A DNA stretch of 64,000 bases from Streptomyces sp. CB02058 (GTDB lineage Bacteria > Actinomycetota > Actinomycetes > Streptomycetales > Streptomycetaceae): the NCBI RefSeq assembly GCF_001905505.1, contig NZ_LIPG01000001.1, forward strand, positions 496,001 through 560,000. The letters are read 5' to 3'. Below are positions 1 through 64,000 of the stretch, one piece after another (within the stretch, counting starts at the first letter, position 1; the number at the start of each line of letters is the position of its first letter). The notes under the pieces were generated by a model. It did no database searches and was not told the DNA's origin. It saw nothing but the letters and a program-made list of their open reading frames with translations. A program made the translations under genes and the position numbers.

Positions 1-1691
<1,691 letters not shown>

Positions 1692-1704
1692 GTGAGTGGA
1701 ACGC

Positions 1705-2073
1705 GTGATCATTGGGGTCGGGATCGATGTGGCCGAGATCGAACGCTTCGGCGCCGCGCTGGGGCGGACACCCCAGCTCGCCGAGCGGCTCTTCCTGGAG
1801 CGGGAGTTGCTGCTCCCCGGCGGGGAACGGCGGGGGATCGCCTCACTGGCGGCCCGGTTCGCCGCGAAGGAGGCCCTGGCCAAGGCGCTCGGGGCGCCGG
1901 GCGGGCTGCTCTGGACGGACGCCGAGGTGTGCGTCGAGGACAGCGGGCAGCCCCGTCTGGAGGTCCGCGGCACCGTCGCGGCACGGGCGGCCGAGCTCGG
2001 CGTACGCAGCTGGCACGTCTCGCTGAGCCACGACGCGGGGGTGGCGTCGGCCGTGGTGATCGCGGAGGGTTGA
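1705..2073 (+). CDS. acpS: Holo-[acyl-carrier-protein] synthase
   Basis: Transfers 4'-phosphopantetheine from CoA to acyl carrier proteins of fatty acid synthesis in the cytosol. The 122-residue product has the family signature [12 protein letters not shown] near the N-terminus and the Mg-binding [12 protein letters not shown] helix at about residue 55, and ends in the usual [10 protein letters not shown] segment. The GTG at 1705 gives the normal MIIGVGID start. An in-frame GTG at 1696 would add three residues and cannot be excluded. It sits between glmS and nnr, with only 4 bases to nnr, so the three genes are probably one transcript. Confidence 0.95.
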
Positions 2074-2077
2074 GCCC

Positions 2078-3529
2078 ATGCGACATGCGTACAGCGTCCA
2101 GACCGTACGGGCCGCCGAACAGGCGCTGATGGCACGGCTGCCGGAGGGCGAGCTGATGCGCCGGGCCGCCGCCGGACTCGCCGTGGCCTGCGGAGATCTG
2201 CTCCGGCGCGACGGGCGGGTGTACGGGGCCCGGGTGCTCCTCCTGGCCGGCAGCGGGGACAACGGCGGCGACACGCTGTACGCGGGCGCCAGACTCGCCC
2301 GGCGCGGTGCCGGGGTGCGAGCCCTGCTGACCTCGCCGGACAAGGTGCACCGGGCGGGACTGGCCGCCCTGCTGGCGGCGGGCGGGCAGGTCCTGGACGG
2401 CCCCGACCTCGGGGCGTTCGGCCCCGTCGACCTCGTCGTGGACGGCATCACCGGCATCGGGGGCAGGGGCGGGCTGCGCCCGGAGGCGGCGGAGCTGGTG
2501 CGCGCCGTCACCGCGGGCCGCGCGCCCGTGCTCGCCGTGGACCTGCCCAGCGGGGTCGAGGCGGACACCGGGCAGGTGCTCGGCGAGGCCGTGCGGGCGG
2601 ACGCGACGGTCACCTTCGGGGCGTACAAACCGGGGCTGCTCGTCGACCCGGCCGCCGGACACGCGGGCGCCCTGCGGCTCATCGACATCGGCCTGGCGGA
2701 GGAACTCCCCGCCCGGCCCGACCTGGAGGCGCTCCAGTACGCCGACGTCGCCGCCCTCCTGCCCGTGCCCGGCGCCGGGAGCGACAAGTACCGGCGCGGG
2801 GTCGTCGGGGTGGCGGCCGGCTCGGAGCGCTACCCGGGCGCGGCCGTACTGGCCGTCGCGGGGGCGCTGCGGGGCGGCGCGGGAGCCGTGCGGTACGCGG
2901 GACCGGGCGCACGGGCGGTGATCGCCCGCTTCCCGGAGACCCTGGTGCACCCCGGCCCGCCGTCCGGGGCCGGGCGGGTGCAGGCCTGGGTGGTCGGCCC
3001 CGGGCTCGGCGACTCCCCGGCGTCGGCGTCGGCGGTGGCCGATGTGCTGGCCGCCGACGTGCCGGTGCTGGTCGACGCGGACGGGCTGCGGCTGATGGAC
3101 GCCGGGGCCGTGCGCGCCAGGACCGCCGCCACCGTCCTGACCCCGCACGCCGGCGAGGCCGCGGCGCTGCTGGGAGTGGCGCGCGAGGAGGTCGAGGCGG
3201 GGCGGCTCGCCGCCGTGAGGGAACTGGCCGCGCGCTACCGCGCGACGGTGCTGCTCAAGGGCTCGACGACGCTGGTCGCGGAGCCCGGGGACACGCCCGT
3301 ACGGGTCAACCCGACCGGCACGTCCTGGCTGGCCACGGCGGGCAGCGGCGACGTGCTGTCCGGGCTGACCGGATCGCTGCTGGCGGCGGGCCTCGCGCCG
3401 CGCGACGCCGCGTCGGTCGGCGCCCATCTGCACGGGCTCGCGGCGCGCCGGGCCTCGGACGGGGCGCCGGTCGCCGCGCAGGACGTCGCCGACGCCATCC
3501 CGGCGGCCTGGCGGGACGTGCGGGCCTGA
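2078..3529 (+). CDS. nnr: Bifunctional NAD(P)H-hydrate epimerase / ADP-dependent dehydratase
   Basis: Repairs hydrated NADH and NADPH damaged by heat or enzymes. The N-terminal YjeF epimerase domain (about residues 1-210) contains the LLAGSGDNGGDTLYAGARLA nucleotide loop and VDGITGIG. The C-terminal ribokinase-like dehydratase domain (about 215-480) contains LTPHAGEAAALLG, VLLKGSTTLV and the catalytic GSGDVLSGLTGSLLAAGL motif. At 483 residues it has the full length of the fused bacterial form. It starts 4 bases after acpS with an ATG. It is likely an operon partner of glmS and acpS, as in other actinobacteria. Confidence 0.94.
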   Translation: MRHAYSVQTVRAAEQALMARLPEGELMRRAAAGLAVACGDLLRRDGRVYGARVLLLAGSGDNGGDTLYAGARLARRGAGVRALLTSPDKVHRAGLAALLAAGGQVLDGPDLGAFGPVDLVVDGITGIGGRGGLRPEAAELVRAVTAGRAPVLAVDLPSGVEADTGQVLGEAVRADATVTFGAYKPGLLVDPAAGHAGALRLIDIGLAEELPARPDLEALQYADVAALLPVPGAGSDKYRRGVVGVAAGSERYPGAAVLAVAGALRGGAGAVRYAGPGARAVIARFPETLVHPGPPSGAGRVQAWVVGPGLGDSPASASAVADVLAADVPVLVDADGLRLMDAGAVRARTAATVLTPHAGEAAALLGVAREEVEAGRLAAVRELAARYRATVLLKGSTTLVAEPGDTPVRVNPTGTSWLATAGSGDVLSGLTGSLLAAGLAPRDAASVGAHLHGLAARRASDGAPVAAQDVADAIPAAWRDVRA

Positions 3530-3566
3530 TCCAGGCTGGAGGCACGGGAACGGAAGGTGATCGCTC

Positions 3567-3953
3567 GTGGCCAGTGGCAGCGGCATTCGCGTACGCAGGG
3601 TGTACGACCCGCCGGAGGACGACGACGGCACCCGCGTGCTCGTCGACCGGCTCTGGCCGCGCGGGCTCTCCAAGGAGCACGCGGCGGTCGACGTGTGGGC
3701 CAAGGACGTGACGCCCTCGAAGGAGCTCCGCACCTGGTACCACGAGAACCGGACCGCCGAGCGGTACGACGACTTCGTGGACCGCTACCGCACCGAGCTC
3801 GCCGACCCCGTCCACACCGAGGCCGTCGAGACGCTGCTCGCCCTGGTCCGAGGGGGCGGCCCCGTCACGCTCCTCACCGCCGTGAAGGACGTCCCGGCCA
3901 GCCATGTCCCGGTCCTCGTCGAACACCTGGAGCACGCCCTCGACCACCGGTGA
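3567..3953 (+). CDS. DUF488 family protein
   Basis: A 128-residue soluble protein of the DUF488 family. The characteristic segments are VRRVYDPPEDDDGTRVLVDRLWPRGLSKE at the front (family core DRLWPRG), DVWAKDVTPSKELRTWY, and LLTAVKD near the C-terminus. The biochemical role of the family is not settled. The start is a GTG at 3567 preceded by GGAAGG. It lies 37 bases after nnr and 61 bases before alr on the same strand. It may be read with nnr, but nothing in the sequence ties its function to its neighbours. Confidence 0.85.
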   Translation: MASGSGIRVRRVYDPPEDDDGTRVLVDRLWPRGLSKEHAAVDVWAKDVTPSKELRTWYHENRTAERYDDFVDRYRTELADPVHTEAVETLLALVRGGGPVTLLTAVKDVPASHVPVLVEHLEHALDHR

Positions 3954-4014
3954 CCGCCTCACCGGGCACAGGAGGTCGAGGGCACAGGCGTACGCCTCTG
4001 AGAGACTGGGCGCG

Positions 4015-5169
4015 ATGAACGAGACAGCGACCCTGAGAGCCCGTGCCGAGATCGACCTGGCCGCACTGCGCGCGAACGTGCGCACGCTGCGCGCGCGGGC
4101 GTCCGGGGCACAGCTCATGGCCGTGGTGAAGTCCGACGCGTACGGACACGGGGCGGTGCCCTGCGCCAGGGCCGCACTGGAGGCCGGGGCGACCTGGCTG
4201 GGAACCGCCACCCCGCAGGAGGCGCTCGCGCTGCGCGCGGCCGGGATCGGCGGCCGGGTGATGTGCTGGCTGTGGACGCCGGGCGGCCCCTGGCGCGAGG
4301 CCGTCGAGGCCGACATCGATGTCTCGGTGAGCGGGATGTGGGCGCTGGACGAGGTCGTCGCCGCCGCCACGGCCGCCGGCGTCCCCGCCAGGATCCAGCT
4401 CAAGGCCGACACGGGCCTCGGCCGTAGCGGCTGCCAGCCCGCCGACTGGCCGGAACTCGTCTCCGCGGCCCGCGCCGCCGAGGACGCGGGCACCCTGCGG
4501 ATCACCGGCCTCTGGTCGCACTTCGCCTGCGCCGACGAGCCGGGCCACCCGTCGATCGCGGCCCAGCTCCACGTGTTCCGCGACATGGTGGCGTACGCCG
4601 AGAAGGAGGGCGTCACGCCCGAGGTGCGGCACATCGCCAACTCCCCGGCGACGCTCACGCTGCCAGAGTCCCACTTCGACCTCGTGCGCACCGGGATCGC
4701 GATGTACGGCATCTCGCCCAGCCCCGAGCTGGGCACCCCCGCCGACTTCGGGCTGCGCCCCGTCATGACGCTCGCGGCCTCCGTCGCGCTGGTCAAGCGG
4801 GTGCCCCCGGGGCACGGCATCAGCTACGGGCACCACTACACGACGACCGCCGAGACCACGCTCGCCCTGATCCCGCTCGGCTACGCCGACGGCATCCCGC
4901 GCCATGCCTCGGGCCGGGGCCCGGTGCTCGTCGGGGGCGCCGTCCGCAGGATCGCGGGGCGCGTCGCGATGGACCAGTTCGTGGTCGACCTCGGGGGAGC
5001 CCCCCTCGCGGCGGGCGCGGAGGCGGTGCTGTTCGGGCCGGGCGACCGGGGCGAGCCGAGCGCGGAGGACTGGGCGGTGGCGGCGGACACGATCGCGTAC
5101 GAGATCGTCACGCGCATCGGCACCCGCGTCCCCCGCGTCCATGTCCACGAGGACTCCGGCCGGGACTGA
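4015..5169 (+). CDS. alr: Alanine racemase (PLP-dependent)
   Basis: Converts L-alanine to D-alanine for peptidoglycan cross-bridges. The N-terminal TIM barrel carries the PLP lysine motif AVVKSDAYGHGA at about residue 40. The C-terminal beta domain carries GYADGIPR and the MYGISPSP active-site region. The ATG at 4015 gives a 384-residue product that begins MNETATLRARAEIDLAALR, as in the family. The open frame extends upstream to 3904, but that part overlaps the DUF488 gene and is not homologous. The hydrolase and tsaE genes follow on the same strand. The alr-tsaE neighbourhood is conserved in actinobacteria. Confidence 0.95.
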   Translation: MNETATLRARAEIDLAALRANVRTLRARASGAQLMAVVKSDAYGHGAVPCARAALEAGATWLGTATPQEALALRAAGIGGRVMCWLWTPGGPWREAVEADIDVSVSGMWALDEVVAAATAAGVPARIQLKADTGLGRSGCQPADWPELVSAARAAEDAGTLRITGLWSHFACADEPGHPSIAAQLHVFRDMVAYAEKEGVTPEVRHIANSPATLTLPESHFDLVRTGIAMYGISPSPELGTPADFGLRPVMTLAASVALVKRVPPGHGISYGHHYTTTAETTLALIPLGYADGIPRHASGRGPVLVGGAVRRIAGRVAMDQFVVDLGGAPLAAGAEAVLFGPGDRGEPSAEDWAVAADTIAYEIVTRIGTRVPRVHVHEDSGRD

Positions 5170-5225
5170 GCCCGTCCGGCCGGGATCATGGTCCGACGAC
5201 AACCACGACGAAGGAGCACGGCACG

Positions 5226-6452
5226 GTGAGCGAGACCAGCGCGGAGGACGTGGTGGCGACGGCGGCCGTCGCGGCGGCCGGCTGGCGCCGGGCGGGCGTG
5301 GCCGGGGCGGCGATAGGCGTCATCGCCGCGGGCGCCGCCGCCGGTGTCGCCGTGGAGCGGCTCACGGTCGGCCGGGGCATGCGGAAGAAGGCCCGCCTCG
5401 CCCTGGACGCCTCCGGACCGTACGGCTCCCTGCGCGGGCAGCCGGGCCGGGCGGTCGCGGACGACGGCACCGAGCTGTACTACGAGATCGACGAGATCGA
5501 GCCGGACGGCGGGACGAGCCCCGCGGGCCAGGGTCCGGGGGCGGGTGCCGCGGCGGGCCCCGGCTCGCGACGGCGCAGGCTCTTCGGCCGCAAGGACCCC
5601 GCGCCCCTCACCGTCGTCTTCAGCCACGGCTACTGCCTGGGCCAGGACTCCTGGCACTTCCAGCGGGCCGCGCTGCGCGGCCTGGTGCGCACGGTCCACT
5701 GGGACCAGCGCAGCCACGGCCGCTCGGAGCGCGGGCGGGCGCAGGCCCAGGGCGTGCCGGTCGGCATCGACCAGCTCGGCCGGGATCTGAAGGCGGTCAT
5801 CGACGCGGCGGCGCCCAAGGGGCCGCTCGTGCTCGTCGGGCACTCGATGGGCGGCATGACGATGATGGCGCTCGCCGACCAGCACCCGGAGCTGGTCCGT
5901 GACCGGGTGGCCGCGGTGGCGTTCGTCGGGACGTCGAGCGGCAAGCTCGGCGAGGTGAACTTCGGGCTGCCCGTGGCCGGGGTGAACGCGGTGCGCCGGG
6001 TGCTGCCCGGCGTGCTCAAGGCGCTCGGCTCGCAGGCGGAGCTGGTGGAGCGCGGCAGGCGGGCGACGGCCGACCTCTTCGCGGGGCTGATCAAGCGGTA
6101 CTCGTTCGGCTCGCGCGATGTGGACCCGGCGGTCGCGCGGTTCGCCGAGCGGCTCATCGAGTCGACCCCGATCGATGTGGTCGCCGAGTTCTACCCGGCG
6201 TTCACCGAGCACGACAAGAGCGGGGCGCTGCCCGCCTTCCGTGACATCCCGGTGCTGATCCTGGCCGGCGACAAGGACCTCGTGACGCCCAGCTCGCACA
6301 GCGAGGCCATCGCGGACGAGCTCCCGGACGCCGAGCTGGTCATCGTGCCGGACGCCGGGCACCTGGTGATGCTGGAGCACCCGGAGACGGTCACGGACCG
6401 GCTCGCGGACCTGCTGGTGCGGATCGGAGCGGTTCCGGCCGAGGCGCGCTGA
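5226..6452 (+). CDS. Alpha/beta hydrolase with N-terminal membrane segment
   Basis: A 408-residue alpha/beta-hydrolase. A hydrophobic stretch at about residues 20-45 (AGVAGAAIGVIAAGAAAGVAV) looks like a membrane anchor or signal. The catalytic fold shows the HGYCLGQDSW oxyanion strand, the nucleophile elbow GHSMGGM at about residue 204, a DKDLVTP strand near the acid residue and the catalytic His in AGHLVMLEHPE. The substrate cannot be read from the sequence; lipases, esterases and haloperoxidase-like enzymes share these motifs. The start is GTG 5226 after GAAGGAGC. It sits between alr and tsaE on the same strand, 56 bases from alr. Confidence 0.88.
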   Translation: MSETSAEDVVATAAVAAAGWRRAGVAGAAIGVIAAGAAAGVAVERLTVGRGMRKKARLALDASGPYGSLRGQPGRAVADDGTELYYEIDEIEPDGGTSPAGQGPGAGAAAGPGSRRRRLFGRKDPAPLTVVFSHGYCLGQDSWHFQRAALRGLVRTVHWDQRSHGRSERGRAQAQGVPVGIDQLGRDLKAVIDAAAPKGPLVLVGHSMGGMTMMALADQHPELVRDRVAAVAFVGTSSGKLGEVNFGLPVAGVNAVRRVLPGVLKALGSQAELVERGRRATADLFAGLIKRYSFGSRDVDPAVARFAERLIESTPIDVVAEFYPAFTEHDKSGALPAFRDIPVLILAGDKDLVTPSSHSEAIADELPDAELVIVPDAGHLVMLEHPETVTDRLADLLVRIGAVPAEAR

Positions 6453-6471
6453 TCCTCTAACGTTGGTCGGC

Positions 6472-7005
6472 ATGGAAGCAGCGCACAACGGCCCGGTGAC
6501 CGGCACCGCCGCACCGGGCACCGTCACCGTGGACGTCGCCGTCGAGTCCCCCGAAGAGATGAAGGAACTCGGGCGCCGGATCTCCGGTGTGCTCGCCCCC
6601 GGCGACCTGGTGATGCTCACCGGCGAGCTGGGCGCGGGCAAGACCACCCTGACCCGCGGCCTCGGTGAGGGCCTCGGCGTACGCGGCGCCGTCACCTCGC
6701 CCACCTTCGTGATCGCCCGGGTCCACCCGCCGCTGGGCGAGGGGCCCGCCCTGGTCCACGTCGACGCGTACCGCCTGGGCGGCGGCCTCGACGAGATGGA
6801 GGACCTGGACCTCGACGTCTCGCTGCCGGAGTCCGTGATCGTCGTGGAGTGGGGCGACGGCAAGGTCGAGGAGCTGTCCGACGACCGGCTCCAGGTGGTG
6901 ATCGACCGCGCGGTCGGGGACACCGACGACGAGCGGCGCACGGTGACGCTGGTGGGCATCGGGGCCCGCTGGGCGGGACTGCGCGAGGAGCTGGCGGCAC
7001 GCTGA
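6472..7005 (+). CDS. tsaE: tRNA t6A threonylcarbamoyl transfer ATPase TsaE
   Basis: ATPase partner of TsaB and TsaD in making N6-threonylcarbamoyladenosine (t6A) at position 37 of ANN-decoding tRNAs. The 177-residue protein has the P-loop LTGELGAGKTTLTRGL at about residue 45, the switch-like SPTFVIARVH segment and VEWGDG, all family hallmarks. The ATG at 6472 is chosen over a TTG at 6463. A TAACGT box at 6458-6463 lies 8 bases before the ATG, so the mRNA may be leaderless. Its partners tsaB and tsaD lie 1.1-2.2 kb downstream, separated by two small genes. Confidence 0.94.
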   Translation: MEAAHNGPVTGTAAPGTVTVDVAVESPEEMKELGRRISGVLAPGDLVMLTGELGAGKTTLTRGLGEGLGVRGAVTSPTFVIARVHPPLGEGPALVHVDAYRLGGGLDEMEDLDLDVSLPESVIVVEWGDGKVEELSDDRLQVVIDRAVGDTDDERRTVTLVGIGARWAGLREELAAR

Positions 7006-7102
7006 GGGTGCCCGGGGCCCGTACATTCCGACGCTTTCCGACAGGTCGTCGGTAAAATGTTGCGCGGGAGACGTCCGTCGTGGTCCCATGGCTACAGGGA
7101 TG

Positions 7103-7120
7103 GGTTAGGTCTACCTAACC
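7103..7120. promoter_or_regulatory. 18-bp perfect palindrome upstream of the small ORF at 7151
   Basis: GGTTAGGT and ACCTAACC face each other across a CT spacer (8-2-8). It lies 31 bases before the ATG at 7151 and about 45 bases after a TAAAAT -10-like box at 7053-7058, so it falls in the predicted 5' leader or over the start of transcription. The half-site resembles DtxR-family (iron or manganese) boxes, but the spacing differs from the classical 19-bp iron box. Probable operator; regulator unknown. Confidence 0.5.
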
Positions 7121-7150
7121 ATGTTCCTCGACGAAGCCCGAGGAGGCAGC

Positions 7151-7345
7151 ATGCCGGCACCCGAGCGTGAAGTGCAGCCGCAGTCGTCGCGGGCGGAGCC
7201 GCCACCGGTGTCCGCCGTGTCGATGAAGGACCTGCTGGCCTCGTGCGCGGCCGCGACGGCGGTCTCGACGCCGCCGCGTGACGAGCAGGCGGGCGAGGAC
7301 GACGAGGACGCGATCAGGCCGGTGGCCGGCCGCGACGCCGCCTAG
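7151..7345 (+). CDS. Small hypothetical protein, 64 aa
   Basis: A short acidic protein starting at ATG 7151 behind a strong GAGGAGG site (7139-7145). It has a low-complexity N-terminus, a central VSMKDLLASCAAATAVSTPP segment that is the likely conserved core, and an Asp/Glu-rich tail. No signal peptide or membrane segment is seen, and I do not recognise a domain. From memory, similar small proteins with a SMKDLLASC core occur at this place in other streptomycetes. An 18-bp palindrome just upstream suggests its own regulation. It converges with the gene at 7375-7932. Confidence 0.65.
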   Translation: MPAPEREVQPQSSRAEPPPVSAVSMKDLLASCAAATAVSTPPRDEQAGEDDEDAIRPVAGRDAA

Positions 7346-7374
7346 CAACCCCGTCCGGACCGGTCCGGTTCCGG

Positions 7375-7932
7375 CTACGGGACGACGACGACCTTCACGC
7401 CGACCGTCGCGAAGGTCCACAGCGCGTTGCCGTCGGCCCGCTTCATGCGCACCCCGCCGGTCTTCATCGTGGGGTCCGGGCTCCGCATCGAGCCGTCCTG
7501 CGCCGCGCTGAAGCCCACCGAGATGTCGTCGACGTTCGCGAAGCGCACGACGTGCTCGATCAGGACGCCGTCCGAGCCCTTGATGCTGCCGGAGCGCGAG
7601 GTCACCTGGTACGCACCGGGCAGCGGGTTCACGGAGCTCGGCATGACCGCGAAGGTCCGGAGCGACTTCTCCCCGCCGTCCACGAGCCACACCCGGCGGT
7701 CCTTCAGCGAGTACACGACACGGGTGCCCGTGTCGGAGTCCGCGGGGACCGCGAGCGGATCCTTCGTGGCCTTCGGCTTCTCGGAGGGCAGGGCGGCCGA
7801 GCCGGACGCCGTGGGGGAGGGGGCGGCGAGCGAGTCGGGCGCGTTCGCCGATGCCTGGTAGGCGAGGAAACAGACCACGGCCACCGCCGCGGCAGTGAGC
7901 CCGGCCACGATTCCCGAGCTTCCCCTTGCCAC
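7375..7932 (-). CDS. Secreted/membrane-anchored L,D-transpeptidase-like protein lacking catalytic residues
   Basis: A 185-residue protein starting at a GTG with AGGGGAG upstream. A hydrophobic segment at about residues 5-25 is a signal or anchor, followed by a Ser/Pro/Ala linker. The rest resembles a YkuD (L,D-transpeptidase) fold: RRVWLVDGGEKSLRTFAV and NPLPGAYQVTSRS resemble the early strands, and the tail TGGVRMKRADGNALW followed by VGVKVVVVP aligns by eye with the active-site region SHGC(I/V)R(M/L)...VPVGTPVVV. The His and Cys of SHGC are replaced (KTGGV), so cross-linking activity is unlikely. It could be a regulator or binding protein. The fold assignment is my inference. Confidence 0.7.
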   Translation of the reverse strand: MARGSSGIVAGLTAAAVAVVCFLAYQASANAPDSLAAPSPTASGSAALPSEKPKATKDPLAVPADSDTGTRVVYSLKDRRVWLVDGGEKSLRTFAVMPSSVNPLPGAYQVTSRSGSIKGSDGVLIEHVVRFANVDDISVGFSAAQDGSMRSPDPTMKTGGVRMKRADGNALWTFATVGVKVVVVP

Positions 7933-8087
7933 CGTGAGCTCCCCTTTCGAATGCCGTCCGTCGCATGTCGTACAAGCATTTACGTCGTACACGCGTGTAC
8001 CCGGGCGACGGTACCAGCAGCGGAAGGGCAGGCCGGGACGCTCCACGGGCAGTCATGGCCGAGTCGGCGGAGCCGTAGGCTGTTTGT

Positions 8088-8750
8088 GTGCTGCTGCTCG
8101 CCATGGATACCGCAACCCCCGCCGTCACCGTCGCCCTCCACGACGGGGACTCCGTCGTCGCCGAGACCGGCCAGGTCGACGCCCGCAGGCACGGGGAGCT
8201 GCTGCTGCCCGCCGTCGACCGGGTCCTCGCCGAGGCGGGAGTGAAGCTCGACTCCGTCACCGGCCTGGTCGTCGGGGTCGGCCCCGGCCCGTACACGGGG
8301 CTGCGCGTCGGCCTCGTCACCGCGGCGACGTTCGGATCCGCCCTCTCCGTGCCGGTGCACGGCCTGTGCACGCTCGACGCCCTCGCGTACGCGGCCGGGC
8401 GGGACGGCCTCGAAGGCCCCTTCGCCGTCGCCACCGACGCGCGCCGCAAGGAGGTCTACTGGGCGCGCTACGAGGACCACCGCACCCGGGAGGGCGAGCC
8501 CGGTGTCGACCGGCCCGCCGACATCGCCGGCCGGCTCGCCGGACTGCCCGTCGTCGGCGCGGGCGCCCTGCTCTACCCCGAGGCGTTCCCCGACGCCCGC
8601 GGCCCGGAGCACGTATCAGCCGGGGCGCTCGCCGCCCTGGCCGCCGAACGGCTGGCCGCCGGTGCCGCGCTGCTGCCCCCGCAGCCGCTCTACCTGCGCA
8701 GGCCCGACGCCCAGGTCCCGAAGAACTACAAGGTGGTCACCCCGAAGTGA
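8088..8750 (+). CDS. tsaB: tRNA t6A biosynthesis protein TsaB
   Basis: An ASKHA-fold partner of TsaD in t6A tRNA modification. The 220-residue product begins [16 protein letters not shown] and contains the signature [17 protein letters not shown] at about residue 65 and [13 protein letters not shown]. The GTG at 8088 is 6 bases after a TAGGCT box (8076-8081), which predicts a leaderless transcript. The last codon overlaps the GTG start of rimI by 4 bases, so the two are translationally coupled. The gene is divergent from the L,D-transpeptidase-like gene. Confidence 0.94.
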
Positions 8751-9238
8751 CCACCGCGACCGCTGTGCTCCGCGAGATGCGCTGGTGGGACATCGACCCG
8801 GTGCTGGAGCTGGAGCACGAGCTGTTCCCCGACGACGCCTGGTCGGCGGGGATGTTCTGGTCCGAGCTCGCCCACGCCCGCGGACCACGCGCCACCCACC
8901 GTTACGTCGTCGCCGAGGACCCCGCCGACGGCCGGATCGTCGGCTACGCGGGCCTGGCCTCGGCCGGCGACCTCGCCGACGTCCAGACGATCGCCGTGAG
9001 CCGGAGCCAGTGGGGCGGCGGCCTCGGCTCCGAACTTCTCGGCGACCTGCTCCGGCACGCCACCGCCTTCGAGTGCACCGCGGTGCTCCTGGAGGTCCGG
9101 GTCGACAACACCCGCGCGCAGAAGCTCTACGAACGCTTCGGCTTCGAACCCATCGGCTTCCGCCGGGGCTACTACCAGCCGGGGAACATCGACGCACTCG
9201 TCATGCGCCTGACCGTACAAGGAACAGAGACAGACTGA
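8747..9238 (+). CDS. rimI: Ribosomal-protein-alanine N-acetyltransferase RimI
   Basis: A GNAT acetyltransferase of 163 residues that acetylates the N-terminus of a ribosomal protein (S18 in E. coli). Motif A is visible as [20 protein letters not shown] with the acetyl-CoA loop QWGGGLG. The family C-terminus [21 protein letters not shown] and RRGYYQP follows. The GTG start overlaps the tsaB stop by 4 bases, and its TGA overlaps the tsaD ATG by one base. The tsaB-rimI-tsaD order is typical of actinobacteria. Confidence 0.94.
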
Positions 9239-10350
9239 TGGCTGACGAACCTCTCGTACTCGGTATCGAGACCTCCTGCGACGAGACGGGCGTCGGCATC
9301 GTGCGCGGGACGACGCTCCTCGCCGACGCCGTGGCGTCCAGCGTCGACACCCACGCGCGCTTCGGCGGCGTCGTCCCGGAGATCGCGTCCCGCGCCCACC
9401 TGGAGTCGATGGTCCCCACCATCGAGCGCGCCCTGAAGGACGCCGGGATCAGCGCCCGCGACCTCGACGGCATCGCCGTCACGGCCGGCCCCGGGCTCGC
9501 CGGGGCACTGCTCGTCGGTGTGTCGGCCGCCAAGGCGTACGCGTACGCCCTGAACAAGCCGCTCTACGGGGTGAACCACCTGGCCTCGCACATCTGCGTC
9601 GACCAGCTGGAGCACGGCCCGCTGCCCGAGCCGACGATGGCGCTGCTGGTCAGCGGCGGGCACTCCTCGCTGCTGCTGGCCCCGGACATCACCAACGACG
9701 TCCGGCCGCTCGGCGCGACCATCGACGACGCGGCGGGCGAGGCCTTCGACAAGATCGCCCGGGTCCTGGACCTCGGCTTCCCCGGCGGGCCGGTCATCGA
9801 CCGGCTGGCCAGGGAGGGCGACCCGAAGGCGATCGCGTTCCCGCGCGGCCTGAGCGGCTCGCGCGATCCCGCGTACGACTTCTCGTTCTCCGGCCTCAAG
9901 ACCTCCGTGGCCCGCTGGATCGAGGCGAAGCGCGCGGCCGGCGAGGACGTACCCGTACGCGACGTGGCGGCGTCCTTCCAGGAGGCCGTGGTGGACGTCC
10001 TCACCCGCAAGGCCGTGCGGGCGTGCAAGGACGAGGGTGTCGACCACCTGATGATCGGCGGCGGCGTCGCCGCCAACTCGCGGCTCCGGGCGCTGGCCGA
10101 GGAGCGCTGCGAGAGGGCCGGGATCAGGCTGCGGGTCCCCCGGCCGGGGCTCTGCACGGACAACGGCGCGATGGTCGCGGCGCTCGGTGCGGAGATGGTG
10201 GCGCGCAACCGCCCGGTCTCCGACCTGGACCTGTCCGCGGACTCCTCGCTCCCGGTCACCGAGACCCATGTGCCGGGTACGAACGGCCACGGCCACAGCC
10301 ACGGCCACGACCACGTGCACGAGGTCAGCAAGGACAACCTGTACTCATGA
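9238..10350 (+). CDS. tsaD: tRNA N6-adenosine threonylcarbamoyltransferase TsaD
   Basis: The catalytic subunit for t6A37 formation. The 370-residue protein opens with [17 protein letters not shown] and has the metal-binding HxxxH in NHLASHI at about residue 117, then [11 protein letters not shown] and the nucleotide site [13 protein letters not shown]. It is longer than the usual 335-345 residues because of a C-terminal tail rich in His and Gly ([13 protein letters not shown]), which may bind metal. The start overlaps the rimI stop (TGATG), and the stop overlaps the next ATG (ATGA), so four genes are coupled. Confidence 0.95.
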
Positions 10351-10616
10351 CCGTCGCCCTGATGTGGGAGGCCCGCGCCGCCGACGGCCGCGGCGCGGAA
10401 CTGCTGGAGTGGGCCAGGGCCCGTACGGCCGAGCTGGCCCGGGAGCCGCTGCGCAGCGAGCTGCTGCGCGCCCCGCAGGACAGGGTGCTCGTCCTGACCT
10501 GGTGGGAGGCGGCGTACGACGCGGAGCTGCCGGAGCTCCCGGAGCCCGACGCCGCGCTCATCACGCGCGCCGTGCACCGCTGGCGCTTCGAGTCCCTCGG
10601 TCCGGCGTCCGGCTGA
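10347..10616 (+). CDS. Small hypothetical protein, ABM-like fold possible
   Basis: An 89-residue protein whose ATG overlaps the tsaD stop (ATGA), so it is read with the tsaB-rimI-tsaD operon. The pattern of [23 protein letters not shown], followed by a charged helix and VLVLTWWEA, suggests a small alpha-beta dimeric barrel like antibiotic-biosynthesis monooxygenase proteins. This is a guess from hydrophobicity and not a recognised signature. Base composition matches its neighbours. Function unknown. Confidence 0.75.
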
Positions 10617-10620
10617 CGGC

Positions 10621-10654
10621 CCGGCGCGGCCCGGCGCGGCCCGGCGCGGCCCGG
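10621..10654. repeat. 10-bp tandem repeat (CCGGCGCGGC, about 3.4 copies)
   Basis: Three exact head-to-tail copies of CCGGCGCGGC and part of a fourth follow directly after the stop of the 89-residue gene. This is a short simple repeat that could vary in copy number between strains. No role is apparent. Confidence 0.8.
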
Positions 10655-10744
10655 TGTGTCCCGGTCCGTGCCGATGAGTTTCCGGTCCGGGGCCGGTCTA
10701 CCTTGCACAGCGGACGACGACGTTCCTCACGCAAGGAGAAGGCC

Positions 10745-11209
10745 ATGCAGAAGATCAAGCCCTGTCTCTGGTTCGACGACCGTGCGGAGGAGGCGGCCGA
10801 GTTCTACGTGTCCGTCTTCGGCGGTGACTCCCGCGTCCTCGGCGTCACCCGCAACACCGGCTCGGCGCCCGGTGAGGCCGGCTCGGTCCTGACGGTGGAC
10901 TTCGTGCTCGCGGGCCAGGAGTACATCGGCCTCAACGGCGGTCCCGCCTTCACCTTCAGCGAGGCCGTCTCGCTGAGCGTGGACTGCGCGGACCAGGAAG
11001 AGGTCGACCGGTTCTGGGCGAAGCTCACCGAGGGCGGCGAGGAGAGCCAGTGCGGCTGGCTGAAGGACAAGTTCGGCTTCTCCTGGCAGATCGTGCCGAG
11101 GGTGCTGCCCGAGCTGATCGCCGGTCCCGACCGGGAGCGGGCGGACCGCGTGATGAAGGCGATGATGGGCATGGTCAAGCTGGACGTGCGGGCCATCGAG
11201 AACGCCTGA
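10745..11209 (+). CDS. VOC superfamily protein (PhnB / 3-demethylubiquinone methyltransferase-like)
   Basis: A 154-residue glyoxalase-fold protein of the PhnB-like group. The start MQKIKPCLWFDDRAEEAAEFYVSVF and the later DQEEVDRFWAKLTEGG...CGWLKDKFGFSWQIVP are characteristic. Despite its database name, the family is not known to methylate; most members have no assigned substrate. ATG 10745 follows AAGGAGAAGG. It stands alone between the tsaD operon and the DUF1876 gene. Confidence 0.88.
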   Translation: MQKIKPCLWFDDRAEEAAEFYVSVFGGDSRVLGVTRNTGSAPGEAGSVLTVDFVLAGQEYIGLNGGPAFTFSEAVSLSVDCADQEEVDRFWAKLTEGGEESQCGWLKDKFGFSWQIVPRVLPELIAGPDRERADRVMKAMMGMVKLDVRAIENA

Positions 11210-11284
11210 GCCCCCGGTTCCACGCCGTGCGCGGGCGGGTGAACGGGCGCACCCTGGAAGCAGGATCTCCGGGAGGTGACCGTC

Positions 11285-11557
11285 ATGATGGAGACAGTCG
11301 TCGGATGGCACGTCGAGCTGGAATTCGAGGAGGACACCCACCGCACCCGCGCGGCGGCTCTCGTACGGCTCAGCGACGGGTCGGAGGTGCGGGCGCACGG
11401 CTACGCCAGCCGTCACCCCTCCGACAAGGAACAGCCACGGGTGGGTGAGGAGATCGCCGGGGCCCGTGCGCTGAACGAACTGGCGATGAAGCTGCTCACC
11501 AAGGCGCACGACGAGATCGACGAGGCCTCCGGCAGGACGTCGTACCCGCTGACCTGA
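11285..11557 (+). CDS. DUF1876 family protein
   Basis: A 90-residue protein beginning METVVGWHVELEFEEDTHRTRAAALVRL, containing the dsRBD-like pattern LSDGSEVRAHGYASRHPSD and ending with a helix ELAMKLLTKAHDEIDEA. This matches the small actinobacterial DUF1876 family, whose members can sit alone or in pairs; their function is not established. ATG 11285 lies 8 bases after GGGAGG. An in-frame GTG at 11276 overlaps that ribosome site and is less likely. Confidence 0.82.
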   Translation: MMETVVGWHVELEFEEDTHRTRAAALVRLSDGSEVRAHGYASRHPSDKEQPRVGEEIAGARALNELAMKLLTKAHDEIDEASGRTSYPLT

Positions 11558-11626
11558 CGCCCTCGTCGCCGCGGGGCCCCGCTCCGCCGCCGGAGGGCGG
11601 CGCGCGCGATCGGTAATCTCTGGGCC

Positions 11627-12274
11627 ATGCCCAGCCGTTCACCGCTTCCGCCGCCGCCCCCGCCTGCCGGGATCCGTTCATGGCCGGACAGGGAAGCCCT
11701 GTTGAGGGACCGCGCGCTGATACTCGGCGAGCTGGTGAAGATGTTCATCGGCCCCGGACGGCTCGGAATCCTGTGGATGTGGGCGGGCGTCGCCGCGCTC
11801 GGCTGGTCCCTCGTGGGATCGGCGTTCCTGATGTTCGAGGACGCCTTTGACCCCCTCGGCATGATCCCGGGCGTCATCTGCGTCGCCATCGGCGCCGCCG
11901 TGCTGGTCCCCGCCGCCATCCTGCTGTCCATGGGTGTGGCGAGGGACCTGCGGGTCCACCGCCTTCTCGTGCAGTGGGGCGGGCTCGACCGCGACCCGGC
12001 CGGTGACCTGCCCCTGCGCAGGCCGCAGACCAGTCTCGCCTGGCTGCTGCTGTCGTTCACGCTCTGCGCGGCGGGCCTGTTCGGCTGTGTCGTCGTGCCC
12101 GCGACCGCGAGGGCCGGCCAGGAGACGTACGGGCTGGTGGCCTGGCTGGTGGGGCTCGGCTTCCTCGGCTGGCTGACCGGACTGACCGGGCTGGTCAAGG
12201 CGTTCGCCCACCGCCGCTGGGTGCTGCGGGTGCTCGTCGGCGATCAGGCGCCGCCGGCCGGGGCGGGCGGCTGA
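11627..12274 (+). CDS. Integral membrane protein, four predicted TM segments
   Basis: A 215-residue protein with a proline-run N-terminus (SPLPPPPPPAG) and about four hydrophobic helices: LGILWMWAGVAALGWSLVG, GMIPGVICVAIGAAVLVPAA, SLAWLLLSFTLCAAGLFGC and VAWLVGLGFLGWLTGL. It ends with a basic cytoplasmic tail. I do not recognise the family. ATG 11627 is 7 bases after a TAATCT box (11614-11619), suggesting leaderless transcription. Its stop abuts the stop of the convergent methyltransferase gene with no bases between them. Confidence 0.75.
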   Translation: MPSRSPLPPPPPPAGIRSWPDREALLRDRALILGELVKMFIGPGRLGILWMWAGVAALGWSLVGSAFLMFEDAFDPLGMIPGVICVAIGAAVLVPAAILLSMGVARDLRVHRLLVQWGGLDRDPAGDLPLRRPQTSLAWLLLSFTLCAAGLFGCVVVPATARAGQETYGLVAWLVGLGFLGWLTGLTGLVKAFAHRRWVLRVLVGDQAPPAGAGG

Positions 12275-13489
12275 TCAGGGGCGCTCCACCGGCTGCCCGA
12301 CCAGCATCGTCGGGGCCCCGGCCACCCGGGTCAGGAAGACCGTGGCCGCGTGCGGCCCCTGGAGCTTCATCTTCCGGCGCAGTTCCTCGGGTTCGACCGC
12401 GGAGCCGCGCTTCTTGACGGTCAGGACACCGACCTGACGCTCCCTCAGCAGGGCCTTCAGCTTCTTCATGTTGAAGGGAAGCTGGTCGGTGATCTCGTAC
12501 GCGGTCGTGACCTCCGAGGCGTACGGCGCGTCGCTGGTGACGTACGCGATCGTCTCGTCGATCAGCCTGCCCCCGCACCGCTCCACGACGTCGGCCACCA
12601 GATGGGCGCGGATGACGGCGCCGTCGGGCTCGTGCAGATACCGGCCGACGGGGCCGACCGGCGGGGCGGGGAGCGGGCCGTCGCTGGAGACGGTCGCGCC
12701 GGACGGAAGCACCGTGGCGCGGAAGGCGCCGGGGGCGAAGCCCTCACCGAACCAGAGCACCGCCTCCTTCACATCGCCGCCGTCCGAGATCCACTCGGCC
12801 TCGGCGCGCGGGTCGATCGCCTCGTGGGGGACGCCGGGGGCGATCTTCAGTGCGGCGCGGGGCGCCTTCAGCGCGGCCCCGGTCGCCCAGGAGAGCGGCG
12901 GCGAATAGGCCTCGGGGTCGAAGATCCTGCCGCGTCCGCCGCGCCGCGCCGGGTCGACGAAGACCGCGTCGTACGGAGAGGTGTCGATCTCCGTGACGTC
13001 GGCGCACCGCACCTCGACGAGTCCCTGGAGGCCGAGCGCCTCGGCGTTGGCGCGGGCGACCTCCGCCGTCAGCGGGTCGCGGTCCACGGCCAGCACCGGG
13101 ATGCCGGCCCGGGCCAGCGCGATGGCGTCGCCGCCGATGCCGCAGCACAGATCGGCCACGCCGCGCACACCGAGCGCGGCGAACCGCCCGGCACGGTGGG
13201 CTGCCACCGAGGTGCGGGTCGCCTGCTCCACGCCGTTCGGGGTGAAGAACATGCGGTACGCGTCCGCCGCCCCGAACTTCGCGACCGCGCGCTGCCGCAG
13301 CCGCGCCTGGCCGAGCGCCGCCGACACGAGGGCGGCGGGGTGGGTGCGGCGCAGCCGCGTCGCGGTGGCCAGCTCCTGGGAGGGGTCGTGGTCGCGCAGC
13401 TCTTCCAGGAGCGCCGCGCCCTCGGGGGTGCGCAGCGCGGCGAAGGCGGCGAGCGGGTCGGGCTGATCGGCGGGGGGATGGGCGTTCAC
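12275..13489 (-). CDS. Class I SAM-dependent methyltransferase with THUMP-like C-terminus
   Basis: A 404-residue predicted cytosolic methyltransferase. An N-terminal helical region (to about residue 100) precedes the Rossmann fold with motif I VADLCCGIGGDAIALARAG, motif II VLAVDRDP and the acidic motif DAVFVDPARRGGRGRIFDPE. The C-terminal part (MKKLKALLRERQVGVLTVKKRG) is like the THUMP-like domain of the family. The likely target is RNA, but this is not proven. The GTG at 13489 is only 1 base after GGAGG, so the start may be leaderless or slightly misplaced. It is divergent from the deacetylase gene. Confidence 0.85.
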   Translation of the reverse strand: MNAHPPADQPDPLAAFAALRTPEGAALLEELRDHDPSQELATATRLRRTHPAALVSAALGQARLRQRAVAKFGAADAYRMFFTPNGVEQATRTSVAAHRAGRFAALGVRGVADLCCGIGGDAIALARAGIPVLAVDRDPLTAEVARANAEALGLQGLVEVRCADVTEIDTSPYDAVFVDPARRGGRGRIFDPEAYSPPLSWATGAALKAPRAALKIAPGVPHEAIDPRAEAEWISDGGDVKEAVLWFGEGFAPGAFRATVLPSGATVSSDGPLPAPPVGPVGRYLHEPDGAVIRAHLVADVVERCGGRLIDETIAYVTSDAPYASEVTTAYEITDQLPFNMKKLKALLRERQVGVLTVKKRGSAVEPEELRRKMKLQGPHAATVFLTRVAGAPTMLVGQPVERP

Positions 13490-13579
13490 GCCTCCATTGT
13501 GAGCCAGCCGGGGGACGCGGCGGGTCCGGCGGAGGTGTCGCCCGGGGGCGACGGGGCCCCGGTGGCAGGATGCGGCGCC

Positions 13580-14527
13580 ATGCAACTAGTACGACAAAAC
13601 GAAAAGTCCGTCACGAAGCGGTACAGAACGGCCTGTGCCGTGCTGGCCGCCCTGCTGATCGCAGCGGCCGCCTCGGGGTGCGCCGACGGTACGGACGAGG
13701 GTGCGGCGGGCCGGGGGCACGCGGCCTCGCCGGCCGCCGGGCAGCCCGGGGCCGCCGGGAAGGCGGGCGCCGCGGCGGCCGAGGCCCGGGCCGCGAAGCT
13801 GAAGCGGCAGCAGGCGGCCCGGGTCGCCGCCGCGAAGAAGTGGGGGCTGGCGAAGGTCCCGCTCACCGCGCCCGCGCCGCCCGCCGTGAAGCCGCGCATC
13901 ACCACCCGTGAGGGGTTCGAGGTGGAGGGCGGGGAGTCGTTGCCCCCGGTCTTCACCACCGTGCCCACCAAGGAGCGGATCGTCTTCCTGACGATGGACG
14001 ACGGGGCGGAGAAGGACCCCGAACTGCTGCGGATGATGACCGAGCTGAAGATCCCGTACAGCGCGTTCCTCAGCGACTACGTGGTGAGCGACGACTACGG
14101 CTACTTCAAGGACATGCAGGCCAGGGGGGTCACCCTCAGCAATCACACGCTCAACCACCGGTATCTTCCGGGGCTTTCCGAGTCCGAGCAACGGCGCGAG
14201 ATCTGCGGCGAGCAGGACAGGATCGAGAAGCACTTCGGTAAGCGGCCCACCCTCTTCCGGCCGCCGTACGGGAACTACAACGGCGACACCCTGCGCGTGG
14301 CCGCGTCCTGCGGGATCAAGGCCGTGCCGCTGTGGGCCGCCGAGGCGTTCCCCGACCGCATGGAGTGGCGCGAGTGGGACCGCGACCTGCATCCCGGCGA
14401 CATCGTCCTCACCCACTTCCGGGGCCGTGAGGACTGGGACGGGTCGATGGCCGACATGATCCGCAACGTCATGAAGACGATCACGGACAAGGGTTACGCC
14501 GTGGCCAGGCTGGAGGACTACGTCTGA
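13580..14527 (+). CDS. Polysaccharide deacetylase (NodB/CE4) lipoprotein
   Basis: A 315-residue exported lipoprotein. The signal peptide ends in a lipobox (IAAAASGC, Cys at about residue 34), followed by an Ala/Gly-rich linker and a basic helix. The NodB domain (about residues 125-315) shows the metal-site motifs TMDDG and SNHTLNH, FRPPYGNYN and the C-terminal ADMI...LEDY region. It probably deacetylates N-acetyl sugars in the cell wall or capsule. The first Asp pair (MDD) and the HxxxH-type pair are intact, so activity is plausible. ATG 13580 is 90 bases from the divergent methyltransferase start. Confidence 0.88.
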   Translation: MQLVRQNEKSVTKRYRTACAVLAALLIAAAASGCADGTDEGAAGRGHAASPAAGQPGAAGKAGAAAAEARAAKLKRQQAARVAAAKKWGLAKVPLTAPAPPAVKPRITTREGFEVEGGESLPPVFTTVPTKERIVFLTMDDGAEKDPELLRMMTELKIPYSAFLSDYVVSDDYGYFKDMQARGVTLSNHTLNHRYLPGLSESEQRREICGEQDRIEKHFGKRPTLFRPPYGNYNGDTLRVAASCGIKAVPLWAAEAFPDRMEWREWDRDLHPGDIVLTHFRGREDWDGSMADMIRNVMKTITDKGYAVARLEDYV

Positions 14528-14635
14528 GCGGGGTGAGGCCGGCGCACGAGGCCGCCCGCCGCCGGAACACCGCGGCCCTCTCCCGCGTTGTCCCGGGCGT
14601 GCGCCGGTCGCACGACGCCACGCGCGGGTGGTGAA

Positions 14636-14662
14636 TTGGCACTCCGCTTGACCGAGTGCTAA
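14636..14662. promoter_or_regulatory. CIRCE operator 1 (HrcA box)
   Basis: TTGGCACTC, nine bases, then GAGTGCTAA. This differs from the consensus TTAGCACTC-N9-GAGTGCTAA at one base. It overlaps the -35 region of the predicted groES promoter, consistent with repression by HrcA. Confidence 0.92.
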
Positions 14663-14677
14663 TCGCCGCCATAGTGT
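14648..14677 (+). promoter_or_regulatory. Predicted groES-groEL promoter
   Basis: TTGACC (14648-14653) and CATAGT (14670-14675) with a 16-base spacer form a vegetative-type promoter. The -35 hexamer lies inside CIRCE 1, and CIRCE 2 begins 5 bases downstream of this interval. Transcription would begin near or within the second operator. Confidence 0.65.
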
Positions 14678-14680
14678 CAG

Positions 14681-14711
14681 TGCTGGCACTCCCCGAGGGA
14701 GAGTGCCAGCA
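14681..14711. promoter_or_regulatory. CIRCE operator 2 (HrcA box)
   Basis: TGCTGGCACTC, nine bases, then GAGTGCCAGCA: a perfect 11-bp inverted repeat with the CIRCE spacing. It lies 45 bases downstream of the first box, about 105 bases before groES. Confidence 0.9.
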
Positions 14712-14816
14712 CCACCGTGCGACATGGCAGGTCCGGCACCCGCGACGACGGATCGACCTGGTCGCCACCCACAGACTGTTAAACCCCGTGAGATCTCCGA
14801 AGGGGGAGACCGGATC

Positions 14817-15125
14817 GTGTCGACCACCAGCTCCAAGGTTGCGATCAAGCCGCTCGAGGACCGCATTGTGGTCCAGCCGCTCGACGCCGAGCAGACCACG
14901 GCTTCCGGCCTGGTCATTCCGGACACCGCCAAGGAGAAGCCCCAGGAGGGCGTCGTCCTGGCCGTGGGCCCGGGCCGCTTCGAGAACGGCGAGCGCCTTC
15001 CGCTCGACGTCAAGACCGGCGATGTCGTTCTGTACAGCAAGTACGGCGGCACCGAGGTGAAGTACAACGGCGAGGAGTACCTCGTCCTCTCGGCGCGCGA
15101 CGTTCTCGCGATCGTCGAGAAGTAA
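14817..15125 (+). CDS. groES: Co-chaperonin GroES
   Basis: The 10-kDa lid of the GroEL folding chamber, 102 residues. The order [36 protein letters not shown] (mobile loop) and [16 protein letters not shown]...[16 protein letters not shown] is the complete family pattern. GTG 14817 follows GAAGGGGGAGA. The gene is controlled by two CIRCE boxes upstream and followed by groEL after a 99-base spacer with a hairpin. Heat-shock regulation by HrcA is the established mechanism for this arrangement in Streptomyces. Confidence 0.97.
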
Positions 15126-15148
15126 TTCACTTAACGTTTGCTTCCGTT

Positions 15149-16850
<1,702 letters not shown>

Positions 16851-16865
16851 TACGGCTCCGTACGC

Positions 16866-16910
16866 CACCGAGGCCCGGTACCCCCGTCGCGGGGGCACCG
16901 GGCCTCGGTG
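16866..16910. terminator. Terminator between groEL and the convergent SDR gene
   Basis: A 14-bp perfect stem (CACCGAGGCCCGGT with ACCGGGCCTCGGTG) encloses a further CCCCC/GGGGG stem. It is placed between two convergent genes and can act on both strands. Confidence 0.85.
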
Positions 16911-16926
16911 TTCGTGCGGGCCGGAT

Positions 16927-17700
16927 CTACTTCGGGCCGTACGTCCGGCCCGCGCGTGAGGTCACTCCGCCGAGGACGTTGCGGGGCGTCAGCTTCACCA
17001 GGCCCATCAGGGCCTTGTAGCGCGGGTCCGGGACCGACACCGTCCGGCCCCTGGCCAGGTCCGCCAGAGCCGCGGTCACCAGCTTGTCCGCGTCGAGCCA
17101 CATCCAGTCCGGGATGTTGCCCGTCCCCATCCCGGCCCGCTCGTGGAACTCGGTCCGCACGAATCCGGGGCACAGCGCCATGAGCCGCACCCCCGAACCC
17201 GCCAGATCCTTCGCCGCGCCCTGGGTGAACTGCACGACCCACGCCTTCGACGCCCCGTAGGTGCCCCGGGGCAGGAAGGCCGCGACCGAGGCGACGTTGA
17301 CCACCCCGCCACGGCCGCGCTCCCGCATCGAGCCCGCCGCGGCCGAGGTCAACCGGAGCACCGCCTCGCAGTGGACCTTCAGCATCGTCAGCTCGTCGGC
17401 CGTCGACACGTCCAGATAGCGGCCCTTGTTGCCGAACCCGGCGTTGTTGACCAGCAGGTCGACCGGGCTCACACGGTCCGTCAACCGCGCTGCGACCGCC
17501 TCGATCCCGGCGTCCGTGGACAGGTCGGCCGTCAGCACCTCGGCCTCGATGCCGTGTCCGTCGTGCAGCTCCGTGGCCTGGGCCCGCAGGCGCTCCGTGT
17601 CGCGGGCCACCAGCACCAGATTGTGCCCGTCACCCGCGAGCCGCCGTGCGAAGGCGGCCCCGATGCCCGCCGTCGCGCCCGTAATCAGTGCAGTCGTCAT
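16927..17700 (-). CDS. Short-chain dehydrogenase/reductase (SDR)
   Basis: A 257-residue classical SDR oxidoreductase. It has the dinucleotide motif TGATAGIGAAFA, LVNNAGFG, the catalytic Ser region VVNVASVAAFLP and YGASKAW (YxxxK). The ARD after beta-2 suggests preference for NADP, but this is not certain. The substrate is unknown. It converges on groEL and shares the bidirectional terminator. ATG at 17700; it may be transcribed from its own promoter in the 136-base gap to the MOSC gene. Confidence 0.9.
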   Translation of the reverse strand: MTTALITGATAGIGAAFARRLAGDGHNLVLVARDTERLRAQATELHDGHGIEAEVLTADLSTDAGIEAVAARLTDRVSPVDLLVNNAGFGNKGRYLDVSTADELTMLKVHCEAVLRLTSAAAGSMRERGRGGVVNVASVAAFLPRGTYGASKAWVVQFTQGAAKDLAGSGVRLMALCPGFVRTEFHERAGMGTGNIPDWMWLDADKLVTAALADLARGRTVSVPDPRYKALMGLVKLTPRNVLGGVTSRAGRTYGPK

Positions 17701-17836
17701 ACGCGGCACGTTAGTGCCCCGCGGGGAGGGCCACCGACCCGCCTTCGCGCCGGGGCCGGTCCGGCTCCCGCACCCTCCGGCCGCCCGCGTCCCACGCCCC
17801 GTCAGGAGACGGTGCCGCCCCTCGTCCGATGTCCCG

Positions 17837-18517
17837 TCAGGAAGCTGTGCCCGCACCGTACTTCGCCACGTACTCCTGTGCCGCGCGCAAGGTCTCGGTG
17901 TGCAGTGCGTCCCCCGCCGCCAGCAGGCGCGGAAGCAGCTCCCGCTCCGTGGTCGTCGCCCGGAACTCCATGGCGGCGGTGATGTCGTGGTCGGGCAGGT
18001 GCACCAGCTCGACCGGATCGCCGGAACGGATCGTGCCCGGTTCGATCACCCGCAGGTACGCGCCCGTCGCCCCCTCGCGCGTGAACCGCTTCACCCAGCC
18101 CCGCTCGCCCACGTGGCCCGCGAACGTACGGCACGGGATGCGGCCCCCGGTCACCTCCAGGACCAGCTCGTCGCCGATCCGCCAGCGCTCCCCGATGCGC
18201 GCCTCGCTCACCGTGACACCGAGGGTCGTCAGGTTCTCGCCGAAGGCGCCGCCCGGCAGGGGGCGGCCGAGCCGCTCCTCCCAGGCGTCGAGCTCCTCGC
18301 GGGCGTAGGCGTACACCGCCTGGTCCGTGCCGCCGTGGTGCCGCAGGTCGCACACCGCGTCCCCGGCCAGACCGCTGCCGCCGACGCCCTTGGGGCCCGG
18401 GTCGGTGACCAGGACGGGGCCGTCGGTCGGCTGCTTGCCGATTCCGGTGAGGCCGCCGGGCCCGTCCGAGTGGGACGAGAGGGCGGGACGGCCTGTGTTC
18501 ACGGTGAGGACCTTCAT
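17837..18517 (-). CDS. MOSC domain protein (YiiM-like)
   Basis: A 226-residue protein of the molybdenum cofactor sulfurase C-terminal family. GDAVCDLRHHGGTDQAVYAYAREELDAW, GAFGENLTTLGV and the conserved Cys region GGRIPCRTFAGHVGERGWVKRF are diagnostic. Relatives such as YiiM take part in molybdenum-cofactor-dependent detoxification of N-hydroxylated compounds; the exact role here is not known. ATG at 18517. It is divergent from the LysR regulator at 18600 with 82 bases between them, so that regulator may control it. Confidence 0.88.
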   Translation of the reverse strand: MKVLTVNTGRPALSSHSDGPGGLTGIGKQPTDGPVLVTDPGPKGVGGSGLAGDAVCDLRHHGGTDQAVYAYAREELDAWEERLGRPLPGGAFGENLTTLGVTVSEARIGERWRIGDELVLEVTGGRIPCRTFAGHVGERGWVKRFTREGATGAYLRVIEPGTIRSGDPVELVHLPDHDITAAMEFRATTTERELLPRLLAAGDALHTETLRAAQEYVAKYGAGTAS

Positions 18518-18599
18518 GGACAGACAGGCTAGCCGGGCGGACCTCAAAGCCGCTCAGGGTTAATCGGCCGATGCTGCAAGAAGCGCTTATGGTTGAGGG

Positions 18600-19490
18600 G
18601 TGATCGAAGCCCGTCATCTCCGAGTCCTGCGCGCCGTGGCCACCACCGGTTCCTTCTCCGCCGCCGCGCGCGAGCTGGGCTGCACCCAGCCCGCCGTCAG
18701 CCAGCAGATGAAGGCGCTGGAGGGCTCGGCGGGCACCCCGCTGCTCGTCCGTACGGGCCGCGAGATGCGGCTCACCCAGGCGGGCGAGGCGCTGGTGCGG
18801 CACGCGTCCGGCATCCTCGCGGGGCTGACCGCGGCCGAGGAGGAGGTCGCCGCGATCGCGGGTCTGCGGGCCGGCCGGGTCCGGCTCGTGTCGTTCCCGA
18901 GCGGGAGCTCCACCCTGGTCCCGGGCGCACTCGCGGCACTGCGCGCCGCGCACCCCGGCACCCAGGTCTCGCTGGTCGAGGCGGAACCGCCGCGCTCGGT
19001 GGAGATGCTGCGCGACGGCGACTGCGACATCGCGCTGGCGTTCCGCTACGGGACGACCGGCGGCGAGTGGGACGACCTGGTCGTGCGCCCGCTGCTCAGG
19101 GACCGGCTGATCGGCCTGGTTCCCGACGGGCACCGGCTGGCCGGGGCGGAAGCGGTGGGCATCGGGGAGCTGGCCGACGAGTCGTGGATCGCGGGCTGCC
19201 CCCGGTGCAGGCGTCAGCTGGTCGAGGTCTGCGAGGCGTCCGGATTCACGCCCAGGATCGACTTCGCCACCGACGACTACCCGGCGGTGATCGGGCTCGT
19301 CGGTGCGGGTCTGGGTGTGGCCGTGCTGCCGGAGCTGGCCATCGAGTCGGTACGGCCCAAGGGGGCGCGCACCGTGACGGTGGAGCCGGCCGTGGAGCGC
19401 GAGATCGTCGCCCTCGCCCTGCCCGACCTCGCACGGGTGCCCGCGGTGGCGGCGACCCTGGACCAGCTGTCCCTGGCGGCCACGCGCTGA
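18600..19490 (+). CDS. LysR-family transcriptional regulator
   Basis: A 296-residue regulator. The N-terminal winged helix (EARHLRVLRAVATTGSFSAAARELGCTQPAVSQQMKALE) is classic LysR, and the periplasmic-binding-protein-like effector domain follows (about residues 90-296). It has a Cys-rich CPRCRRQ stretch at about residue 200 that could be redox-active or bind metal. GTG 18600 is 6 bases after TATGGT, suggesting leaderless transcription. It is divergent from the MOSC gene, a usual target arrangement for LysR regulators. The effector is unknown. Confidence 0.92.
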   Translation: MIEARHLRVLRAVATTGSFSAAARELGCTQPAVSQQMKALEGSAGTPLLVRTGREMRLTQAGEALVRHASGILAGLTAAEEEVAAIAGLRAGRVRLVSFPSGSSTLVPGALAALRAAHPGTQVSLVEAEPPRSVEMLRDGDCDIALAFRYGTTGGEWDDLVVRPLLRDRLIGLVPDGHRLAGAEAVGIGELADESWIAGCPRCRRQLVEVCEASGFTPRIDFATDDYPAVIGLVGAGLGVAVLPELAIESVRPKGARTVTVEPAVEREIVALALPDLARVPAVAATLDQLSLAATR

Positions 19491-19505
19491 CGGACGTGCT
19501 CCGCC

Positions 19506-19546
19506 GTGCCCGGTGCCACGTGCCCGACGAGGTGGGCACCGGGTAC
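19506..19546. terminator. Terminator between lysR and convergent whiD
   Basis: CCCGGTGCC (19509-19517) pairs with GGCACCGGG (19535-19543), extended to about 12 bp with one G-U pair. It lies between convergent genes and probably works on both strands. Confidence 0.75.
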
Positions 19547-19584
19547 AAAGAAACGTTTCTTCGGTCGGCGGTTCCTGCTGGGTG

Positions 19585-19914
19585 TCAGGCGCTGCCCGCA
19601 TCGGGGGCCGGCCCCGAGTGGGCGGAGATCAGGCGGTTGCGGGCCCGGCCCATGAGCTCCTCGCGCTCGTCCTCGGTGAGGCCGCCCCACACGCCGTAGG
19701 GTTCCCGCACCGCGAGTGCGTGCGCCGCGCACTCGGCGCGTACGGGGCACCGCATGCATACCTCTTTCGCCGAGGTCTCACGGGCGCTCCGGGCCGCTCC
19801 GCGTTCTCCTTCGGGGTGGAAGAACAGCGAACTGTCGACCCCGCGGCAGGCGGCCAGCAGCTGCCAGTCCCACAGATCCGCGTTGGGTCCGGGAAGGCGG
19901 GAGAAATCTGCCAT
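19585..19914 (-). CDS. whiD: WhiB-like iron-sulfur developmental regulator WhiD
   Basis: A 109-residue Wbl protein required for correct sporulation and spore wall maturation in S. coelicolor. The four cluster Cys are present as C-X29-C-X2-C-X5-C, followed by the GVWGGLTEDERE turn and a basic C-terminal helix. The N-terminus MADFSRLPGPNADLWDWQ is that of WhiD. The protein binds a [4Fe-4S] cluster and is known to contact the principal sigma factor. ATG 19914 with GAGGGG upstream is chosen over an in-frame ATG at 19971. It is divergent from bldM across a 420-base regulatory region. Confidence 0.93.
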   Translation of the reverse strand: MADFSRLPGPNADLWDWQLLAACRGVDSSLFFHPEGERGAARSARETSAKEVCMRCPVRAECAAHALAVREPYGVWGGLTEDEREELMGRARNRLISAHSGPAPDAGSA

Positions 19915-19992
19915 TGCGTGTCCCCTCGAAACCTTGCTGAGTCGGAAACGGCGTCGACCGTCGTCGTTCATCGGTGACCGGAGTCCCGACGG

Positions 19993-20017
19993 TACATCTA
20001 CGGTGTTAGTAGATGTA
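19993..20017. promoter_or_regulatory. 9-bp inverted repeat upstream of whiD
   Basis: TACATCTAC and GTAGATGTA face each other across 7 bases, 79-103 bases before the whiD start. It is perfect and set in AT-rich DNA, so it is a candidate operator for a developmental regulator. It does not match a box I can name with confidence. Confidence 0.5.
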
Positions 20018-20183
20018 AATATGACTGATTGCGAATCTAGCCTCAGACGCCAGCAAAAGGGAAGAAAACCCGCTAAATGGGGCAGGTCGCTCCATGGGTG
20101 ATCGGTTGACGGGTGAATGATCCCGTGTCGTTCTCCTCCGTGTGCGACCCCTCACTTAGAGTGCCGAACCGGATGCTTTGGCC

Positions 20184-20211
20184 CGTAACTCTTTCGAGTG
20201 ACCGTCGTTGA
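20184..20211 (+). promoter_or_regulatory. Predicted sigma-BldN promoter of bldM
   Basis: CGTAAC at 20184-20189 and CGTTGA at 20206-20211 with a 16-base spacer. This fits the ECF sigma factor BldN promoter described for bldM p1 in S. coelicolor. It leaves a 5' leader of about 115 bases before ATG 20335. Confidence 0.8.
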
Positions 20212-20334
20212 TGAGAGCGAGGCGGTTGACGGAGATCGAGCTCGGGCAGATGTCCGAGGGGGTCAACCGCACAGGTGACGACTTGAATCAGCCTGGAGGC
20301 TCAAGGTGACGCGCATCAGCTGCGGAGGACGGTC

Positions 20335-20946
20335 ATGACATCCGTCCTCGTCTGCGACGACTCCCCGCTTGCCCGAGAAGCGCTCCGCCGCGCGGTTGCG
20401 ACCGTGCCCGGCGTCGAGCGGGTGACGACGGCGGCCAACGGCGAGGAAGTCCTCCGCCGCTGGGGGGCCGACCGTTCGGATTTGATTCTGATGGACGTAC
20501 GCATGCCCGGTCTGGGGGGTGTGGAGACGGTCAGGCGGCTGCTCTCGGCAGACCCCGGGGCCAGGATCATCATGCTGACCGTCGCCGAGGACCTGGACGG
20601 GGTCGCGCTCGCGGTCGCCGCCGGGGCCCGCGGTTATCTGCACAAGGACGCGTCGCGCGCCGAGCTGCGCGCGACCGTGACCCAGGCGCTGGCCGATCCG
20701 ACGTGGCGGCTGGCCCCGCGCCGGCTGAGGTCCGCCGAGATGGGCGCGGCGCCGACGCTCACGGCGCGCGAGATCCAGGTGCTCGAAGGCATGAGCCACG
20801 GCCGCTCCAACGCGGAGATCGGACGTGAGCTGTTCCTCTCCGAGGACACGGTGAAGACGCACGCCAGGCGTCTGTTCAAGAAGCTCGGGGCCTCGGACCG
20901 TGCGCACGCCGTCGCGCTCGGTTTCCGCTGGGGCCTGGTCCGCTGA
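20335..20946 (+). CDS. bldM: Developmental response regulator BldM
   Basis: A 203-residue atypical response regulator needed for aerial hyphae and sporulation. The receiver domain (about residues 1-120) has DD at 8-9, Asp54 in LILMDVRMPG and K in GYLHKD. A LuxR-type helix-turn-helix follows at about 138-198 (LTAREIQVLEGMSHGRSNAEIGRELF, DTVKTHARRLFKKLG). No histidine kinase is adjacent; BldM is known to act as a homodimer and as a heterodimer with WhiI independently of phosphorylation. ATG 20335 follows GCGGAGGAC. The sigma-BldN promoter upstream links it to the bld cascade. Confidence 0.95.
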   Translation: MTSVLVCDDSPLAREALRRAVATVPGVERVTTAANGEEVLRRWGADRSDLILMDVRMPGLGGVETVRRLLSADPGARIIMLTVAEDLDGVALAVAAGARGYLHKDASRAELRATVTQALADPTWRLAPRRLRSAEMGAAPTLTAREIQVLEGMSHGRSNAEIGRELFLSEDTVKTHARRLFKKLGASDRAHAVALGFRWGLVR

Positions 20947-20975
20947 CGCCGCGGCGCGGCCGGTAGTCGTACGAT

Positions 20976-20999
20976 CCCGTCCGCACGGCGGCGGACGGG
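20976..20999 (+). terminator. Terminator after bldM
   Basis: CCCGTCCGC (20976-20984) pairs with GCGGACGGG (20991-20999), 9 bp with a 6-base loop, 30 bases after the bldM stop. Confidence 0.65.
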
Positions 21000-21232
21000 G
21001 CGACGATGGCGGCGGACCTGCGGCCGGGCCCTCCCCATCAGCGGTATGTGACGCTTCCCGGCCGATGCCGCATCCTTGAGGTGTGGAGTTCCTCGGGGAA
21101 CATTGGGTCGAGCGGAAGGGGAGGGCGCAGGACATGACATCCGGCGCACCCGCTCAAGACGCTGGAGCACTCGCTCACGACACCGGCGGCGCACCTGCCG
21201 GCCGTGCCGGCGAAGCACCCGCCGACAGCCGC

Positions 21233-21313
21233 GGCGACGCGACCGCCGCTGATCGTGCCGGCGACGCGACCGCCGCTGATCGTCCCGGCGACGCGACCAG
21301 TGCCGATCGCCTC
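21233..21313 (+). repeat. 27-bp tandem repeat, three copies, upstream of the sigma factor core
   Basis: Units 21233-21259, 21260-21286 and 21287-21313 each begin GGCGACGCGACC. The first two differ at one base, and the third is more diverged. In the reading frame of the sigma factor they would encode GDATAADR-type 9-residue repeats, but another forward frame is equally open and has a higher GC third position. It is unclear whether this is protein or 5' leader. Confidence 0.8.
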
Positions 21314-21457
21314 GGCGACGTACCCGCCGGGGCGCCCGCCGGCGCGCCTGCCGGTGAGGCGCGCGCCGGAGGCTCCGGCGCGGCCGCTGATAACGCTTCG
21401 GTGCACAACTCGGGACGCGGTGCCTCGGACCGCACGGCATCAGGGCACCATGGTCCG

Positions 21458-22033
21458 ATGCGTGAGGACGGAACGACTGTGATCGGTGCTCTGGTGCACC
21501 GTGCGGTCGACGGTGACGCGCAGGCCACCCACGACCTGCTGGCCCACGTGCACCCCCTCGCCCTGCGCTACTGCAGGTCCCGGCTGAACCGGCTGCCCGG
21601 TGATGCCCGTCACTTCGTGGAGGACCTCGCACAGGAGGTCTGCGTCGCGGTCCTGATGGCGCTGCCGCGCTACAAGGACACCGGCAGACCCTTCGAGGCC
21701 TTCGTCTTCGCCATCGCCGGCCACAAGGTCGCCGACCTCCAGCGGGCCGCGATGCGGCACCCCGGGTCGACGGCCGTGCCCTCCGACGAGATGCCGGAGC
21801 GGCCCGACGACTCGCTCGGCCCCGAGGAGCGAGCGCTCCTCAGCAGCGACGCGGCCTGGGCCAAGAAGCTTCTCGCCAATCTTCCGGAGAACCAGCGCGA
21901 ACTGCTGGTGCTCCGGGTCGCGGTCGGTCTGACCGCGGAGGAGACCGGGCAGATGCTCGGAATGTCCCCGGGCGCGGTCCGGGTCGCCCAGCACCGTGCG
22001 CTGAGCCGGCTGAGGGCCCTCGCGGGCCAGTGA
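21458..22033 (+). CDS. shbA: ECF sigma factor, ShbA/SigD type
   Basis: A 191-residue core RNA polymerase sigma factor. Region 2 spans about residues 15-85 ([58 protein letters not shown]), and region 4 is [31 protein letters not shown]. Its place between bldM and guaB matches M. tuberculosis sigD and, as far as I recall, S. griseus shbA, which drives the principal sigma gene hrdB. The open frame extends upstream to ATG 21134 (good GGGGAGGG site, 299 residues) and GTG 21083. That extension has a GC third position near 69 percent and repeats, so 21458 is used as the conservative start. Confidence 0.8.
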
Positions 22034-22055
22034 CGGGGGCCGGCGTCGCGGCCCC

Positions 22056-22083
22056 GCGGTTCTGTAGGAAGGCACAGAACCGC
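22056..22083 (+). terminator. Terminator after the sigma factor gene
   Basis: GCGGTTCTGT (22056-22065) pairs with ACAGAACCGC (22074-22083): a 10-bp perfect stem with an 8-base loop. A TAGCAT -10-like box for guaB follows at about 22126-22131. Confidence 0.75.
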
Positions 22084-22128
22084 TAGGTGATCTTGCTCGT
22101 GGAATGAGACGCCCCGCGAGGCCGTTAG

Positions 22129-23673
<1,545 letters not shown>

Positions 23674-23700
23674 GCCCGGCCTGCACACGCATCGGAGCGA

Positions 23701-23738
23701 CTGAGGGGCGGACCCGGGTTCCCGGGACCGCCCCTCAG
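23701..23738 (+). terminator. Strong hairpin between guaB and guaB3
   Basis: CTGAGGGGCGG and CCGCCCCTCAG form the outer stem, and CCCGGG with CCCGGG the inner one, separated by one A-A mismatch (about 18 bp, TT loop). A terminator for guaB is likely, with possible read-through to guaB3. Confidence 0.85.
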
Positions 23739-23792
23739 GTGTGCGTCGGGGATACTGGACAGCGCAGACGTAGAGGGAAAGGCCACACCATC

Positions 23793-24917
23793 GTGACTGA
23801 GATCGAGATCGGGCGCGGAAAGCGCGGCCGGCGGGCATACGCGTTCGACGACATCGCTGTCGTACCGAGCCGGCGCACCCGTGATCCGAAGGAGGTCTCG
23901 ATCGCCTGGCAGATCGACGCCTACCGCTTCGAGCTTCCCTTCCTGGCCGCGCCCATGGACTCGGTGGTCTCCCCGCAGACCGCCATCCGCATCGGTGAGC
24001 TCGGCGGCCTCGGCGTCCTCAACCTCGAGGGGCTGTGGACCCGGCACGAGGACCCGCAGGCGCTCCTCGACGAGATCGCCGAGATGCCCGTGGAGACCGC
24101 CACCCCGCGGCTCCAGGAGATCTACTCCGCCCCCATCCAGGAGGAGCTGATCGGCCGGCGCATCAAGGAGGTGCGCGACTCCGGTGTCGTCACCGCCGCC
24201 GCGCTCTCGCCGCAGCGCACCGCCCAGTTCTCCAAGGCCGTCGTCGACGCCGGCGTGGACATCTTCGTCATCCGCGGTACGACGGTCTCCGCCGAGCACG
24301 TCTCCGGCGCGGCCGAGCCGCTCAACCTGAAGCAGTTCATCTACGAGCTGGACGTCCCGGTCATCGTCGGCGGCTGCGCCACGTACACCGCCGCCCTGCA
24401 CCTGATGCGCACCGGCGCGGCCGGTGTCCTCGTCGGCTTCGGCGGCGGTGCCGCGCACACCACGCGCAACGTCTTCGGCATCCAGGTCCCGATGGCGACC
24501 GCGGTCGCCGACGTGGCCGGCGCGCGCCGCGACTACATGGACGAGTCCGGCGGCCGTTACGTCCACGTCATCGCGGACGGTGGCGTCGGCTGGTCCGGCG
24601 ACCTGCCCAAGGCCATCGCCTGCGGCGCGGACGCCGTGATGATGGGCTCCCCGCTGGCCCGCGCCACGGACGCTCCCGGCCGTGGCCGCCACTGGGGCAT
24701 GGAGGCCGTCCACGAGGACGTGCCGCGCGGCAAGCTGGTCGACCTCGGCTCCGTCGGGACGACGGAGGAGGTCCTCACCGGCCCCTCGCACACCCCCGAC
24801 GGCTCGATGAACATCTTCGGCGCGCTGCGCCGGGCGATGGCCACCACGGGCTACAGCGACCTCAAGGAGTTCCAGCGCGTCGAGGTGACGGTGGCGGACT
24901 CGCAGCACCGCCGCTGA
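23793..24917 (+). CDS. guaB3: GuaB3 family IMP dehydrogenase-related protein
   Basis: A 374-residue IMPDH-like barrel without CBS domains, the GuaB3 group found next to guaB in actinobacteria. AYAFDDIAVVPSRRTRDP, LAAPMDSVVSP and HVIADGGVGWSGDLPKAIACGADAVMMGSPLA are conserved. The loop that carries the catalytic Cys in true IMPDH (GSICTT) reads GGGAAHTTRNV, so there is no Cys at that place, and the reaction of the actinobacterial form is uncertain. GTG 23793 follows GAGGGAAAGG; the open frame before it is not conserved-looking. It is likely partly dependent on guaB transcription. Confidence 0.9.
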   Translation: MTEIEIGRGKRGRRAYAFDDIAVVPSRRTRDPKEVSIAWQIDAYRFELPFLAAPMDSVVSPQTAIRIGELGGLGVLNLEGLWTRHEDPQALLDEIAEMPVETATPRLQEIYSAPIQEELIGRRIKEVRDSGVVTAAALSPQRTAQFSKAVVDAGVDIFVIRGTTVSAEHVSGAAEPLNLKQFIYELDVPVIVGGCATYTAALHLMRTGAAGVLVGFGGGAAHTTRNVFGIQVPMATAVADVAGARRDYMDESGGRYVHVIADGGVGWSGDLPKAIACGADAVMMGSPLARATDAPGRGRHWGMEAVHEDVPRGKLVDLGSVGTTEEVLTGPSHTPDGSMNIFGALRRAMATTGYSDLKEFQRVEVTVADSQHRR

Positions 24918-24930
24918 CACCGCACGCACC

Positions 24931-24975
24931 ACGCACCGCGGCCCGGACCATCCGATGGTCCGGGCCGCGGTGCGT
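24931..24975. terminator. 21-bp perfect bidirectional terminator
   Basis: The arms 24931-24951 and 24955-24975 are perfect complements, with a 3-base CCG loop. It lies between the convergent guaB3 and membrane-protein genes. Confidence 0.92.
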
Positions 24976-24985
24976 GTGCGAGGTG

Positions 24986-25576
24986 TCAGCCGGCCTTGCG
25001 GGCTCCACCGAAGGCGGCGACGGGGCCGAGGAGCAGGAAGAGGTACGTCATGAAGTCGGCCTCCTCCTTCCAGACGTCCACCAGGTCGCCGAAGTGGTCG
25101 AAGAAGACCTCGGAGAAGCCGACGCCCAGACCGTCGGCGAGGATCATCGACATGCCTATGAGCTGGCCGAAGAACACGGCGACCAGGGAGAGGACGGCGC
25201 TGGCGCCGAGCACGGCCGGGCTGGGGCCGGAGACCTTGCTCGCCACGAAGCCGACCAGGAAGCCCACACCGACGGCCGCGTAACCGACCTCGCGCTCGAT
25301 GGAGCCCGCGAGCACGCCGTAGAGGATCGCGGCGACGACCGCGGCGCCCAGGGCGACCAGCACGCCGAGGCCCACGTTGCCGCCGGCCGGGCGCGGGGCG
25401 GGCGGGAACGGGCCGCCGCCGAACTGGCCGGGCTGCTGGCCCTGCTGGCCCGCGAACGGGTTGCCCGTGGGGGCCGGAGGCTGCTGGCCGGAGTACGGGT
25501 TGGGCTGCTGGGCGGCGTACGGGTTGCCGTCGCCGACGGGCTGATGCGGGTTCGGCGGCTGCACGGGCTGGCTCAT
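24986..25576 (-). CDS. Membrane protein with Pro/Gln/Asn-rich cytoplasmic N-terminus
   Basis: A 196-residue protein. The first 65 residues are low-complexity with NPYAAQQPNPYSGQQPP-like repeats. Hydrophobic segments then follow: NVGLGVLVALGAAVVAAILYG, YAAVGVGFLVGFVAS, AVLGASAVLSLVAVFFGQLIG and FMTYLFLLLGPVAAFG (four in all). No domain was recognised. Such Pro/Gln-rich heads often serve as flexible or interaction regions in actinobacterial membrane proteins. The ATG at 25576 begins MSQPVQPPNPHQP; upstream in-frame sequence is not used. It is transcribed toward guaB3. Confidence 0.85.
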   Translation of the reverse strand: MSQPVQPPNPHQPVGDGNPYAAQQPNPYSGQQPPAPTGNPFAGQQGQQPGQFGGGPFPPAPRPAGGNVGLGVLVALGAAVVAAILYGVLAGSIEREVGYAAVGVGFLVGFVASKVSGPSPAVLGASAVLSLVAVFFGQLIGMSMILADGLGVGFSEVFFDHFGDLVDVWKEEADFMTYLFLLLGPVAAFGGARKAG

Positions 25577-25689
25577 GGTGGTGTTCCCCCTGGGACGGTG
25601 CGCACGGCTGTGCGAGAAGTGACGCCGCAGGCTAGCAGCCCGCGCCGACACAGCCCACCGGAATCCGGCGGGCACCGCCCGGGGCCGCG

Positions 25690-26952
25690 CTACAGCCGGT
25701 GGGCGGCGCCCGCAGGGGTGGCGCCCCGGGTGTCCAGGAGGAGCTGGGCCTTCACCGCGAGGCCCTGGAGGTCGTACGTCCGGTGGTGCTGCAGAAGCAC
25801 TGTCAGGTCGGCCCCGGCGGCGGCCTCGTACAGCGAGTCGGCGCGCGGCACCGGTACGTCGCGCACGCGCCAGTCCAGGACGAGCGGGTCGTGGTAGCCG
25901 ATCTGGGCGCCCATGTCCATCAGCCGGGTGGCGATCTCACGGGCGGGGGAAGCCTCCTGGTCGGCGAGGTCCGGCTTGTAGGTGACGCCGAGCAGCAGGA
26001 CCCGGGCCCCGCGCACGGACTTGCCGTGCTCGTTGAGCAGGGTCGCGCAGCGCTGGATGACATAGCTGGGCATCCGGTCATTGATCTCCTTGGCGAGCGA
26101 GACCATGCGCAACGGGTGGCCGGGCGTACGGCTGTTGTACGGAAAGTAGCCGGGGTCCACCGGGGCTCCGTGGCCGCCGACACCGGGCCCGGGACGGAAG
26201 GGCTCGAAGCCGAAGGGCTTGGTCTCGGCGCACCTGATGACGTCCCAGAGGTCCACCCCGAGGTCGTGGCAGAGCACCGCCATCTCGTTGACCAGTGCGA
26301 TGTTGACGTGCCGGAAGTTGGTTTCGAGGACCTTCGTCATCTCCGCCTCGCGCGGTCCCCGGGCCCGTACGACCTTGTCCGTGAGCCGTCCGTAGAAGGC
26401 CGCGGCCGACTCGGTGCACGCGGGGGTGAGGCCGCCGATGACCTTGGGGGTGTTGCCGTAGACGTGGGTGCGGTTGCCGGGGTCGAGGCGGCCGGGGGAG
26501 TGGGCGAGGTGGAAGTCGCGTCCGGCGCGGAGTCCGGATCCCTCCTCCAGCAGGGGGCGTACGACGTTCTCGGTGGTGCCGGGCGGCACGGCCGATTCGA
26601 CCAGGACGGTGGTGTGCGGCCGCAGCCTGGCGGCGAGGGCCCGGGCGGCTTCGGTGACGGCGCCGAGGTCGAGGGTGCGGTCAGGCCCCAGCGGGGTGGG
26701 GGCGCAGATCGCGGCGGTGCGGACCCGGCCCAGCTCGGCGGGATCGGCGGTGGGCCGGAAGCCTCCCGCGACCATCCTGCGGATGTCGGAGGCGCTGAGA
26801 GATCCCTCGACCGGCGTACGGCCCGCGGAGAGCTCGGCGAAGGGGCGTGGATCGGTGTCGTAGCCGACGGTCTGGATTCCCGCGCCGACGGCTGCTTGGG
26901 CGAGGGGCAGGCCGAGGTGACCGAGTCCGATGACAGCAAGGTCTGCCGGCAT
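25690..26952 (-). CDS. UDP-sugar 6-dehydrogenase family protein (WecC/UDP-glucose DH-like) lacking the catalytic Cys
   Basis: A 420-residue nucleotide-sugar dehydrogenase fold. The N-terminal NAD domain (LAVIGLGHLGLPLAQAA), the middle domain (HSPGRLDPGN, EAEMTKVLETNFRHVNIALVNEMA) and the C-terminal UDP-binding domain (LGVTYKPDLADQEASPAREI) are all present. The active-site motif normally reads GVGGHC(I)PVDP; here it is GVGGHGAPVDP, so the Cys that forms the thiohemiacetal is a Gly (confirmed in the bases at 26155-26200). Two-step oxidation to an acid should fail. It may be a non-catalytic or altered enzyme. Its substrate would be a UDP-hexose or UDP-N-acetylhexosamine. It is divergent from glpD. 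Confidence 0.88.
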   Translation of the reverse strand: MPADLAVIGLGHLGLPLAQAAVGAGIQTVGYDTDPRPFAELSAGRTPVEGSLSASDIRRMVAGGFRPTADPAELGRVRTAAICAPTPLGPDRTLDLGAVTEAARALAARLRPHTTVLVESAVPPGTTENVVRPLLEEGSGLRAGRDFHLAHSPGRLDPGNRTHVYGNTPKVIGGLTPACTESAAAFYGRLTDKVVRARGPREAEMTKVLETNFRHVNIALVNEMAVLCHDLGVDLWDVIRCAETKPFGFEPFRPGPGVGGHGAPVDPGYFPYNSRTPGHPLRMVSLAKEINDRMPSYVIQRCATLLNEHGKSVRGARVLLLGVTYKPDLADQEASPAREIATRLMDMGAQIGYHDPLVLDWRVRDVPVPRADSLYEAAAGADLTVLLQHHRTYDLQGLAVKAQLLLDTRGATPAGAAHRL

Positions 26953-27211
26953 GTGGGCCGTCCTTTCCCAAAGACCAAGAAGGCAGAAAGCGCAACCGCT
27001 GGGGACAGCGCAATGTCAGACTAGGCTTAAATATGACCTATATGTCGCATTCTGTGACTCTTGTGGGGCGGGTGTTGTCCACAGGCAGTGGCTGAAGTCG
27101 TGCACCGCGGACAGAATCGAGGGGTGGGCACGGGCGCCCGGCCGCTCGGCCGGTCCCCGCTCCCGTGCCGTACCACCCACCCCGATGCACCGGGATTACC
27201 GGGAGGCAGCA

Positions 27212-28918
27212 GTGAGGACAGCGACACTGGGACCCGCGGAGCGCACCGAGGCGCTGGCCGCGATGGCCGAGCGCGAACTGGACGTGCTGGTCGTGGGAGC
27301 GGGCGTGGTCGGCGCCGGGACCGCGCTGGACGCGGCCACCAGAGGACTCTCCACCGGGCTCGTCGAGGCGCGCGACTGGGCCTCGGGGACGTCCAGCAGG
27401 TCCAGCAAGCTGATCCACGGCGGGCTGCGCTATCTGGAGATGCTGGACTTCGCGCTCGTCCGGGAGGCGCTGAAGGAGCGCGGGCTGCTGCTGGAGCGGC
27501 TGGCTCCGCACCTCGTCAAGCCCGTCCCCTTCCTCTATCCGCTGCAGCACAAGGGCTGGGAGCGGCTGTACGCCGGCTCGGGCGTCGCGCTGTACGACGC
27601 GATGTCGGTGTCCTCGGGCCACGGCCGGGGCCTGCCCGTGCACCGGCACCTCTCCCGCCGCCACGCCCTGCGGGTCGCCCCCGCCCTGAAGAAGGACGCC
27701 CTGGTGGGCGCTCTCCAGTACTACGACGCCCAGATGGACGACGCGCGCTACGTGGCGACCCTGGTGCGCACGGCCGCGGGGTACGGCGCCCAGGTGGCGA
27801 ACCGCGCGCGGGTCACCGGCTTCCTGCGGGAGGGCGAGAGGGTCGTCGGGGCGCGGGTGCGGGACGTCGAGGGCGGCGGGGAGTACGAGATCAGGGCCAA
27901 GCAGGTGGTGAACGCGACCGGGGTGTGGACGGACGACACCCAGGCGCTGATCGGTGAGCGCGGGCAGTTCCATGTCCGGGCGTCGAAGGGCATCCACCTC
28001 GTCGTGCCCAAGGACCGCATCCACTCCTCGACCGGGCTCATCCTGCGGACCGAGAAGTCCGTGCTCTTCGTGATCCCGTGGGGGCGGCACTGGATCATCG
28101 GCACGACGGACACCGACTGGGATCTCGACAAGGCCCACCCGGCGGCCTCCAGCGCGGACATCGACTATCTGCTCGAACACGTCAACTCGGTGCTGAACAC
28201 CCCGCTGGGCAGGGATGACGTCGAGGGCGTCTACGCCGGCCTGCGGCCCCTGCTGGCCGGGGAGTCGGACGCCACCAGCAAGCTCTCGCGCGAGCACACG
28301 GTGGCCCATCCGGCACCGGGGCTCGTCGTCGTCGCGGGAGGGAAGTACACGACGTACCGGGTGATGGCGAAGGACGCGGTGGACGAGGCGGTGCACGCGC
28401 TGGACCAGCGGGTGGCGGCCTGCGTCACGGAGGACATCCCGCTGCTGGGCGCCGAGGGCTACCGCGCCCTGTGGAACGCACGCGCCAGGATCGCGGCCAG
28501 GACAGGGCTGCACGTGGCCCGGGTGGAGCATCTGCTCAACCGCTACGGCTCGATGACGGAGGAACTCCTCGATCTCGTCCAGGGCGACGCCTCGCTGGGC
28601 GAGCCGCTGGCCGGGGCCGAGGACTATCTCCGTGCCGAGGTCGTCTACGCGGCCTCGCACGAGGGCGCCCGTCACCTCGACGACGTCCTGACGCGGCGCA
28701 CCCGCATCTCCATCGAGACCTTCGACCGCGGCACCCGCTGCGCCCGCGAGTGCGCGGATCTGATGGCGCCGGTGCTCGGCTGGGACACGGACCAGGTCGA
28801 GCGGGAGGTGGAGCACTACCGCAAGCGCGTGGAGGCGGAGCGGGAGTCGCAGCGGCAGCCGGACGACCTCACGGCGGACGCGGCACGGCTGGGGGCGCCG
28901 GACATCGTGCCGATCTGA
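27212..28918 (+). CDS. glpD: Glycerol-3-phosphate dehydrogenase (FAD-dependent)
   Basis: Oxidises glycerol-3-phosphate to dihydroxyacetone phosphate and passes electrons to quinone at the membrane. The 568-residue protein has the FAD motif LVVGAGVVGAGTALDAATRG, the DAO core (SSRSSKLIHGGLRYLE, TGVWTDDTQ, GTTDTDWD, GGKYTTYR) and a C-terminal helical domain. GTG 27212 is 5 bases after GGGAGG and is preferred; an in-frame ATG at 27185 would add nine residues. The 259-base divergent gap to the dehydrogenase gene is AT-rich near 27030-27060 and probably holds both promoters. Confidence 0.94.
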   Translation: MRTATLGPAERTEALAAMAERELDVLVVGAGVVGAGTALDAATRGLSTGLVEARDWASGTSSRSSKLIHGGLRYLEMLDFALVREALKERGLLLERLAPHLVKPVPFLYPLQHKGWERLYAGSGVALYDAMSVSSGHGRGLPVHRHLSRRHALRVAPALKKDALVGALQYYDAQMDDARYVATLVRTAAGYGAQVANRARVTGFLREGERVVGARVRDVEGGGEYEIRAKQVVNATGVWTDDTQALIGERGQFHVRASKGIHLVVPKDRIHSSTGLILRTEKSVLFVIPWGRHWIIGTTDTDWDLDKAHPAASSADIDYLLEHVNSVLNTPLGRDDVEGVYAGLRPLLAGESDATSKLSREHTVAHPAPGLVVVAGGKYTTYRVMAKDAVDEAVHALDQRVAACVTEDIPLLGAEGYRALWNARARIAARTGLHVARVEHLLNRYGSMTEELLDLVQGDASLGEPLAGAEDYLRAEVVYAASHEGARHLDDVLTRRTRISIETFDRGTRCARECADLMAPVLGWDTDQVEREVEHYRKRVEAERESQRQPDDLTADAARLGAPDIVPI

Positions 28919-29322
28919 GCACCCGCCGGGCGACGGTCGCGCGGGGCGGGCCCGGACGGGCGCCCGCCCCGTACGGGCCCGCCCCGGAAGGGATGTTGGA
29001 AGGGCGGAGCCCGTCGGGCCGCACGGCGCGCAGGCCCTCCGGCGTGTCCGCGAGGCGGCTGCCGGCGCGCGGCTCTCGACGGCGGGCGGGGGACGCAGGA
29101 CGATGCGGGGAGCGGGATGTGGTTCGCTGGGGCGGGCCCGCGCTTCGCCGCGCGGGCGGAGCCGGAGCGTACGGATGGCGGAAGGCGCCCTGGACATCGG
29201 CGCGGCGGGGGGCCGTTCCCCCGGGCCGTGTCATGGCCGTCCCTGGACCCGGCACCATGACCGGTCCCGGGGTGAGGGACAATGGACGCTCTGCCAGGGC
29301 GGGTTGATCGCAGAGGGGACGC
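28919..29322. other. glpD-kinase intergenic region
   Basis: 404 bases. It starts with the glpD terminator (28943-28985). The remainder is GC-rich with no ORF I can support on coding grounds. A promoter for the kinase operon is expected in the last 150 bases, but no clear -35/-10 pair was identified. Confidence 0.6.
28943..28985 (+). terminator. Terminator after glpD
   Basis: GGGGCGGGCCCG (28943-28954) pairs perfectly with CGGGCCCGCCCC (28974-28985); the 19-base loop can itself fold. It starts 25 bases after the glpD stop. Confidence 0.8.
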
Positions 29323-31428
29323 ATGTCGGAGGCGGAGCAGGCGCAGGAGCCCCAACGGGACAAGGACGGACGTCTCCTCGCGGGGCGGTACCGCCTTGGG
29401 GAGGTGCTCGGCCGGGGCGGCATGGGCACGGTCTGGCGTGCCGCCGACGAGACGCTGGGGCGTACAGTCGCGGTGAAGGAACTCCGGTTCCCGTCCTCCA
29501 TCGACGAGGACGAGAAGCGGCGTCTGATCACGCGGACTCTGCGCGAGGCGAAGGCCATCGCGAGGATCCGCAACACCAGCGCGGTGACGGTCTACGACGT
29601 GGTCGACGAGGACGACCGGCCGTGGATCGTCATGGAACTCATCGAGGGCAAGTCGCTCGCCGAGGTGATCCGCGAGGACGGAACGCTGACACCGAGGCGC
29701 GCGGCGGAGGTCGGACTCGCCATCCTCGACGTGCTGCGCTCGGCGCACCGCGAGGGCATCCTCCACCGTGACGTGAAGCCGTCCAACGTGCTCATCTCCG
29801 AGGACGGCCGTGTCGTCCTGACCGACTTCGGGATCGCCCAGGTCGAGGGCGACCCCTCCGTCACCTCGACCGGCATGCTGGTCGGTGCCCCCTCCTACAT
29901 CTCGCCCGAGCGCGCACGCGGGCACAAGCCGGGCCCGCCCGCCGACCTGTGGTCGCTCGGCGGGCTGCTGTACGCGAGCGTCGAGGGCCGCCCGCCGTAC
30001 GACAAGGGCTCGGCCATCGCCACGCTGACCGCCGTGATGACGGAGCCGGTCGAACCGCCGGTCCACGCGGGCCCGCTGGAGGAGGTCATCTACGGCCTGC
30101 TCGCCAGGGATCCCGACCAGCGCCTCGACGACGCCGGTGCGCGGGTCCTGCTCAACGCGGTGATCAACGCTCCGGAGAAGCCCGTCCCGCCCCCCGCCGA
30201 CGCCACCCAGGTCATGGCGCTGCCCACGGTCGACGACTCACCGGGCGGCAGGAGCGGCACGTCCGGCCGGAGCGACGCGAGGAACGGCAAGAAGAAGGCC
30301 GGCGCCGCTGCGGCGGCCGGGCTCGCCGCCTCCGCGGGCGGTACGGCACACGGTTCGGGCAACCCGGCCGCCGGCGGCTCCGCATCGGGGACCCCGGCCT
30401 CCGGTTCCCCCGCCGCGTCCGCGGGGCAGGGCGCCGCGGCCGGCGCCGCCGGTGCGGTCTCCGGCGCCGTCTCCGGTGCCGTGGACAGCACCCGGGAGCG
30501 GCTGCGCGGCGCGCTGCGGTCCGTGCGCAACGCGAAGACCCCGGCGGCCGGTACGCAGGTGCAGGCCGCCGGGACGGCCACCACCTCGGTCTCCGGTCCT
30601 GCCGCACCGTCACGCCCCGCGGGTGAGCCCGCCAGGACCACCGCGTCGATCACCGATGTCGTGCCGCGCCGCACGCTGGCCGTCATCGCGGCCGTGGTCG
30701 TGCTCGCCGTGCTCGGCACGGTGCTGGCGCTCACCCTCGGCGACGACAGCGCGGGCGACGAGAGCGGCGGGGCCAAGGGCGGCACCACGGCATCGGCCGG
30801 CACGACCGCCGGGGGAGACGCCGCGGCGGACACCGGCGGCGGCTCGGGCAAGGACAAGGAAAGCGGGACGGAGAAGGGCGGCGAGACCGGCCAGGGCGAG
30901 GACAAGGGCGAGGCGAGCACCGAGCCCTCGGCTTCGGCGGCCGAGACCGGCGAACCGGACCCCGACGCGCTTCCCGCGGGGTACAGGACCGTCACGAACA
31001 AGCAGTTCCACTTCTCCGTCGCGATGCCCGAGAAGTTCACGTTCGACGCCATAGCGGGCCGGAACTCGGGCGCGATCTACAACGCCGACGGCGGCTTCCC
31101 CCGCATCCAGATCGACTACAACGCCTCCCCGAAGGACGACGCGGCAGCCGCCTGGGCGGGTGCCGTCGCGGCCACCAGGAGCCTCAGCAACGGCTACAAG
31201 CACATCGGGATACGGAAGGTCGAGTACAACGGCTACCCGACCGTCGCCGACTGGGAGTTCACACGCGTCCAGCAGGGTACGAGGGTCAGGGTGCTCAACC
31301 GGGGCTTCAAGGCCGACGCCACCCACGGCTACTCGATCATGATCAGCTGCAAGGCCGACGAATGGGACGGCGACGCGTGCCGGACGCTGCGGGAGACGGC
31401 GTTCGCCACCTTCGAGCCCACCGACTGA
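29323..31428 (+). CDS. Transmembrane serine/threonine protein kinase (first of three)
   Basis: A 701-residue eukaryotic-type kinase. The catalytic domain spans about residues 22-285: LGRGGMGTVW, the ATP lysine in VAVKEL, HRDVKPSNVL at about 148, DFGIAQ and APSYISPERARG, all intact. An Ala/Gly/Ser-rich linker follows, then one membrane helix at about 450-472 (LAVIAAVVVLAVLGTVLALTL) and an outside domain that begins LPAGYRTVTNKQFHFSVAMPEKF. The outside domain has no PASTA repeats. It is followed by a pseudokinase and a second kinase with related outside domains. From memory, a kinase cluster at this locus in S. coelicolor (PkaI-PkaJ region) acts in spore wall synthesis. Confidence 0.92.
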   Translation: MSEAEQAQEPQRDKDGRLLAGRYRLGEVLGRGGMGTVWRAADETLGRTVAVKELRFPSSIDEDEKRRLITRTLREAKAIARIRNTSAVTVYDVVDEDDRPWIVMELIEGKSLAEVIREDGTLTPRRAAEVGLAILDVLRSAHREGILHRDVKPSNVLISEDGRVVLTDFGIAQVEGDPSVTSTGMLVGAPSYISPERARGHKPGPPADLWSLGGLLYASVEGRPPYDKGSAIATLTAVMTEPVEPPVHAGPLEEVIYGLLARDPDQRLDDAGARVLLNAVINAPEKPVPPPADATQVMALPTVDDSPGGRSGTSGRSDARNGKKKAGAAAAAGLAASAGGTAHGSGNPAAGGSASGTPASGSPAASAGQGAAAGAAGAVSGAVSGAVDSTRERLRGALRSVRNAKTPAAGTQVQAAGTATTSVSGPAAPSRPAGEPARTTASITDVVPRRTLAVIAAVVVLAVLGTVLALTLGDDSAGDESGGAKGGTTASAGTTAGGDAAADTGGGSGKDKESGTEKGGETGQGEDKGEASTEPSASAAETGEPDPDALPAGYRTVTNKQFHFSVAMPEKFTFDAIAGRNSGAIYNADGGFPRIQIDYNASPKDDAAAAWAGAVAATRSLSNGYKHIGIRKVEYNGYPTVADWEFTRVQQGTRVRVLNRGFKADATHGYSIMISCKADEWDGDACRTLRETAFATFEPTD

Positions 31429-31557
31429 CCTGCACGGGGCCCGTGCGGGCGGCCGGGCCGTGGACGGGTTGTGGCCGGTTGTCGTGACCCGGCCGCGCGG
31501 CCGGGACTTGCCACGTATTGTGAGAGGCCGAGGACCGTACGCAGCCGCAATGATGGG

Positions 31558-31586
31558 TCAATTGCACAGTAAGTGACCGCAATTGA
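31558..31586. promoter_or_regulatory. 8-bp inverted repeat before the pseudokinase gene
   Basis: TCAATTGC (31558-31565) and GCAATTGA (31579-31586) face each other across 13 bases in an AT-rich patch, 54 bases before the GTG at 31640. It is a possible operator for separate control of the pseudokinase. Confidence 0.5.
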
Positions 31587-31639
31587 TGGATTCATGCGGT
31601 CTTCATGACCGGGGGAACAGCGCGCTCTGGGGAGGCGTC

Positions 31640-34633
31640 GTGGACGACTACGCGGGTCGGGTGCTTGCCGACCGCTACCGCCTTCCGCTGCCCCCGTCCG
31701 ATGCGTACGAACTGGTCGAGACCCGGGCGTTCGACACGTACAGCGGGCAGGAAGTCCTCGTCCGGCAGGTGCCGTTGCCGGAGGTCGTGGACGCGGAGGT
31801 GCTGGACGCCGACGGTCTGCCCTCGGCGTCCAGGCGTGCTTCCGGGCGTACGGTGCGCAGGTCCACGGACCCCGCCGTCCGCCGGGCGATCGAGGCGGCG
31901 CAGGCGGCGGCTCAGGTGCCCGACCATCCGCGCCTGGACCAGGTCTTCGACGTGTTCGCGGAGGCGGGATCGCTCTGGATAGTGAGCGAGCTGGTCGCCG
32001 CCCGGCCGCTCGCCGCGCTCCTCGCCGAGCGCCCGCTCAACCCCTACCGCGCCGCCGAGATCGGCTCCGACGTCCTCACGGCGCTGCGGGTCCTGCACGC
32101 GCACGGCTGGACGCACCGCAACATCACGGTCCGCACGGTGCTGGTCTGCGACGACGGCCGGGTCGTGCTGACCGGGCTCGCGGCGGGGGCGGCCGAGGAA
32201 GCGCTGTGCGGCTATGTCCCCGTACCGCAGCCGGAGGAGGAGGCCTACGGACCGCCCGCGGTGGAGTCGGGCCCCACCGGCCCGTACGAGCCGCCGGCTG
32301 TGGAGTCGGGCCCCACCGGTCCGTACGAGCCGCCGGCGGTGGAGCCGGGGCCCGCTCCGTATGCCGTGGAGTCCGGCCCGGCCGAGCCGTTCGAGCTGCC
32401 CGCCGCCGAGCCGGGGTCCGCGCCGGAACCGCCGTCCGGTCAGGACGCGTTCAGTGTGCCGCCGTCCGGTCAGGACGCGTTCCGTGTGCCGCCCGCCGGT
32501 CAGGACGCCTTCCGGGTCCCGCCGTCAGGCCAGGACGCCTTCCGTGTGCCGTCGTCCGGGCACGAATCGTTCCGGGCCCCCGGCGCCCCGCCCGCCCAGG
32601 ACGGCCCCGGCGCGCCCGACGCCCTGCCCGCGCCCAGGGCGTCCACCGACGGCGTGCCGGCCCCCGGCACCCGCGCCGAGGTCGAGCTGTCGCCCCCGGC
32701 GGCGCTGCCCGTGGCGCAGCCCGGAGCGAGCAGCGCCGCTCAGCTGCGCGCCGCCAGGGCCGGGGCCATCGCCGCCTACCGCGCGGGAGCCCGCGCGGCC
32801 GCTCGCGCGGGTGAGGACCGCAGGCGCGCGGAAGCGGACGAGCGCGAGGCGGGCACGTCCGCCGCGGAGCAGGAGCACGAAGCGGGCGCGGACGAGCAGG
32901 AGGAGCCCGCCGCTCCGCCCGTCCCCGGTCCCCCTCAGCTGACCGGCGCCTGGGGCCGCGCCGCCGAGGGCCCCAGGCCGTACGGCTACGACGACGAGGA
33001 CGACGAGGACGACGACGAGGACCCGGGCGGCCCGCCGCCTCCCGGCCGCCGTGTCCATCTCGCGGGCACCTGGGGCGACGGCCCAGGCTCCGGCCGTCCT
33101 GTGCCCGCCGGCGGCTCCGGCCCCGGCCGCTCCGGTGAGGACGCGCTGCGCGCCGACGCCCGGCGTCTCGGCAGCGGGTCCGTGGAGCGCGGGGACCGGC
33201 TGCCGCAGCCCGTTCCGGCCGGCCGGCCCGCGGGCGGATGGGACGAGGTCGTCGCGGGCAGGGGCACCACGCCCGCCTACCGCGGCCCCGCCACCCCCCT
33301 CGCCGCCGAACGCGCGCGGCAGGCACGTATCGCCGTCGTCGGCGCCGTCACCGAGCGGTGGGCGCCGGAGCAGGCGGGCCCGGTCCACGACAACTGGCAG
33401 CTGGCCCCGCCCATAGGCCCCTCCACCGACCTGTGGGCGCTCGGCGCCCTGCTCTACCGCGCGGTGCAGGGCCATGCCCCGTATCCCGAGGAGAGCGCCG
33501 CGGAGCTCGTCCAGATGGTCTGCGGCGAGCCGCCCGCCTTCGCGGAGGAGTGCGGCCCGCTGCGCCCGGTCGTCGAGTCGCTGCTGCGCCAGGACCCCAC
33601 CGAACGACCCGACTTCGAGGAGCTGCGCGGCTGGCTGCGCTCCCTCGTGCGCTCGGCCCCCGAGCCCGAGGCGGGCACCGACATCGTCGAGATGCCGCCC
33701 GCCGACGCCACCCGCCTGCCGATCGTGCGCCGCCGGGGCGAGCTCGTGCGCCGCCGCCGGGGCCGCGGCGCCGCGCACGGCCGGCACCGCCAGGGGAAGC
33801 CTCAGCGGCAGGAGAGGCGCCAGGAGACGCGCCAGGAGAAGCGGCAGGCGTACGAGAAGCCGCCGCGCGCACCCCGCGAACCCAAGGGCCCCAAGGTCCT
33901 GCGCGAGCCGGCACCCGGCCGCAGGGCGCCGCGGCGGCTCGGCAGGCTGCTGCTGGTACTGATCCTGCTGGCGATGGCCGCGGCGATCACCTACGCCGTG
34001 ATGTTCATGCCCAAGGCGGGTTCGGAGACGGGCTCCGGAGCGGCGCCCGCGGACTCCGCGGCGCCCACGGACCCGAAGCCCGGCGACGGCGCGTCCACCG
34101 GGGCGTCGCCGTCCTCGAAGGAGCCGGAGTCCTCGGGGTCGACCCAGAAGCCGCAGACCAGCCGGTCCGCGGTCGCTCTTCCGGCCGGCTACAAGCTCCG
34201 CAAGGACGCGGAGGGCTTCGAGATCGGTGTGCCCGAGGACTGGCAGCGCAGCCCGGCCAACGCGGACCGTCAGATCCGCTACGGCAGCGACGGGTTCAGT
34301 GTGCTCATCGTGCCCGGACGCGACACCGTCAAGGCCCATGGCAACGACCCGCTGGACTACCAGCGGACCGGTGAGCCCGAGCTGAAGGCCTTCCGGGAGT
34401 CCAGCTGGGCCACCTCCACGGGCGTCCGTCGCGTCGACGTCGGCAAACAGGCCATGGCCGAGGGGCAGTTCACCTGGCAGGAGAGCGGCGGCCGTCAGGT
34501 GTACGTCCGCAACCTGGTGATGATCGTGGACGGCAGGTACCACATCGTGCAGGTCATCGGTCCGGAGAACGATCGGGACAAGGTCTCCGACATCTACGAA
34601 CAGGCCATCTCCTCGTACAGACCGGGCTCCTGA
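31640..34633 (+). CDS. Transmembrane pseudokinase with large repeat-bearing insertion
   Basis: A 997-residue protein. The kinase fold is recognisable (residues 1-190: RVLADRYRLP, EVLVRQVPLP, LWIVSELVAARPLAALL, TVRTVLVCDDGRVVLTGLA), but the catalytic residues are gone. The ATP lysine is Arg, the HRD Asp is Asn (THRNITVRT at about 160), and DFG reads TGL. A 390-residue Pro/Glu/Ala-rich insertion with two sets of tandem repeats splits the fold, which resumes at NWQLAPPIGPSTDLWALGALLYRAVQG. Then come a basic tail, one membrane helix (about 768-790) and an outside domain starting LPAGYKLRKDAEGFEIGVPEDW. GTG 31640 follows GGGGAGG; an ATG at 31583 is an alternative. Confidence 0.88.
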   Translation: MDDYAGRVLADRYRLPLPPSDAYELVETRAFDTYSGQEVLVRQVPLPEVVDAEVLDADGLPSASRRASGRTVRRSTDPAVRRAIEAAQAAAQVPDHPRLDQVFDVFAEAGSLWIVSELVAARPLAALLAERPLNPYRAAEIGSDVLTALRVLHAHGWTHRNITVRTVLVCDDGRVVLTGLAAGAAEEALCGYVPVPQPEEEAYGPPAVESGPTGPYEPPAVESGPTGPYEPPAVEPGPAPYAVESGPAEPFELPAAEPGSAPEPPSGQDAFSVPPSGQDAFRVPPAGQDAFRVPPSGQDAFRVPSSGHESFRAPGAPPAQDGPGAPDALPAPRASTDGVPAPGTRAEVELSPPAALPVAQPGASSAAQLRAARAGAIAAYRAGARAAARAGEDRRRAEADEREAGTSAAEQEHEAGADEQEEPAAPPVPGPPQLTGAWGRAAEGPRPYGYDDEDDEDDDEDPGGPPPPGRRVHLAGTWGDGPGSGRPVPAGGSGPGRSGEDALRADARRLGSGSVERGDRLPQPVPAGRPAGGWDEVVAGRGTTPAYRGPATPLAAERARQARIAVVGAVTERWAPEQAGPVHDNWQLAPPIGPSTDLWALGALLYRAVQGHAPYPEESAAELVQMVCGEPPAFAEECGPLRPVVESLLRQDPTERPDFEELRGWLRSLVRSAPEPEAGTDIVEMPPADATRLPIVRRRGELVRRRRGRGAAHGRHRQGKPQRQERRQETRQEKRQAYEKPPRAPREPKGPKVLREPAPGRRAPRRLGRLLLVLILLAMAAAITYAVMFMPKAGSETGSGAAPADSAAPTDPKPGDGASTGASPSSKEPESSGSTQKPQTSRSAVALPAGYKLRKDAEGFEIGVPEDWQRSPANADRQIRYGSDGFSVLIVPGRDTVKAHGNDPLDYQRTGEPELKAFRESSWATSTGVRRVDVGKQAMAEGQFTWQESGGRQVYVRNLVMIVDGRYHIVQVIGPENDRDKVSDIYEQAISSYRPGS
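32258..32335 (+). repeat. 39-bp tandem repeat, two copies plus diverged third, inside the pseudokinase
   Basis: Units 32258-32296 and 32297-32335 encode VESGPTGPYEPPA-like 13-residue repeats. A third, diverged copy begins at 32336. They form part of the flexible insertion. Confidence 0.85.
32431..32580 (+). repeat. 30-bp tandem repeat, five copies, inside the pseudokinase
   Basis: Five contiguous 30-base units starting at 32431, 32461, 32491, 32521 and 32551. They encode PPSGQDAFRV-type decapeptides; the last is diverged (PSSGHESFRA). In-frame repeats of this kind can change copy number without breaking the gene. Confidence 0.93.
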
Positions 34634-34750
34634 CGGGTCGGCGGCGGTACGCGACAAGCATCACAGTGCGGTCTCGTGAGCGGTGCGAGGTTACGTCGCG
34701 CCGCCTCCCGTCCGTAACCTGTCGTCCCAAGGAACGGGGCGAGGACACAC

Positions 34751-36430
34751 GTGGACAACGGGCAGGGTACGGACGCGGGGATCGTGCTGGCCGGGCGGTA
34801 CCGGCTGGGTGACGTCCTGGGCCGGGGCGGCATGGGCAAGGTGTGGCGCGCCCATGACGAAGTGCTGCACCGGACCGTCGCCGTCAAGGAGTTGACCGCG
34901 GGACTGTACGCCGCCGAGGCGGACCGGGCCGTGCTCCACGCCCGTACGAAGAAGGAGGCACGGGCGGCGGCGCGGATCACCCACCCCGGTGTCGTCACCG
35001 TCCATGACGTCATCGAGTACGACAACCGGCCCTGGATCGTCATGCAGTACGTCGACGGGCCCTCGCTCGCCGACGCGACGAAGGAGTCCGGCGAGATCGA
35101 GCCCCGTGAGGCCGCCAGGATCGGGCTCCATGTGCTGGGTGCCCTGCGCGCCGCCCACGGAGCCGGGGTGCTGCACCGCGATGTGAAGCCGGCCAACGTG
35201 CTGCTCGCCCGTGACGGGCAGGTGCTGCTGACCGACTTCGGGATCGCCGCCATCGAGGGCGACTCCACCATCACCAGGACGGGCGAACTGGTCGGCTCCA
35301 TCGACTATCTGGCGCCCGAGCGGGTACGCGGCGGCGACCCCGGCCCCGCTTCCGACCTCTGGTCGCTGGGCGCCACGCTCTACACGGCGGTCGAGGGCAG
35401 CTCGCCCTTCCGCCGGACGTCACCCATCTCGACCATGCAGGCCGTCGTCACCGAGGAGCCGCCCCCGCCGCAGCGCGGCGGCGCGCTGGCGCCCGTGATC
35501 ACCGCGCTGCTGCGCAAGGACCCCGAGGACCGCCCGACGGCCGAAGAGGCCGAGCGCATGCTGCTGGACGCGATGGAGGGGCGCAGACCCCGGGCCGCGC
35601 AGGCGCACGTACCGACGCAGCGGATCTCCGACGAGGACCTGCGCGCCTTCTCCACTCCGGAGGGTTCGACGGCCAGGCTCGCCCAGCCGGCGCCCGAGCG
35701 GCCGCCCGCGCCCCCGTACACCTCCGGGTCCACGGCCCGGCGCGGCGGGAACCGATGGCGAACCGTCCTGCTGGTGGTCGTCGTGGCCGCGCTGATCGGC
35801 GCGGGGGCCGGGCTCGTCGCGATGAAGTACGGGGACAGCAGCGTGAGCACGGCCGGCGGCGCGGAGGACCAGGCCACCGACGGCCCGGCGCCCTCCCCCT
35901 CCTCGTCCGCGGACTCGTCGAAGAGCCCGGAGCCCTCGGAATCCGGCGGATCGGTGGCCTCCACGGAGATACCCGACGGCTGGAACCGGGTCCAGGACCC
36001 CGAGGGCTTCAGCCTCCTCGTCCCCGACGGCTGGGTGCGGCAGACGGAGAACGGCCAGATCGACTACACCCCGGACGGCGGAGCGCACCGCATCCGGATC
36101 AGCCTCGACCCGGAGCCCGACTTCGACAGCGCCTACGCGCACACCCAGAGCATCGAGAAGGACCTGGCCGTACGCCTGCCGGGCTACGAGCGCCTCTCCA
36201 TGGAACCGAACGTCTACCGCGACCGCCCCGGCTCCCTCTGGGAGTTCACCTGGGTGGAGTCCAAGGACCATCCGGGCCAGCGCTACGGCATCGACCAGAT
36301 GTATTTCGCCGAGGAGGGCGGCCCCGAGTACGCGCTCTACATGACGGGCCCCGAGGAGGACTGGGACGAGAGCCTGGAGCGCTTCGAGACGATGCTGCGG
36401 AGCTGGCAGCCGCCCCGGAACGAGGGCTGA
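34751..36430 (+). CDS. Transmembrane serine/threonine protein kinase (third of three)
   Basis: A 559-residue kinase. Catalytic motifs are complete: LGRGGMGKVW, VAVKEL, HRDVKPANVLL at about residue 142, DFGIAAIEGD and GSIDYLAPERVRGG. A short linker leads to one membrane helix at about 336-358 (TVLLVVVVAALIGAGAGLVAM) and an outside domain starting IPDGWNRVQDPEGFSLLVPDGW, related to those of the two preceding genes. GTG 34751, 117 bases after the pseudokinase stop. The shared architecture and order suggest the three proteins arose by duplication and sense a common envelope signal. Confidence 0.92.
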   Translation: MDNGQGTDAGIVLAGRYRLGDVLGRGGMGKVWRAHDEVLHRTVAVKELTAGLYAAEADRAVLHARTKKEARAAARITHPGVVTVHDVIEYDNRPWIVMQYVDGPSLADATKESGEIEPREAARIGLHVLGALRAAHGAGVLHRDVKPANVLLARDGQVLLTDFGIAAIEGDSTITRTGELVGSIDYLAPERVRGGDPGPASDLWSLGATLYTAVEGSSPFRRTSPISTMQAVVTEEPPPPQRGGALAPVITALLRKDPEDRPTAEEAERMLLDAMEGRRPRAAQAHVPTQRISDEDLRAFSTPEGSTARLAQPAPERPPAPPYTSGSTARRGGNRWRTVLLVVVVAALIGAGAGLVAMKYGDSSVSTAGGAEDQATDGPAPSPSSSADSSKSPEPSESGGSVASTEIPDGWNRVQDPEGFSLLVPDGWVRQTENGQIDYTPDGGAHRIRISLDPEPDFDSAYAHTQSIEKDLAVRLPGYERLSMEPNVYRDRPGSLWEFTWVESKDHPGQRYGIDQMYFAEEGGPEYALYMTGPEEDWDESLERFETMLRSWQPPRNEG

Positions 36431-36611
36431 GCGCCCTCGCGGCGCGGCTCCGCCCGCACGGGGCGCGCGCGTGGCCGAAGATTCACGATTCCTGACGTCC
36501 GAGGCCCGGATGCGCGGCGCATCGCTCCTGATCAGCGGATATGCCGCCAGTGATCACTGGCTGTATGGCCGGACGGGGTACGTGTCTCTGGCGGGGTCTG
36601 TGAAAACCTGT

Positions 36612-36623
36612 TACCCACGGGTA
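36612..36623. promoter_or_regulatory. TACCC-N2-GGGTA inverted repeat upstream of the aldehyde dehydrogenase
   Basis: TACCC and GGGTA across AC, overlapping a perfect GGGTACCC palindrome at 36619-36626. It lies 35-46 bases before ATG 36658 and just upstream of a CATACT -10-like box (36643-36648), so it covers the expected promoter. A TetR- or GntR-type operator is plausible. Confidence 0.45.
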
Positions 36624-36657
36624 CCCAAAGTGAGCGGCTGGACATACTCTCGCCCTC

Positions 36658-38295
36658 ATGACGGACTCGCAGGCCTCCACGAACACCTCCGCCGCCCCCG
36701 GCGCCCGCGTCGGCACCAACCCGGTGGCCGCGGCCCCCGCGGGCGCGCGCACCGCAGCCGACGTGGTGACGCCCGAGGTGGTCGCCCAGCTGACCCGTGA
36801 TGTCGTCGGCTCCGGCCGCACGGCCAACCACAGCCCCTTCACCGGGGAGAAGCTGGCCGACCTGCCGGAGTCCACCCCCGAGGACGTCGAGACCGCCTTC
36901 GACCGGGCCCGTGCCGCCCAGCCCGTCTGGGCCGCGATACCCGTCCGGGCCAGGGCCGCCGTGCTGCTCCGCTTCCACGACCTGGTGCTCCAGCGCCAGT
37001 CCGAGGTCCTCGACCTCATCCAGCTGGAGACCGGCAAGGCCAGGCTGCACGCCCACGAGGAGGTGCAGGCCGTCGCCGTCGCGGCCCGCCACTACGGGCG
37101 CAAGGCCGCCTCGTATCTGAAGCCGAAGCGGCACACCGGGGTCGTCCCGACCCTCACCAAGGTCACCGAACTGCGCCAGCCGCGCGGGGTCATCGGCCAG
37201 ATCGCCCCCTGGAACTACCCGCTCGAACTCTCCGTCGGCGACGCGCTGCCCGCCTTCGTCTCCGGCAACGCCGTCGTGATGAAGCCGGACACGGAGACCG
37301 CGCTCACCGCGCTGTGGGCCCGTGACCTGCTGATCGAGGCAGGGCTGCCCGCCGAGGTCTTCCAGATCGTCCTGGGCGAGGGCCCCGTCGTCGGTCCCGC
37401 GGTCGTCAGCCGCGCCGACTACGTCTCCTTCACCGGCTCCACCCGCACCGGCCGCGAGGTCGCCCAGGGAGCCGCCGCCCGGCTCGTCGGCGTGTCCCTC
37501 GAACTCGGCGGGAAGAACGCCATGCTCGTCCTGGAGGACGCCGACGTGGAGAAGGCCGCCGCTGGTGCCGTCCGCGCCTGCTTCTCCTCCGCCGGACAGC
37601 TCTGCATCTCCATCGAGCGGCTGTACGTCCACGAGTCCGTCGCCGACGCCTTCGTGGAGCGCTTCGCCGCCCGCACGAAGGCGATGCGGCTCGGCAACTC
37701 CCTCGCCTACGGGGCCGACATGGGCTCCCTCGTCGGCGAGCGGCAGCTGGAGACCGTCAGCCGGCACGTGGCCGAGGCCGTCGAGAAGGGCGCCACGCTC
37801 GTCGCGGGCGGCGTCGCCCGCCCCGACATCGGCCCGCTCTTCTACGAGCCGACCATCCTGGACGGCGTCGAGGCACCCATGGCGGTGTGCGGCGAGGAGA
37901 CCTTCGGCCCCGTCGTCTCGATCTACCGCTTCAGCGACGACGACGAGGCGGTCTCCCTCGCCAACGCCACCCCGTACGGCCTCAACTCCAGTGTCTGGAC
38001 GAAGAACTCCGGACGCGGCCACCGCGTCGCCGCGCGGCTGCGGACCGGCACCGTCAACATCAACGAGGGCTACGCACCCGCGTACGGGAGCGTCCAGTCG
38101 CCCATGGGCGGCATGAAGGACTCCGGTCTCGGCCGGAGGCACGGCTCCGAGGGCATCCTCAAGTACACCGAGGCGCAGACGGTCGCCCAGCAGCGGCTGA
38201 TCCCCCTCGCCCCGGCCTTCGGGATGGACGACGAGAAGTACGCGGCCTTCATGAGCCGCAGCCTCAAGGCGATGAAGGCCTTCCGGCTGCGCTGA
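36658..38295 (+). CDS. gabD2: Succinate-semialdehyde dehydrogenase (NADP+), GabD2-like
   Basis: A 545-residue aldehyde dehydrogenase, closest by motif to the GabD2 type. It probably oxidises succinic semialdehyde to succinate. IAPWNYPLELSVGDALPAFVSGNAVVMKP forms the cofactor site, FTGSTRTGREVA the nucleotide fold, the catalytic Glu is in LELGGKNAMLV (about 281) and the catalytic Cys in GQLCISIERLYV (about 316). The N-terminal 45 residues are an Ala-rich extension. ATG 36658. The next gene, a GMC oxidoreductase, starts 48 bases after the stop on the same strand, so they may be co-transcribed. Confidence 0.9.
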   Translation: MTDSQASTNTSAAPGARVGTNPVAAAPAGARTAADVVTPEVVAQLTRDVVGSGRTANHSPFTGEKLADLPESTPEDVETAFDRARAAQPVWAAIPVRARAAVLLRFHDLVLQRQSEVLDLIQLETGKARLHAHEEVQAVAVAARHYGRKAASYLKPKRHTGVVPTLTKVTELRQPRGVIGQIAPWNYPLELSVGDALPAFVSGNAVVMKPDTETALTALWARDLLIEAGLPAEVFQIVLGEGPVVGPAVVSRADYVSFTGSTRTGREVAQGAAARLVGVSLELGGKNAMLVLEDADVEKAAAGAVRACFSSAGQLCISIERLYVHESVADAFVERFAARTKAMRLGNSLAYGADMGSLVGERQLETVSRHVAEAVEKGATLVAGGVARPDIGPLFYEPTILDGVEAPMAVCGEETFGPVVSIYRFSDDDEAVSLANATPYGLNSSVWTKNSGRGHRVAARLRTGTVNINEGYAPAYGSVQSPMGGMKDSGLGRRHGSEGILKYTEAQTVAQQRLIPLAPAFGMDDEKYAAFMSRSLKAMKAFRLR

Positions 38296-38343
38296 GCACC
38301 ACCTCAGCGCCCCCCATCTGTCCTTTTCGTACCGAGGAGAGCC

Positions 38344-40182
38344 ATGTCCCAGGACAGCCCTGCCCAGAATCAGGCCGTACCTGCCGCTCCGGCGACGGAC
38401 GACGACGCGTACGACTACGACGTCCTCGTCGTCGGATCGGGCTTCGGCGGCGCGGTCACGGCCCTGCGGCTGAGCGAGAAGGGATACCGGGTCGGCGTCC
38501 TGGAGGCGGGGCGGCGGTTCACACGGGAGACGCTCCCCAGGAACTCCTGGGACATCAAGAACTACCTGTGGGCGCCCGCCCTCGGTCTGTTCGGCATCCA
38601 GCGCGTGCATCTGCTGGGCAAGGTGATGGTGCTGGCGGGAGCCGGGGTCGGCGGGGGCTCCCTCAACTACGCCAACACGCTGTACGTGCCGCCCGCGCCG
38701 TTCTTCGAGGACGCCCAGTGGGCCGGGATCACCGACTGGAAGGCCGAGCTCGCGCCGTACTACGACCAGGCGAAGCGGATGCTCGGGGTGCGGCTCAACC
38801 CGACCGTGACCCCGGCGGACGTCCACCTCAAGGCCGTCGCCGAGTCCATGGGTGTCGGCGACAGCTTCCACCTCGCACCGGTCGGCGTGTTCTTCGGCGA
38901 CGGCCAGGACGCCGACGGCGTGGCCCGGACGAAGCCCGGGGGAGAGGTCGCCGACCCCTACTTCGGCGGTGCGGGCCCCGCCCGCAAGGCCTGTTCCGAG
39001 TGCGGCGAATGCATGACGGGCTGCCGCCACGGCGCGAAGAACACGCTCAACGAGAACTACCTCTACCTCGCCGAGAAGGCCGGCGCCGTCATCCACCCGA
39101 TGACCTCCGTCGTCGCGGTCGCCGAGGACGGGGACGGCGGCCACCGCGTGTCGACCGTGCCGACGAACCGGCGGCGCAAGGCGGCGCCGTCCGTGCTGCG
39201 GGCCCGGAAGGTCGTCATCGCGGCGGGGACGTACGGCACGCAGACCCTGCTGCACACGATGAAGGACGAAGGGCTGCTGCCCGGCCTCTCGCCCCGGCTC
39301 GGTGAGCTGACCCGCACCAACTCCGAGGGCCTGGTGGGCGCGCAGACCAGCGACCGCCGCTACCGCAGGAAGCACGGCACCGCCAGGGCCGACTTCACCC
39401 GGGGCGTCGCCATCACCTCGTCGATCCACCCCGACGAGAACACCCACATCGAGCCGGTGCGCTACGGCAAGGGCTCCAACGCGATGGGCGCGCTGACCAT
39501 CCTCCAGGTGCCCTACAGCACGCACCGGGTGCTGAGCTGGTTCGGCAACGTGGCCAGGCACCCGCTGCTGACCCTGCGGTCCCTGTCGAACAGGCGCTGG
39601 TCGGAGCGGACCATCATCGGCCTCGTCATGCAGTCGCTGGACAACTCGCTGACCGCGTACCGCAAGCCCGGCGGCGTCGGCAAGGGACTGCTCACCGCCC
39701 GGCAGGGCCACGGCTCGCCCAACCCGACCCAGATAGCCGAGGCCACCCAGGGCGCCACCCTGCTCGCCCAGGAGATCAACGGCTTCGCGGGCTCCAACAT
39801 CGGGGAGCTGATGGGCACCCCGCTCACCGCGCACTTCCTGGGCGGCTGCCCGATCGGGGCGGGCCCGGACAAGGGGGTCATCGACCCGTACCACCGGCTG
39901 TACGGACACCCCGGCATCTCCGTGGTCGACGGCGCCGCGGTCTCCGCCAACCTCGGCGTCAACCCGTCGCTGACCATCACGGCGCAGGCGGAGCGGGCGA
40001 TGTCCTTCTGGCCCAACAAGGGCGAGGAGGACCCGCGCCCGGCCCAGGACGCGGCCTACGAATGGCTCGCGGCCGTGGCGCCCAAGGCACCCGCGGTGCC
40101 GGAGGAGGCGTTCGGCGCGCTGAAGCTGCCGTTCCTGGGGATGCCGGTGGTCCCGCCGAGGAAGGCCGCGTCCGAGGCCTGA
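38344..40182 (+). CDS. GMC family FAD oxidoreductase (ChoD/cholesterol-oxidase-like)
   Basis: A 612-residue flavoprotein. The FAD motif DVLVVGSGFGGAVTALRL lies at about residues 27-45. GAGVGGGSLNYANTL and FLGGCPIGAGPDKGVIDPYHRLYGHPGISVVDGAAV are the GMC signatures. A CSECGECMTGCRHGAKNTL cluster at about residue 216 carries four Cys in CxxCxxCxxxC spacing, as in mycobacterial ChoD. Its position after guaB3 and before guaA also matches choD in M. tuberculosis. No signal peptide is seen, so it is probably cytosolic. The sterol substrate is not proven for this group. ATG 38344 follows GAGGAGAGCC. Confidence 0.87.
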   Translation: MSQDSPAQNQAVPAAPATDDDAYDYDVLVVGSGFGGAVTALRLSEKGYRVGVLEAGRRFTRETLPRNSWDIKNYLWAPALGLFGIQRVHLLGKVMVLAGAGVGGGSLNYANTLYVPPAPFFEDAQWAGITDWKAELAPYYDQAKRMLGVRLNPTVTPADVHLKAVAESMGVGDSFHLAPVGVFFGDGQDADGVARTKPGGEVADPYFGGAGPARKACSECGECMTGCRHGAKNTLNENYLYLAEKAGAVIHPMTSVVAVAEDGDGGHRVSTVPTNRRRKAAPSVLRARKVVIAAGTYGTQTLLHTMKDEGLLPGLSPRLGELTRTNSEGLVGAQTSDRRYRRKHGTARADFTRGVAITSSIHPDENTHIEPVRYGKGSNAMGALTILQVPYSTHRVLSWFGNVARHPLLTLRSLSNRRWSERTIIGLVMQSLDNSLTAYRKPGGVGKGLLTARQGHGSPNPTQIAEATQGATLLAQEINGFAGSNIGELMGTPLTAHFLGGCPIGAGPDKGVIDPYHRLYGHPGISVVDGAAVSANLGVNPSLTITAQAERAMSFWPNKGEEDPRPAQDAAYEWLAAVAPKAPAVPEEAFGALKLPFLGMPVVPPRKAASEA

Positions 40183-40186
40183 GCCG

Positions 40187-40266
40187 GACCGGGGCGTCCG
40201 TGGGAACGAAGCCGTGACCGGGGCGCCCGTAGGAACGAAGCCGTGACCGGGGCGCCCGTACGAACG
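40187..40266. repeat. 29-bp tandem repeat, about 2.8 copies
   Basis: Units 40187-40215, 40216-40244 and a partial unit 40245-40266 share GACCGGGGCG and GGAACGAAGCCGT blocks, with few differences. It lies between the GMC gene stop and the following terminator and is not in a gene. Confidence 0.88.
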
Positions 40267-40268
40267 CC

Positions 40269-40302
40269 AAGGGGCTGCACCCCCCTCCGAGTGCAGCCCC
40301 TT
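40269..40302. terminator. Bidirectional terminator between GMC oxidoreductase and surface protein
   Basis: AAGGGGCTGCAC (40269-40280) pairs perfectly with GTGCAGCCCCTT (40291-40302), 10-base loop, between convergent genes. Confidence 0.9.
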
Positions 40303-40325
40303 CACGTACCTACCGGTGACGCGCC

Positions 40326-41327
40326 TTACGCGGCGGCGTCACCGTTCTTGCGGCGCCGCACGATGAACATCGCGCCGGCACCCAGAACCACGGCCGCGCC
40401 GCCCGCGAGGGCGAACACCGGGGTGCTGGAGGACGAACCGGTCTCGGCCAGGCTGCCGGTCACCTTGGCGGTGTCGCCGGTCGGCGGGGTGGTGGGGACG
40501 GGGACCTTGCCGCCCTCCTGGGGCTTCGTGCCGTCCTCGGCGCCGGCCTTCACGATCTGGAACTTGTAGGCGACGTCCGTGAAGCACGGAACGGCCTCGA
40601 GCTCCTCACCGAAGACGAGCCCGCCGCCGAGGCTGAAGCCGGCGCCGATCGGGGCGCTCGCCTCGACCTTGAGGCGCAGGTCGATGTCGACCTCGTAGCC
40701 CGGCTTGATCTCGTCCGTCTCGCCGACATAACCGGACGAGGTGCCCAGCTCGTCCAGGTCCTCCCAGGTGCCGTCGTTGAGTGCCTGGAGGCGGACCTGC
40801 TTGGAGGTGAAGAGCTGCTCGCCGGCCTTGTCGGCGGCGGCGCCCGCGAAGAACGCCACGTTCTTCACGGTCTTCTCGGAGTCGTTGTAGACGTTGAAGG
40901 TGAAGCGGTCCCAGCCGCTGCCCCGGGCGATCTTGCCGGAGAGGCCGTTGATGGAGAGCTCCAGGGGCTGGGGCTCGCACTCGCCGAGGTCCTCGCCGTC
41001 CTCGCCCTCGTCGTCGGTCTCGGACGGGGTGGGCGTCGGGGTCGGGGACGCGGTCTCCGTCTCGGTCTCGGTCGGGGTCGGGGACGCGGTCTCCGTCTCC
41101 GTCTCGGTCGGGGTCGGGGACGCGGTCTCCGTCTCCTCGGCCGTCTCCGTGGGCTCCGGCGTCACCGTCGGGGACGCCGTCTCCGACTCGGTCTCGGTCG
41201 GAGTGGGCGAGACGGTCTCGGTCGTCGTGGTCTCGGTGTCGGCGAACGCGGCCGGCGCCGAGAGCAGCACGACGGGACCTATGACGGCGGTGGCGGCAGC
41301 GAGTGCCAGGGTGCGGCGGAGCTTCAT
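40326..41327 (-). CDS. Sortase-anchored surface protein with Thr/Glu repeats (LAETG)
   Basis: A 333-residue exported protein. The signal peptide MKLRRTLALAAATAVIGP ends around the AFA-D site. A Thr/Glu/Ser/Pro-rich stalk (about residues 28-115) contains several ETASPTPTETET-like repeats. A compact domain of about 150 residues follows (LELSINGLSGKIARGSGWDRFTF), then a Pro/Thr linker. The sorting signal is LAETG, a hydrophobic stretch (VFALAGGAAVVLGAGAMFIV) and RRRKNG. This is a substrate for class E sortase, whose gene is not in the window. ATG 41327 with GAGG upstream. It is divergent from another sortase substrate. Confidence 0.9.
   Translation of the reverse strand: MKLRRTLALAAATAVIGPVVLLSAPAAFADTETTTTETVSPTPTETESETASPTVTPEPTETAEETETASPTPTETETETASPTPTETETETASPTPTPTPSETDDEGEDGEDLGECEPQPLELSINGLSGKIARGSGWDRFTFNVYNDSEKTVKNVAFFAGAAADKAGEQLFTSKQVRLQALNDGTWEDLDELGTSSGYVGETDEIKPGYEVDIDLRLKVEASAPIGAGFSLGGGLVFGEELEAVPCFTDVAYKFQIVKAGAEDGTKPQEGGKVPVPTTPPTGDTAKVTGSLAETGSSSSTPVFALAGGAAVVLGAGAMFIVRRRKNGDAAA
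41019..41215 (-). repeat. Imperfect 36-39 bp repeats encoding the Thr/Glu stalk
   Basis: Repeated GTCTCGGTCGGGGTCGGGGA-like blocks on the + strand encode ETASPTPTETET units in the LAETG surface protein. Their number may vary between strains and set stalk length. Confidence 0.8.
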
Positions 41328-41481
41328 ATGGGGCCTCAGCAGGTCCGTGGGTACCGCGCTGGCTGCGGTACGGCCGAAAGATGAGCGGATCTCCGTCGTG
41401 GGGTACGGACGAGCCGGTGGTGTTCGCCATGCATGACCTGTGAACCGGGGCAACGGTTGTCCCGCGTTTCACAGAATCTTT

Positions 41482-41499
41482 ATGTGGCGCTCGCCACAT
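41482..41499. promoter_or_regulatory. 18-bp palindrome between two divergent surface-protein genes
   Basis: ATGTGGCG-CT-CGCCACAT, a perfect 8-2-8 palindrome, 118 bases before the ATG of the LASTG gene and 155 bases from the LAETG start. It is a candidate shared operator. A TTGACT -35-like hexamer for the rightward gene lies downstream at about 41526. Confidence 0.5.
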
Positions 41500-41616
41500 C
41501 CGGCCGCCGTACCCAATCCGTGATCTTGACTCGCGCAACTCTTCGCGCCGCTCTGCGGTCGAACCCGTACCGAGTCACAGCAGTCACACAGCTCCGTCGA
41601 TCCCCAGAGGTTCGCG

Positions 41617-43350
41617 ATGACACGCCTTTCCCCGAGAACCGCGCCGCGCCGTACGGCAGGCGGACTCGCCGTCGCGGGGCTGCTGGCCGCCGGCTCGCTC
41701 GCCCTCGGCGCCCCGGCGCGGGCGGACGGTCCCGTCCTCACGATCGGCGGCCCCGCGGACACGGCCCTGCACCCGTATCCGGAGAGCGGCTCCCCGCGGA
41801 AGACCTCGCTGGGCCTGACCGTCAGCAACCCGGACGGCGACGAGGAGGGTGCCGGCCACGAGGGCGAGGTGACGTACACCGTCGACCTCAGCGGCGTCGC
41901 GGGCATCGCCGACGTCACCGTCGCCGAGGACACCGGCGCGGACTGCGAGGTCACGGGTGCCACCGCCGTCTGCCACGACGACGGTGTCCGCCCCGGGCTC
42001 AGCGGCATCGCGGACCTCGGCCTCAGCGCCGCCGAGGGCAGCGCGGACGGCGCGTCGGGCACGATCCGGGTGACCGGCGCGTCGGAGGGGGCCACCTTCG
42101 CCCCCTTCACCACGAAGGTCACCGTCGGCGGACCCGACCTGGTCATGAAGCGGATCGCCTTCGAGGAGCAGATGAGGCCCGGCGACGTACAGCCGGCCCC
42201 GGTCACCTTCGGCAACAAGGGGACGACGGCCGCCGACGGCGTGCTGCTGACCCTGATGTACACCCGCGGCCTGGAGATACCCGAGCGGTACGCCAACTGC
42301 GCGTACGACGGCAAGGCGGGGGAGGAGCCCCAGGACGGCTTCGCCTGGTCCACCGCCCTCTGCTCCGTCGAGGGCTCCTTCGAGCCGGGCGCCACCTACA
42401 CGCTCGCGGTGCCGCTCTCGGTCGAGGCCACCGAGCGCGCGTACCACGACACGTTCGTCTACCGCATCCACGAGGACGGCGCCGCGCAGCGCCCGGCGCA
42501 GCGGGCAGGGGCGCCCTTCACCCGGGGCACGGGCCCGGAGCTCACCCTGAAGAAGGTCACCTCCGCCGCCCGGGGCCTGGACCTGGAGCCGGGGGACAAC
42601 CAGCAGGAGGCCGACTTCCGCACGGAGAACACGGCCGGCTTCAGGGCGTACGGTGCCGAGGCCGAGGGCGCCGAGGGTGAGACCGTGACGGCCGAGGTCG
42701 GCTTCCGCAACGAGGGCCCCGCCTGGATCGGCAACCTCCGCTCCGGCGATCCCGTGGCCGCACTCGACGTCACCGTGCCCGAGGGCGCGGTGGTCACCGG
42801 GAAGCCGGACTCCTGCCGGGGCGTGACGGCGGCCGGCGGCCACCGCGAGGAACAGCTCGGCGCGCCGCGCTACGTCTGCGACTCCTCGACGACCGTGCGG
42901 GACGGCGCGGACATCGCGCTGCCCTTCGAGCTGAGGATCGAGGAGTTCGTCCCGGACGCCTCGGGCGCCGTCACCGTCCGGAACACCCGGCCGGGCGACC
43001 TGGCCCTGCCCTTCGACCCGGACAGCTCCGACAACACCGCCCGGCTCGTGCTCAACGCGGCGGACCCCGGCTCCGAGGACGACGGCGGTACCTCGGACGG
43101 CGCCACCGGCGGCACGCAGGGCGTGGCGGGCGGTCCGGGCTCCGCGTCCTCGGGCACCCCGGGTGCCGCGTCCGCGTCGGGCGCGGACGCCACGGGTACG
43201 ACGGGCACGTCCGGCTCCGCGTCGACGGACACCGGGGGCCTCGCCTCCACGGGGTCGGTCGCGCTGACGGCCGCGGGGGCCGCGGTGATCGCCCTGGCCG
43301 CCGGAGGCGTGCTGTACGCGACGGCCAGGCGCCGCGCCGAGCGGGTCTGA
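41617..43350 (+). CDS. Sortase-anchored surface protein (LASTG)
   Basis: A 577-residue secreted protein. A signal peptide (TAGGLAVAGLLAAGSLALGAPARA) precedes several beta-rich, DUF11/CARDB-like segments (VTFGNKGTTAADGVLLTL, VTAEVGFRNEGPAWIG) spanning about residues 40-470, then a Gly/Ser/Thr/Ala linker. The C-terminus has LASTG, a hydrophobic helix (VALTAAGAAVIALAAGGVLY) and RRRAERV, a class E sortase signal. It has scattered Cys (CEVTGATAVC and others) that may form disulfides. ATG 41617 follows AGAGG. It is a wall protein of unknown ligand, divergent from the LAETG protein. Confidence 0.88.
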   Translation: MTRLSPRTAPRRTAGGLAVAGLLAAGSLALGAPARADGPVLTIGGPADTALHPYPESGSPRKTSLGLTVSNPDGDEEGAGHEGEVTYTVDLSGVAGIADVTVAEDTGADCEVTGATAVCHDDGVRPGLSGIADLGLSAAEGSADGASGTIRVTGASEGATFAPFTTKVTVGGPDLVMKRIAFEEQMRPGDVQPAPVTFGNKGTTAADGVLLTLMYTRGLEIPERYANCAYDGKAGEEPQDGFAWSTALCSVEGSFEPGATYTLAVPLSVEATERAYHDTFVYRIHEDGAAQRPAQRAGAPFTRGTGPELTLKKVTSAARGLDLEPGDNQQEADFRTENTAGFRAYGAEAEGAEGETVTAEVGFRNEGPAWIGNLRSGDPVAALDVTVPEGAVVTGKPDSCRGVTAAGGHREEQLGAPRYVCDSSTTVRDGADIALPFELRIEEFVPDASGAVTVRNTRPGDLALPFDPDSSDNTARLVLNAADPGSEDDGGTSDGATGGTQGVAGGPGSASSGTPGAASASGADATGTTGTSGSASTDTGGLASTGSVALTAAGAAVIALAAGGVLYATARRRAERV

Positions 43351-43706
43351 CGCCCGCCGTACGAAAGTCCGAGGGCGGCCGGTCCCGGGCGTCCCCGGGG
43401 CCGGCCGCACATGGGTGACCGGGCTGCTGTCCCCTGCCGACCGGTCACACGCGCCGGAACGCGGTCCCACGACGTACCAGCGATACGTCACACGTTCCGG
43501 CGGAGCCACGCGTGGATTCCTACCGATGCTGCCGCCCCTGGCTGGCACGGACACCTGGACCAACGAAGCCCTCGGACGCCCGGTCACGCGCCGTACGGGT
43601 GAGACCTGGCCCGAACGCGGGTGCGCCCGTGCACCCTTCCCGCACGCGGCACCCGGCCGGGCGGCGTTCCCGTACGTCACGCCTGCCCGTGCTCCTCGCC
43701 CGTACG
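43351..43706. other. Structured intergenic region between LASTG gene and aroQ
   Basis: 356 bases. It holds the LASTG terminator (43375-43408) and nested inverted repeats: CGCCGGAACG (43452-43461) with CGTTCCGGCG (43493-43502), enclosing GACGTA (43471-43476) with TACGTC (43484-43489). CGTACGTCAC recurs near 43672 and 43700. Open frames are present but lack a ribosome site or recognisable protein. Confidence 0.6.
43375..43408 (+). terminator. Terminator after LASTG surface protein
   Basis: GCGGCCGG (43375-43382) pairs with CCGGCCGC (43401-43408), with a further CCCGGG pairing inside. It starts 25 bases after the stop codon. Confidence 0.78.
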
Positions 43707-44009
43707 TCACACCCGGCCGCGCGACAGCTCCAGCAGTGTCATGGCGAGTGCCGTGCCCGGCCTGCCCAGGGCGTCGCTGTAGTGGGCGAGTACGTCCATC
43801 TCCCGGGAGAGGTTCACCCGGCGGCCGCCGGACGTGATCCTCGCCTCCTGGATGACCGCCGACACGGCCATCCGTTCCTGGACGAGGCCGATGATCCGGT
43901 CGTCCAGGGCGTCGATCCGGGTCCGGGCGTCACCGATCAGGGAGGCGGCCTCGTCGGTGTGCGCGCCGGTCCGCTCGGCGGCGGTCTTCGTGGGTGCGGT
44001 GCTGGTCAT
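43707..44009 (-). CDS. aroQ: Chorismate mutase (AroQ type, actinobacterial short form)
   Basis: Rearranges chorismate to prephenate on the way to Phe and Tyr. The 100-residue protein is all-helical: IGDARTRIDALDDRIIGLVQERMAVSAVIQEAR carries the first Arg, RRVNLSREMDVLAHYSD the second, and LAMTLLELSRGRV closes the helix bundle. It is very like M. tuberculosis Rv0948c, which is activated by DAHP synthase. ATG 44009 follows AGGAG (44017-44021). That site can pair with an upstream CTCC, and the leader upstream encodes a Phe/Tyr peptide, so synthesis is probably controlled by amino-acid supply. The gene is divergent from guaA. Confidence 0.92.
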   Translation of the reverse strand: MTSTAPTKTAAERTGAHTDEAASLIGDARTRIDALDDRIIGLVQERMAVSAVIQEARITSGGRRVNLSREMDVLAHYSDALGRPGTALAMTLLELSRGRV

Positions 44010-44016
44010 CCGTGAC

Positions 44017-44088
44017 TCCTGGGGGCTGCGGGCCCCGGAGCGACAGGCCCGGAACGCCAGAACGCCCCGGGCCTGTCGGCCCGGGGCG
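44017..44088 (-). promoter_or_regulatory. Predicted attenuator with alternative hairpins ahead of chorismate mutase
   Basis: On the minus strand, hairpin A:B pairs 44078-44088 with 44063-44073 (11 bp, GACA loop). The B strand can instead pair with C: 44067-44078 with 44041-44052 (12 bp, perfect). The two are mutually exclusive. Next, CTCCGGGG (44033-44040) can pair with the CCCC and AGGAG ribosome site at 44017-44026. No U-run follows, so control may be translational or by a U-less terminator. The mechanism is inferred. Confidence 0.7.
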
Positions 44089-44114
44089 CCTTGGAGAAGT
44101 TGCTTGTCAGTTGC

Positions 44115-44186
44115 TCAAGCAGCACGACCATGGCAGCCGGCGGGCCGGGTGCCATAGGTAAAGACGAAGGTCGTGTGCTGACGCAT
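44115..44186 (-). CDS. Predicted 23-residue leader peptide with Phe/Tyr codons
   Basis: A short ORF starting MRQHTTFVFTY and ending 105 bases before the chorismate mutase ATG. Codons 7, 9 and 11 are TTC (Phe), TTT (Phe) and TAT (Tyr). TTT and TAT are rare in this GC-rich genome. The ATG lies 6 bases from a predicted -10 box, so it would be translated from a leaderless transcript. It resembles leader peptides of amino-acid attenuators; the product itself probably has no function. It has not been recognised from a database. Confidence 0.65.
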   Translation of the reverse strand: MRQHTTFVFTYGTRPAGCHGRAA

Positions 44187-44192
44187 GGGGCA

Positions 44193-44221
44193 AGTATGGA
44201 CCCCGCCCCACGCCCGGTCCA
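44193..44221 (-). promoter_or_regulatory. Predicted promoter of the chorismate mutase leader
   Basis: On the minus strand TGGACC (44216-44221) and CATACT (44193-44198) with a 17-base spacer. Transcription should begin at or next to the A of ATG 44186, making the leader peptide mRNA leaderless. Confidence 0.6.
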
Positions 44222-44321
44222 CGCCGGGCCCGGATGGTGAGACGGGAGCCCGGCGGGGCGCCGCTCCACGGCCGGTAGAATTGGGAGGACCGACCCCTCT
44301 TCACCGCCGGAAGGCCGCCCC

Positions 44322-45908
44322 GTGCCAGCAGCACCCCCCGCCGCCGCCGACATCACCACCGACGTGGTCCTCGTCGTCGACTTCGGCGCCCAGTACGCCC
44401 AGCTCATCGCCCGCCGCGTCCGTGAGGCCCGGGTCTACAGCGAGATCGTCCCGTCCACGATGCCGGTGGCCGAGATGCTGGCCAAGAACCCCCGGGCGAT
44501 CATCCTCTCCGGCGGCCCGTCCTCGGTGTACGCGGAGGGCGCGCCCAGCCTCGACCGTTCGCTGTTCGAGGCCGGCGTCCCGGTCTTCGGCATGTGCTAC
44601 GGCTTCCAGCTGATGGCGACCACCCTCGGCGGCACGGTCGACGACAACGGCGCACGCGAGTACGGCCGCACCCCGCTCGCCGTCTCCAAGGCAGGCTCCA
44701 CCCTCTTCGAGGGCACGCCCACCGAGCAGTCGGTCTGGATGTCGCACGGCGACGCCTGCTCCGCCGCCCCCGAGGGCTTCACCGTCACCGCGTCCACGGA
44801 CGTCGTGCCGGTCGCCGCCTTCGAGAACGACGAGAAGAAGCTCTACGGCGTCCAGTACCACCCGGAGGTCATGCACTCGACCTACGGCCAGCAGGTCCTG
44901 GAGCACTTCCTCTACCGGGGCGCGGGCATCGAGCCGACCTGGACGACCACCAACGTCGTCGAGGAGCAGGTCGCCCTCATCCGCGAGCAGGTCGGCGACA
45001 AGCGCGCCATCTGCGGTCTCTCCGGCGGCGTGGACTCCGCGGTCGCCGCGGCCCTCGTGCAGAAGGCCATCGGTTCCCAGCTCACCTGCGTGTACGTCGA
45101 CCACGGTCTGATGCGCAAGGGCGAGACCGAGCAGGTCGAGAAGGACTTCGTCGCCGCGACCGGCGCGAAGCTGGTGGTCGTCGACGCCGAGAAGCGCTTC
45201 CTCGACGCCCTGGCGGGTGTGTCCGACCCGGAGCAGAAGCGGAAGATCATCGGACGCGAGTTCATCCGCGTCTTCGAGCAGGCGCAGCTGGAGATCCTCC
45301 AGGAGGACGGCCCCGAGGTCGCCTTCCTCGTGCAGGGCACCCTCTACCCGGACGTCGTCGAGTCCGGTGGCGGCACCGGCACCGCCAACATCAAGTCCCA
45401 CCACAACGTGGGCGGCCTCCCCGACGACATCGAGTTCCAGCTCGTCGAGCCGCTGCGCCAGCTGTTCAAGGACGAGGTCCGGATGGTCGGCCAGGAGCTC
45501 GGCCTGCCGGAGGAGATCGTCCAGCGCCAGCCGTTCCCCGGCCCCGGCCTCGGTATCCGCATCGTTGGCGACGTCACCAAGGAGCGGCTCGACCTGCTCC
45601 GCGAGGCCGACGCCATCGCCCGCGAGGAGCTGACCGCCGCCGGCCTGGACCGCGACATCTGGCAGTGCCCCGTGGTCCTCCTCGCGGACGTCCGCAGCGT
45701 CGGTGTCCAGGGCGACGGCCGCACCTACGGCCACCCGATCGTGCTGCGCCCGGTCTCCTCCGAGGACGCCATGACGGCCGACTGGTCGCGCCTGCCGTAC
45801 GAGACGCTGGCCAAGATCTCGACCCGCATCACCAACGAGGTCGCCGACGTCAACCGCGTGGTGCTCGACGTGACGAGCAAGCCGCCGGGGACGATCGAGT
45901 GGGAGTGA
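44322..45908 (+). CDS. guaA: GMP synthase (glutamine-hydrolysing)
   Basis: Aminates XMP to GMP with glutamine and ATP. The 528-residue protein has the class I glutaminase domain ([17 protein letters not shown], nucleophile Cys in FGMCYGFQ at about 92, His/Glu in QYHPEVMHS at about 181). The ATP pyrophosphatase domain has the [13 protein letters not shown]-loop at about 233, and the dimerisation domain ends [20 protein letters not shown] 44322 follows GGAAGG. A TAGAAT -10-like box lies at 44276-44281. It completes the guanine pathway begun by guaB 20 kb upstream. Confidence 0.97.
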
Positions 45909-46024
45909 CCCCAGCTCCCTGAGGTCAATGCCGATGCCGTCGCTCATTCGTTTGGGCGGCGGCATCGTCGTATCCGCTGGGTACGCTGAGTGAAGAGACG
46001 AGACTTCGGCGTATGGGAGTAATC

Positions 46025-46633
46025 ATGAGCGCCGCACCCGAGCCCAGGCTCGAGCAGCAGCAGCCGTACCGGTGGCCCGTCCCGCCGGAAGGTGGCTGGA
46101 CCGCGGACGACCTCGACCGAATTCCGGGCCTCCCGCCCCACACCGAGCTGATCGACGGGAGTCTCGTCTTCATGAGTCCGCAGACCGCCTTTCACGGGCG
46201 GGCCATGCGTCTGTTCGAGAACGCGCTTCTGGACCAGGCGCCGGCTCACCTGGACGTGTTGCGCGAGATGACGATCAAGCTGGACGAGAAGAACAGGCCC
46301 GAGCCGGACGTGCTCGTGTTCCCCGTCGAGGCGAACACGGGCCACCGCCAGACCTGGTTCCGGCCCGAGGACATCGTGCTGGCCGTCGAGGTGGTCTCGG
46401 ACGACTCGGTGGAACGCGATCGCGACGTCAAGCCCCGGAAGTACGCCGCCGCCGGCGTACGGCACTTCTGGCGGGTGGAGGCGGACGACGAAGGGCTGCC
46501 GATCGTGTACGTGTACGAACTCGACCCCGCGCTGGAGGTCTACGTACCCACCGGCATCCACCGCGACAAGCTCACGCTGACTGTCCCGTTCCCGCTGGAC
46601 GTCGACCTGACGGCGATCAACCGACGGCGATAA
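46025..46633 (+). CDS. Uma2 family endonuclease-like protein (DUF820)
   Basis: A 202-residue protein of the PD-(D/E)XK superfamily Uma2 group, which is abundant in streptomycetes. HTELIDGSLVFMSPQTAFHG, the acidic site RPEPDVLVFP, VLAVEVVSDDSVERDRDVKPRKYAAAGVRHFWRVE and the C-terminal strand are diagnostic. Biological roles of the family are unclear; restriction-like or mobile functions have been proposed. ATG 46025 lies 5 bases after GGGAG; an in-frame ATG at 46013 overlaps that site. It stands between guaA and a methyltransferase gene 42 bases downstream, but no restriction-modification system is evident. Confidence 0.88.
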   Translation: MSAAPEPRLEQQQPYRWPVPPEGGWTADDLDRIPGLPPHTELIDGSLVFMSPQTAFHGRAMRLFENALLDQAPAHLDVLREMTIKLDEKNRPEPDVLVFPVEANTGHRQTWFRPEDIVLAVEVVSDDSVERDRDVKPRKYAAAGVRHFWRVEADDEGLPIVYVYELDPALEVYVPTGIHRDKLTLTVPFPLDVDLTAINRRR

Positions 46634-46675
46634 AGGCATGGCCCGCCGCGGAGCCGCCGTGCCAAGCTGCGGCGC

Positions 46676-47431
46676 ATGTCCGCCGAAGAAGTACGCGCCC
46701 TCATGTCCGCCCCGGGCAACGACCGCCTCACCTGGAACACCCCGCTGTCCGAGGAGCACGCCGCCCAGCTGATCACGGCCTGCGCGCCCGAACCCGGCGC
46801 CCGGATCGCCGACTTCGGGAGCGGCTGGGGCGAACTGCTCATGCGGCTCGTCGAAGCGGCCCCCGGATCCACCGGGGACGGCATCGAGACCGACCCGGAA
46901 GCCGTCGCGCGCGGCCTGCGGCTGGCGGAGGAGCGGGGGCTCACCGGCCGGGTCCGCTTCCACGGGACCCCGGCCGCCGGACACACGGAGGACGGCTACG
47001 ACCTCGCCGTCTGCATCGGTTCCTCGCACGCCTGGCCCGGCGGGACCCCTGACGCGCTGAAGGCCCTGCGGGCAGCGGTGCGGCCCGGTGGGCGGGTGCT
47101 GTTCGGCGACGGCTTCTGGGAGCGCGAACCCTCGTCCGCCGCTCTGGAGGGGCTGGGCGCCGTGCCCGAGGACTTCGGCTCGCTGCTGGAGCTGATCCGG
47201 CGGTCGGAGGCGGCCGGCTTCAGGCCGCTCCAGGTCACCGTGGCCGACCAGCGCGAGTGGGACCTCTTCGAGTCGGCCGCCAACATCGGCCGGGGCGAGC
47301 GCTGGGCCCTGGCCCACCCGGAGCATCCGCTGCACCCCGCGGTGACCGAGGCCGTCGACCAACGCCGCACCGGCTACTACGGCGGATACCGGGGGACGCT
47401 GGGCCTCGCCTACCTCGTACTCGCCGGCTGA
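46676..47431 (+). CDS. Class I SAM-dependent methyltransferase
   Basis: A 251-residue small-molecule-type methyltransferase. Motif I is ARIADFGSGWGELLMRL, the acidic post-I residue is in GDGIETDPEAV, and motif IV is YDLAVCIGSSHAWPGG, with RPGGRVLFGDGFWE after it. The substrate is unknown; similar streptomycete proteins are annotated only as methyltransferases. ATG 46676 is followed by MSAEEVRALMSAPGND. It is 42 bases from the Uma2 gene on the same strand. Nothing suggests that the two form a restriction-modification pair, because this enzyme lacks a DNA-methylase (DPPY/NPPY) motif. Confidence 0.85.
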   Translation: MSAEEVRALMSAPGNDRLTWNTPLSEEHAAQLITACAPEPGARIADFGSGWGELLMRLVEAAPGSTGDGIETDPEAVARGLRLAEERGLTGRVRFHGTPAAGHTEDGYDLAVCIGSSHAWPGGTPDALKALRAAVRPGGRVLFGDGFWEREPSSAALEGLGAVPEDFGSLLELIRRSEAAGFRPLQVTVADQREWDLFESAANIGRGERWALAHPEHPLHPAVTEAVDQRRTGYYGGYRGTLGLAYLVLAG

Positions 47432-47524
47432 CAATCGCACATCCGTACACCTGGCGGCCCCGAGCCGCCCCGATGCGGGGCGGAGCCACCCCGTACGGCA
47501 CAATTCGCAGGAATCAGAGGCGAG

Positions 47525-48829
47525 TTGGTTGTACCGGGGCGGGAAAGGGCGGCGTTCTCCGTGGCGTTGGACGAGGCGAGGGCGAAGAGTGCGCACGGCG
47601 GCAGCTGTACGTGCGGTGACTGCCCGCACGGAGCACGCGAAGGGCACCGGCGCGCGGTGGCGGCCTTCCTCGCCAAGCGGGACGAACTCGCCGCGGGCCA
47701 GGGACTTCCCGCAGGCGTCGCACAGTCCGCCTCGGCGTCCCGGCAGTGGGTGTCGGACGAGCTGACCGAGTCCGCCCGCGCGGTCGCCGAGCACAGCCGT
47801 GAGGCCGGTGACGCCTGGCTCCACACGCTCTGGGTGCGCACCCTCGTGGTCGTCTGGGGCGGCGTCGCCCTGCTGGTCATCGGCGAGGCCGTCACCGCCA
47901 TCGGCGCCGGCTGGTCCACCGCCCGCACCGCCGGCCTGGTGGCCGGCCTCGTCACCGCGGGCCTGCTGACCGGCGCCGCCCGCTTCCACCGGGCCCGCGG
48001 CGGCCTCCTCGCCCCGCTGATCGGGGAGGACAACCGGCTCTCCACCTCGCGCACCGTCGCCGCCTCCTGGGTGCTGCTCGCCGTCTTCGCGGTGCTCGTC
48101 CTCGCGCTGCAACTGGCAGGCGCCTCCGACCACGCCGACCGGGACGAACTGATCGAGGGGCTGGACCTGGTCCGCTCCGCCGGAGTGCTGACCGTGCTCG
48201 CGCTGGTGTGCGCCGTCGCCGTCCTCGTGCGCCGGGTGGTGACCGTGCGCGTGCTTGCCCAGCGGCTGCAGAAGCTGCGCGCCGACCGGCCCCGGGCCGC
48301 CGATCTGCTGACCGACGACTCCGGGCGCGGCAGCTTCACCGATGTGCAGTACGTCCTGATCAACGCCGTCGCCGTGCTGTTCTCGGCGGTCCGGCTGGCC
48401 CGTCGTCCCGAACAGCTGCCCGATCTTCCGTGGGGCCTGGCGGTGCTGGTCGCCGTCTCGGCGGCGACGTACTTCGCCGGCAAGTACGCGGAGGGCGGCC
48501 GTCCGGTCGTCCTGTCGGTCGTACGGGCCAGGGAGGCCGGGGACCTGGACGCCCCGATCCGTACCGGCGACGACATCGAGATCCGTGGCGCCGGGTTCGT
48601 GCCGCCGGGCGCGGGCAGCCCCGACCGCCTGGCGCGGGTCGTCGTCAGGATCGGCCGGGTGCACGTCCACGTCCCCCTGATCCCGGTCAACGGGGGCTTC
48701 GCCAATCCCTCGGACACCGTGCTCACTGTGCCGGTGCCCGTCGAGGTCGAACCCGGCACCGTCGAGGTCCAGGTGGTCACCGCCGCGGGCGTGGAGACGA
48801 ATTCGTGCCTCATCGACGTCACGGACTGA
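47525..48829 (+). CDS. Multi-pass membrane protein with C-terminal IPT-like domain
   Basis: A 434-residue protein. The N-terminus has a CTCGDCPHG cluster (about residues 28-36) that could bind a metal. Six hydrophobic segments follow (e.g. TLVVVWGGVALLVIGEAV, VAASWVLLAVFAVLVLALQLA, VLTVLALVCAVAVLV, GLAVLVAVSAATYFAG). The last 110 residues form a beta domain (IRTGDDIEIRGAGFVPPG ... VEVEPGTVEVQVVTAAG) resembling IPT/TIG folds. The family is not recognised. TTG 47525 follows GAGGCGAG; a GTG at 47561 is an alternative start. It is followed by the DoxX gene. Confidence 0.8.
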   Translation: MVVPGRERAAFSVALDEARAKSAHGGSCTCGDCPHGAREGHRRAVAAFLAKRDELAAGQGLPAGVAQSASASRQWVSDELTESARAVAEHSREAGDAWLHTLWVRTLVVVWGGVALLVIGEAVTAIGAGWSTARTAGLVAGLVTAGLLTGAARFHRARGGLLAPLIGEDNRLSTSRTVAASWVLLAVFAVLVLALQLAGASDHADRDELIEGLDLVRSAGVLTVLALVCAVAVLVRRVVTVRVLAQRLQKLRADRPRAADLLTDDSGRGSFTDVQYVLINAVAVLFSAVRLARRPEQLPDLPWGLAVLVAVSAATYFAGKYAEGGRPVVLSVVRAREAGDLDAPIRTGDDIEIRGAGFVPPGAGSPDRLARVVVRIGRVHVHVPLIPVNGGFANPSDTVLTVPVPVEVEPGTVEVQVVTAAGVETNSCLIDVTD

Positions 48830-48904
48830 CCCGCACACCTGGTGAGCGGCGCCGCACTGACGTACGTATGGTCTGACGAAGGGCCAACGGAAGGCGGGGC
48901 AGTG

Positions 48905-49414
48905 ATGCATGGGTACGGAAGCGGTTCCTACGGCGTGGACGAGCCGCGAGGTCTCAGGGACCAGGCCGGGCGGTACGCGCTCCTGCCCCTGCGGATCTTC
49001 CTCGGTGTCACCTTCGTGTACGCGGGCATCGACAAGCTGACCGACAGCGCGTTCTTCTCGGCGAGCGGGACCGGCTCCGTCGGCGAGATGATGCGTGCCG
49101 TGCGCGACAGCTCGGCGATCCCCGGCCTCGTCGACCTCGCCCTGAAGAACCCCGAAGGCTTCGGCTACGCCATCGCGATCGGCGAACTCCTCGTCGGTCT
49201 CGGCACGCTGGTGGGCCTGTGGTCACGGATCGCGGCCCTCGGCGGCGCCCTGATCTCGCTGAGCCTGTGGCTGGCCGTGAGCTGGCAGACCGAGCCGTAC
49301 TACTACGGCAACGACCTCGTCTACCTCATGGCCTGGCTGCCGCTCGTGCTCGCGGGGTCCGTCGGGCCCTCCGCCGACGCCTTGCTCGCGGCGCGGCGCC
49401 GGCGCAGCCTGTAG
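48905..49414 (+). CDS. DoxX family membrane protein
   Basis: A 169-residue membrane protein with the DoxX pattern: LPLRIFLGVTFVYAGIDKLTD in the first helix, then YAIAIGELLVGLGTLVGLWSRIAALGGALISL and LVYLMAWLPLVLAG. Relatives take part in quinone- and thiol-linked redox responses at the membrane. ATG 48905 is preceded by an in-frame GTG at 48902, and the true start could be either. The last 94 bases overlap, on the opposite strand, the end of the small membrane protein gene at 49321-49584. Confidence 0.87.
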   Translation: MHGYGSGSYGVDEPRGLRDQAGRYALLPLRIFLGVTFVYAGIDKLTDSAFFSASGTGSVGEMMRAVRDSSAIPGLVDLALKNPEGFGYAIAIGELLVGLGTLVGLWSRIAALGGALISLSLWLAVSWQTEPYYYGNDLVYLMAWLPLVLAGSVGPSADALLAARRRRSL

Positions 49415-49584
49415 CTCGCCCACGTCACCGTGGCCGCGAGCCCCAGCCCGCCGAGGACCAGGGGTGCGAAGAACGTCCAGGGGGCGTTCCACGCACCCGC
49501 GGCGTCCGCCGCGTAACCGCCGGCGAGGGCCAGCATGACGAGGCCCGCCACCGCACGGCCGGGACGGAACTCATGACGTGGCAC
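49321..49584 (-). CDS. Small membrane protein coupled to the PspC-domain gene
   Basis: An 87-residue protein with two hydrophobic helices (AVAGLVMLALAGGYAADAAG and FFAPLVLGGLGLAATVTWASY) and a basic, Ser-rich tail. Its GTG start (49584) overlaps the stop of the PspC-domain gene (49571-49573) by 14 bases, which argues for translational coupling and a real gene. Its 3' third runs antisense to the end of the DoxX gene. Function unknown; context suggests an accessory to the PspC/two-component envelope system. Confidence 0.65.
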   Translation of the reverse strand: MPRHEFRPGRAVAGLVMLALAGGYAADAAGAWNAPWTFFAPLVLGGLGLAATVTWASYRLRRRRAASKASAEGPTDPASTSGSQAMR

Positions 49585-50905
49585 GGATGACCTCCAGTTG
49601 TCCGATCGCGGCTTCCAGACGCAGTTCGAGGGTGCCCGCGGCCTCGCCGCCCCCGGAGGGCTCCAGGGTCTGCCGGCGGTGGCGGTCGGGGGCGACGTCC
49701 ACGTCCTGGCGCGGGTCCGAGGGGAGCCGGATGTCGCCGAGGCCCACCTGGGCGTCCACCTCCACCGTCACCCCCTCGGGCACGACGACCCGGGCACGGC
49801 CCGCGCCGATCTCGACGTGCGTACGCAGGGTGTCGCCCTTCGGGACGGCCACCCGGGAGAGGTCGAGCCTCGCGTCCCCCGTGCCCAGCTCGTAGCGTGC
49901 CTCGACCGTGGCGACCGAGGCCGGGCGCCACTCCTCGCGGACCCAGTCGGTGCCGATGTCCTCCGGGACGGCGGACGCGCCCGCCATCAGGCCCGCCGTG
50001 ATCATGGCCAGCAGGATCGTGCCGAACCCGGTCCTGCCGATCACGGAGGCGATCAGCAGGCCGAGGCCGAACACCGCGAGCGCGGCGGCGAGGCCGAACT
50101 GCAGGCTCGTCCCCAGGGGGTGGGTGCCCCAGCTCAGACCCGTGCCCAGACCGGCCGCCACCAGGGCGGCCAGGAAGACGGGACCCCCGATCGACCGCGG
50201 CCCCCGGGTGCCCGGGGCGCGGTAGGGCGGGCGGTACGGGGCCTGCGGCGTCGCCCCGGTCCTGCCGAACCGCGACGCCTCGGTCGCCGCGCTCGCGGGG
50301 CCCCACAGATAGGCGGTGCCCGCCGGGCCCGTCGTGCCGTCCTTGACGATCGGGTCCCGCCACCAGGACGGGCCGCCCAAGGTGGGCGGTGCCTTCACCT
50401 CCGGAGGGGCGCCGTGTCCCGGCGCGTGCGGCGGTCCCTTCGGGACGTTCGGCGAGGCGCCCGGAGCGTCCTCGGGCACCGCCGTCCTGCGGTGCTGCGT
50501 CCAGACCGAGAAGCCGACGACGCTCAGCGAGAGCATCGCGGCGAAAGCCAGCATCCCCCCGTTGTGCAGCATCGACAGCAGCAGCCCGCAGCCGACCAGC
50601 GCCAGGAGCAGGGCGATCAGCGACGCACCCTCGACCCGCCCCGACAGGAGCCGTCGCGCCTCGTTCTCCTCCTCGCCCTCCAGGGGGAGTAGCAGCCAGG
50701 CGAAGCCGTAGAAGATCAGTCCGATGCCGCCCGTCACCGCGAGGACGCCGAGCACGATCCGGAAGATCACCGGGTCCACGTCGCAGTACCGGCCGAGCCC
50801 GCCGCAGACCCCGGCCACCACCTTCTGCCGCGGGCTGCGTCGCAGCCGCGGGGCCGGTTCGGGCTGCGGAGTGACACCCGGCGAGGTGTCCTGGGGAACG
50901 GTCAT
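49571..50905 (-). CDS. PspC-domain membrane protein with LiaF-like C-terminal domain
   Basis: A 444-residue protein. The PspC domain (about residues 20-80: RLRRSPRQKVVAGVCGGLGRYCDVDP, FYGFAWLLLPLEGE) has one membrane helix. Further hydrophobic segments follow (SLIALLLALVGCGLLLSML, GMLAFAAMLSLSVVGFSVW, and a pair near residues 230-290). The last 110 residues form a repetitive beta domain (LDLSRVAVPKGDTLRTHVEIGAGRARVVVPEGVTVEVDAQVGLGDIRLP) like the C-terminus of LiaF. It is divergent from a PspC-domain histidine kinase and its regulator, which suggests an envelope-stress module. ATG 50905. Confidence 0.88.
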   Translation of the reverse strand: MTVPQDTSPGVTPQPEPAPRLRRSPRQKVVAGVCGGLGRYCDVDPVIFRIVLGVLAVTGGIGLIFYGFAWLLLPLEGEEENEARRLLSGRVEGASLIALLLALVGCGLLLSMLHNGGMLAFAAMLSLSVVGFSVWTQHRRTAVPEDAPGASPNVPKGPPHAPGHGAPPEVKAPPTLGGPSWWRDPIVKDGTTGPAGTAYLWGPASAATEASRFGRTGATPQAPYRPPYRAPGTRGPRSIGGPVFLAALVAAGLGTGLSWGTHPLGTSLQFGLAAALAVFGLGLLIASVIGRTGFGTILLAMITAGLMAGASAVPEDIGTDWVREEWRPASVATVEARYELGTGDARLDLSRVAVPKGDTLRTHVEIGAGRARVVVPEGVTVEVDAQVGLGDIRLPSDPRQDVDVAPDRHRRQTLEPSGGGEAAGTLELRLEAAIGQLEVIRATS

Positions 50906-51090
50906 GGGTCCATGGTGACGGTCCGTACGCCCGTGTGGGACCCGCGACGACCCTGGCCGGTCCCTGATATTGCGCCCCGCGGTCCCCTGGGGAGTGCCCC
51001 CGGGCCACGGAACCCGCCGCCCGGAGCATCAGGGTCGAGTGGGGGCCGACCCTGATGCCGGCGCGGGCCCGGACATGTGACGATCGGACC

Positions 51091-52377
51091 ATGCCAGCAG
51101 CCACGACCCGAGCGCCGAGCTCCCACGCCCCGGAACCGGAGGAACCGGCGCCGCGCAAGCTGTACCGCAGCGCCGACGGGCGGATGCTGGGCGGCGTCGC
51201 GCGCGGGCTCGCCGGACACCTGGGCCTGCCCGTCGTCTGGGTCCGGTTCGTGTTCCTCGGGCTGTTCCTCGCGGACGGGCTCGGCGCGCTCCTCTACGCC
51301 GTGTTCTGGATCGTCGTCCCGCTCGGCGTCGGCGGGGTGGAGACCCCGAAGTCCCTCTTCGAGACCGCCCCCGACGGGCGGCGCAGACTCCGCAAGCCCG
51401 ACAAGGGCCAGGTCTTCGCGCTGATCGCGCTCCTCATCGGCGCCGCCGTCTTCGTCGGCAACGTCGACATGGGCAGCGAGGCGGACCGCTACGTCTGGCC
51501 GGCGCTGCTGATAGGCGCGGGCTCCGTCCTGGTGTGGCGCCAGGCGGACAACGCGCGCCGTGCCCGCTGGATAGAGGTCGGCCGCCGCCGCAAGGTCCTG
51601 CATCTGGCCCGTGGACTGGCCGGTGTCGCGCTCGTCGGTCTCGGCCTCGCCGCCTTCATGGTCGTGCGGGGCTCGGCCGCCCAGCTCGGCACCGCGCTGA
51701 CCGCCGCCATCGCCGTGCTCACCGGCATCGCGCTGCTCGCGGGCCCCTATCTCGTACGGATGACGCAGGACCTCTCCGAGGAGCGCCTGATGCGCATCAG
51801 GGCCCAGGAGCGCGCCGAGGTCGCCGCCCACGTCCACGACTCCGTCCTGCACACGCTCACCCTGATCCAGCGCAGCGCGGACGACGGCGGCGAGGTCCGC
51901 AGGCTCGCCCGCGCCCAGGAACGCGAACTGCGCAACTGGCTCTACAACCCTGCGGGCACGGGCAAGGAGGAGGACGACGAGCCGTCGAGCCTCGCGGAGG
52001 CCGTGAAGCGCGCCGCCGCCGAGGTCGAGGACAAGCACGGCGTCCCGCTGGAGGTGGTCGTCGTCGGCGACTGCCCGCTCGACGAGAAGCTGGTGGCACA
52101 GATGCAGGCCGCACGCGAGGCGATGGTCAACGCCGCCAAGTACGGTGGCGAGGGCGGCGCCGTCCAGGTGTACGCGGAGGTCGAGGGCCGCACGGTCTTC
52201 GTCTCCGTACGGGACCGGGGGCCGGGATTCGACCTGGACGCCGTCCCGGACGACAGGATGGGCGTACGGGAATCGATCATCGGCCGGATGCAGCGCAACG
52301 GCGGTACCGCGCGGCTGCGTTCGGTGCCCGGCGGGGGCACGGAAGTCGAGCTGGAGATGGAGAGGGCGAGTCAATGA
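51091..52377 (+). CDS. Sensor histidine kinase with N-terminal PspC domain
   Basis: A 428-residue membrane kinase. The PspC domain (about residues 30-95: KLYRSADGRMLGGVARGLAGHLGLP) is followed by four hydrophobic helices. A coiled linker leads to the HisKA_3-type phosphoacceptor AAHVHDSVLHTLTLIQRS with His at about 249, then an ATPase domain (AREAMVNAAKYGGEG, VRDRGPGFDLD, GGGTEVELEME). The stop overlaps the response regulator start (ATGA). ATG 51091 is the natural start of MPAATTRAPSSH. It is divergent from a PspC/LiaF-like protein that probably modulates it. From memory, a comparable streptomycete envelope-stress system has been called EsrISR. Confidence 0.91.
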   Translation: MPAATTRAPSSHAPEPEEPAPRKLYRSADGRMLGGVARGLAGHLGLPVVWVRFVFLGLFLADGLGALLYAVFWIVVPLGVGGVETPKSLFETAPDGRRRLRKPDKGQVFALIALLIGAAVFVGNVDMGSEADRYVWPALLIGAGSVLVWRQADNARRARWIEVGRRRKVLHLARGLAGVALVGLGLAAFMVVRGSAAQLGTALTAAIAVLTGIALLAGPYLVRMTQDLSEERLMRIRAQERAEVAAHVHDSVLHTLTLIQRSADDGGEVRRLARAQERELRNWLYNPAGTGKEEDDEPSSLAEAVKRAAAEVEDKHGVPLEVVVVGDCPLDEKLVAQMQAAREAMVNAAKYGGEGGAVQVYAEVEGRTVFVSVRDRGPGFDLDAVPDDRMGVRESIIGRMQRNGGTARLRSVPGGGTEVELEMERASQ

Positions 52378-53069
52378 CCGAGAACACCGAAGCGGCCGGG
52401 GGTCCGGAGCGCCGGGTACGGGTGGTGCTGGTCGACGACCACCGGATGTTCCGCACCGGCGTCCAGGCCGAGATCGGCCGCACCGAGGAGACCGGGGTCG
52501 AGGTCGTCGGCGAGGCCGCCGACGTCGACCAGGCGGTCACCGTGATCACCGCGACCCGCCCGGAGGTCGTCCTTCTCGACGTGCACCTGCCGGGCGGCGG
52601 CGGCGTCGAGGTGCTGCGGCGCTGCGCCCCGATGATGGGGGCGGTGGAGAACCCCGTGCGCTTCCTGGCGCTGTCCGTCTCGGACGCGGCGGAGGACGTC
52701 ATCGGCGTCATCCGGGGCGGTGCGCGCGGCTATGTCACCAAGACCATCACCGGCGCCGACCTCGTCGACTCCGTCTTCCGGGTCCAGGACGGCGACGCGG
52801 TGTTCTCGCCCCGGCTGGCCGGGTTCGTCCTCGACGCCTTCGCCTCGACGGACGCCCCGCCGGTCGACGAGGACCTGGACCGGCTGACCCAGCGGGAGCG
52901 CGAGGTGCTGCGGCTGATCGCCCGGGGATACGCGTACAAGGAGATCGCCAAGCAGCTGTTCATCTCGGTGAAGACGGTCGAATCACATGTCTCGGCCGTG
53001 CTGCGCAAGCTCCAGCTGTCCAACCGGCACGAGCTGACCCGGTGGGCGACGGCGCGACGGCTGGTCTGA
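52374..53069 (+). CDS. NarL/LuxR-family response regulator
   Basis: A 231-residue regulator. Receiver domain: VRVVLVDDHRMFRTGVQ, phosphorylation Asp in EVVLLDVHLPGG at about residue 69, and Lys in GYVTKTITG. C-terminal LuxR helix-turn-helix: LTQREREVLRLIARGYAYKEIAKQLF and VKTVESHVSAVLRKL. Its ATG overlaps the kinase stop by four bases, so it is certainly the partner. The target is probably the divergent PspC/LiaF-like gene across the 185-base gap. It converges on the GNAT gene with nine bases between. Confidence 0.94.
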   Translation: MTENTEAAGGPERRVRVVLVDDHRMFRTGVQAEIGRTEETGVEVVGEAADVDQAVTVITATRPEVVLLDVHLPGGGGVEVLRRCAPMMGAVENPVRFLALSVSDAAEDVIGVIRGGARGYVTKTITGADLVDSVFRVQDGDAVFSPRLAGFVLDAFASTDAPPVDEDLDRLTQREREVLRLIARGYAYKEIAKQLFISVKTVESHVSAVLRKLQLSNRHELTRWATARRLV

Positions 53070-53078
53070 GCCCCGCGC

Positions 53079-53834
53079 TCACCCGGGATCGAGCGAGATG
53101 TTGAGCTTCTCGCCGGTCCTGCGGTAGCCGATGCCCGCGTAGACCCGCTCGACGTCGGGTCCGCCGGGCTCCAGCCAGACGGTGTGGAAGCCGCGCTCGA
53201 AGGCGGTGCGGGTCAGCCAGGCGGAGAGCGCCGCGCCGACGCCCCGGCGGCGGAAGGCCGCGGCGACGGCCAGCCCGGCCAGTTCGCCGATTCCGTCGGC
53301 CGGTACCGAGCAGCCGCCCGCGCCGGCGGGCAGGCCGTCCAGGGTGGCCAGGGCCGAGACCCCGCCGCCCGCGCTCGCCCCGCGCAGCCAGGCGATCTCG
53401 CCGTCGTCCGGCCCGCCCTCACCGCCGAATCCGGTGTGCTGGACGGCAGCCGCAGAGGTGAACTCGTCGGCGGTGACCGGCTCGGAGACGCGCAGGCCGT
53501 CCACCGGCTTCGGCGGGAGGAGCCCGTCGGGGGCGCAGGACATGACCGGGGCGCGGCTCTCCACCGTGAAACCGGCCGCCAGCAGGGCCGGTTCGACGGC
53601 GGGCGCCCAGCTGGGCAGGAACTCCAGCCGGGGCAGCCGTTCGTGCTCACGGAACGCCGTGACCAGGTCGGCGATGTCCTCGGCGGTCGGTTCGGCGCCC
53701 TGGTCCGGGATGGCGTAGTTGGCGAACTTCAGCTCCCAGCCCGGGTTGTGGCGCACGGTGAACGGGCCCACCCGGTAGTGGTCCGGCGACCGGAGAGCCA
53801 GGGTGCGCGCGTAGTTCTGAATGGCGGTGTCCAT
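53079..53834 (-). CDS. GNAT family N-acetyltransferase
   Basis: A 251-residue protein with two GNAT-like halves. The C-terminal half has the acetyl-CoA site ELAGLAVAAAFRRRGVGAALSAWLTRTAFERG and the GVERVYAGIGYRRTG-type end (VERVYAGIGYRRTG). The N-terminal half (PFTVRHNPGWELKFANYAIPDQ) is degenerate. The substrate is unknown. ATG 53834 is 12 bases after the stop of the upstream NlpC/P60 gene on the same strand, so it may be co-transcribed with that gene. Confidence 0.86.
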   Translation of the reverse strand: MDTAIQNYARTLALRSPDHYRVGPFTVRHNPGWELKFANYAIPDQGAEPTAEDIADLVTAFREHERLPRLEFLPSWAPAVEPALLAAGFTVESRAPVMSCAPDGLLPPKPVDGLRVSEPVTADEFTSAAAVQHTGFGGEGGPDDGEIAWLRGASAGGGVSALATLDGLPAGAGGCSVPADGIGELAGLAVAAAFRRRGVGAALSAWLTRTAFERGFHTVWLEPGGPDVERVYAGIGYRRTGEKLNISLDPG

Positions 53835-53846
53835 GGGTCCCGGAGC

Positions 53847-54917
53847 CTAGGCGACCCGGGTCGCACCGGCGAAAGGCATTTCGGAGATCGGCGCGATACG
53901 TACGGGTGCTCCCGGCCGCGGGGCGTGGATCATCTGTCCGCCGCCGATGTAGAGCCCGACATGGGTGACTCCGGGGTAGAAGAACACCAGGTCGCCCGGC
54001 GCCAGTTCCGAGCGGGACAGGCGTTGGCCCGCGTTGATCTGGGTGTACGTCGTGCGCGGCAGGGACACCCCCGCGGCGCGCCACGCGGCCTGGGTGAGCC
54101 CCGAGCAGTCGAAGGACGAGGGCCCGGTGGCGCCCCAGACGTACGGCTTGCCGAGCGCCCCGTAGGCGAAGTCCACGGCCTGTGCCGCGCGGGCGTTGGG
54201 CGCGGCCACGGAACCGCGCGGGGCGCTCCGGTCGGCGCGGACCGCGCCGCCGCCGTGCGCGGCGTCGGCGGAACGCTCGTAGGCGGCGCGCTGGGCGGCG
54301 GTGAGGGTGGCCAGCAGCTTCCGGGCGCCGGACAGCTTGCCGCGGACCTCGTCCTTGTGCTTCTTCAGGTCGGCCCGCCGGGCGGCGAGGACCTCCAGCT
54401 CGTCCTCGGCCCTGGCACGCACCTGTGCGAGGTCGCTGATCTGCCGGCGTACGCCGTTGATCGCGCCCGCCTGACGGTCGCCCGCCCGGTCCTCGAAGGA
54501 GGCGCGCTCCAGATACTCGTCCGGGTCGGAGGAGAGGGCCAGCCGCACGGCGGGGTCGACGCCTGCGCTGCGGTACTGGGCGGTGGCGTACGCGCCGAGG
54601 GCGTCGCGAGCGGTGTTGAGGCGCTCGGTCCTGCGGGCGGCCTCGTCGCGCAGCGCGTCGACGGACTTCTCCGAGCGGGCCGCCGTCTCCTTGGCGCCGT
54701 TGTACTTCTCGGTGGCCACCTCGGCCTCGTGGTACAGCCGGTCGACCTTGGCCTTGACCTGGGCCGGGGTGAGCTGGGGCTCGGCCTGGGCGGCGCCGTC
54801 CAGACAGGTCGCGGTGGCGGCCCCGGCCAGGGCGAGCGTCGCGGCGGTGCGGGCAGCAGGGCCGGTGAACAGACTCTGCTTGGGCTTGCGGTGAGCGGGT
54901 TTTCGATGCGCGGCCAC
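53847..54917 (-). CDS. NlpC/P60 family cell-wall endopeptidase with coiled coil
   Basis: A 356-residue secreted enzyme that should cut peptide stems of peptidoglycan. It starts VAAHRKPAHRKPK, has a signal sequence (AATLALAGAATATCLDGAAQA), a long coiled coil (about residues 45-220) and the C-terminal NlpC/P60 domain. The catalytic Cys is in FDCSGLTQAAWRAAG and the His in VTHVGLYIGGG, followed by HAPRPG. GTG 54917 has GGAAGGA about 12 bases upstream; the open frame further upstream is not conserved-looking. It is a paralogue of the gene at 55698-56843, but without a riboswitch. Confidence 0.9.
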   Translation of the reverse strand: MAAHRKPAHRKPKQSLFTGPAARTAATLALAGAATATCLDGAAQAEPQLTPAQVKAKVDRLYHEAEVATEKYNGAKETAARSEKSVDALRDEAARRTERLNTARDALGAYATAQYRSAGVDPAVRLALSSDPDEYLERASFEDRAGDRQAGAINGVRRQISDLAQVRARAEDELEVLAARRADLKKHKDEVRGKLSGARKLLATLTAAQRAAYERSADAAHGGGAVRADRSAPRGSVAAPNARAAQAVDFAYGALGKPYVWGATGPSSFDCSGLTQAAWRAAGVSLPRTTYTQINAGQRLSRSELAPGDLVFFYPGVTHVGLYIGGGQMIHAPRPGAPVRIAPISEMPFAGATRVA

Positions 54918-55273
54918 GAGGGTGGTGCGTCCTTCCGTTCGACTGCCCGTCGGGGGGTGCCGGCGGGCCCGCCGGGGACCGGCGGCGGGCCACCACAGGG
55001 GGGAGTGGCCCGCCACCGGATCTCCGGCGGGGTGACCGGGGTGCCACCCGGTACGGGGCGGCGGTGCAGAGTCGGTCACCTGGGAGGGACGCTAAACCCG
55101 GGGCACCGGGAAGAGGCGTAATGACAGCTATTGCCCGCATGTGCTGTTTCATTTCCGCCGAGTGATCTCAAAAATCAACCGGAGTCCGACAATCCGCGCA
55201 GGCTCGGGGGCAATTCATCGGGAAGTCGTACCTGGCCGAAGAGTGCTGGTATGGGCGTGGTTAGGCTGCGGCC
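54918..55273. other. Divergent region between NlpC/P60 and a small membrane gene
   Basis: 356 bases. Near 55262-55267 a TAGGCT box lies 6 bases before ATG 55274, predicting a leaderless transcript. The NlpC/P60 side contains GC-rich inverted repeats around 54955-55020 (GGCGGGCC with GGCCCGCC). I looked for a ydaO-type riboswitch here and did not find its conserved core. Confidence 0.55.
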
Positions 55274-55627
55274 ATGGACGTACTCATCAATGTCTTCGTG
55301 GCCCTGCACATCATCGGCATCGCCTCCCTTCTGGGCGGCTTCCTGACCCAGATGAAGGCCATGGGGGCGGGCACGGCACGCTTCGTGCCGGCCATGCTGC
55401 ACGGTGCGCTCACCATGCTCGTGACGGGCGTCGCCCTCGTCGGCCTCAACCAGGCCGACGACCAGACCGTGAACAACATCAAGATCGGCGTGAAGCTGCT
55501 GGTCCTGATCGTGATCCTGGCGCTCGTCTACGTGAAGCGGGACGAGGAGAAGGTGGAGAAGGGCGCGTTCGCCGCGGTCGGCGGGCTGACGGTCGCCAAC
55601 ATCTTCATCGCCACGCTCTGGACCTGA
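55274..55627 (+). CDS. Small integral membrane protein, four TM helices
   Basis: A 117-residue protein with helices VFVALHIIGIASLLGGFLT, ALTMLVTGVALVGL, VKLLVLIVILALVYV and AFAAVGGLTVANIFIATLW. It resembles small actinobacterial membrane proteins of unknown function. A charged loop KRDEEKVEKG separates the last two helices. ATG 55274 is probably the first codon of a leaderless mRNA. It lies between two NlpC/P60 genes of opposite orientation and ends at a strong shared terminator. Confidence 0.85.
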   Translation: MDVLINVFVALHIIGIASLLGGFLTQMKAMGAGTARFVPAMLHGALTMLVTGVALVGLNQADDQTVNNIKIGVKLLVLIVILALVYVKRDEEKVEKGAFAAVGGLTVANIFIATLWT

Positions 55628-55642
55628 GCGGCCGGAGGCCGT

Positions 55643-55682
55643 ACGGCAGAGGGCCCGGGAATCACCCCGGGCCCTCTGCCGT
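55643..55682. terminator. 17-bp bidirectional terminator
   Basis: A perfect stem of 17 bp (55643-55659 with 55666-55682; core GGCAGAGGGCCCGGG) and a 6-base loop between the convergent small membrane gene and the NlpC/P60 gene. Confidence 0.93.
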
Positions 55683-55697
55683 GTGCGGGCGGCGTGG

Positions 55698-56843
55698 CTA
55701 CGCCGGGCGCACGCTGCCGTAGATCGGCATGTAGTAGATCGACTCCTCGCGGACGTTCGCACCCGGCTTCGGCGCGTGGATCATCATGCCGTCGCCCTTG
55801 TAGATGCCGACGTGGCTGATGTCGTCGTAGAAGAAGACCAGGTCCCCCGGCTGGAGATCCGCCGTGGCCACCCGGGTGCCCACCTCGACCTGGTCCCAGG
55901 TGGTGCGCGGCAGATCGACACCGGCCGCCTTCCAGGCGGCCTGGGTGAGCCCGGAGCAGTCGTACGAGGACGGGCCCGTCGCCCCCCAGACGTACGGCTT
56001 GCCGATCTGCGCCGCGGCGAAGGCGAGGACCTTGTCGGCCTTCGAGGCGTAGCCGCTGTCGGAGCCCGTGTCGCCGGCCCCCGTGCCCGCCTCCTCCTTC
56101 GCGGCCTCCTCCTTGGCCGCCCGGTCGGCCTTCTCCTTCGCGGCGGCGGCCTGCTGCCTGGCCAGTTCCTCGGCCTTGCGCTCGGCCTCCGCCTCCTTCT
56201 TGCGCTCCAGCTCCGCGAGCCGCGCCTTCTCCTCGGCGGTCAGCTCCGACAGCAGCGTGCGGGCCTCGGCGAGCTTCGCCTGCACGTCCTGCTTGCTGGT
56301 GCGCAGCGTGGCCTGCGACTCGGTGAGCGTCTCCAGGCTCTTCGTCGCCTCGGCCCGCTTCGCCGCGGCTTCCTTCTGCTGCGTACGGAAGTCGGCGACC
56401 GCCTTCTGCTGCTGGCTGGTCATCCGGGCCATCAGCTGGTCCTGGTCGAAGTACGACTGCGGGTCGTCCGCGAGGAAGAACGTCGCCGTCGGGGCGATCG
56501 AGCCGCTGCGGTACTGCGCCGCCGCGTAGTTGCCCAGCTCCCGGCGCGTCTCGTTGAGCTTGTCGGCGCGCTTGGCGGCGGCCTCCAGCAGGTCGTCGAC
56601 CTTGGAGCGCTGCTCGGTCTGCGCGGCCTTCGCCTCGTTGTACTTCTGCGTCGCGGTGCCGGCCTGCCGGTAGAGGGCGTCGACCTTCTTCTGGACTTCC
56701 TCGATGCTGGGCTTCGGCTCGGCGGGGGCCGCCGTGGCGCTCTGCGTGGACAGCAGGGTGACGGAGGCGAGCGCCGCGGTGGTGAGACCGACGGCAGGGG
56801 TGGTGGTGCGCACCCGGGTGCGCGGCTTGCGATGCGACGCCAA
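55698..56843 (-). CDS. NlpC/P60 family cell-wall endopeptidase under a c-di-AMP riboswitch
   Basis: A 381-residue secreted peptidoglycan endopeptidase. Signal peptide (VGLTTAALASVTLLSTQSATAAPA), long charged coiled coil (about residues 35-260, with an EERKKEAEAERKAEELARQQ-like stretch) and C-terminal NlpC/P60 domain. The catalytic Cys is in YDCSGLTQAAWKAAG and the His in ISHVGIYKGDG, followed by HAPKPG. TTG 56843 gives MASHRKPR with GGAAGGAG 9 bases upstream; the in-frame ATG at 56852 sits too close to that site. The riboswitch ends just upstream of the ribosome site, linking wall turnover to cyclic di-AMP. Confidence 0.91.
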   Translation of the reverse strand: MASHRKPRTRVRTTTPAVGLTTAALASVTLLSTQSATAAPAEPKPSIEEVQKKVDALYRQAGTATQKYNEAKAAQTEQRSKVDDLLEAAAKRADKLNETRRELGNYAAAQYRSGSIAPTATFFLADDPQSYFDQDQLMARMTSQQQKAVADFRTQQKEAAAKRAEATKSLETLTESQATLRTSKQDVQAKLAEARTLLSELTAEEKARLAELERKKEAEAERKAEELARQQAAAAKEKADRAAKEEAAKEEAGTGAGDTGSDSGYASKADKVLAFAAAQIGKPYVWGATGPSSYDCSGLTQAAWKAAGVDLPRTTWDQVEVGTRVATADLQPGDLVFFYDDISHVGIYKGDGMMIHAPKPGANVREESIYYMPIYGSVRPA

Positions 56844-56865
56844 GGCCGGCATCTCCTTCCGTGGA

Positions 56866-56999
56866 CCGCCTACCGGGTTAGCTGTCGGGTTCGGGCGGAA
56901 CGGAAGGCTGCCCTACGGTCCGGTGGAGACGGACCGATTCACCCCGGTGCTGCGTGTGGGTCCCCGGTTCCGGCTCCCGGGGGAGTGCGGATTCGGCGG
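56866..56999 (-). promoter_or_regulatory. ydaO/yuaA-type c-di-AMP riboswitch
   Basis: On the minus strand the conserved core is clear: GGGGTGAATC, then AGGGC, then CCCGAACCCGACAGCTAACC followed by CGGTAGGCGG, as in the B. subtilis ydaO leader. The outer P1 stem is CCGCC (56995-56999) with GGCGG (56866-56870). It ends 6 bases before the GGAAGGAG ribosome site of the NlpC/P60 gene. In known cases, c-di-AMP binding switches the downstream gene off. Confidence 0.92.
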
Positions 57000-57265
57000 G
57001 GGTGCCCGTGCGGCGCGGTTCGCCTCAAGGGGATACGGAGCACCCGTCGGAGCACGCTAGCCAACCCGTGGTGTCCCTGTGAAGGTTGATGTTCGATATG
57101 CCCGATACATTTTCGTGACCTTTTCCGGAAGGCGGTCCGCACGCCCGGGACCGCCCCCGGAATCTCACCCACCGTGGGTGTTCCGTCTCGTTGCGCGCAC
57201 GGCCTTGGCCCTTGTCGCCGATGAGGCCACGGGCTGTCGGTGCGGCCGCCTAGACTCGTGAGGCG
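57000..57265. other. Promoter region between riboswitch and pcrA
   Basis: About 266 bases. The leftward promoter for the riboswitch transcript should lie near 57050-57120 (AT-rich patch with TGTTCGATATGCC). On the right, TAGACT at 57251-57256 is a -10-like box 9 bases before the pcrA ATG. No gene is seen. Confidence 0.5.
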
Positions 57266-59704
57266 ATGAGCAGCCTCTTTGACGACAGTTTCCTGACCGG
57301 CCTCCAGCAGTCGGACGACGGACCCCCGCCGCCCCCGGAGGAGCACGCCCCCGAAGCCGTGCCCGAGGGCCTCTTCGAGGACGTCTTCGACGCGCCTCCG
57401 CCGCCGCGTGACGCGTACTACCGCGACGGCGCCCCGCGCCCCGTCATCGACTCGGCCGCACTGCTCGACGGGCTGAACACCGAGCAGCGCGCCGCCGTCG
57501 TGCACGCCGGGTCCCCGCTGCTCATCGTCGCCGGGGCGGGCTCGGGCAAGACCAGGGTGCTGACCCACCGCATCGCCCATCTGCTGGCCGAGCGGGGGGT
57601 GCACCCGGGGCAGATCCTGGCGATCACCTTCACCAACAAGGCCGCGGGCGAGATGAAGGAGCGCGTCGAGCAGCTCGTCGGACCGCGGGCCAACGCCATG
57701 TGGGTCATGACGTTCCACAGCGCGTGCGTGCGCATCCTGCGCCGCGAGTCCAAGCGCCTCGGCTTCACCTCGTCGTTCTCGATCTACGACGCCGCCGACT
57801 CCAAGCGGCTGATGGCGCTGGTCTGCCGCGATCTGGACCTCGACCCCAAGCGTTACCCGCCGAAGTCGTTCACGGCGAAGGTCTCGAACCTGAAGAACGA
57901 GCTCATCGACGAGGAGACCTTCGCCGGCCAGGCCGCCGACGGCTTCGAGAAGACGCTGGCCCAGGCGTACGCGCTCTACCAGGCGCGGCTGCGTGAGGCC
58001 AACGCCCTCGACTTCGACGACATCATCATGACCGCGGTCCACCTGCTCCAGGCGTTCCCGGACGTCGCCGAGCACTACCGCCGCCGCTTCCGCCACGTCC
58101 TGGTCGACGAGTACCAGGACACCAACCACGCGCAGTACACCCTGGTGCGTGAGCTGGTGGGCCCGTCCGGAGAGGTCGAGGCCCCCGGCGAGCTCTGCGT
58201 CGTCGGTGACGCGGACCAGTCGATCTACGCCTTCCGCGGCGCGACCATCCGCAACATCCTCCAGTTCGAGGAGGACTATCCCGACGCGACCACGATCATG
58301 CTGGAGCAGAACTACCGCTCCACGCAGACGATCCTCTCCGCAGCCAACGCCGTCATCGAGCGCAACGAGAGCCGCCGCCCCAAGAACCTCTGGACGAACG
58401 CCGGCGAGGGCACCCGGATCGCGGGCTACGTCGCCGACACCGAGCACGACGAGGCGCAGTTCGTCGCGGACGAGATCGACCGGCTGACGGACGCGGGGGA
58501 CGCGAAGGCGGGTGACGTCGCCGTCTTCTACCGTACGAACGCCCAGTCCCGTGTCTTCGAAGAGATCTTCATCCGCGTCGGACTGCCCTACAAGGTCGTC
58601 GGCGGAGTGCGCTTCTACGAGCGCAAGGAGGTCAGGGACGTCCTGGCCTATCTCCGGGTGCTGTCCAACCCCGAGGACACCGTCCCGCTGCGCCGCATCC
58701 TCAACGTGCCCAAGCGCGGCATCGGGGACCGGGCCGAGGCGATGATCGACGCCCTCTCGATGCGCGAGAAGATCTCCTTCCCGCAGGCGCTGCGCCGCGT
58801 CGACGAGGCGTACGGCATGGCGGCCCGCTCGGCGAACGCCGTGAAGCGCTTCAACACGCTGATGGAGGAGCTCCGCACGATCGTGGAGTCCGGCGCGGGC
58901 CCGGCGGTCGTCGTGGAGGCCGTCATGGAGCGGACCGGCTATCTCGCCGAACTCCAGGCGTCCACCGACCCGCAGGACGAGACCCGTATCGAGAACCTCC
59001 AGGAGCTCGCCTCCGTCGCTCTCGAATTCGAGCAGGAGCGGGCGGAGGAGGAGGGCGCGGGCACACTCGCCGAGTTCCTGGAGAAGGTCGCGCTCGTCGC
59101 CGACGCCGACCAGATCCCCGACGAGGACGAGGACGGCTCCGGTGTCGTCACGCTGATGACGCTGCACACCGCCAAGGGCCTCGAATTCCCCGTGGTGTTC
59201 CTGACCGGCATGGAGGACGGCGTCTTCCCGCACATGCGCGCGCTGGGCCAGGTGAAGGAGCTGGAGGAGGAGCGCAGGCTCGCCTACGTGGGCATCACGC
59301 GCGCCCGCGAGCGGCTGTATCTGACCCGGGCGGCGATGCGGAGCGCCTGGGGCCAGCCCTCGTACAACCCGCCCTCGCGGTTCCTGGAGGAGATCCCGGA
59401 CCAGCACCTGGAGTGGAAGCGCAAGGGACCGATGGCCGCTCCGGCGGGACCCACGTCGGGGATCACGTCGTCACTGTCCTCGTCGCGCTCGAAGTCCGGG
59501 CCCTCGGGGTTCGCGACCCGGCGCACCTCCGAGAAGCCGGTGGTCACCCTGGTGGCCGGGGACCGGGTCACGCACGATCAGTTCGGACTGGGCACGGTGA
59601 CCGCGGTCGAGGGGTTCGGCGACCAGGCGAAGGCGACGGTCGACTTCGGCGACGAGCGGCCCAAGAAGCTCCTGCTGCGTTACGCCCCGGTCGAGAAGCT
59701 CTGA
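57266..59704 (+). CDS. pcrA: ATP-dependent DNA helicase PcrA/UvrD
   Basis: An 812-residue superfamily 1 helicase for nucleotide-excision repair and removal of RecA or stalled RNA polymerase. An acidic, Pro-rich N-terminus (about 60 residues) precedes motif Q/I (LNTEQRAAVVHAGSPLLIVAGAGSGKTRVL), Ia (AITFTNKAAGEMKERV), II (VDEYQDTNHAQ at about 282), III (VVGDADQSIYAFRGA), IV (LEQNYRS), V (TLHTAKGLEFPVVF) and VI (YVGITRARERLYLT). A Tudor-like C-terminus (GDRVTHDQFGLGTVTAVEG) is typical of PcrA and binds RNA polymerase. ATG 57266. Confidence 0.95.
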   Translation: MSSLFDDSFLTGLQQSDDGPPPPPEEHAPEAVPEGLFEDVFDAPPPPRDAYYRDGAPRPVIDSAALLDGLNTEQRAAVVHAGSPLLIVAGAGSGKTRVLTHRIAHLLAERGVHPGQILAITFTNKAAGEMKERVEQLVGPRANAMWVMTFHSACVRILRRESKRLGFTSSFSIYDAADSKRLMALVCRDLDLDPKRYPPKSFTAKVSNLKNELIDEETFAGQAADGFEKTLAQAYALYQARLREANALDFDDIIMTAVHLLQAFPDVAEHYRRRFRHVLVDEYQDTNHAQYTLVRELVGPSGEVEAPGELCVVGDADQSIYAFRGATIRNILQFEEDYPDATTIMLEQNYRSTQTILSAANAVIERNESRRPKNLWTNAGEGTRIAGYVADTEHDEAQFVADEIDRLTDAGDAKAGDVAVFYRTNAQSRVFEEIFIRVGLPYKVVGGVRFYERKEVRDVLAYLRVLSNPEDTVPLRRILNVPKRGIGDRAEAMIDALSMREKISFPQALRRVDEAYGMAARSANAVKRFNTLMEELRTIVESGAGPAVVVEAVMERTGYLAELQASTDPQDETRIENLQELASVALEFEQERAEEEGAGTLAEFLEKVALVADADQIPDEDEDGSGVVTLMTLHTAKGLEFPVVFLTGMEDGVFPHMRALGQVKELEEERRLAYVGITRARERLYLTRAAMRSAWGQPSYNPPSRFLEEIPDQHLEWKRKGPMAAPAGPTSGITSSLSSSRSKSGPSGFATRRTSEKPVVTLVAGDRVTHDQFGLGTVTAVEGFGDQAKATVDFGDERPKKLLLRYAPVEKL

Positions 59705-59713
59705 CCCGCCGGC

Positions 59714-59755
59714 GCGTCAGGGGCGGGGGCAAGCAACGGCCCGTGCCCCTGACGC
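59714..59755 (+). terminator. Terminator after pcrA
   Basis: GCGTCAGGGGC (59714-59724) pairs with GCCCCTGACGC (59745-59755), 11 bp with a 20-base loop, starting 10 bases after the stop. The following 200 bases to the convergent M23 gene are GC-rich with no supported gene. Confidence 0.75.
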
Positions 59756-59955
59756 GGCACGGGTTCGGATGCGGGCCCATGGCCTGGTGGCCCCGGCACG
59801 GGTACGTGCCCACGGCTCGGCGGTCCTGACCCGGGTGGTCCGGGTGCGGGTGGTCCGGTCCGGGGGCGGCTTCGGTCCGCGACGCGGTACGAGCCGGGGC
59901 CCGGGTCTCGGTACAGGCCGTGGCCCGGGCTTCAGTGCGGGTTTCCGCGCAGGGC

Positions 59956-61596
59956 TCAGTACGGGTTGATGCCGTGGCTGCGGAGCCATGGCATCGGGTC
60001 GATCGCCGAGCCGCCGCCGGGCCGTACCTCGAAGTGCAGGTGCGGGCCCGTGGAGTTGCCGGAGTTGCCGGAGTAGGCGATGACGTCGCCCGCCTTGACC
60101 GAGCCGGAGCGGATCCGGGTGGTGCTGAGGTGGCAGTACCACGTCTCGGTGCCGTCGGCCGCGGTCACGATGGCCATGTTCCCGTAGGCGCTGTTCCACT
60201 GGGTGCGCACGGTGCCGTCGGTCGCCGCCATCACGGGGGTGCCGTAGGAGACGGGGAAGTCGATGCCCGTGTGCACGGACATCCAGTTCACCCCGGCCTG
60301 GCCGTAGGTGGCGCTGAGGCCGTGCTGCTTCACGGGCAGGACGAACTTCGGACGCAGTGCCTCGCGGCGTGCGGCCTCCTCCTCGCGCTTCTTCTTCTCG
60401 GCGGCCTGACGCTCCTTGAGGTCGATGCGCTCCTGGGTGCGGCTGGCGCGGTCCGCGAAGTTCTCGGCGTCGGCGCTGAGGTTGGCGAGCTGGGTGTCCA
60501 GCTTGTTGTTGGCCACGGCCGGCTTGACGATGTCGGCAGCCGCCATGGAGGCGGTGTCGTCCTTCGTCTCCTCGCCGCTGATGCCGCTCACGGAGGCCGC
60601 GGCGATACCCGCGACGCTCATGACGCAGGCGGAAGGCACGGCCACGGTGAGGAGCGCGGAACGCTTCGCCGGGGTGCGGCGCCGTCCTCGGCCTCCGCCA
60701 CGCTGGGCGGCCGACCGGCCGACCGGGCGGGCGGCGGTGGAGGCGGACCCGGAGGCGTGGTCCGCGGTGAGATCGATGACGTCCGGCAGCGGTTCCGCCT
60801 CGCCGGACACCGGGACCTCGTCGTAGGCATCCACCGTCGTGTCGTGGACGCCGAGCGTGTCGTGGACGCCGGTCGCGTCGTGCGCGCCGAGCGTGTCGTG
60901 GACGCCCGTCGTGTCGTGCATGCCGAGTGCGTCGTCGTGGCCGAGGGCGTCGTGCGCGCCGAACTCGGCTGTTTCGTACGGCTCGTAGGCGGCCGACCGG
61001 TGTTCGTACGCGTGATGCGAAGTCTGTTCGGACGCGTACGCAGCGTTCTCGGGCGTGGCGCCGGTGTTCCAGGCGGTCGCGTCGTAGGCGCCGGTGTCGG
61101 CGGTTTCGAAGCCCTCGTATCCCGTGCCCTCGAAGGCGGGGACGGCGAACGTGCCGGTCGCGTAGGCCGTGGTGTCGAAGGTCGTGGTGGGGAAGGCGCC
61201 CGTGTCGCCCGTCGCCCACTGGTCGGCCTGGCCGGTGTGGTCCCAGCCGCTGGTGTCCCACTGGCCCGTGGCGTCCGGGGCGGGGGCCTGCGCGGGGATC
61301 CCGTGCTCGGGCATCCAGGTCGCGGTGGTGTCGTACCCCTGCGGCGCCTGCGGATGGGCCTGCGCGCCGTAGGCGTCGTACGAGGCCTGCTGATGCGCTC
61401 CGGTCTCCCACTGGGAGGCGTCGTAAGCGCCGTAGCCGCCGCCGTCGTCGTACGCGGTGGCGTAACCGCCGCCGTACGTCGGCTCATGGCTGGTGTCGTG
61501 CTGACCCGGCAGTGTTCCGAAGAGCGGGTCGGTGTCGAAGCCGGTGGACTGGCTGTCGTATCCGGCATACCCGGCGTGGGGGTGCTGGTCGTTCAC
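59956..61596 (-). CDS. M23 family peptidase with long cytoplasmic repeat-rich N-terminus
   Basis: A 546-residue membrane-anchored LytM-type protein. The first 270 residues are Tyr/Thr/Gly/Ala/Asp-rich and contain short repeats, including several GVHDT(L/T)-type hexapeptides. After a basic stretch (RGRRRTPAKR) there is one membrane helix (about 310-330) and a coiled coil (LDTQLANLSADAENF...RQAAEKKKREEEAARRE). The M23 domain has metal ligands in VHTGIDFPV and HLHFEVRPGG and ends in DPMPWLRSHGINPY. The zinc ligands look intact, so it probably cuts peptidoglycan. GTG 61596 follows GAGAGAAG; TTG 61599 is an alternative. Confidence 0.9.
   Translation of the reverse strand: MNDQHPHAGYAGYDSQSTGFDTDPLFGTLPGQHDTSHEPTYGGGYATAYDDGGGYGAYDASQWETGAHQQASYDAYGAQAHPQAPQGYDTTATWMPEHGIPAQAPAPDATGQWDTSGWDHTGQADQWATGDTGAFPTTTFDTTAYATGTFAVPAFEGTGYEGFETADTGAYDATAWNTGATPENAAYASEQTSHHAYEHRSAAYEPYETAEFGAHDALGHDDALGMHDTTGVHDTLGAHDATGVHDTLGVHDTTVDAYDEVPVSGEAEPLPDVIDLTADHASGSASTAARPVGRSAAQRGGGRGRRRTPAKRSALLTVAVPSACVMSVAGIAAASVSGISGEETKDDTASMAAADIVKPAVANNKLDTQLANLSADAENFADRASRTQERIDLKERQAAEKKKREEEAARREALRPKFVLPVKQHGLSATYGQAGVNWMSVHTGIDFPVSYGTPVMAATDGTVRTQWNSAYGNMAIVTAADGTETWYCHLSTTRIRSGSVKAGDVIAYSGNSGNSTGPHLHFEVRPGGGSAIDPMPWLRSHGINPY
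60838..60957 (-). repeat. 18-bp imperfect repeats in the M23 gene
   Basis: Hexapeptide units of the G(V/A/M)HD(T/A)(L/T) type are encoded by about six 18-base units (GGCGTCCACGACACG-like on the minus strand) in the cytoplasmic region of the M23 protein. Confidence 0.75.
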
Positions 61597-61902
61597 CAAC
61601 TTCTCTCTCGCCTCGGCAGCAGGACCTGTTCCGGGGTCCGGTGGGGGGATCCCAGGGTGAGCAGTGGCCGCGACTGTACCCGGCAGTACGAGGGGACGAC
61701 AATCTTCGGCGGCTTCTGGTCCCTCAGGAAACGGGCAATCGGACGCCTTTCGGTGGACGACGGAGCCAGGCTTGGCCCTATGTTCGAAACTAGTTCTATT
61801 TTTTCGGGGGTTTGGGCGTCCCGCGGGACGGCTTCGGGCGACGGAAGCGGTCGCGCGCGGGTGGCGGAGGTGGCTCCGCTCGGGCGGAGGGGGCGGTTCC
61901 GC
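61597..61902. other. M23 promoter region
   Basis: 306 bases. An AT-rich patch at 61784-61810 (CGAAACTAGTTCTATTTTTTCGG on the + strand, written here in part as GAAACTAGTTCTATTTTTT) is unusual for this genome and probably holds the M23 promoter, giving a leader of about 190 bases. The part next to the lipase stop is GC-rich with short imperfect repeats (GACGGAAGCGG occurs twice). No riboswitch was recognised. Confidence 0.5.
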
Positions 61903-62853
61903 TCAGGCGACGGAAGCGGCTCCCGGAACGTCGATGGCCGCACCGTCGGACTCGAGTGCCTGACGGATCGCGGACGCGACGGCCGGATGGACCGGAAGCG
62001 CGAGGTGGCCGATACCGGTGACGCGTACGTTGACGGCGTCGAGGTCGGGGTGGTCGACGCAGGCCGTCTCGACCGGGAGCATCACCCGGTCCAGCTCGCT
62101 CCAGAAGCTGACGAACCGTGTCCGGCAGCCCGGCGCGGGGCGGCGCAGCTCCGCGATCAGATCGGAGTCGCCGCGCATCTGGCGGACGATGGGGTGTGCG
62201 CCGGCCAGCGGGGCGACCGCCGTGCCGCTGTGCGGGGTGCCGAGTGTGACGAGGGTGCGCACCCGCCGGTCACCGCCGAGCCGCTGCACGTAGTACCGCG
62301 CGATCAGGCCGCCGAGGCTGTGGCCGACGATGTCGATCCGGCGATGCCCCGTGCGGGCGCAGATCTCCTCGACGTGGCGTTCGAGCAGCTCGGCCGCCGT
62401 GCGGATGTCGCAGGTCAACGGCGAGTAGTTGAGCGACTCCAGATGGCGCCAGCCGTGCCGGGCCAGGGAGCGGCGCAGCAGCACGAAGACGGAGCGGTTG
62501 TCGATGAAACCGTGCAGGAGGACGACGGGTGGATGCTCGCCGATGCTGGTGGGCAGCGCGGCCGTGTCGGCCGAACGGGTGATTCCGCCGGGAGCGGCGT
62601 CCGGTCCCGTGGCCGCGCCTGTCCCGGCGCCGTCGTCGGAGCCGTCCCCCGTGCCGTCCTGGGCCCCGTCCCCGTCGCCGGGCCCGGGTGCGGGGCTCCG
62701 GCGCTCGGGGGTGAGGCCCGCGGGGTAGATGAGCACATGCCCGGCCAGGATCACCAGCTCCAGCGCGGTGGCTCTGACCAGCGCCGATGACAGCCAGGCA
62801 GGGCGCAGGCAGGTGCTGCGCAGCAGTAGGGGTAGGAAGGACAGGACCTTCAT
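61903..62853 (-). CDS. Alpha/beta hydrolase, lipase-like, with N-terminal membrane segment
   Basis: A 316-residue lipase/acyltransferase-type protein. A hydrophobic N-terminus (MKVLSFLPLLL, then LVRATALELVILAGHVLIYPAGL) suggests membrane anchoring or export, followed by a Gly/Asp-rich linker. The hydrolase domain has PVVLLHGFIDNRSVF (oxyanion), the nucleophile in DIVGHSLGGLIARYYVQRLGG, LGTPHSGT and the catalytic His in GIGHLALPVHP. This pattern resembles triacylglycerol lipases. ATG 62853 follows AGGAGG. It is divergent from icmB. Confidence 0.88.
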   Translation of the reverse strand: MKVLSFLPLLLRSTCLRPAWLSSALVRATALELVILAGHVLIYPAGLTPERRSPAPGPGDGDGAQDGTGDGSDDGAGTGAATGPDAAPGGITRSADTAALPTSIGEHPPVVLLHGFIDNRSVFVLLRRSLARHGWRHLESLNYSPLTCDIRTAAELLERHVEEICARTGHRRIDIVGHSLGGLIARYYVQRLGGDRRVRTLVTLGTPHSGTAVAPLAGAHPIVRQMRGDSDLIAELRRPAPGCRTRFVSFWSELDRVMLPVETACVDHPDLDAVNVRVTGIGHLALPVHPAVASAIRQALESDGAAIDVPGAASVA

Positions 62854-63200
62854 GGCCGACCTCCTGCACTGGCATGCGGGGGAGGCGGCTCCCTGCCCCG
62901 TACGCCCTCATCGGGTCGCTGCGGAGGCGGGTCGGCGGCTCTGGTGGCGGCCGGGGGCCGTACCACCGTGCCGTGCTGCTGACGGCGCGGTGGTACGGCG
63001 ACCTCGTTGCGGCTCCCCTGGCGGCGGTACCCGCGCGGCCCGTGGGTCGCTCGATGCGGGGAACGACGCTTGGCGAACATGTCCCATGTGTGATTTCCCC
63101 CTCCCGGTCCACCGCGAAACGACGCCGTGCGGGATGCTGTGGATAACGTTCGTTCACATCCCCGGGCCGCCAGGCGCGGGAGACGCATGTGGAGGCATTG
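62854..63200. other. Divergent region between lipase and icmB
   Basis: 347 bases. It holds an 11-bp inverted repeat, CCGTACCACCG (62958-62968) with CGGTGGTACGG (62988-62998), about 105 bases upstream of the lipase start. A TGTGGATAACG patch near 63130 may belong to the icmB promoter. No cobalamin riboswitch core was found, although icmB needs B12. Confidence 0.55.
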
Positions 63201-63614
63201 ATGGGTGTGACCGGTCCGATCCGTGTGGTGGTGGCGAAGCCGGGCCTCGACGGCCATGACCGAGGGGCCAAGGTGATCGCACGGGCGCTGCGGGACGCGG
63301 GCATGGAGGTCATCTACACGGGGCTCCACCAGACCCCCGAGCAGATCGTGGACACGGCGATCCAGGAGGACGCCGACGCCGTCGGTCTCTCGATCCTCTC
63401 CGGTGCGCACAACACGCTGTTCGCCAAGGTCATCGAGCTGCTCAAGGAGCGCGACGCGGAGGACATCAAGGTCTTCGGTGGCGGCATCATCCCCGAGGCG
63501 GACATCGCGCCGCTGAAGGAGCAGGGCGTCGCGGAGATCTTCACCCCGGGTGCGACGACCGCCTCGATCGTCGACTGGGTCAACGCGAACGTCCGCCAGC
63601 CCGCGGAGGCCTGA
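63201..63614 (+). CDS. icmB: Isobutyryl-CoA mutase small (B12-binding) subunit
   Basis: A 137-residue cobalamin-binding subunit. The motif [16 protein letters not shown] contains DxHxxG, whose His coordinates cobalt; [12 protein letters not shown] and [10 protein letters not shown] complete the fold. With a large subunit (IcmA) it interconverts isobutyryl-CoA and n-butyryl-CoA, feeding polyketide and fatty acid metabolism. The large subunit gene is not next to it within the window. ATG 63201 lies 5 bases after GGAGG. From memory, S. coelicolor has icmB at the matching place. Confidence 0.92.
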
Positions 63615-63863
63615 GCCGGCGAGCCTGCCGTCCGTGGTGTCCGGCCGCCCGGCTCGCGTCGGCGTTGCTGGTCCGGCCGGCTTGCGCCTCCGTTCGTGGG
63701 CGAGCGGGCTCGGGGAAGCCGTCCGGCCCGCGCCCGTGTTCCTGGGGCGGGGAGCTCGGGGCGGTGGCCTGCCCGCGTTCCTGTGCGGAAGGCTTGGGCG
63801 GTGGCTCCGGGCAGCCGTGTTCGGCGGACGGCCCGGCCGGGCGTGTCCGGCGAGGTGGGCCCG

Positions 63864-64000
63864 TCAGTTCCGGGTGCCCGTCCCTTCCGGGGCGTCCTCC
63901 GCCAGTTCGGCGTCCATCGCGGCGCGCAGGCGCAGGGTGGAGACCAGGCGCTGGAAGGCCTCCGACCAGTAACCCCCCGCACCGGGTGAGGCGTCCTCCG
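63864..64000 (-). CDS. C-terminal end of an unidentified protein (5' part beyond window)
   Basis: A minus-strand reading frame of 44 codons, open to the window edge and ending at TGA 63866-63864. The visible tail is GGYWSEAFQRLVSTLRLRAAMDAELA followed by an acidic, Gly/Thr end. Codon third positions are GC-rich as in neighbouring genes, which supports it as real. A predicted amphipathic helix is all that can be said. It converges on icmB with a 249-base gap in which I see no gene. Confidence 0.6.
   Translation of the reverse strand, partial: EDASPGAGGYWSEAFQRLVSTLRLRAAMDAELAEDAPEGTGTRN

Follow-up and report, generated by a model that had tools for sequence, protein, structure and literature searches.

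Among the closest described systems is that of C. glutamicum, in which the aroR leader peptide precedes aroF and acts by ribosome-mediated attenuation (Neshat 2014, as told in passages of PMC11802643). In the same passages, the aroR leader is said to contain Phe-Tyr-Phe and to respond to Phe but not to Tyr supply, and the lines on aroR in PMC7356990 present it as a translational regulatory leader peptide. The aroQ leader of Streptomyces described here resembles aroR/aroF in being an actinobacterial leader with Phe/Tyr codons in the aromatic pathway, a likeness drawn from the published description of aroR; it differs in its target, which is chorismate mutase instead of DAHP synthase. In gammaproteobacteria, E. 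coli pheL is a Phe-rich leader. It lies before pheA (PMC11802643, in part). The two systems have a Phe leader peptide in common, and pheA encodes chorismate mutase-prephenate dehydratase, but at the present locus the leader is a leaderless ORF whose control codons are few, and it stands before a separate chorismate mutase and not before a bifunctional enzyme.

Leaderless leader peptides are familiar in Streptomyces, with trpL, leuL, ilvL, and others appearing in Table 4 of PMC8079986 and in parts of PMC1262725. The aroQ leader is like them in combining a leaderless ORF, end-product codons, and hairpins thereafter. The eight S. lividans leader peptides of that table (PMC8079986, Table 4) include none for aroQ, Phe, or Tyr. 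Passages of PMC1262725 describe attenuators of trp, leuS, and trpS in Actinobacteria, together with candidate ilvB and cys leaders, and state that the regions before phenylalanine and tyrosine operons showed no conserved RNA structure in the Actinobacteria studied there; they also recount that mutating the candidate codons of the S. coelicolor ilvB leader did not affect regulation. In mycobacteria, leaderless cysteine-rich uORFs (Shell 2015; PMC4633059, in part) and, for cysteine genes of M. smegmatis, translation attenuation (passages of PMC13236596) have been described. These uORFs, too, are leaderless and contain the controlled amino acid, which in their case is cysteine. Further work on them was reportedly published by Canestrari in 2020. 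The word chorismate is absent from the main text of PMC4633059, PMC9094748, PMC13236596, PMC4833913, and PMC2965389, and the relevant passages of PMC12125101 and PMC2659441 mention chorismate mutase just as C. glutamicum csm without a leader and Shewanella pheA. A preliminary description of the present locus had known of no published chorismate-mutase attenuator, and our survey of the open-licence literature likewise found no description of an attenuator or leader peptide for chorismate mutase or aroQ. Attenuators of this kind are known for other genes; as judged by the literature searched, one before aroQ would be new.

The stretch of DNA analysed here, referred to as the window, comprises 64,000 nucleotides of Streptomyces sp. 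CB02058. On its minus strand, aroQ (43707 to 44009, ATG at 44009) encodes a chorismate mutase matching NCBIfam PRK07857 (4.6e-34) and Pfam CM_2 (8.3e-7), with an AGGAG ribosome site at 44016 to 44020; guaA is the neighbor on the opposite strand. Upstream on the same strand as aroQ, the promoter TGGACC-N17-CATACT proposed in the preliminary description is present in sequence and spacing: the -35 hexamer TGGACC (44216 to 44221; 5 of 6 matches to TTGACC) is separated by 17 nt from the -10 hexamer CATACT (44193 to 44198), and an ATG follows 6 nt further on at 44186. This distance compares with an average -10 to start site spacing of 6.3 nt in S. lividans, as given in part of PMC8079986, and transcription would start at the A of this ATG. 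Simple promoter and terminator scans of the window, with E. coli-like rules, gave no match. The -35 element matches at 4 to 6 of 6 positions at 82 of 110 Streptomyces loci, a raw count with no chance baseline, taken as the best of four spacings from 16 to 19 nt. A start search at 138 loci of the family, looking for an ATG or GTG located 5 to 8 nt after a -10-like hexamer, succeeded with an in-frame start at 132 of them; four loci were without a recognized start and two without the anchor motif.

The ATG at 44186 opens the 23-codon leaderless ORF that the preliminary description had reported, MRQHTTFVFTYGTRPAGCHGRAA plus TGA (44115 to 44186, minus strand), and codons 7 to 11 are the TTC GTC TTT ACC TAT (Phe-Val-Phe-Thr-Tyr) run at 44154 to 44168. 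The further statement that this run uses rare codons holds for codons 9 and 11 and fails for codon 7, the common TTC: across 39 window ORFs, Phe is written as TTT in 4 of 365 cases (1.1%) and Tyr as TAT in 27 of 347 (7.8%). The leader ORF was found at all 110 Streptomyces aroQ loci examined. Besides that of the window, this set holds 80 named loci, which ranked highest among 432 in one genome scan, and 29 loci found by searching the genus, which came from the top scorers among 147 matching genomes. Removal of 12 identical segments left 98 distinct ones, in which codon 9 is TTT in 97 and codons 10, 11, and 12 are ACC, TAT, and GGC in all 98; 95 segments encode Phe or Tyr at codon 7, and codons 2 to 6 are variable. 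The ORF has 23 residues at 104 of the 109 Streptomyces loci with a recognized start. Across the family, the distance from start to TTT takes five values (18, 21, 24, 27, and 33), and all 132 recognized starts are in frame. Two of the 110 Streptomyces loci (L026 and L069) have single-base insertions that shift the frame, solely after the control codons. The RNA stems of L026 and L069 are largely intact, and the frameshifts may be real or sequencing errors.

The Phe/Tyr run is also specific to this position. In 416 kb around the 80 named Streptomyces loci, 122 short ORFs of the leaderless type were detected, 77 of which have a stretch of six residues with three Phe/Tyr; every one of these 77 is the aroQ leader. 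No leaderless ORF with such a run was found in the 900 nt upstream of the starts of HMM matches at six further aromatic loci of the strain's own genome (DAHP synthase II L226 and L228, prephenate dehydratase L229 and L230, and prephenate dehydrogenase L231 and L232); among these stretches was one ORF whose Tyr residues are scattered, with distances counted from the HMM match and not from the start codon. As judged from sequence, the reading frame and control codons of the leader ORF are established, and with these conserved, the short, probably translated leader ORF with codons for the pathway end products is what is expected of a trp/phe-type attenuator. We also considered and rejected a second, overlapping ORF, which begins at an internal ATG in CCATGG and ends at the aroQ start as ATGA (44006). 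It stops exactly at the aroQ start in 34 of the 103 loci that have this ATG, about the one in three expected from frame alone; at seven more loci the ATG is absent.

Conservation extends to the whole family. At 31 further family loci the leader was present without exception, giving 141 of 141 family aroQ loci. Phe/Tyr conservation, for which an alignment across Streptomyces had been suggested, holds throughout: the Phe control codon is retained at all 141, with TTC replacing TTT at a few (e.g., L063, L163, and L237), and the Tyr control codon is gone at two, L163 (FTQG) and L235 (FSHG). A covariance model built from 52 sequences, to which the 98 distinct segments were reduced at 93% identity, matched in 108 of 150 family genomes at E values up to 0.001; 101 remain when seven rated as weak, with a best E no lower than 7.5e-6, are set aside. 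All 28 family loci fetched (L150 to L169 and L182 to L189) have both aroQ and the leader. When 20 family genomes with no match (17 of 42) or a weak one (3 of 7) were checked, aroQ exceeded the family cut-off in three, all of genus g5 and all with a leader of the form MSSF.VT..FS(Y/H)GTG, in which a stop-codon hairpin and a terminator stem were recognized by eye and which the model scored weakly or not at all. The other 17 of the 20 have no aroQ over the cut-off, and in this sense the element and aroQ are lost together. Genomes of g14, g7, and g8 and one of g1, with no aroQ over the cut-off, mostly have weak chorismate-mutase-like matches, and another chorismate mutase presumably serves the family genomes that lack aroQ. 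Three model hits (L178, L180, and L181) were set aside, as no leader with an aromatic run was apparent by eye, and many further hits match the terminator part alone.

The RNA following the control codons is highly structured. The window's leader is more stable than its dinucleotide shuffles (z of -5.0, with none of 200 as low), and its elements all lie on the minus strand. Segment 1 (CUAUGGCACCCGG, 44145 to 44157) and segment 2 (CCGGCUGCCAUGG, 44128 to 44140) are the arms of the codon hairpin P1, which is paired in 97.7% of cells over 70 sequences and overlaps the control codons as the 1:2 hairpin of an attenuator should; it is nearly invariant and so offers little covariation. Next comes P2 (44102 to 44120), GCUUG...CAAGC, with the stop codon inside. 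Segment 3 (CC AA GGCG CC CCGG, 44081 to 44094) is complementary to segment 2 and provides the foot of the terminator hairpin, GGCGCCCCGGGCC GACA GGCCCGGGGCGUU (44061 to 44090; -31.3 kcal/mol with flanks), which in the window is followed by an interrupted U-rich tail to about 44053. Compensatory forms of P2, noticed by eye and then counted, are GCUUG/CAAGC, GUCUG/CAGAC, GCCUG/CAGGC, GUGUG/CACAC, and GCAUG/CAUGC. In alignment A3 (43 of the 52 model sequences plus 27 of 40 further loci, with L164 and L170 to L181 dropped), 98.1% of cells are paired. Changes on both sides occur at 14 of 29 pairs and in 63 cells, counts that lean towards the modelled structure since A3 was fitted to the covariance model; shuffles gave means of 5.5 and 12.6 with none of 500 reaching the observed values, and slid controls gave at most three pairs and eight cells. 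Thirteen of the 14 pairs lie in P2 (four; one pair, for example, is UA in 43, CG in 14, GC in 5, and AU in 1) and in the terminator stem (nine of its 13 pairs, with 99.7% of its cells paired). The stem covariation that the preliminary description had named as a check is thus found in P2 and the terminator stem, and at the level of sequence both stems and their fixed position before aroQ can be regarded as established.

Termination itself would occur at the terminator hairpin. Past its stem, T is enriched in 92 distinct tails (0.41 to 0.68 at positions 1 to 4 and 0.58 to 0.84 at positions 8 to 10); the U tract is short and interrupted, and corresponding hairpins with plainer T tracts are found at several f17, f31, and f37 loci of other families. 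An Rfam search of 43600 to 44500 of the window gave eight matches, none at gathering score, the best having 24.2 bits against 90. An outer stem between codons 3 to 6 and GGUCGUGCUG, seen in the fold of the window, was discarded: RNAalifold did not include it in the consensus for 52 leaders, and codons 3 to 6 vary.

Taken together, the aroQ leader is real and strongly conserved and very probably constitutes a classical Phe(/Tyr)-responsive attenuator, and we consider it likely that it works as a ribosome-mediated transcription attenuator reading charged tRNA-Phe and, in most members, tRNA-Tyr as well. The proposal of a Phe/Tyr attenuator of chorismate mutase in the preliminary description is supported by the conserved ORF and codons, by the covariation of two stems, and by the leaders of other families described below, while its structural details need to be changed. 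In the revised scheme, RNA polymerase would begin with the A of the leader's start codon, and a ribosome would load on the leaderless ORF. With sufficient Phe and Tyr, the ribosome would reach the stop codon and cover segment 2 and the 5' arm of P2, leaving the terminator (3:4) free to form, and aroQ would not be transcribed. Under scarcity of Phe or Tyr, it would stall at UUU or UAU and cover segment 1; segment 2 could then pair with segment 3 around P2, no terminator would form, and aroQ would be made. Without translation, P1 (1:2) would be expected to form and transcription to terminate. This amino-acid response is what the arrangement of codons and hairpins points to, and of the two amino acids Phe is the likelier main signal, its codon being kept at the loci that have lost Tyr. 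The presence of just two or three control codons counts against the model.

The weakest link of the attenuator model is the 2:3 step. When the leader up to the terminator loop was folded with the ribosome-covered stretch removed, the terminator's 5' foot paired upstream at no fewer than four of its nine positions in 69 of 70 leaders with the ribosome at UAU and in 2 of 67 with the ribosome at the stop codon. With no ribosome, this was the case in 41 of 70, the window's leader included, so that the default state is not clear-cut. The pairing, as seen in L014 and L035, joins CCGG-UGCC-UGG to CCA-GGCG-CCGG around P2, each pair being possible in 53 to 70 of 70 sequences; the window's own fold keeps UGG/CCA and GCC/GGC and uses GGC/GCC further out. 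Since the pairs are nearly invariant, there is little covariation. In L006, UGCC to UGUC in segment 2 and AGGC to AGAC in segment 3 are changed together, and in L161 and L165 a joint change of UCG with CGA is apparent by eye, although the alignment counts both as unpaired. The 2:3 fold reached -23.1 kcal/mol, compared with -23.2 with segment 2 shuffled and -23.7 with segment 3 shuffled; the foot was paired at six or more positions in 87%, compared with 65% and 68%, respectively. Cognate 2:3 duplexes (-20.1) were barely better than between-family ones (-18.1), a comparison with poor rows for the window and f4, for which the terminator was misplaced (a long hairpin and a later stem, respectively). 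As shuffled and swapped partners do about as well energetically, we can only infer that the 3' half of the ORF (segment 2) and the terminator foot (segment 3) form the antiterminator, and we regard them as likelier partners than B and C, discussed next. The preliminary description had CGGCCCG of the ORF pairing with its strand A. The conserved stretch that would compete with the terminator spans codons 16 to 20 (CCGGCUGCCAUGG) and takes in more than CGGCCCG.

Strands A, B, and C of the preliminary description, among which B was to pair with either A or C, are present in the window as described, but the role given to B:C had to be abandoned. Comparing folds at 109 loci (one of the 110 being without a recognized ribosome site), we found the A:B terminator at 99 and B:C as the lowest-energy fold at 10. 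The window is one of these 10, and there A finds its partner further downstream. Because C is transcribed later than the terminator, B:C would form after the polymerase has passed the latter and cannot be the antiterminator. A 25-pair inverted repeat of the window (44032 to 44087, minus strand) contains the terminator in its 5' arm; in this repeat, A pairs with a downstream strand and B with C.

These pairings bear on the alternative that the same leader and ribosome sensing control aroQ at translation, by hiding or freeing its ribosome site, which we judge unlikely, though it fares best among the alternatives. In the window's lowest-energy whole-leader fold, AGGAGU is indeed paired, with ACUUCU before the terminator, and the ribosome site pairs with the stretch between the terminator and the site in 91 of 110 folds, its median unpaired probability over 109 loci being 0.26. 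However, this pairing has no conserved partner: CTCC before GGGG (CTCCGGGG), which the preliminary description had pairing with AGGAG, occurs at 30 of 110 loci, and B:C is as rare as stated above. A pairing of the stretch between P2 and the terminator with the ribosome site was also rejected, its complementarity being no better than that of shuffled sequences (-4.5 versus -5.0 kcal/mol). Strong conservation ends, moreover, at the terminator-like hairpin with its T-rich tail, and plainer T tracts are seen at the several other-family loci mentioned above. Control of termination is favored over control of translation.

Leaders of similar design occur beyond the family. With the rule for other families, which was settled following a first look and asked for an ORF of 8 to 45 codons having three or more Phe/Tyr among six residues, a leaderless ORF with a Phe/Tyr run precedes aroQ at 9 of 27 outside loci, compared with 2 of 1,350 shuffles of the same upstream regions. 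The 27 are all matches over the cut-off, two f18 loci being second copies. In f4, four of eight aroQ loci (L190, L191, L194, and L196) have leaders of the RFFYGYR(P/S)AVPV type, with a GC-rich terminator-like hairpin, and leaders were also found in f35 (1 of 1), f31 (2 of 2), f37 (1 of 1), and f14 (1 of 2, the other cut by the contig). None was recognized in f18 (0 of 11), f21 (0 of 1), or f12 (0 of 1), and overall 18 of the 27 outside loci were without a recognized leader. By eye, several outside loci show hairpins over the codons and GC-rich terminator-like stems.

In f17, leaders of the form MQR(N/K)FWRFYGYRP, picked up by the covariance model, precede a gene beginning MVIVMAP at all nine loci examined (L170 to L177 and L179); these ORFs are leaderless, and both a hairpin and an evident terminator-like stem accompany them. 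For one downstream gene, the N-terminal 94 residues matched DAHP synthase models, the best at 5.6e-30 but short of the cut-off for full length, and a DNA pattern for the f17 leader hit 22 of 394 genomes of the class, all of them f17. The f17 leader resembles a sister attenuator acting at DAHP synthase, where the pathway begins. FYGYRP is shared by loci of f4, f35, and f17, with codons that are partly different. It is tempting to speculate, as a tentative reading that we rate somewhat below even, that one old actinobacterial aromatic leader module, with an FYGYRP-like ancestor, governs entry into Phe/Tyr synthesis in several families, standing before chorismate mutase in some and before DAHP synthase in another; its parts would be Phe and Tyr codons, then Y-G and a GC hairpin, and then a stop-codon hairpin and terminator. 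The leaders of the different families may have arisen by common descent or by convergence.

The recurrence of FYGYRP with partly different codons in f4, f35, and f17, and the nearly invariant TYG in Streptomyces, would also suit a nascent arrest peptide that senses free Phe/Tyr or translation stress instead of reading tRNA codon by codon. We consider this very unlikely: residues 13 to 17 vary within the family, residue 23 follows the stem (GCT becoming GTC where P2 is GUCUG/CAGAC), the frame is shifted after the control codons in 2 of 110 loci, and the f31, f37, and f14 leaders differ. Slightly less probable still is a ribosome-independent riboswitch for Phe, Tyr, or a pathway metabolite, with the ORF incidental. 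The extreme nucleotide conservation from TTTACC to the terminator, wobble positions included, is what such an element would predict, but the two partners of segment 2 can explain this conservation, no Rfam family reached its gathering score, all 132 recognized starts are in frame, and several other families keep Phe/Tyr codons in a different RNA. It is scarcely credible that the ORF yields a small protein with a function of its own, or that it arose by chance within a conserved promoter region of the divergent guaA and aroQ, even with guaA adjoining aroQ at 27 of 28 fetched family loci, given that codons 2 to 6 are free while rare synonymous codons are fixed, unlike in a protein, and that the kept frame (132 of 132) and the specificity of the run (77 of 77) argue against chance.

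If the ribosome-mediated attenuator proposed here is true, Streptomyces would place chorismate mutase, the Phe/Tyr branch point, under amino-acid-responsive control. Classical attenuation in this genus was left in doubt by mutation work on ilvB and leuA, as recounted in parts of PMC1262725, and the aroQ leader would provide a leaderless test case for it. Its presence at all 141 family aroQ loci examined would make it a dependable target for studies of aromatic flux to antibiotics.
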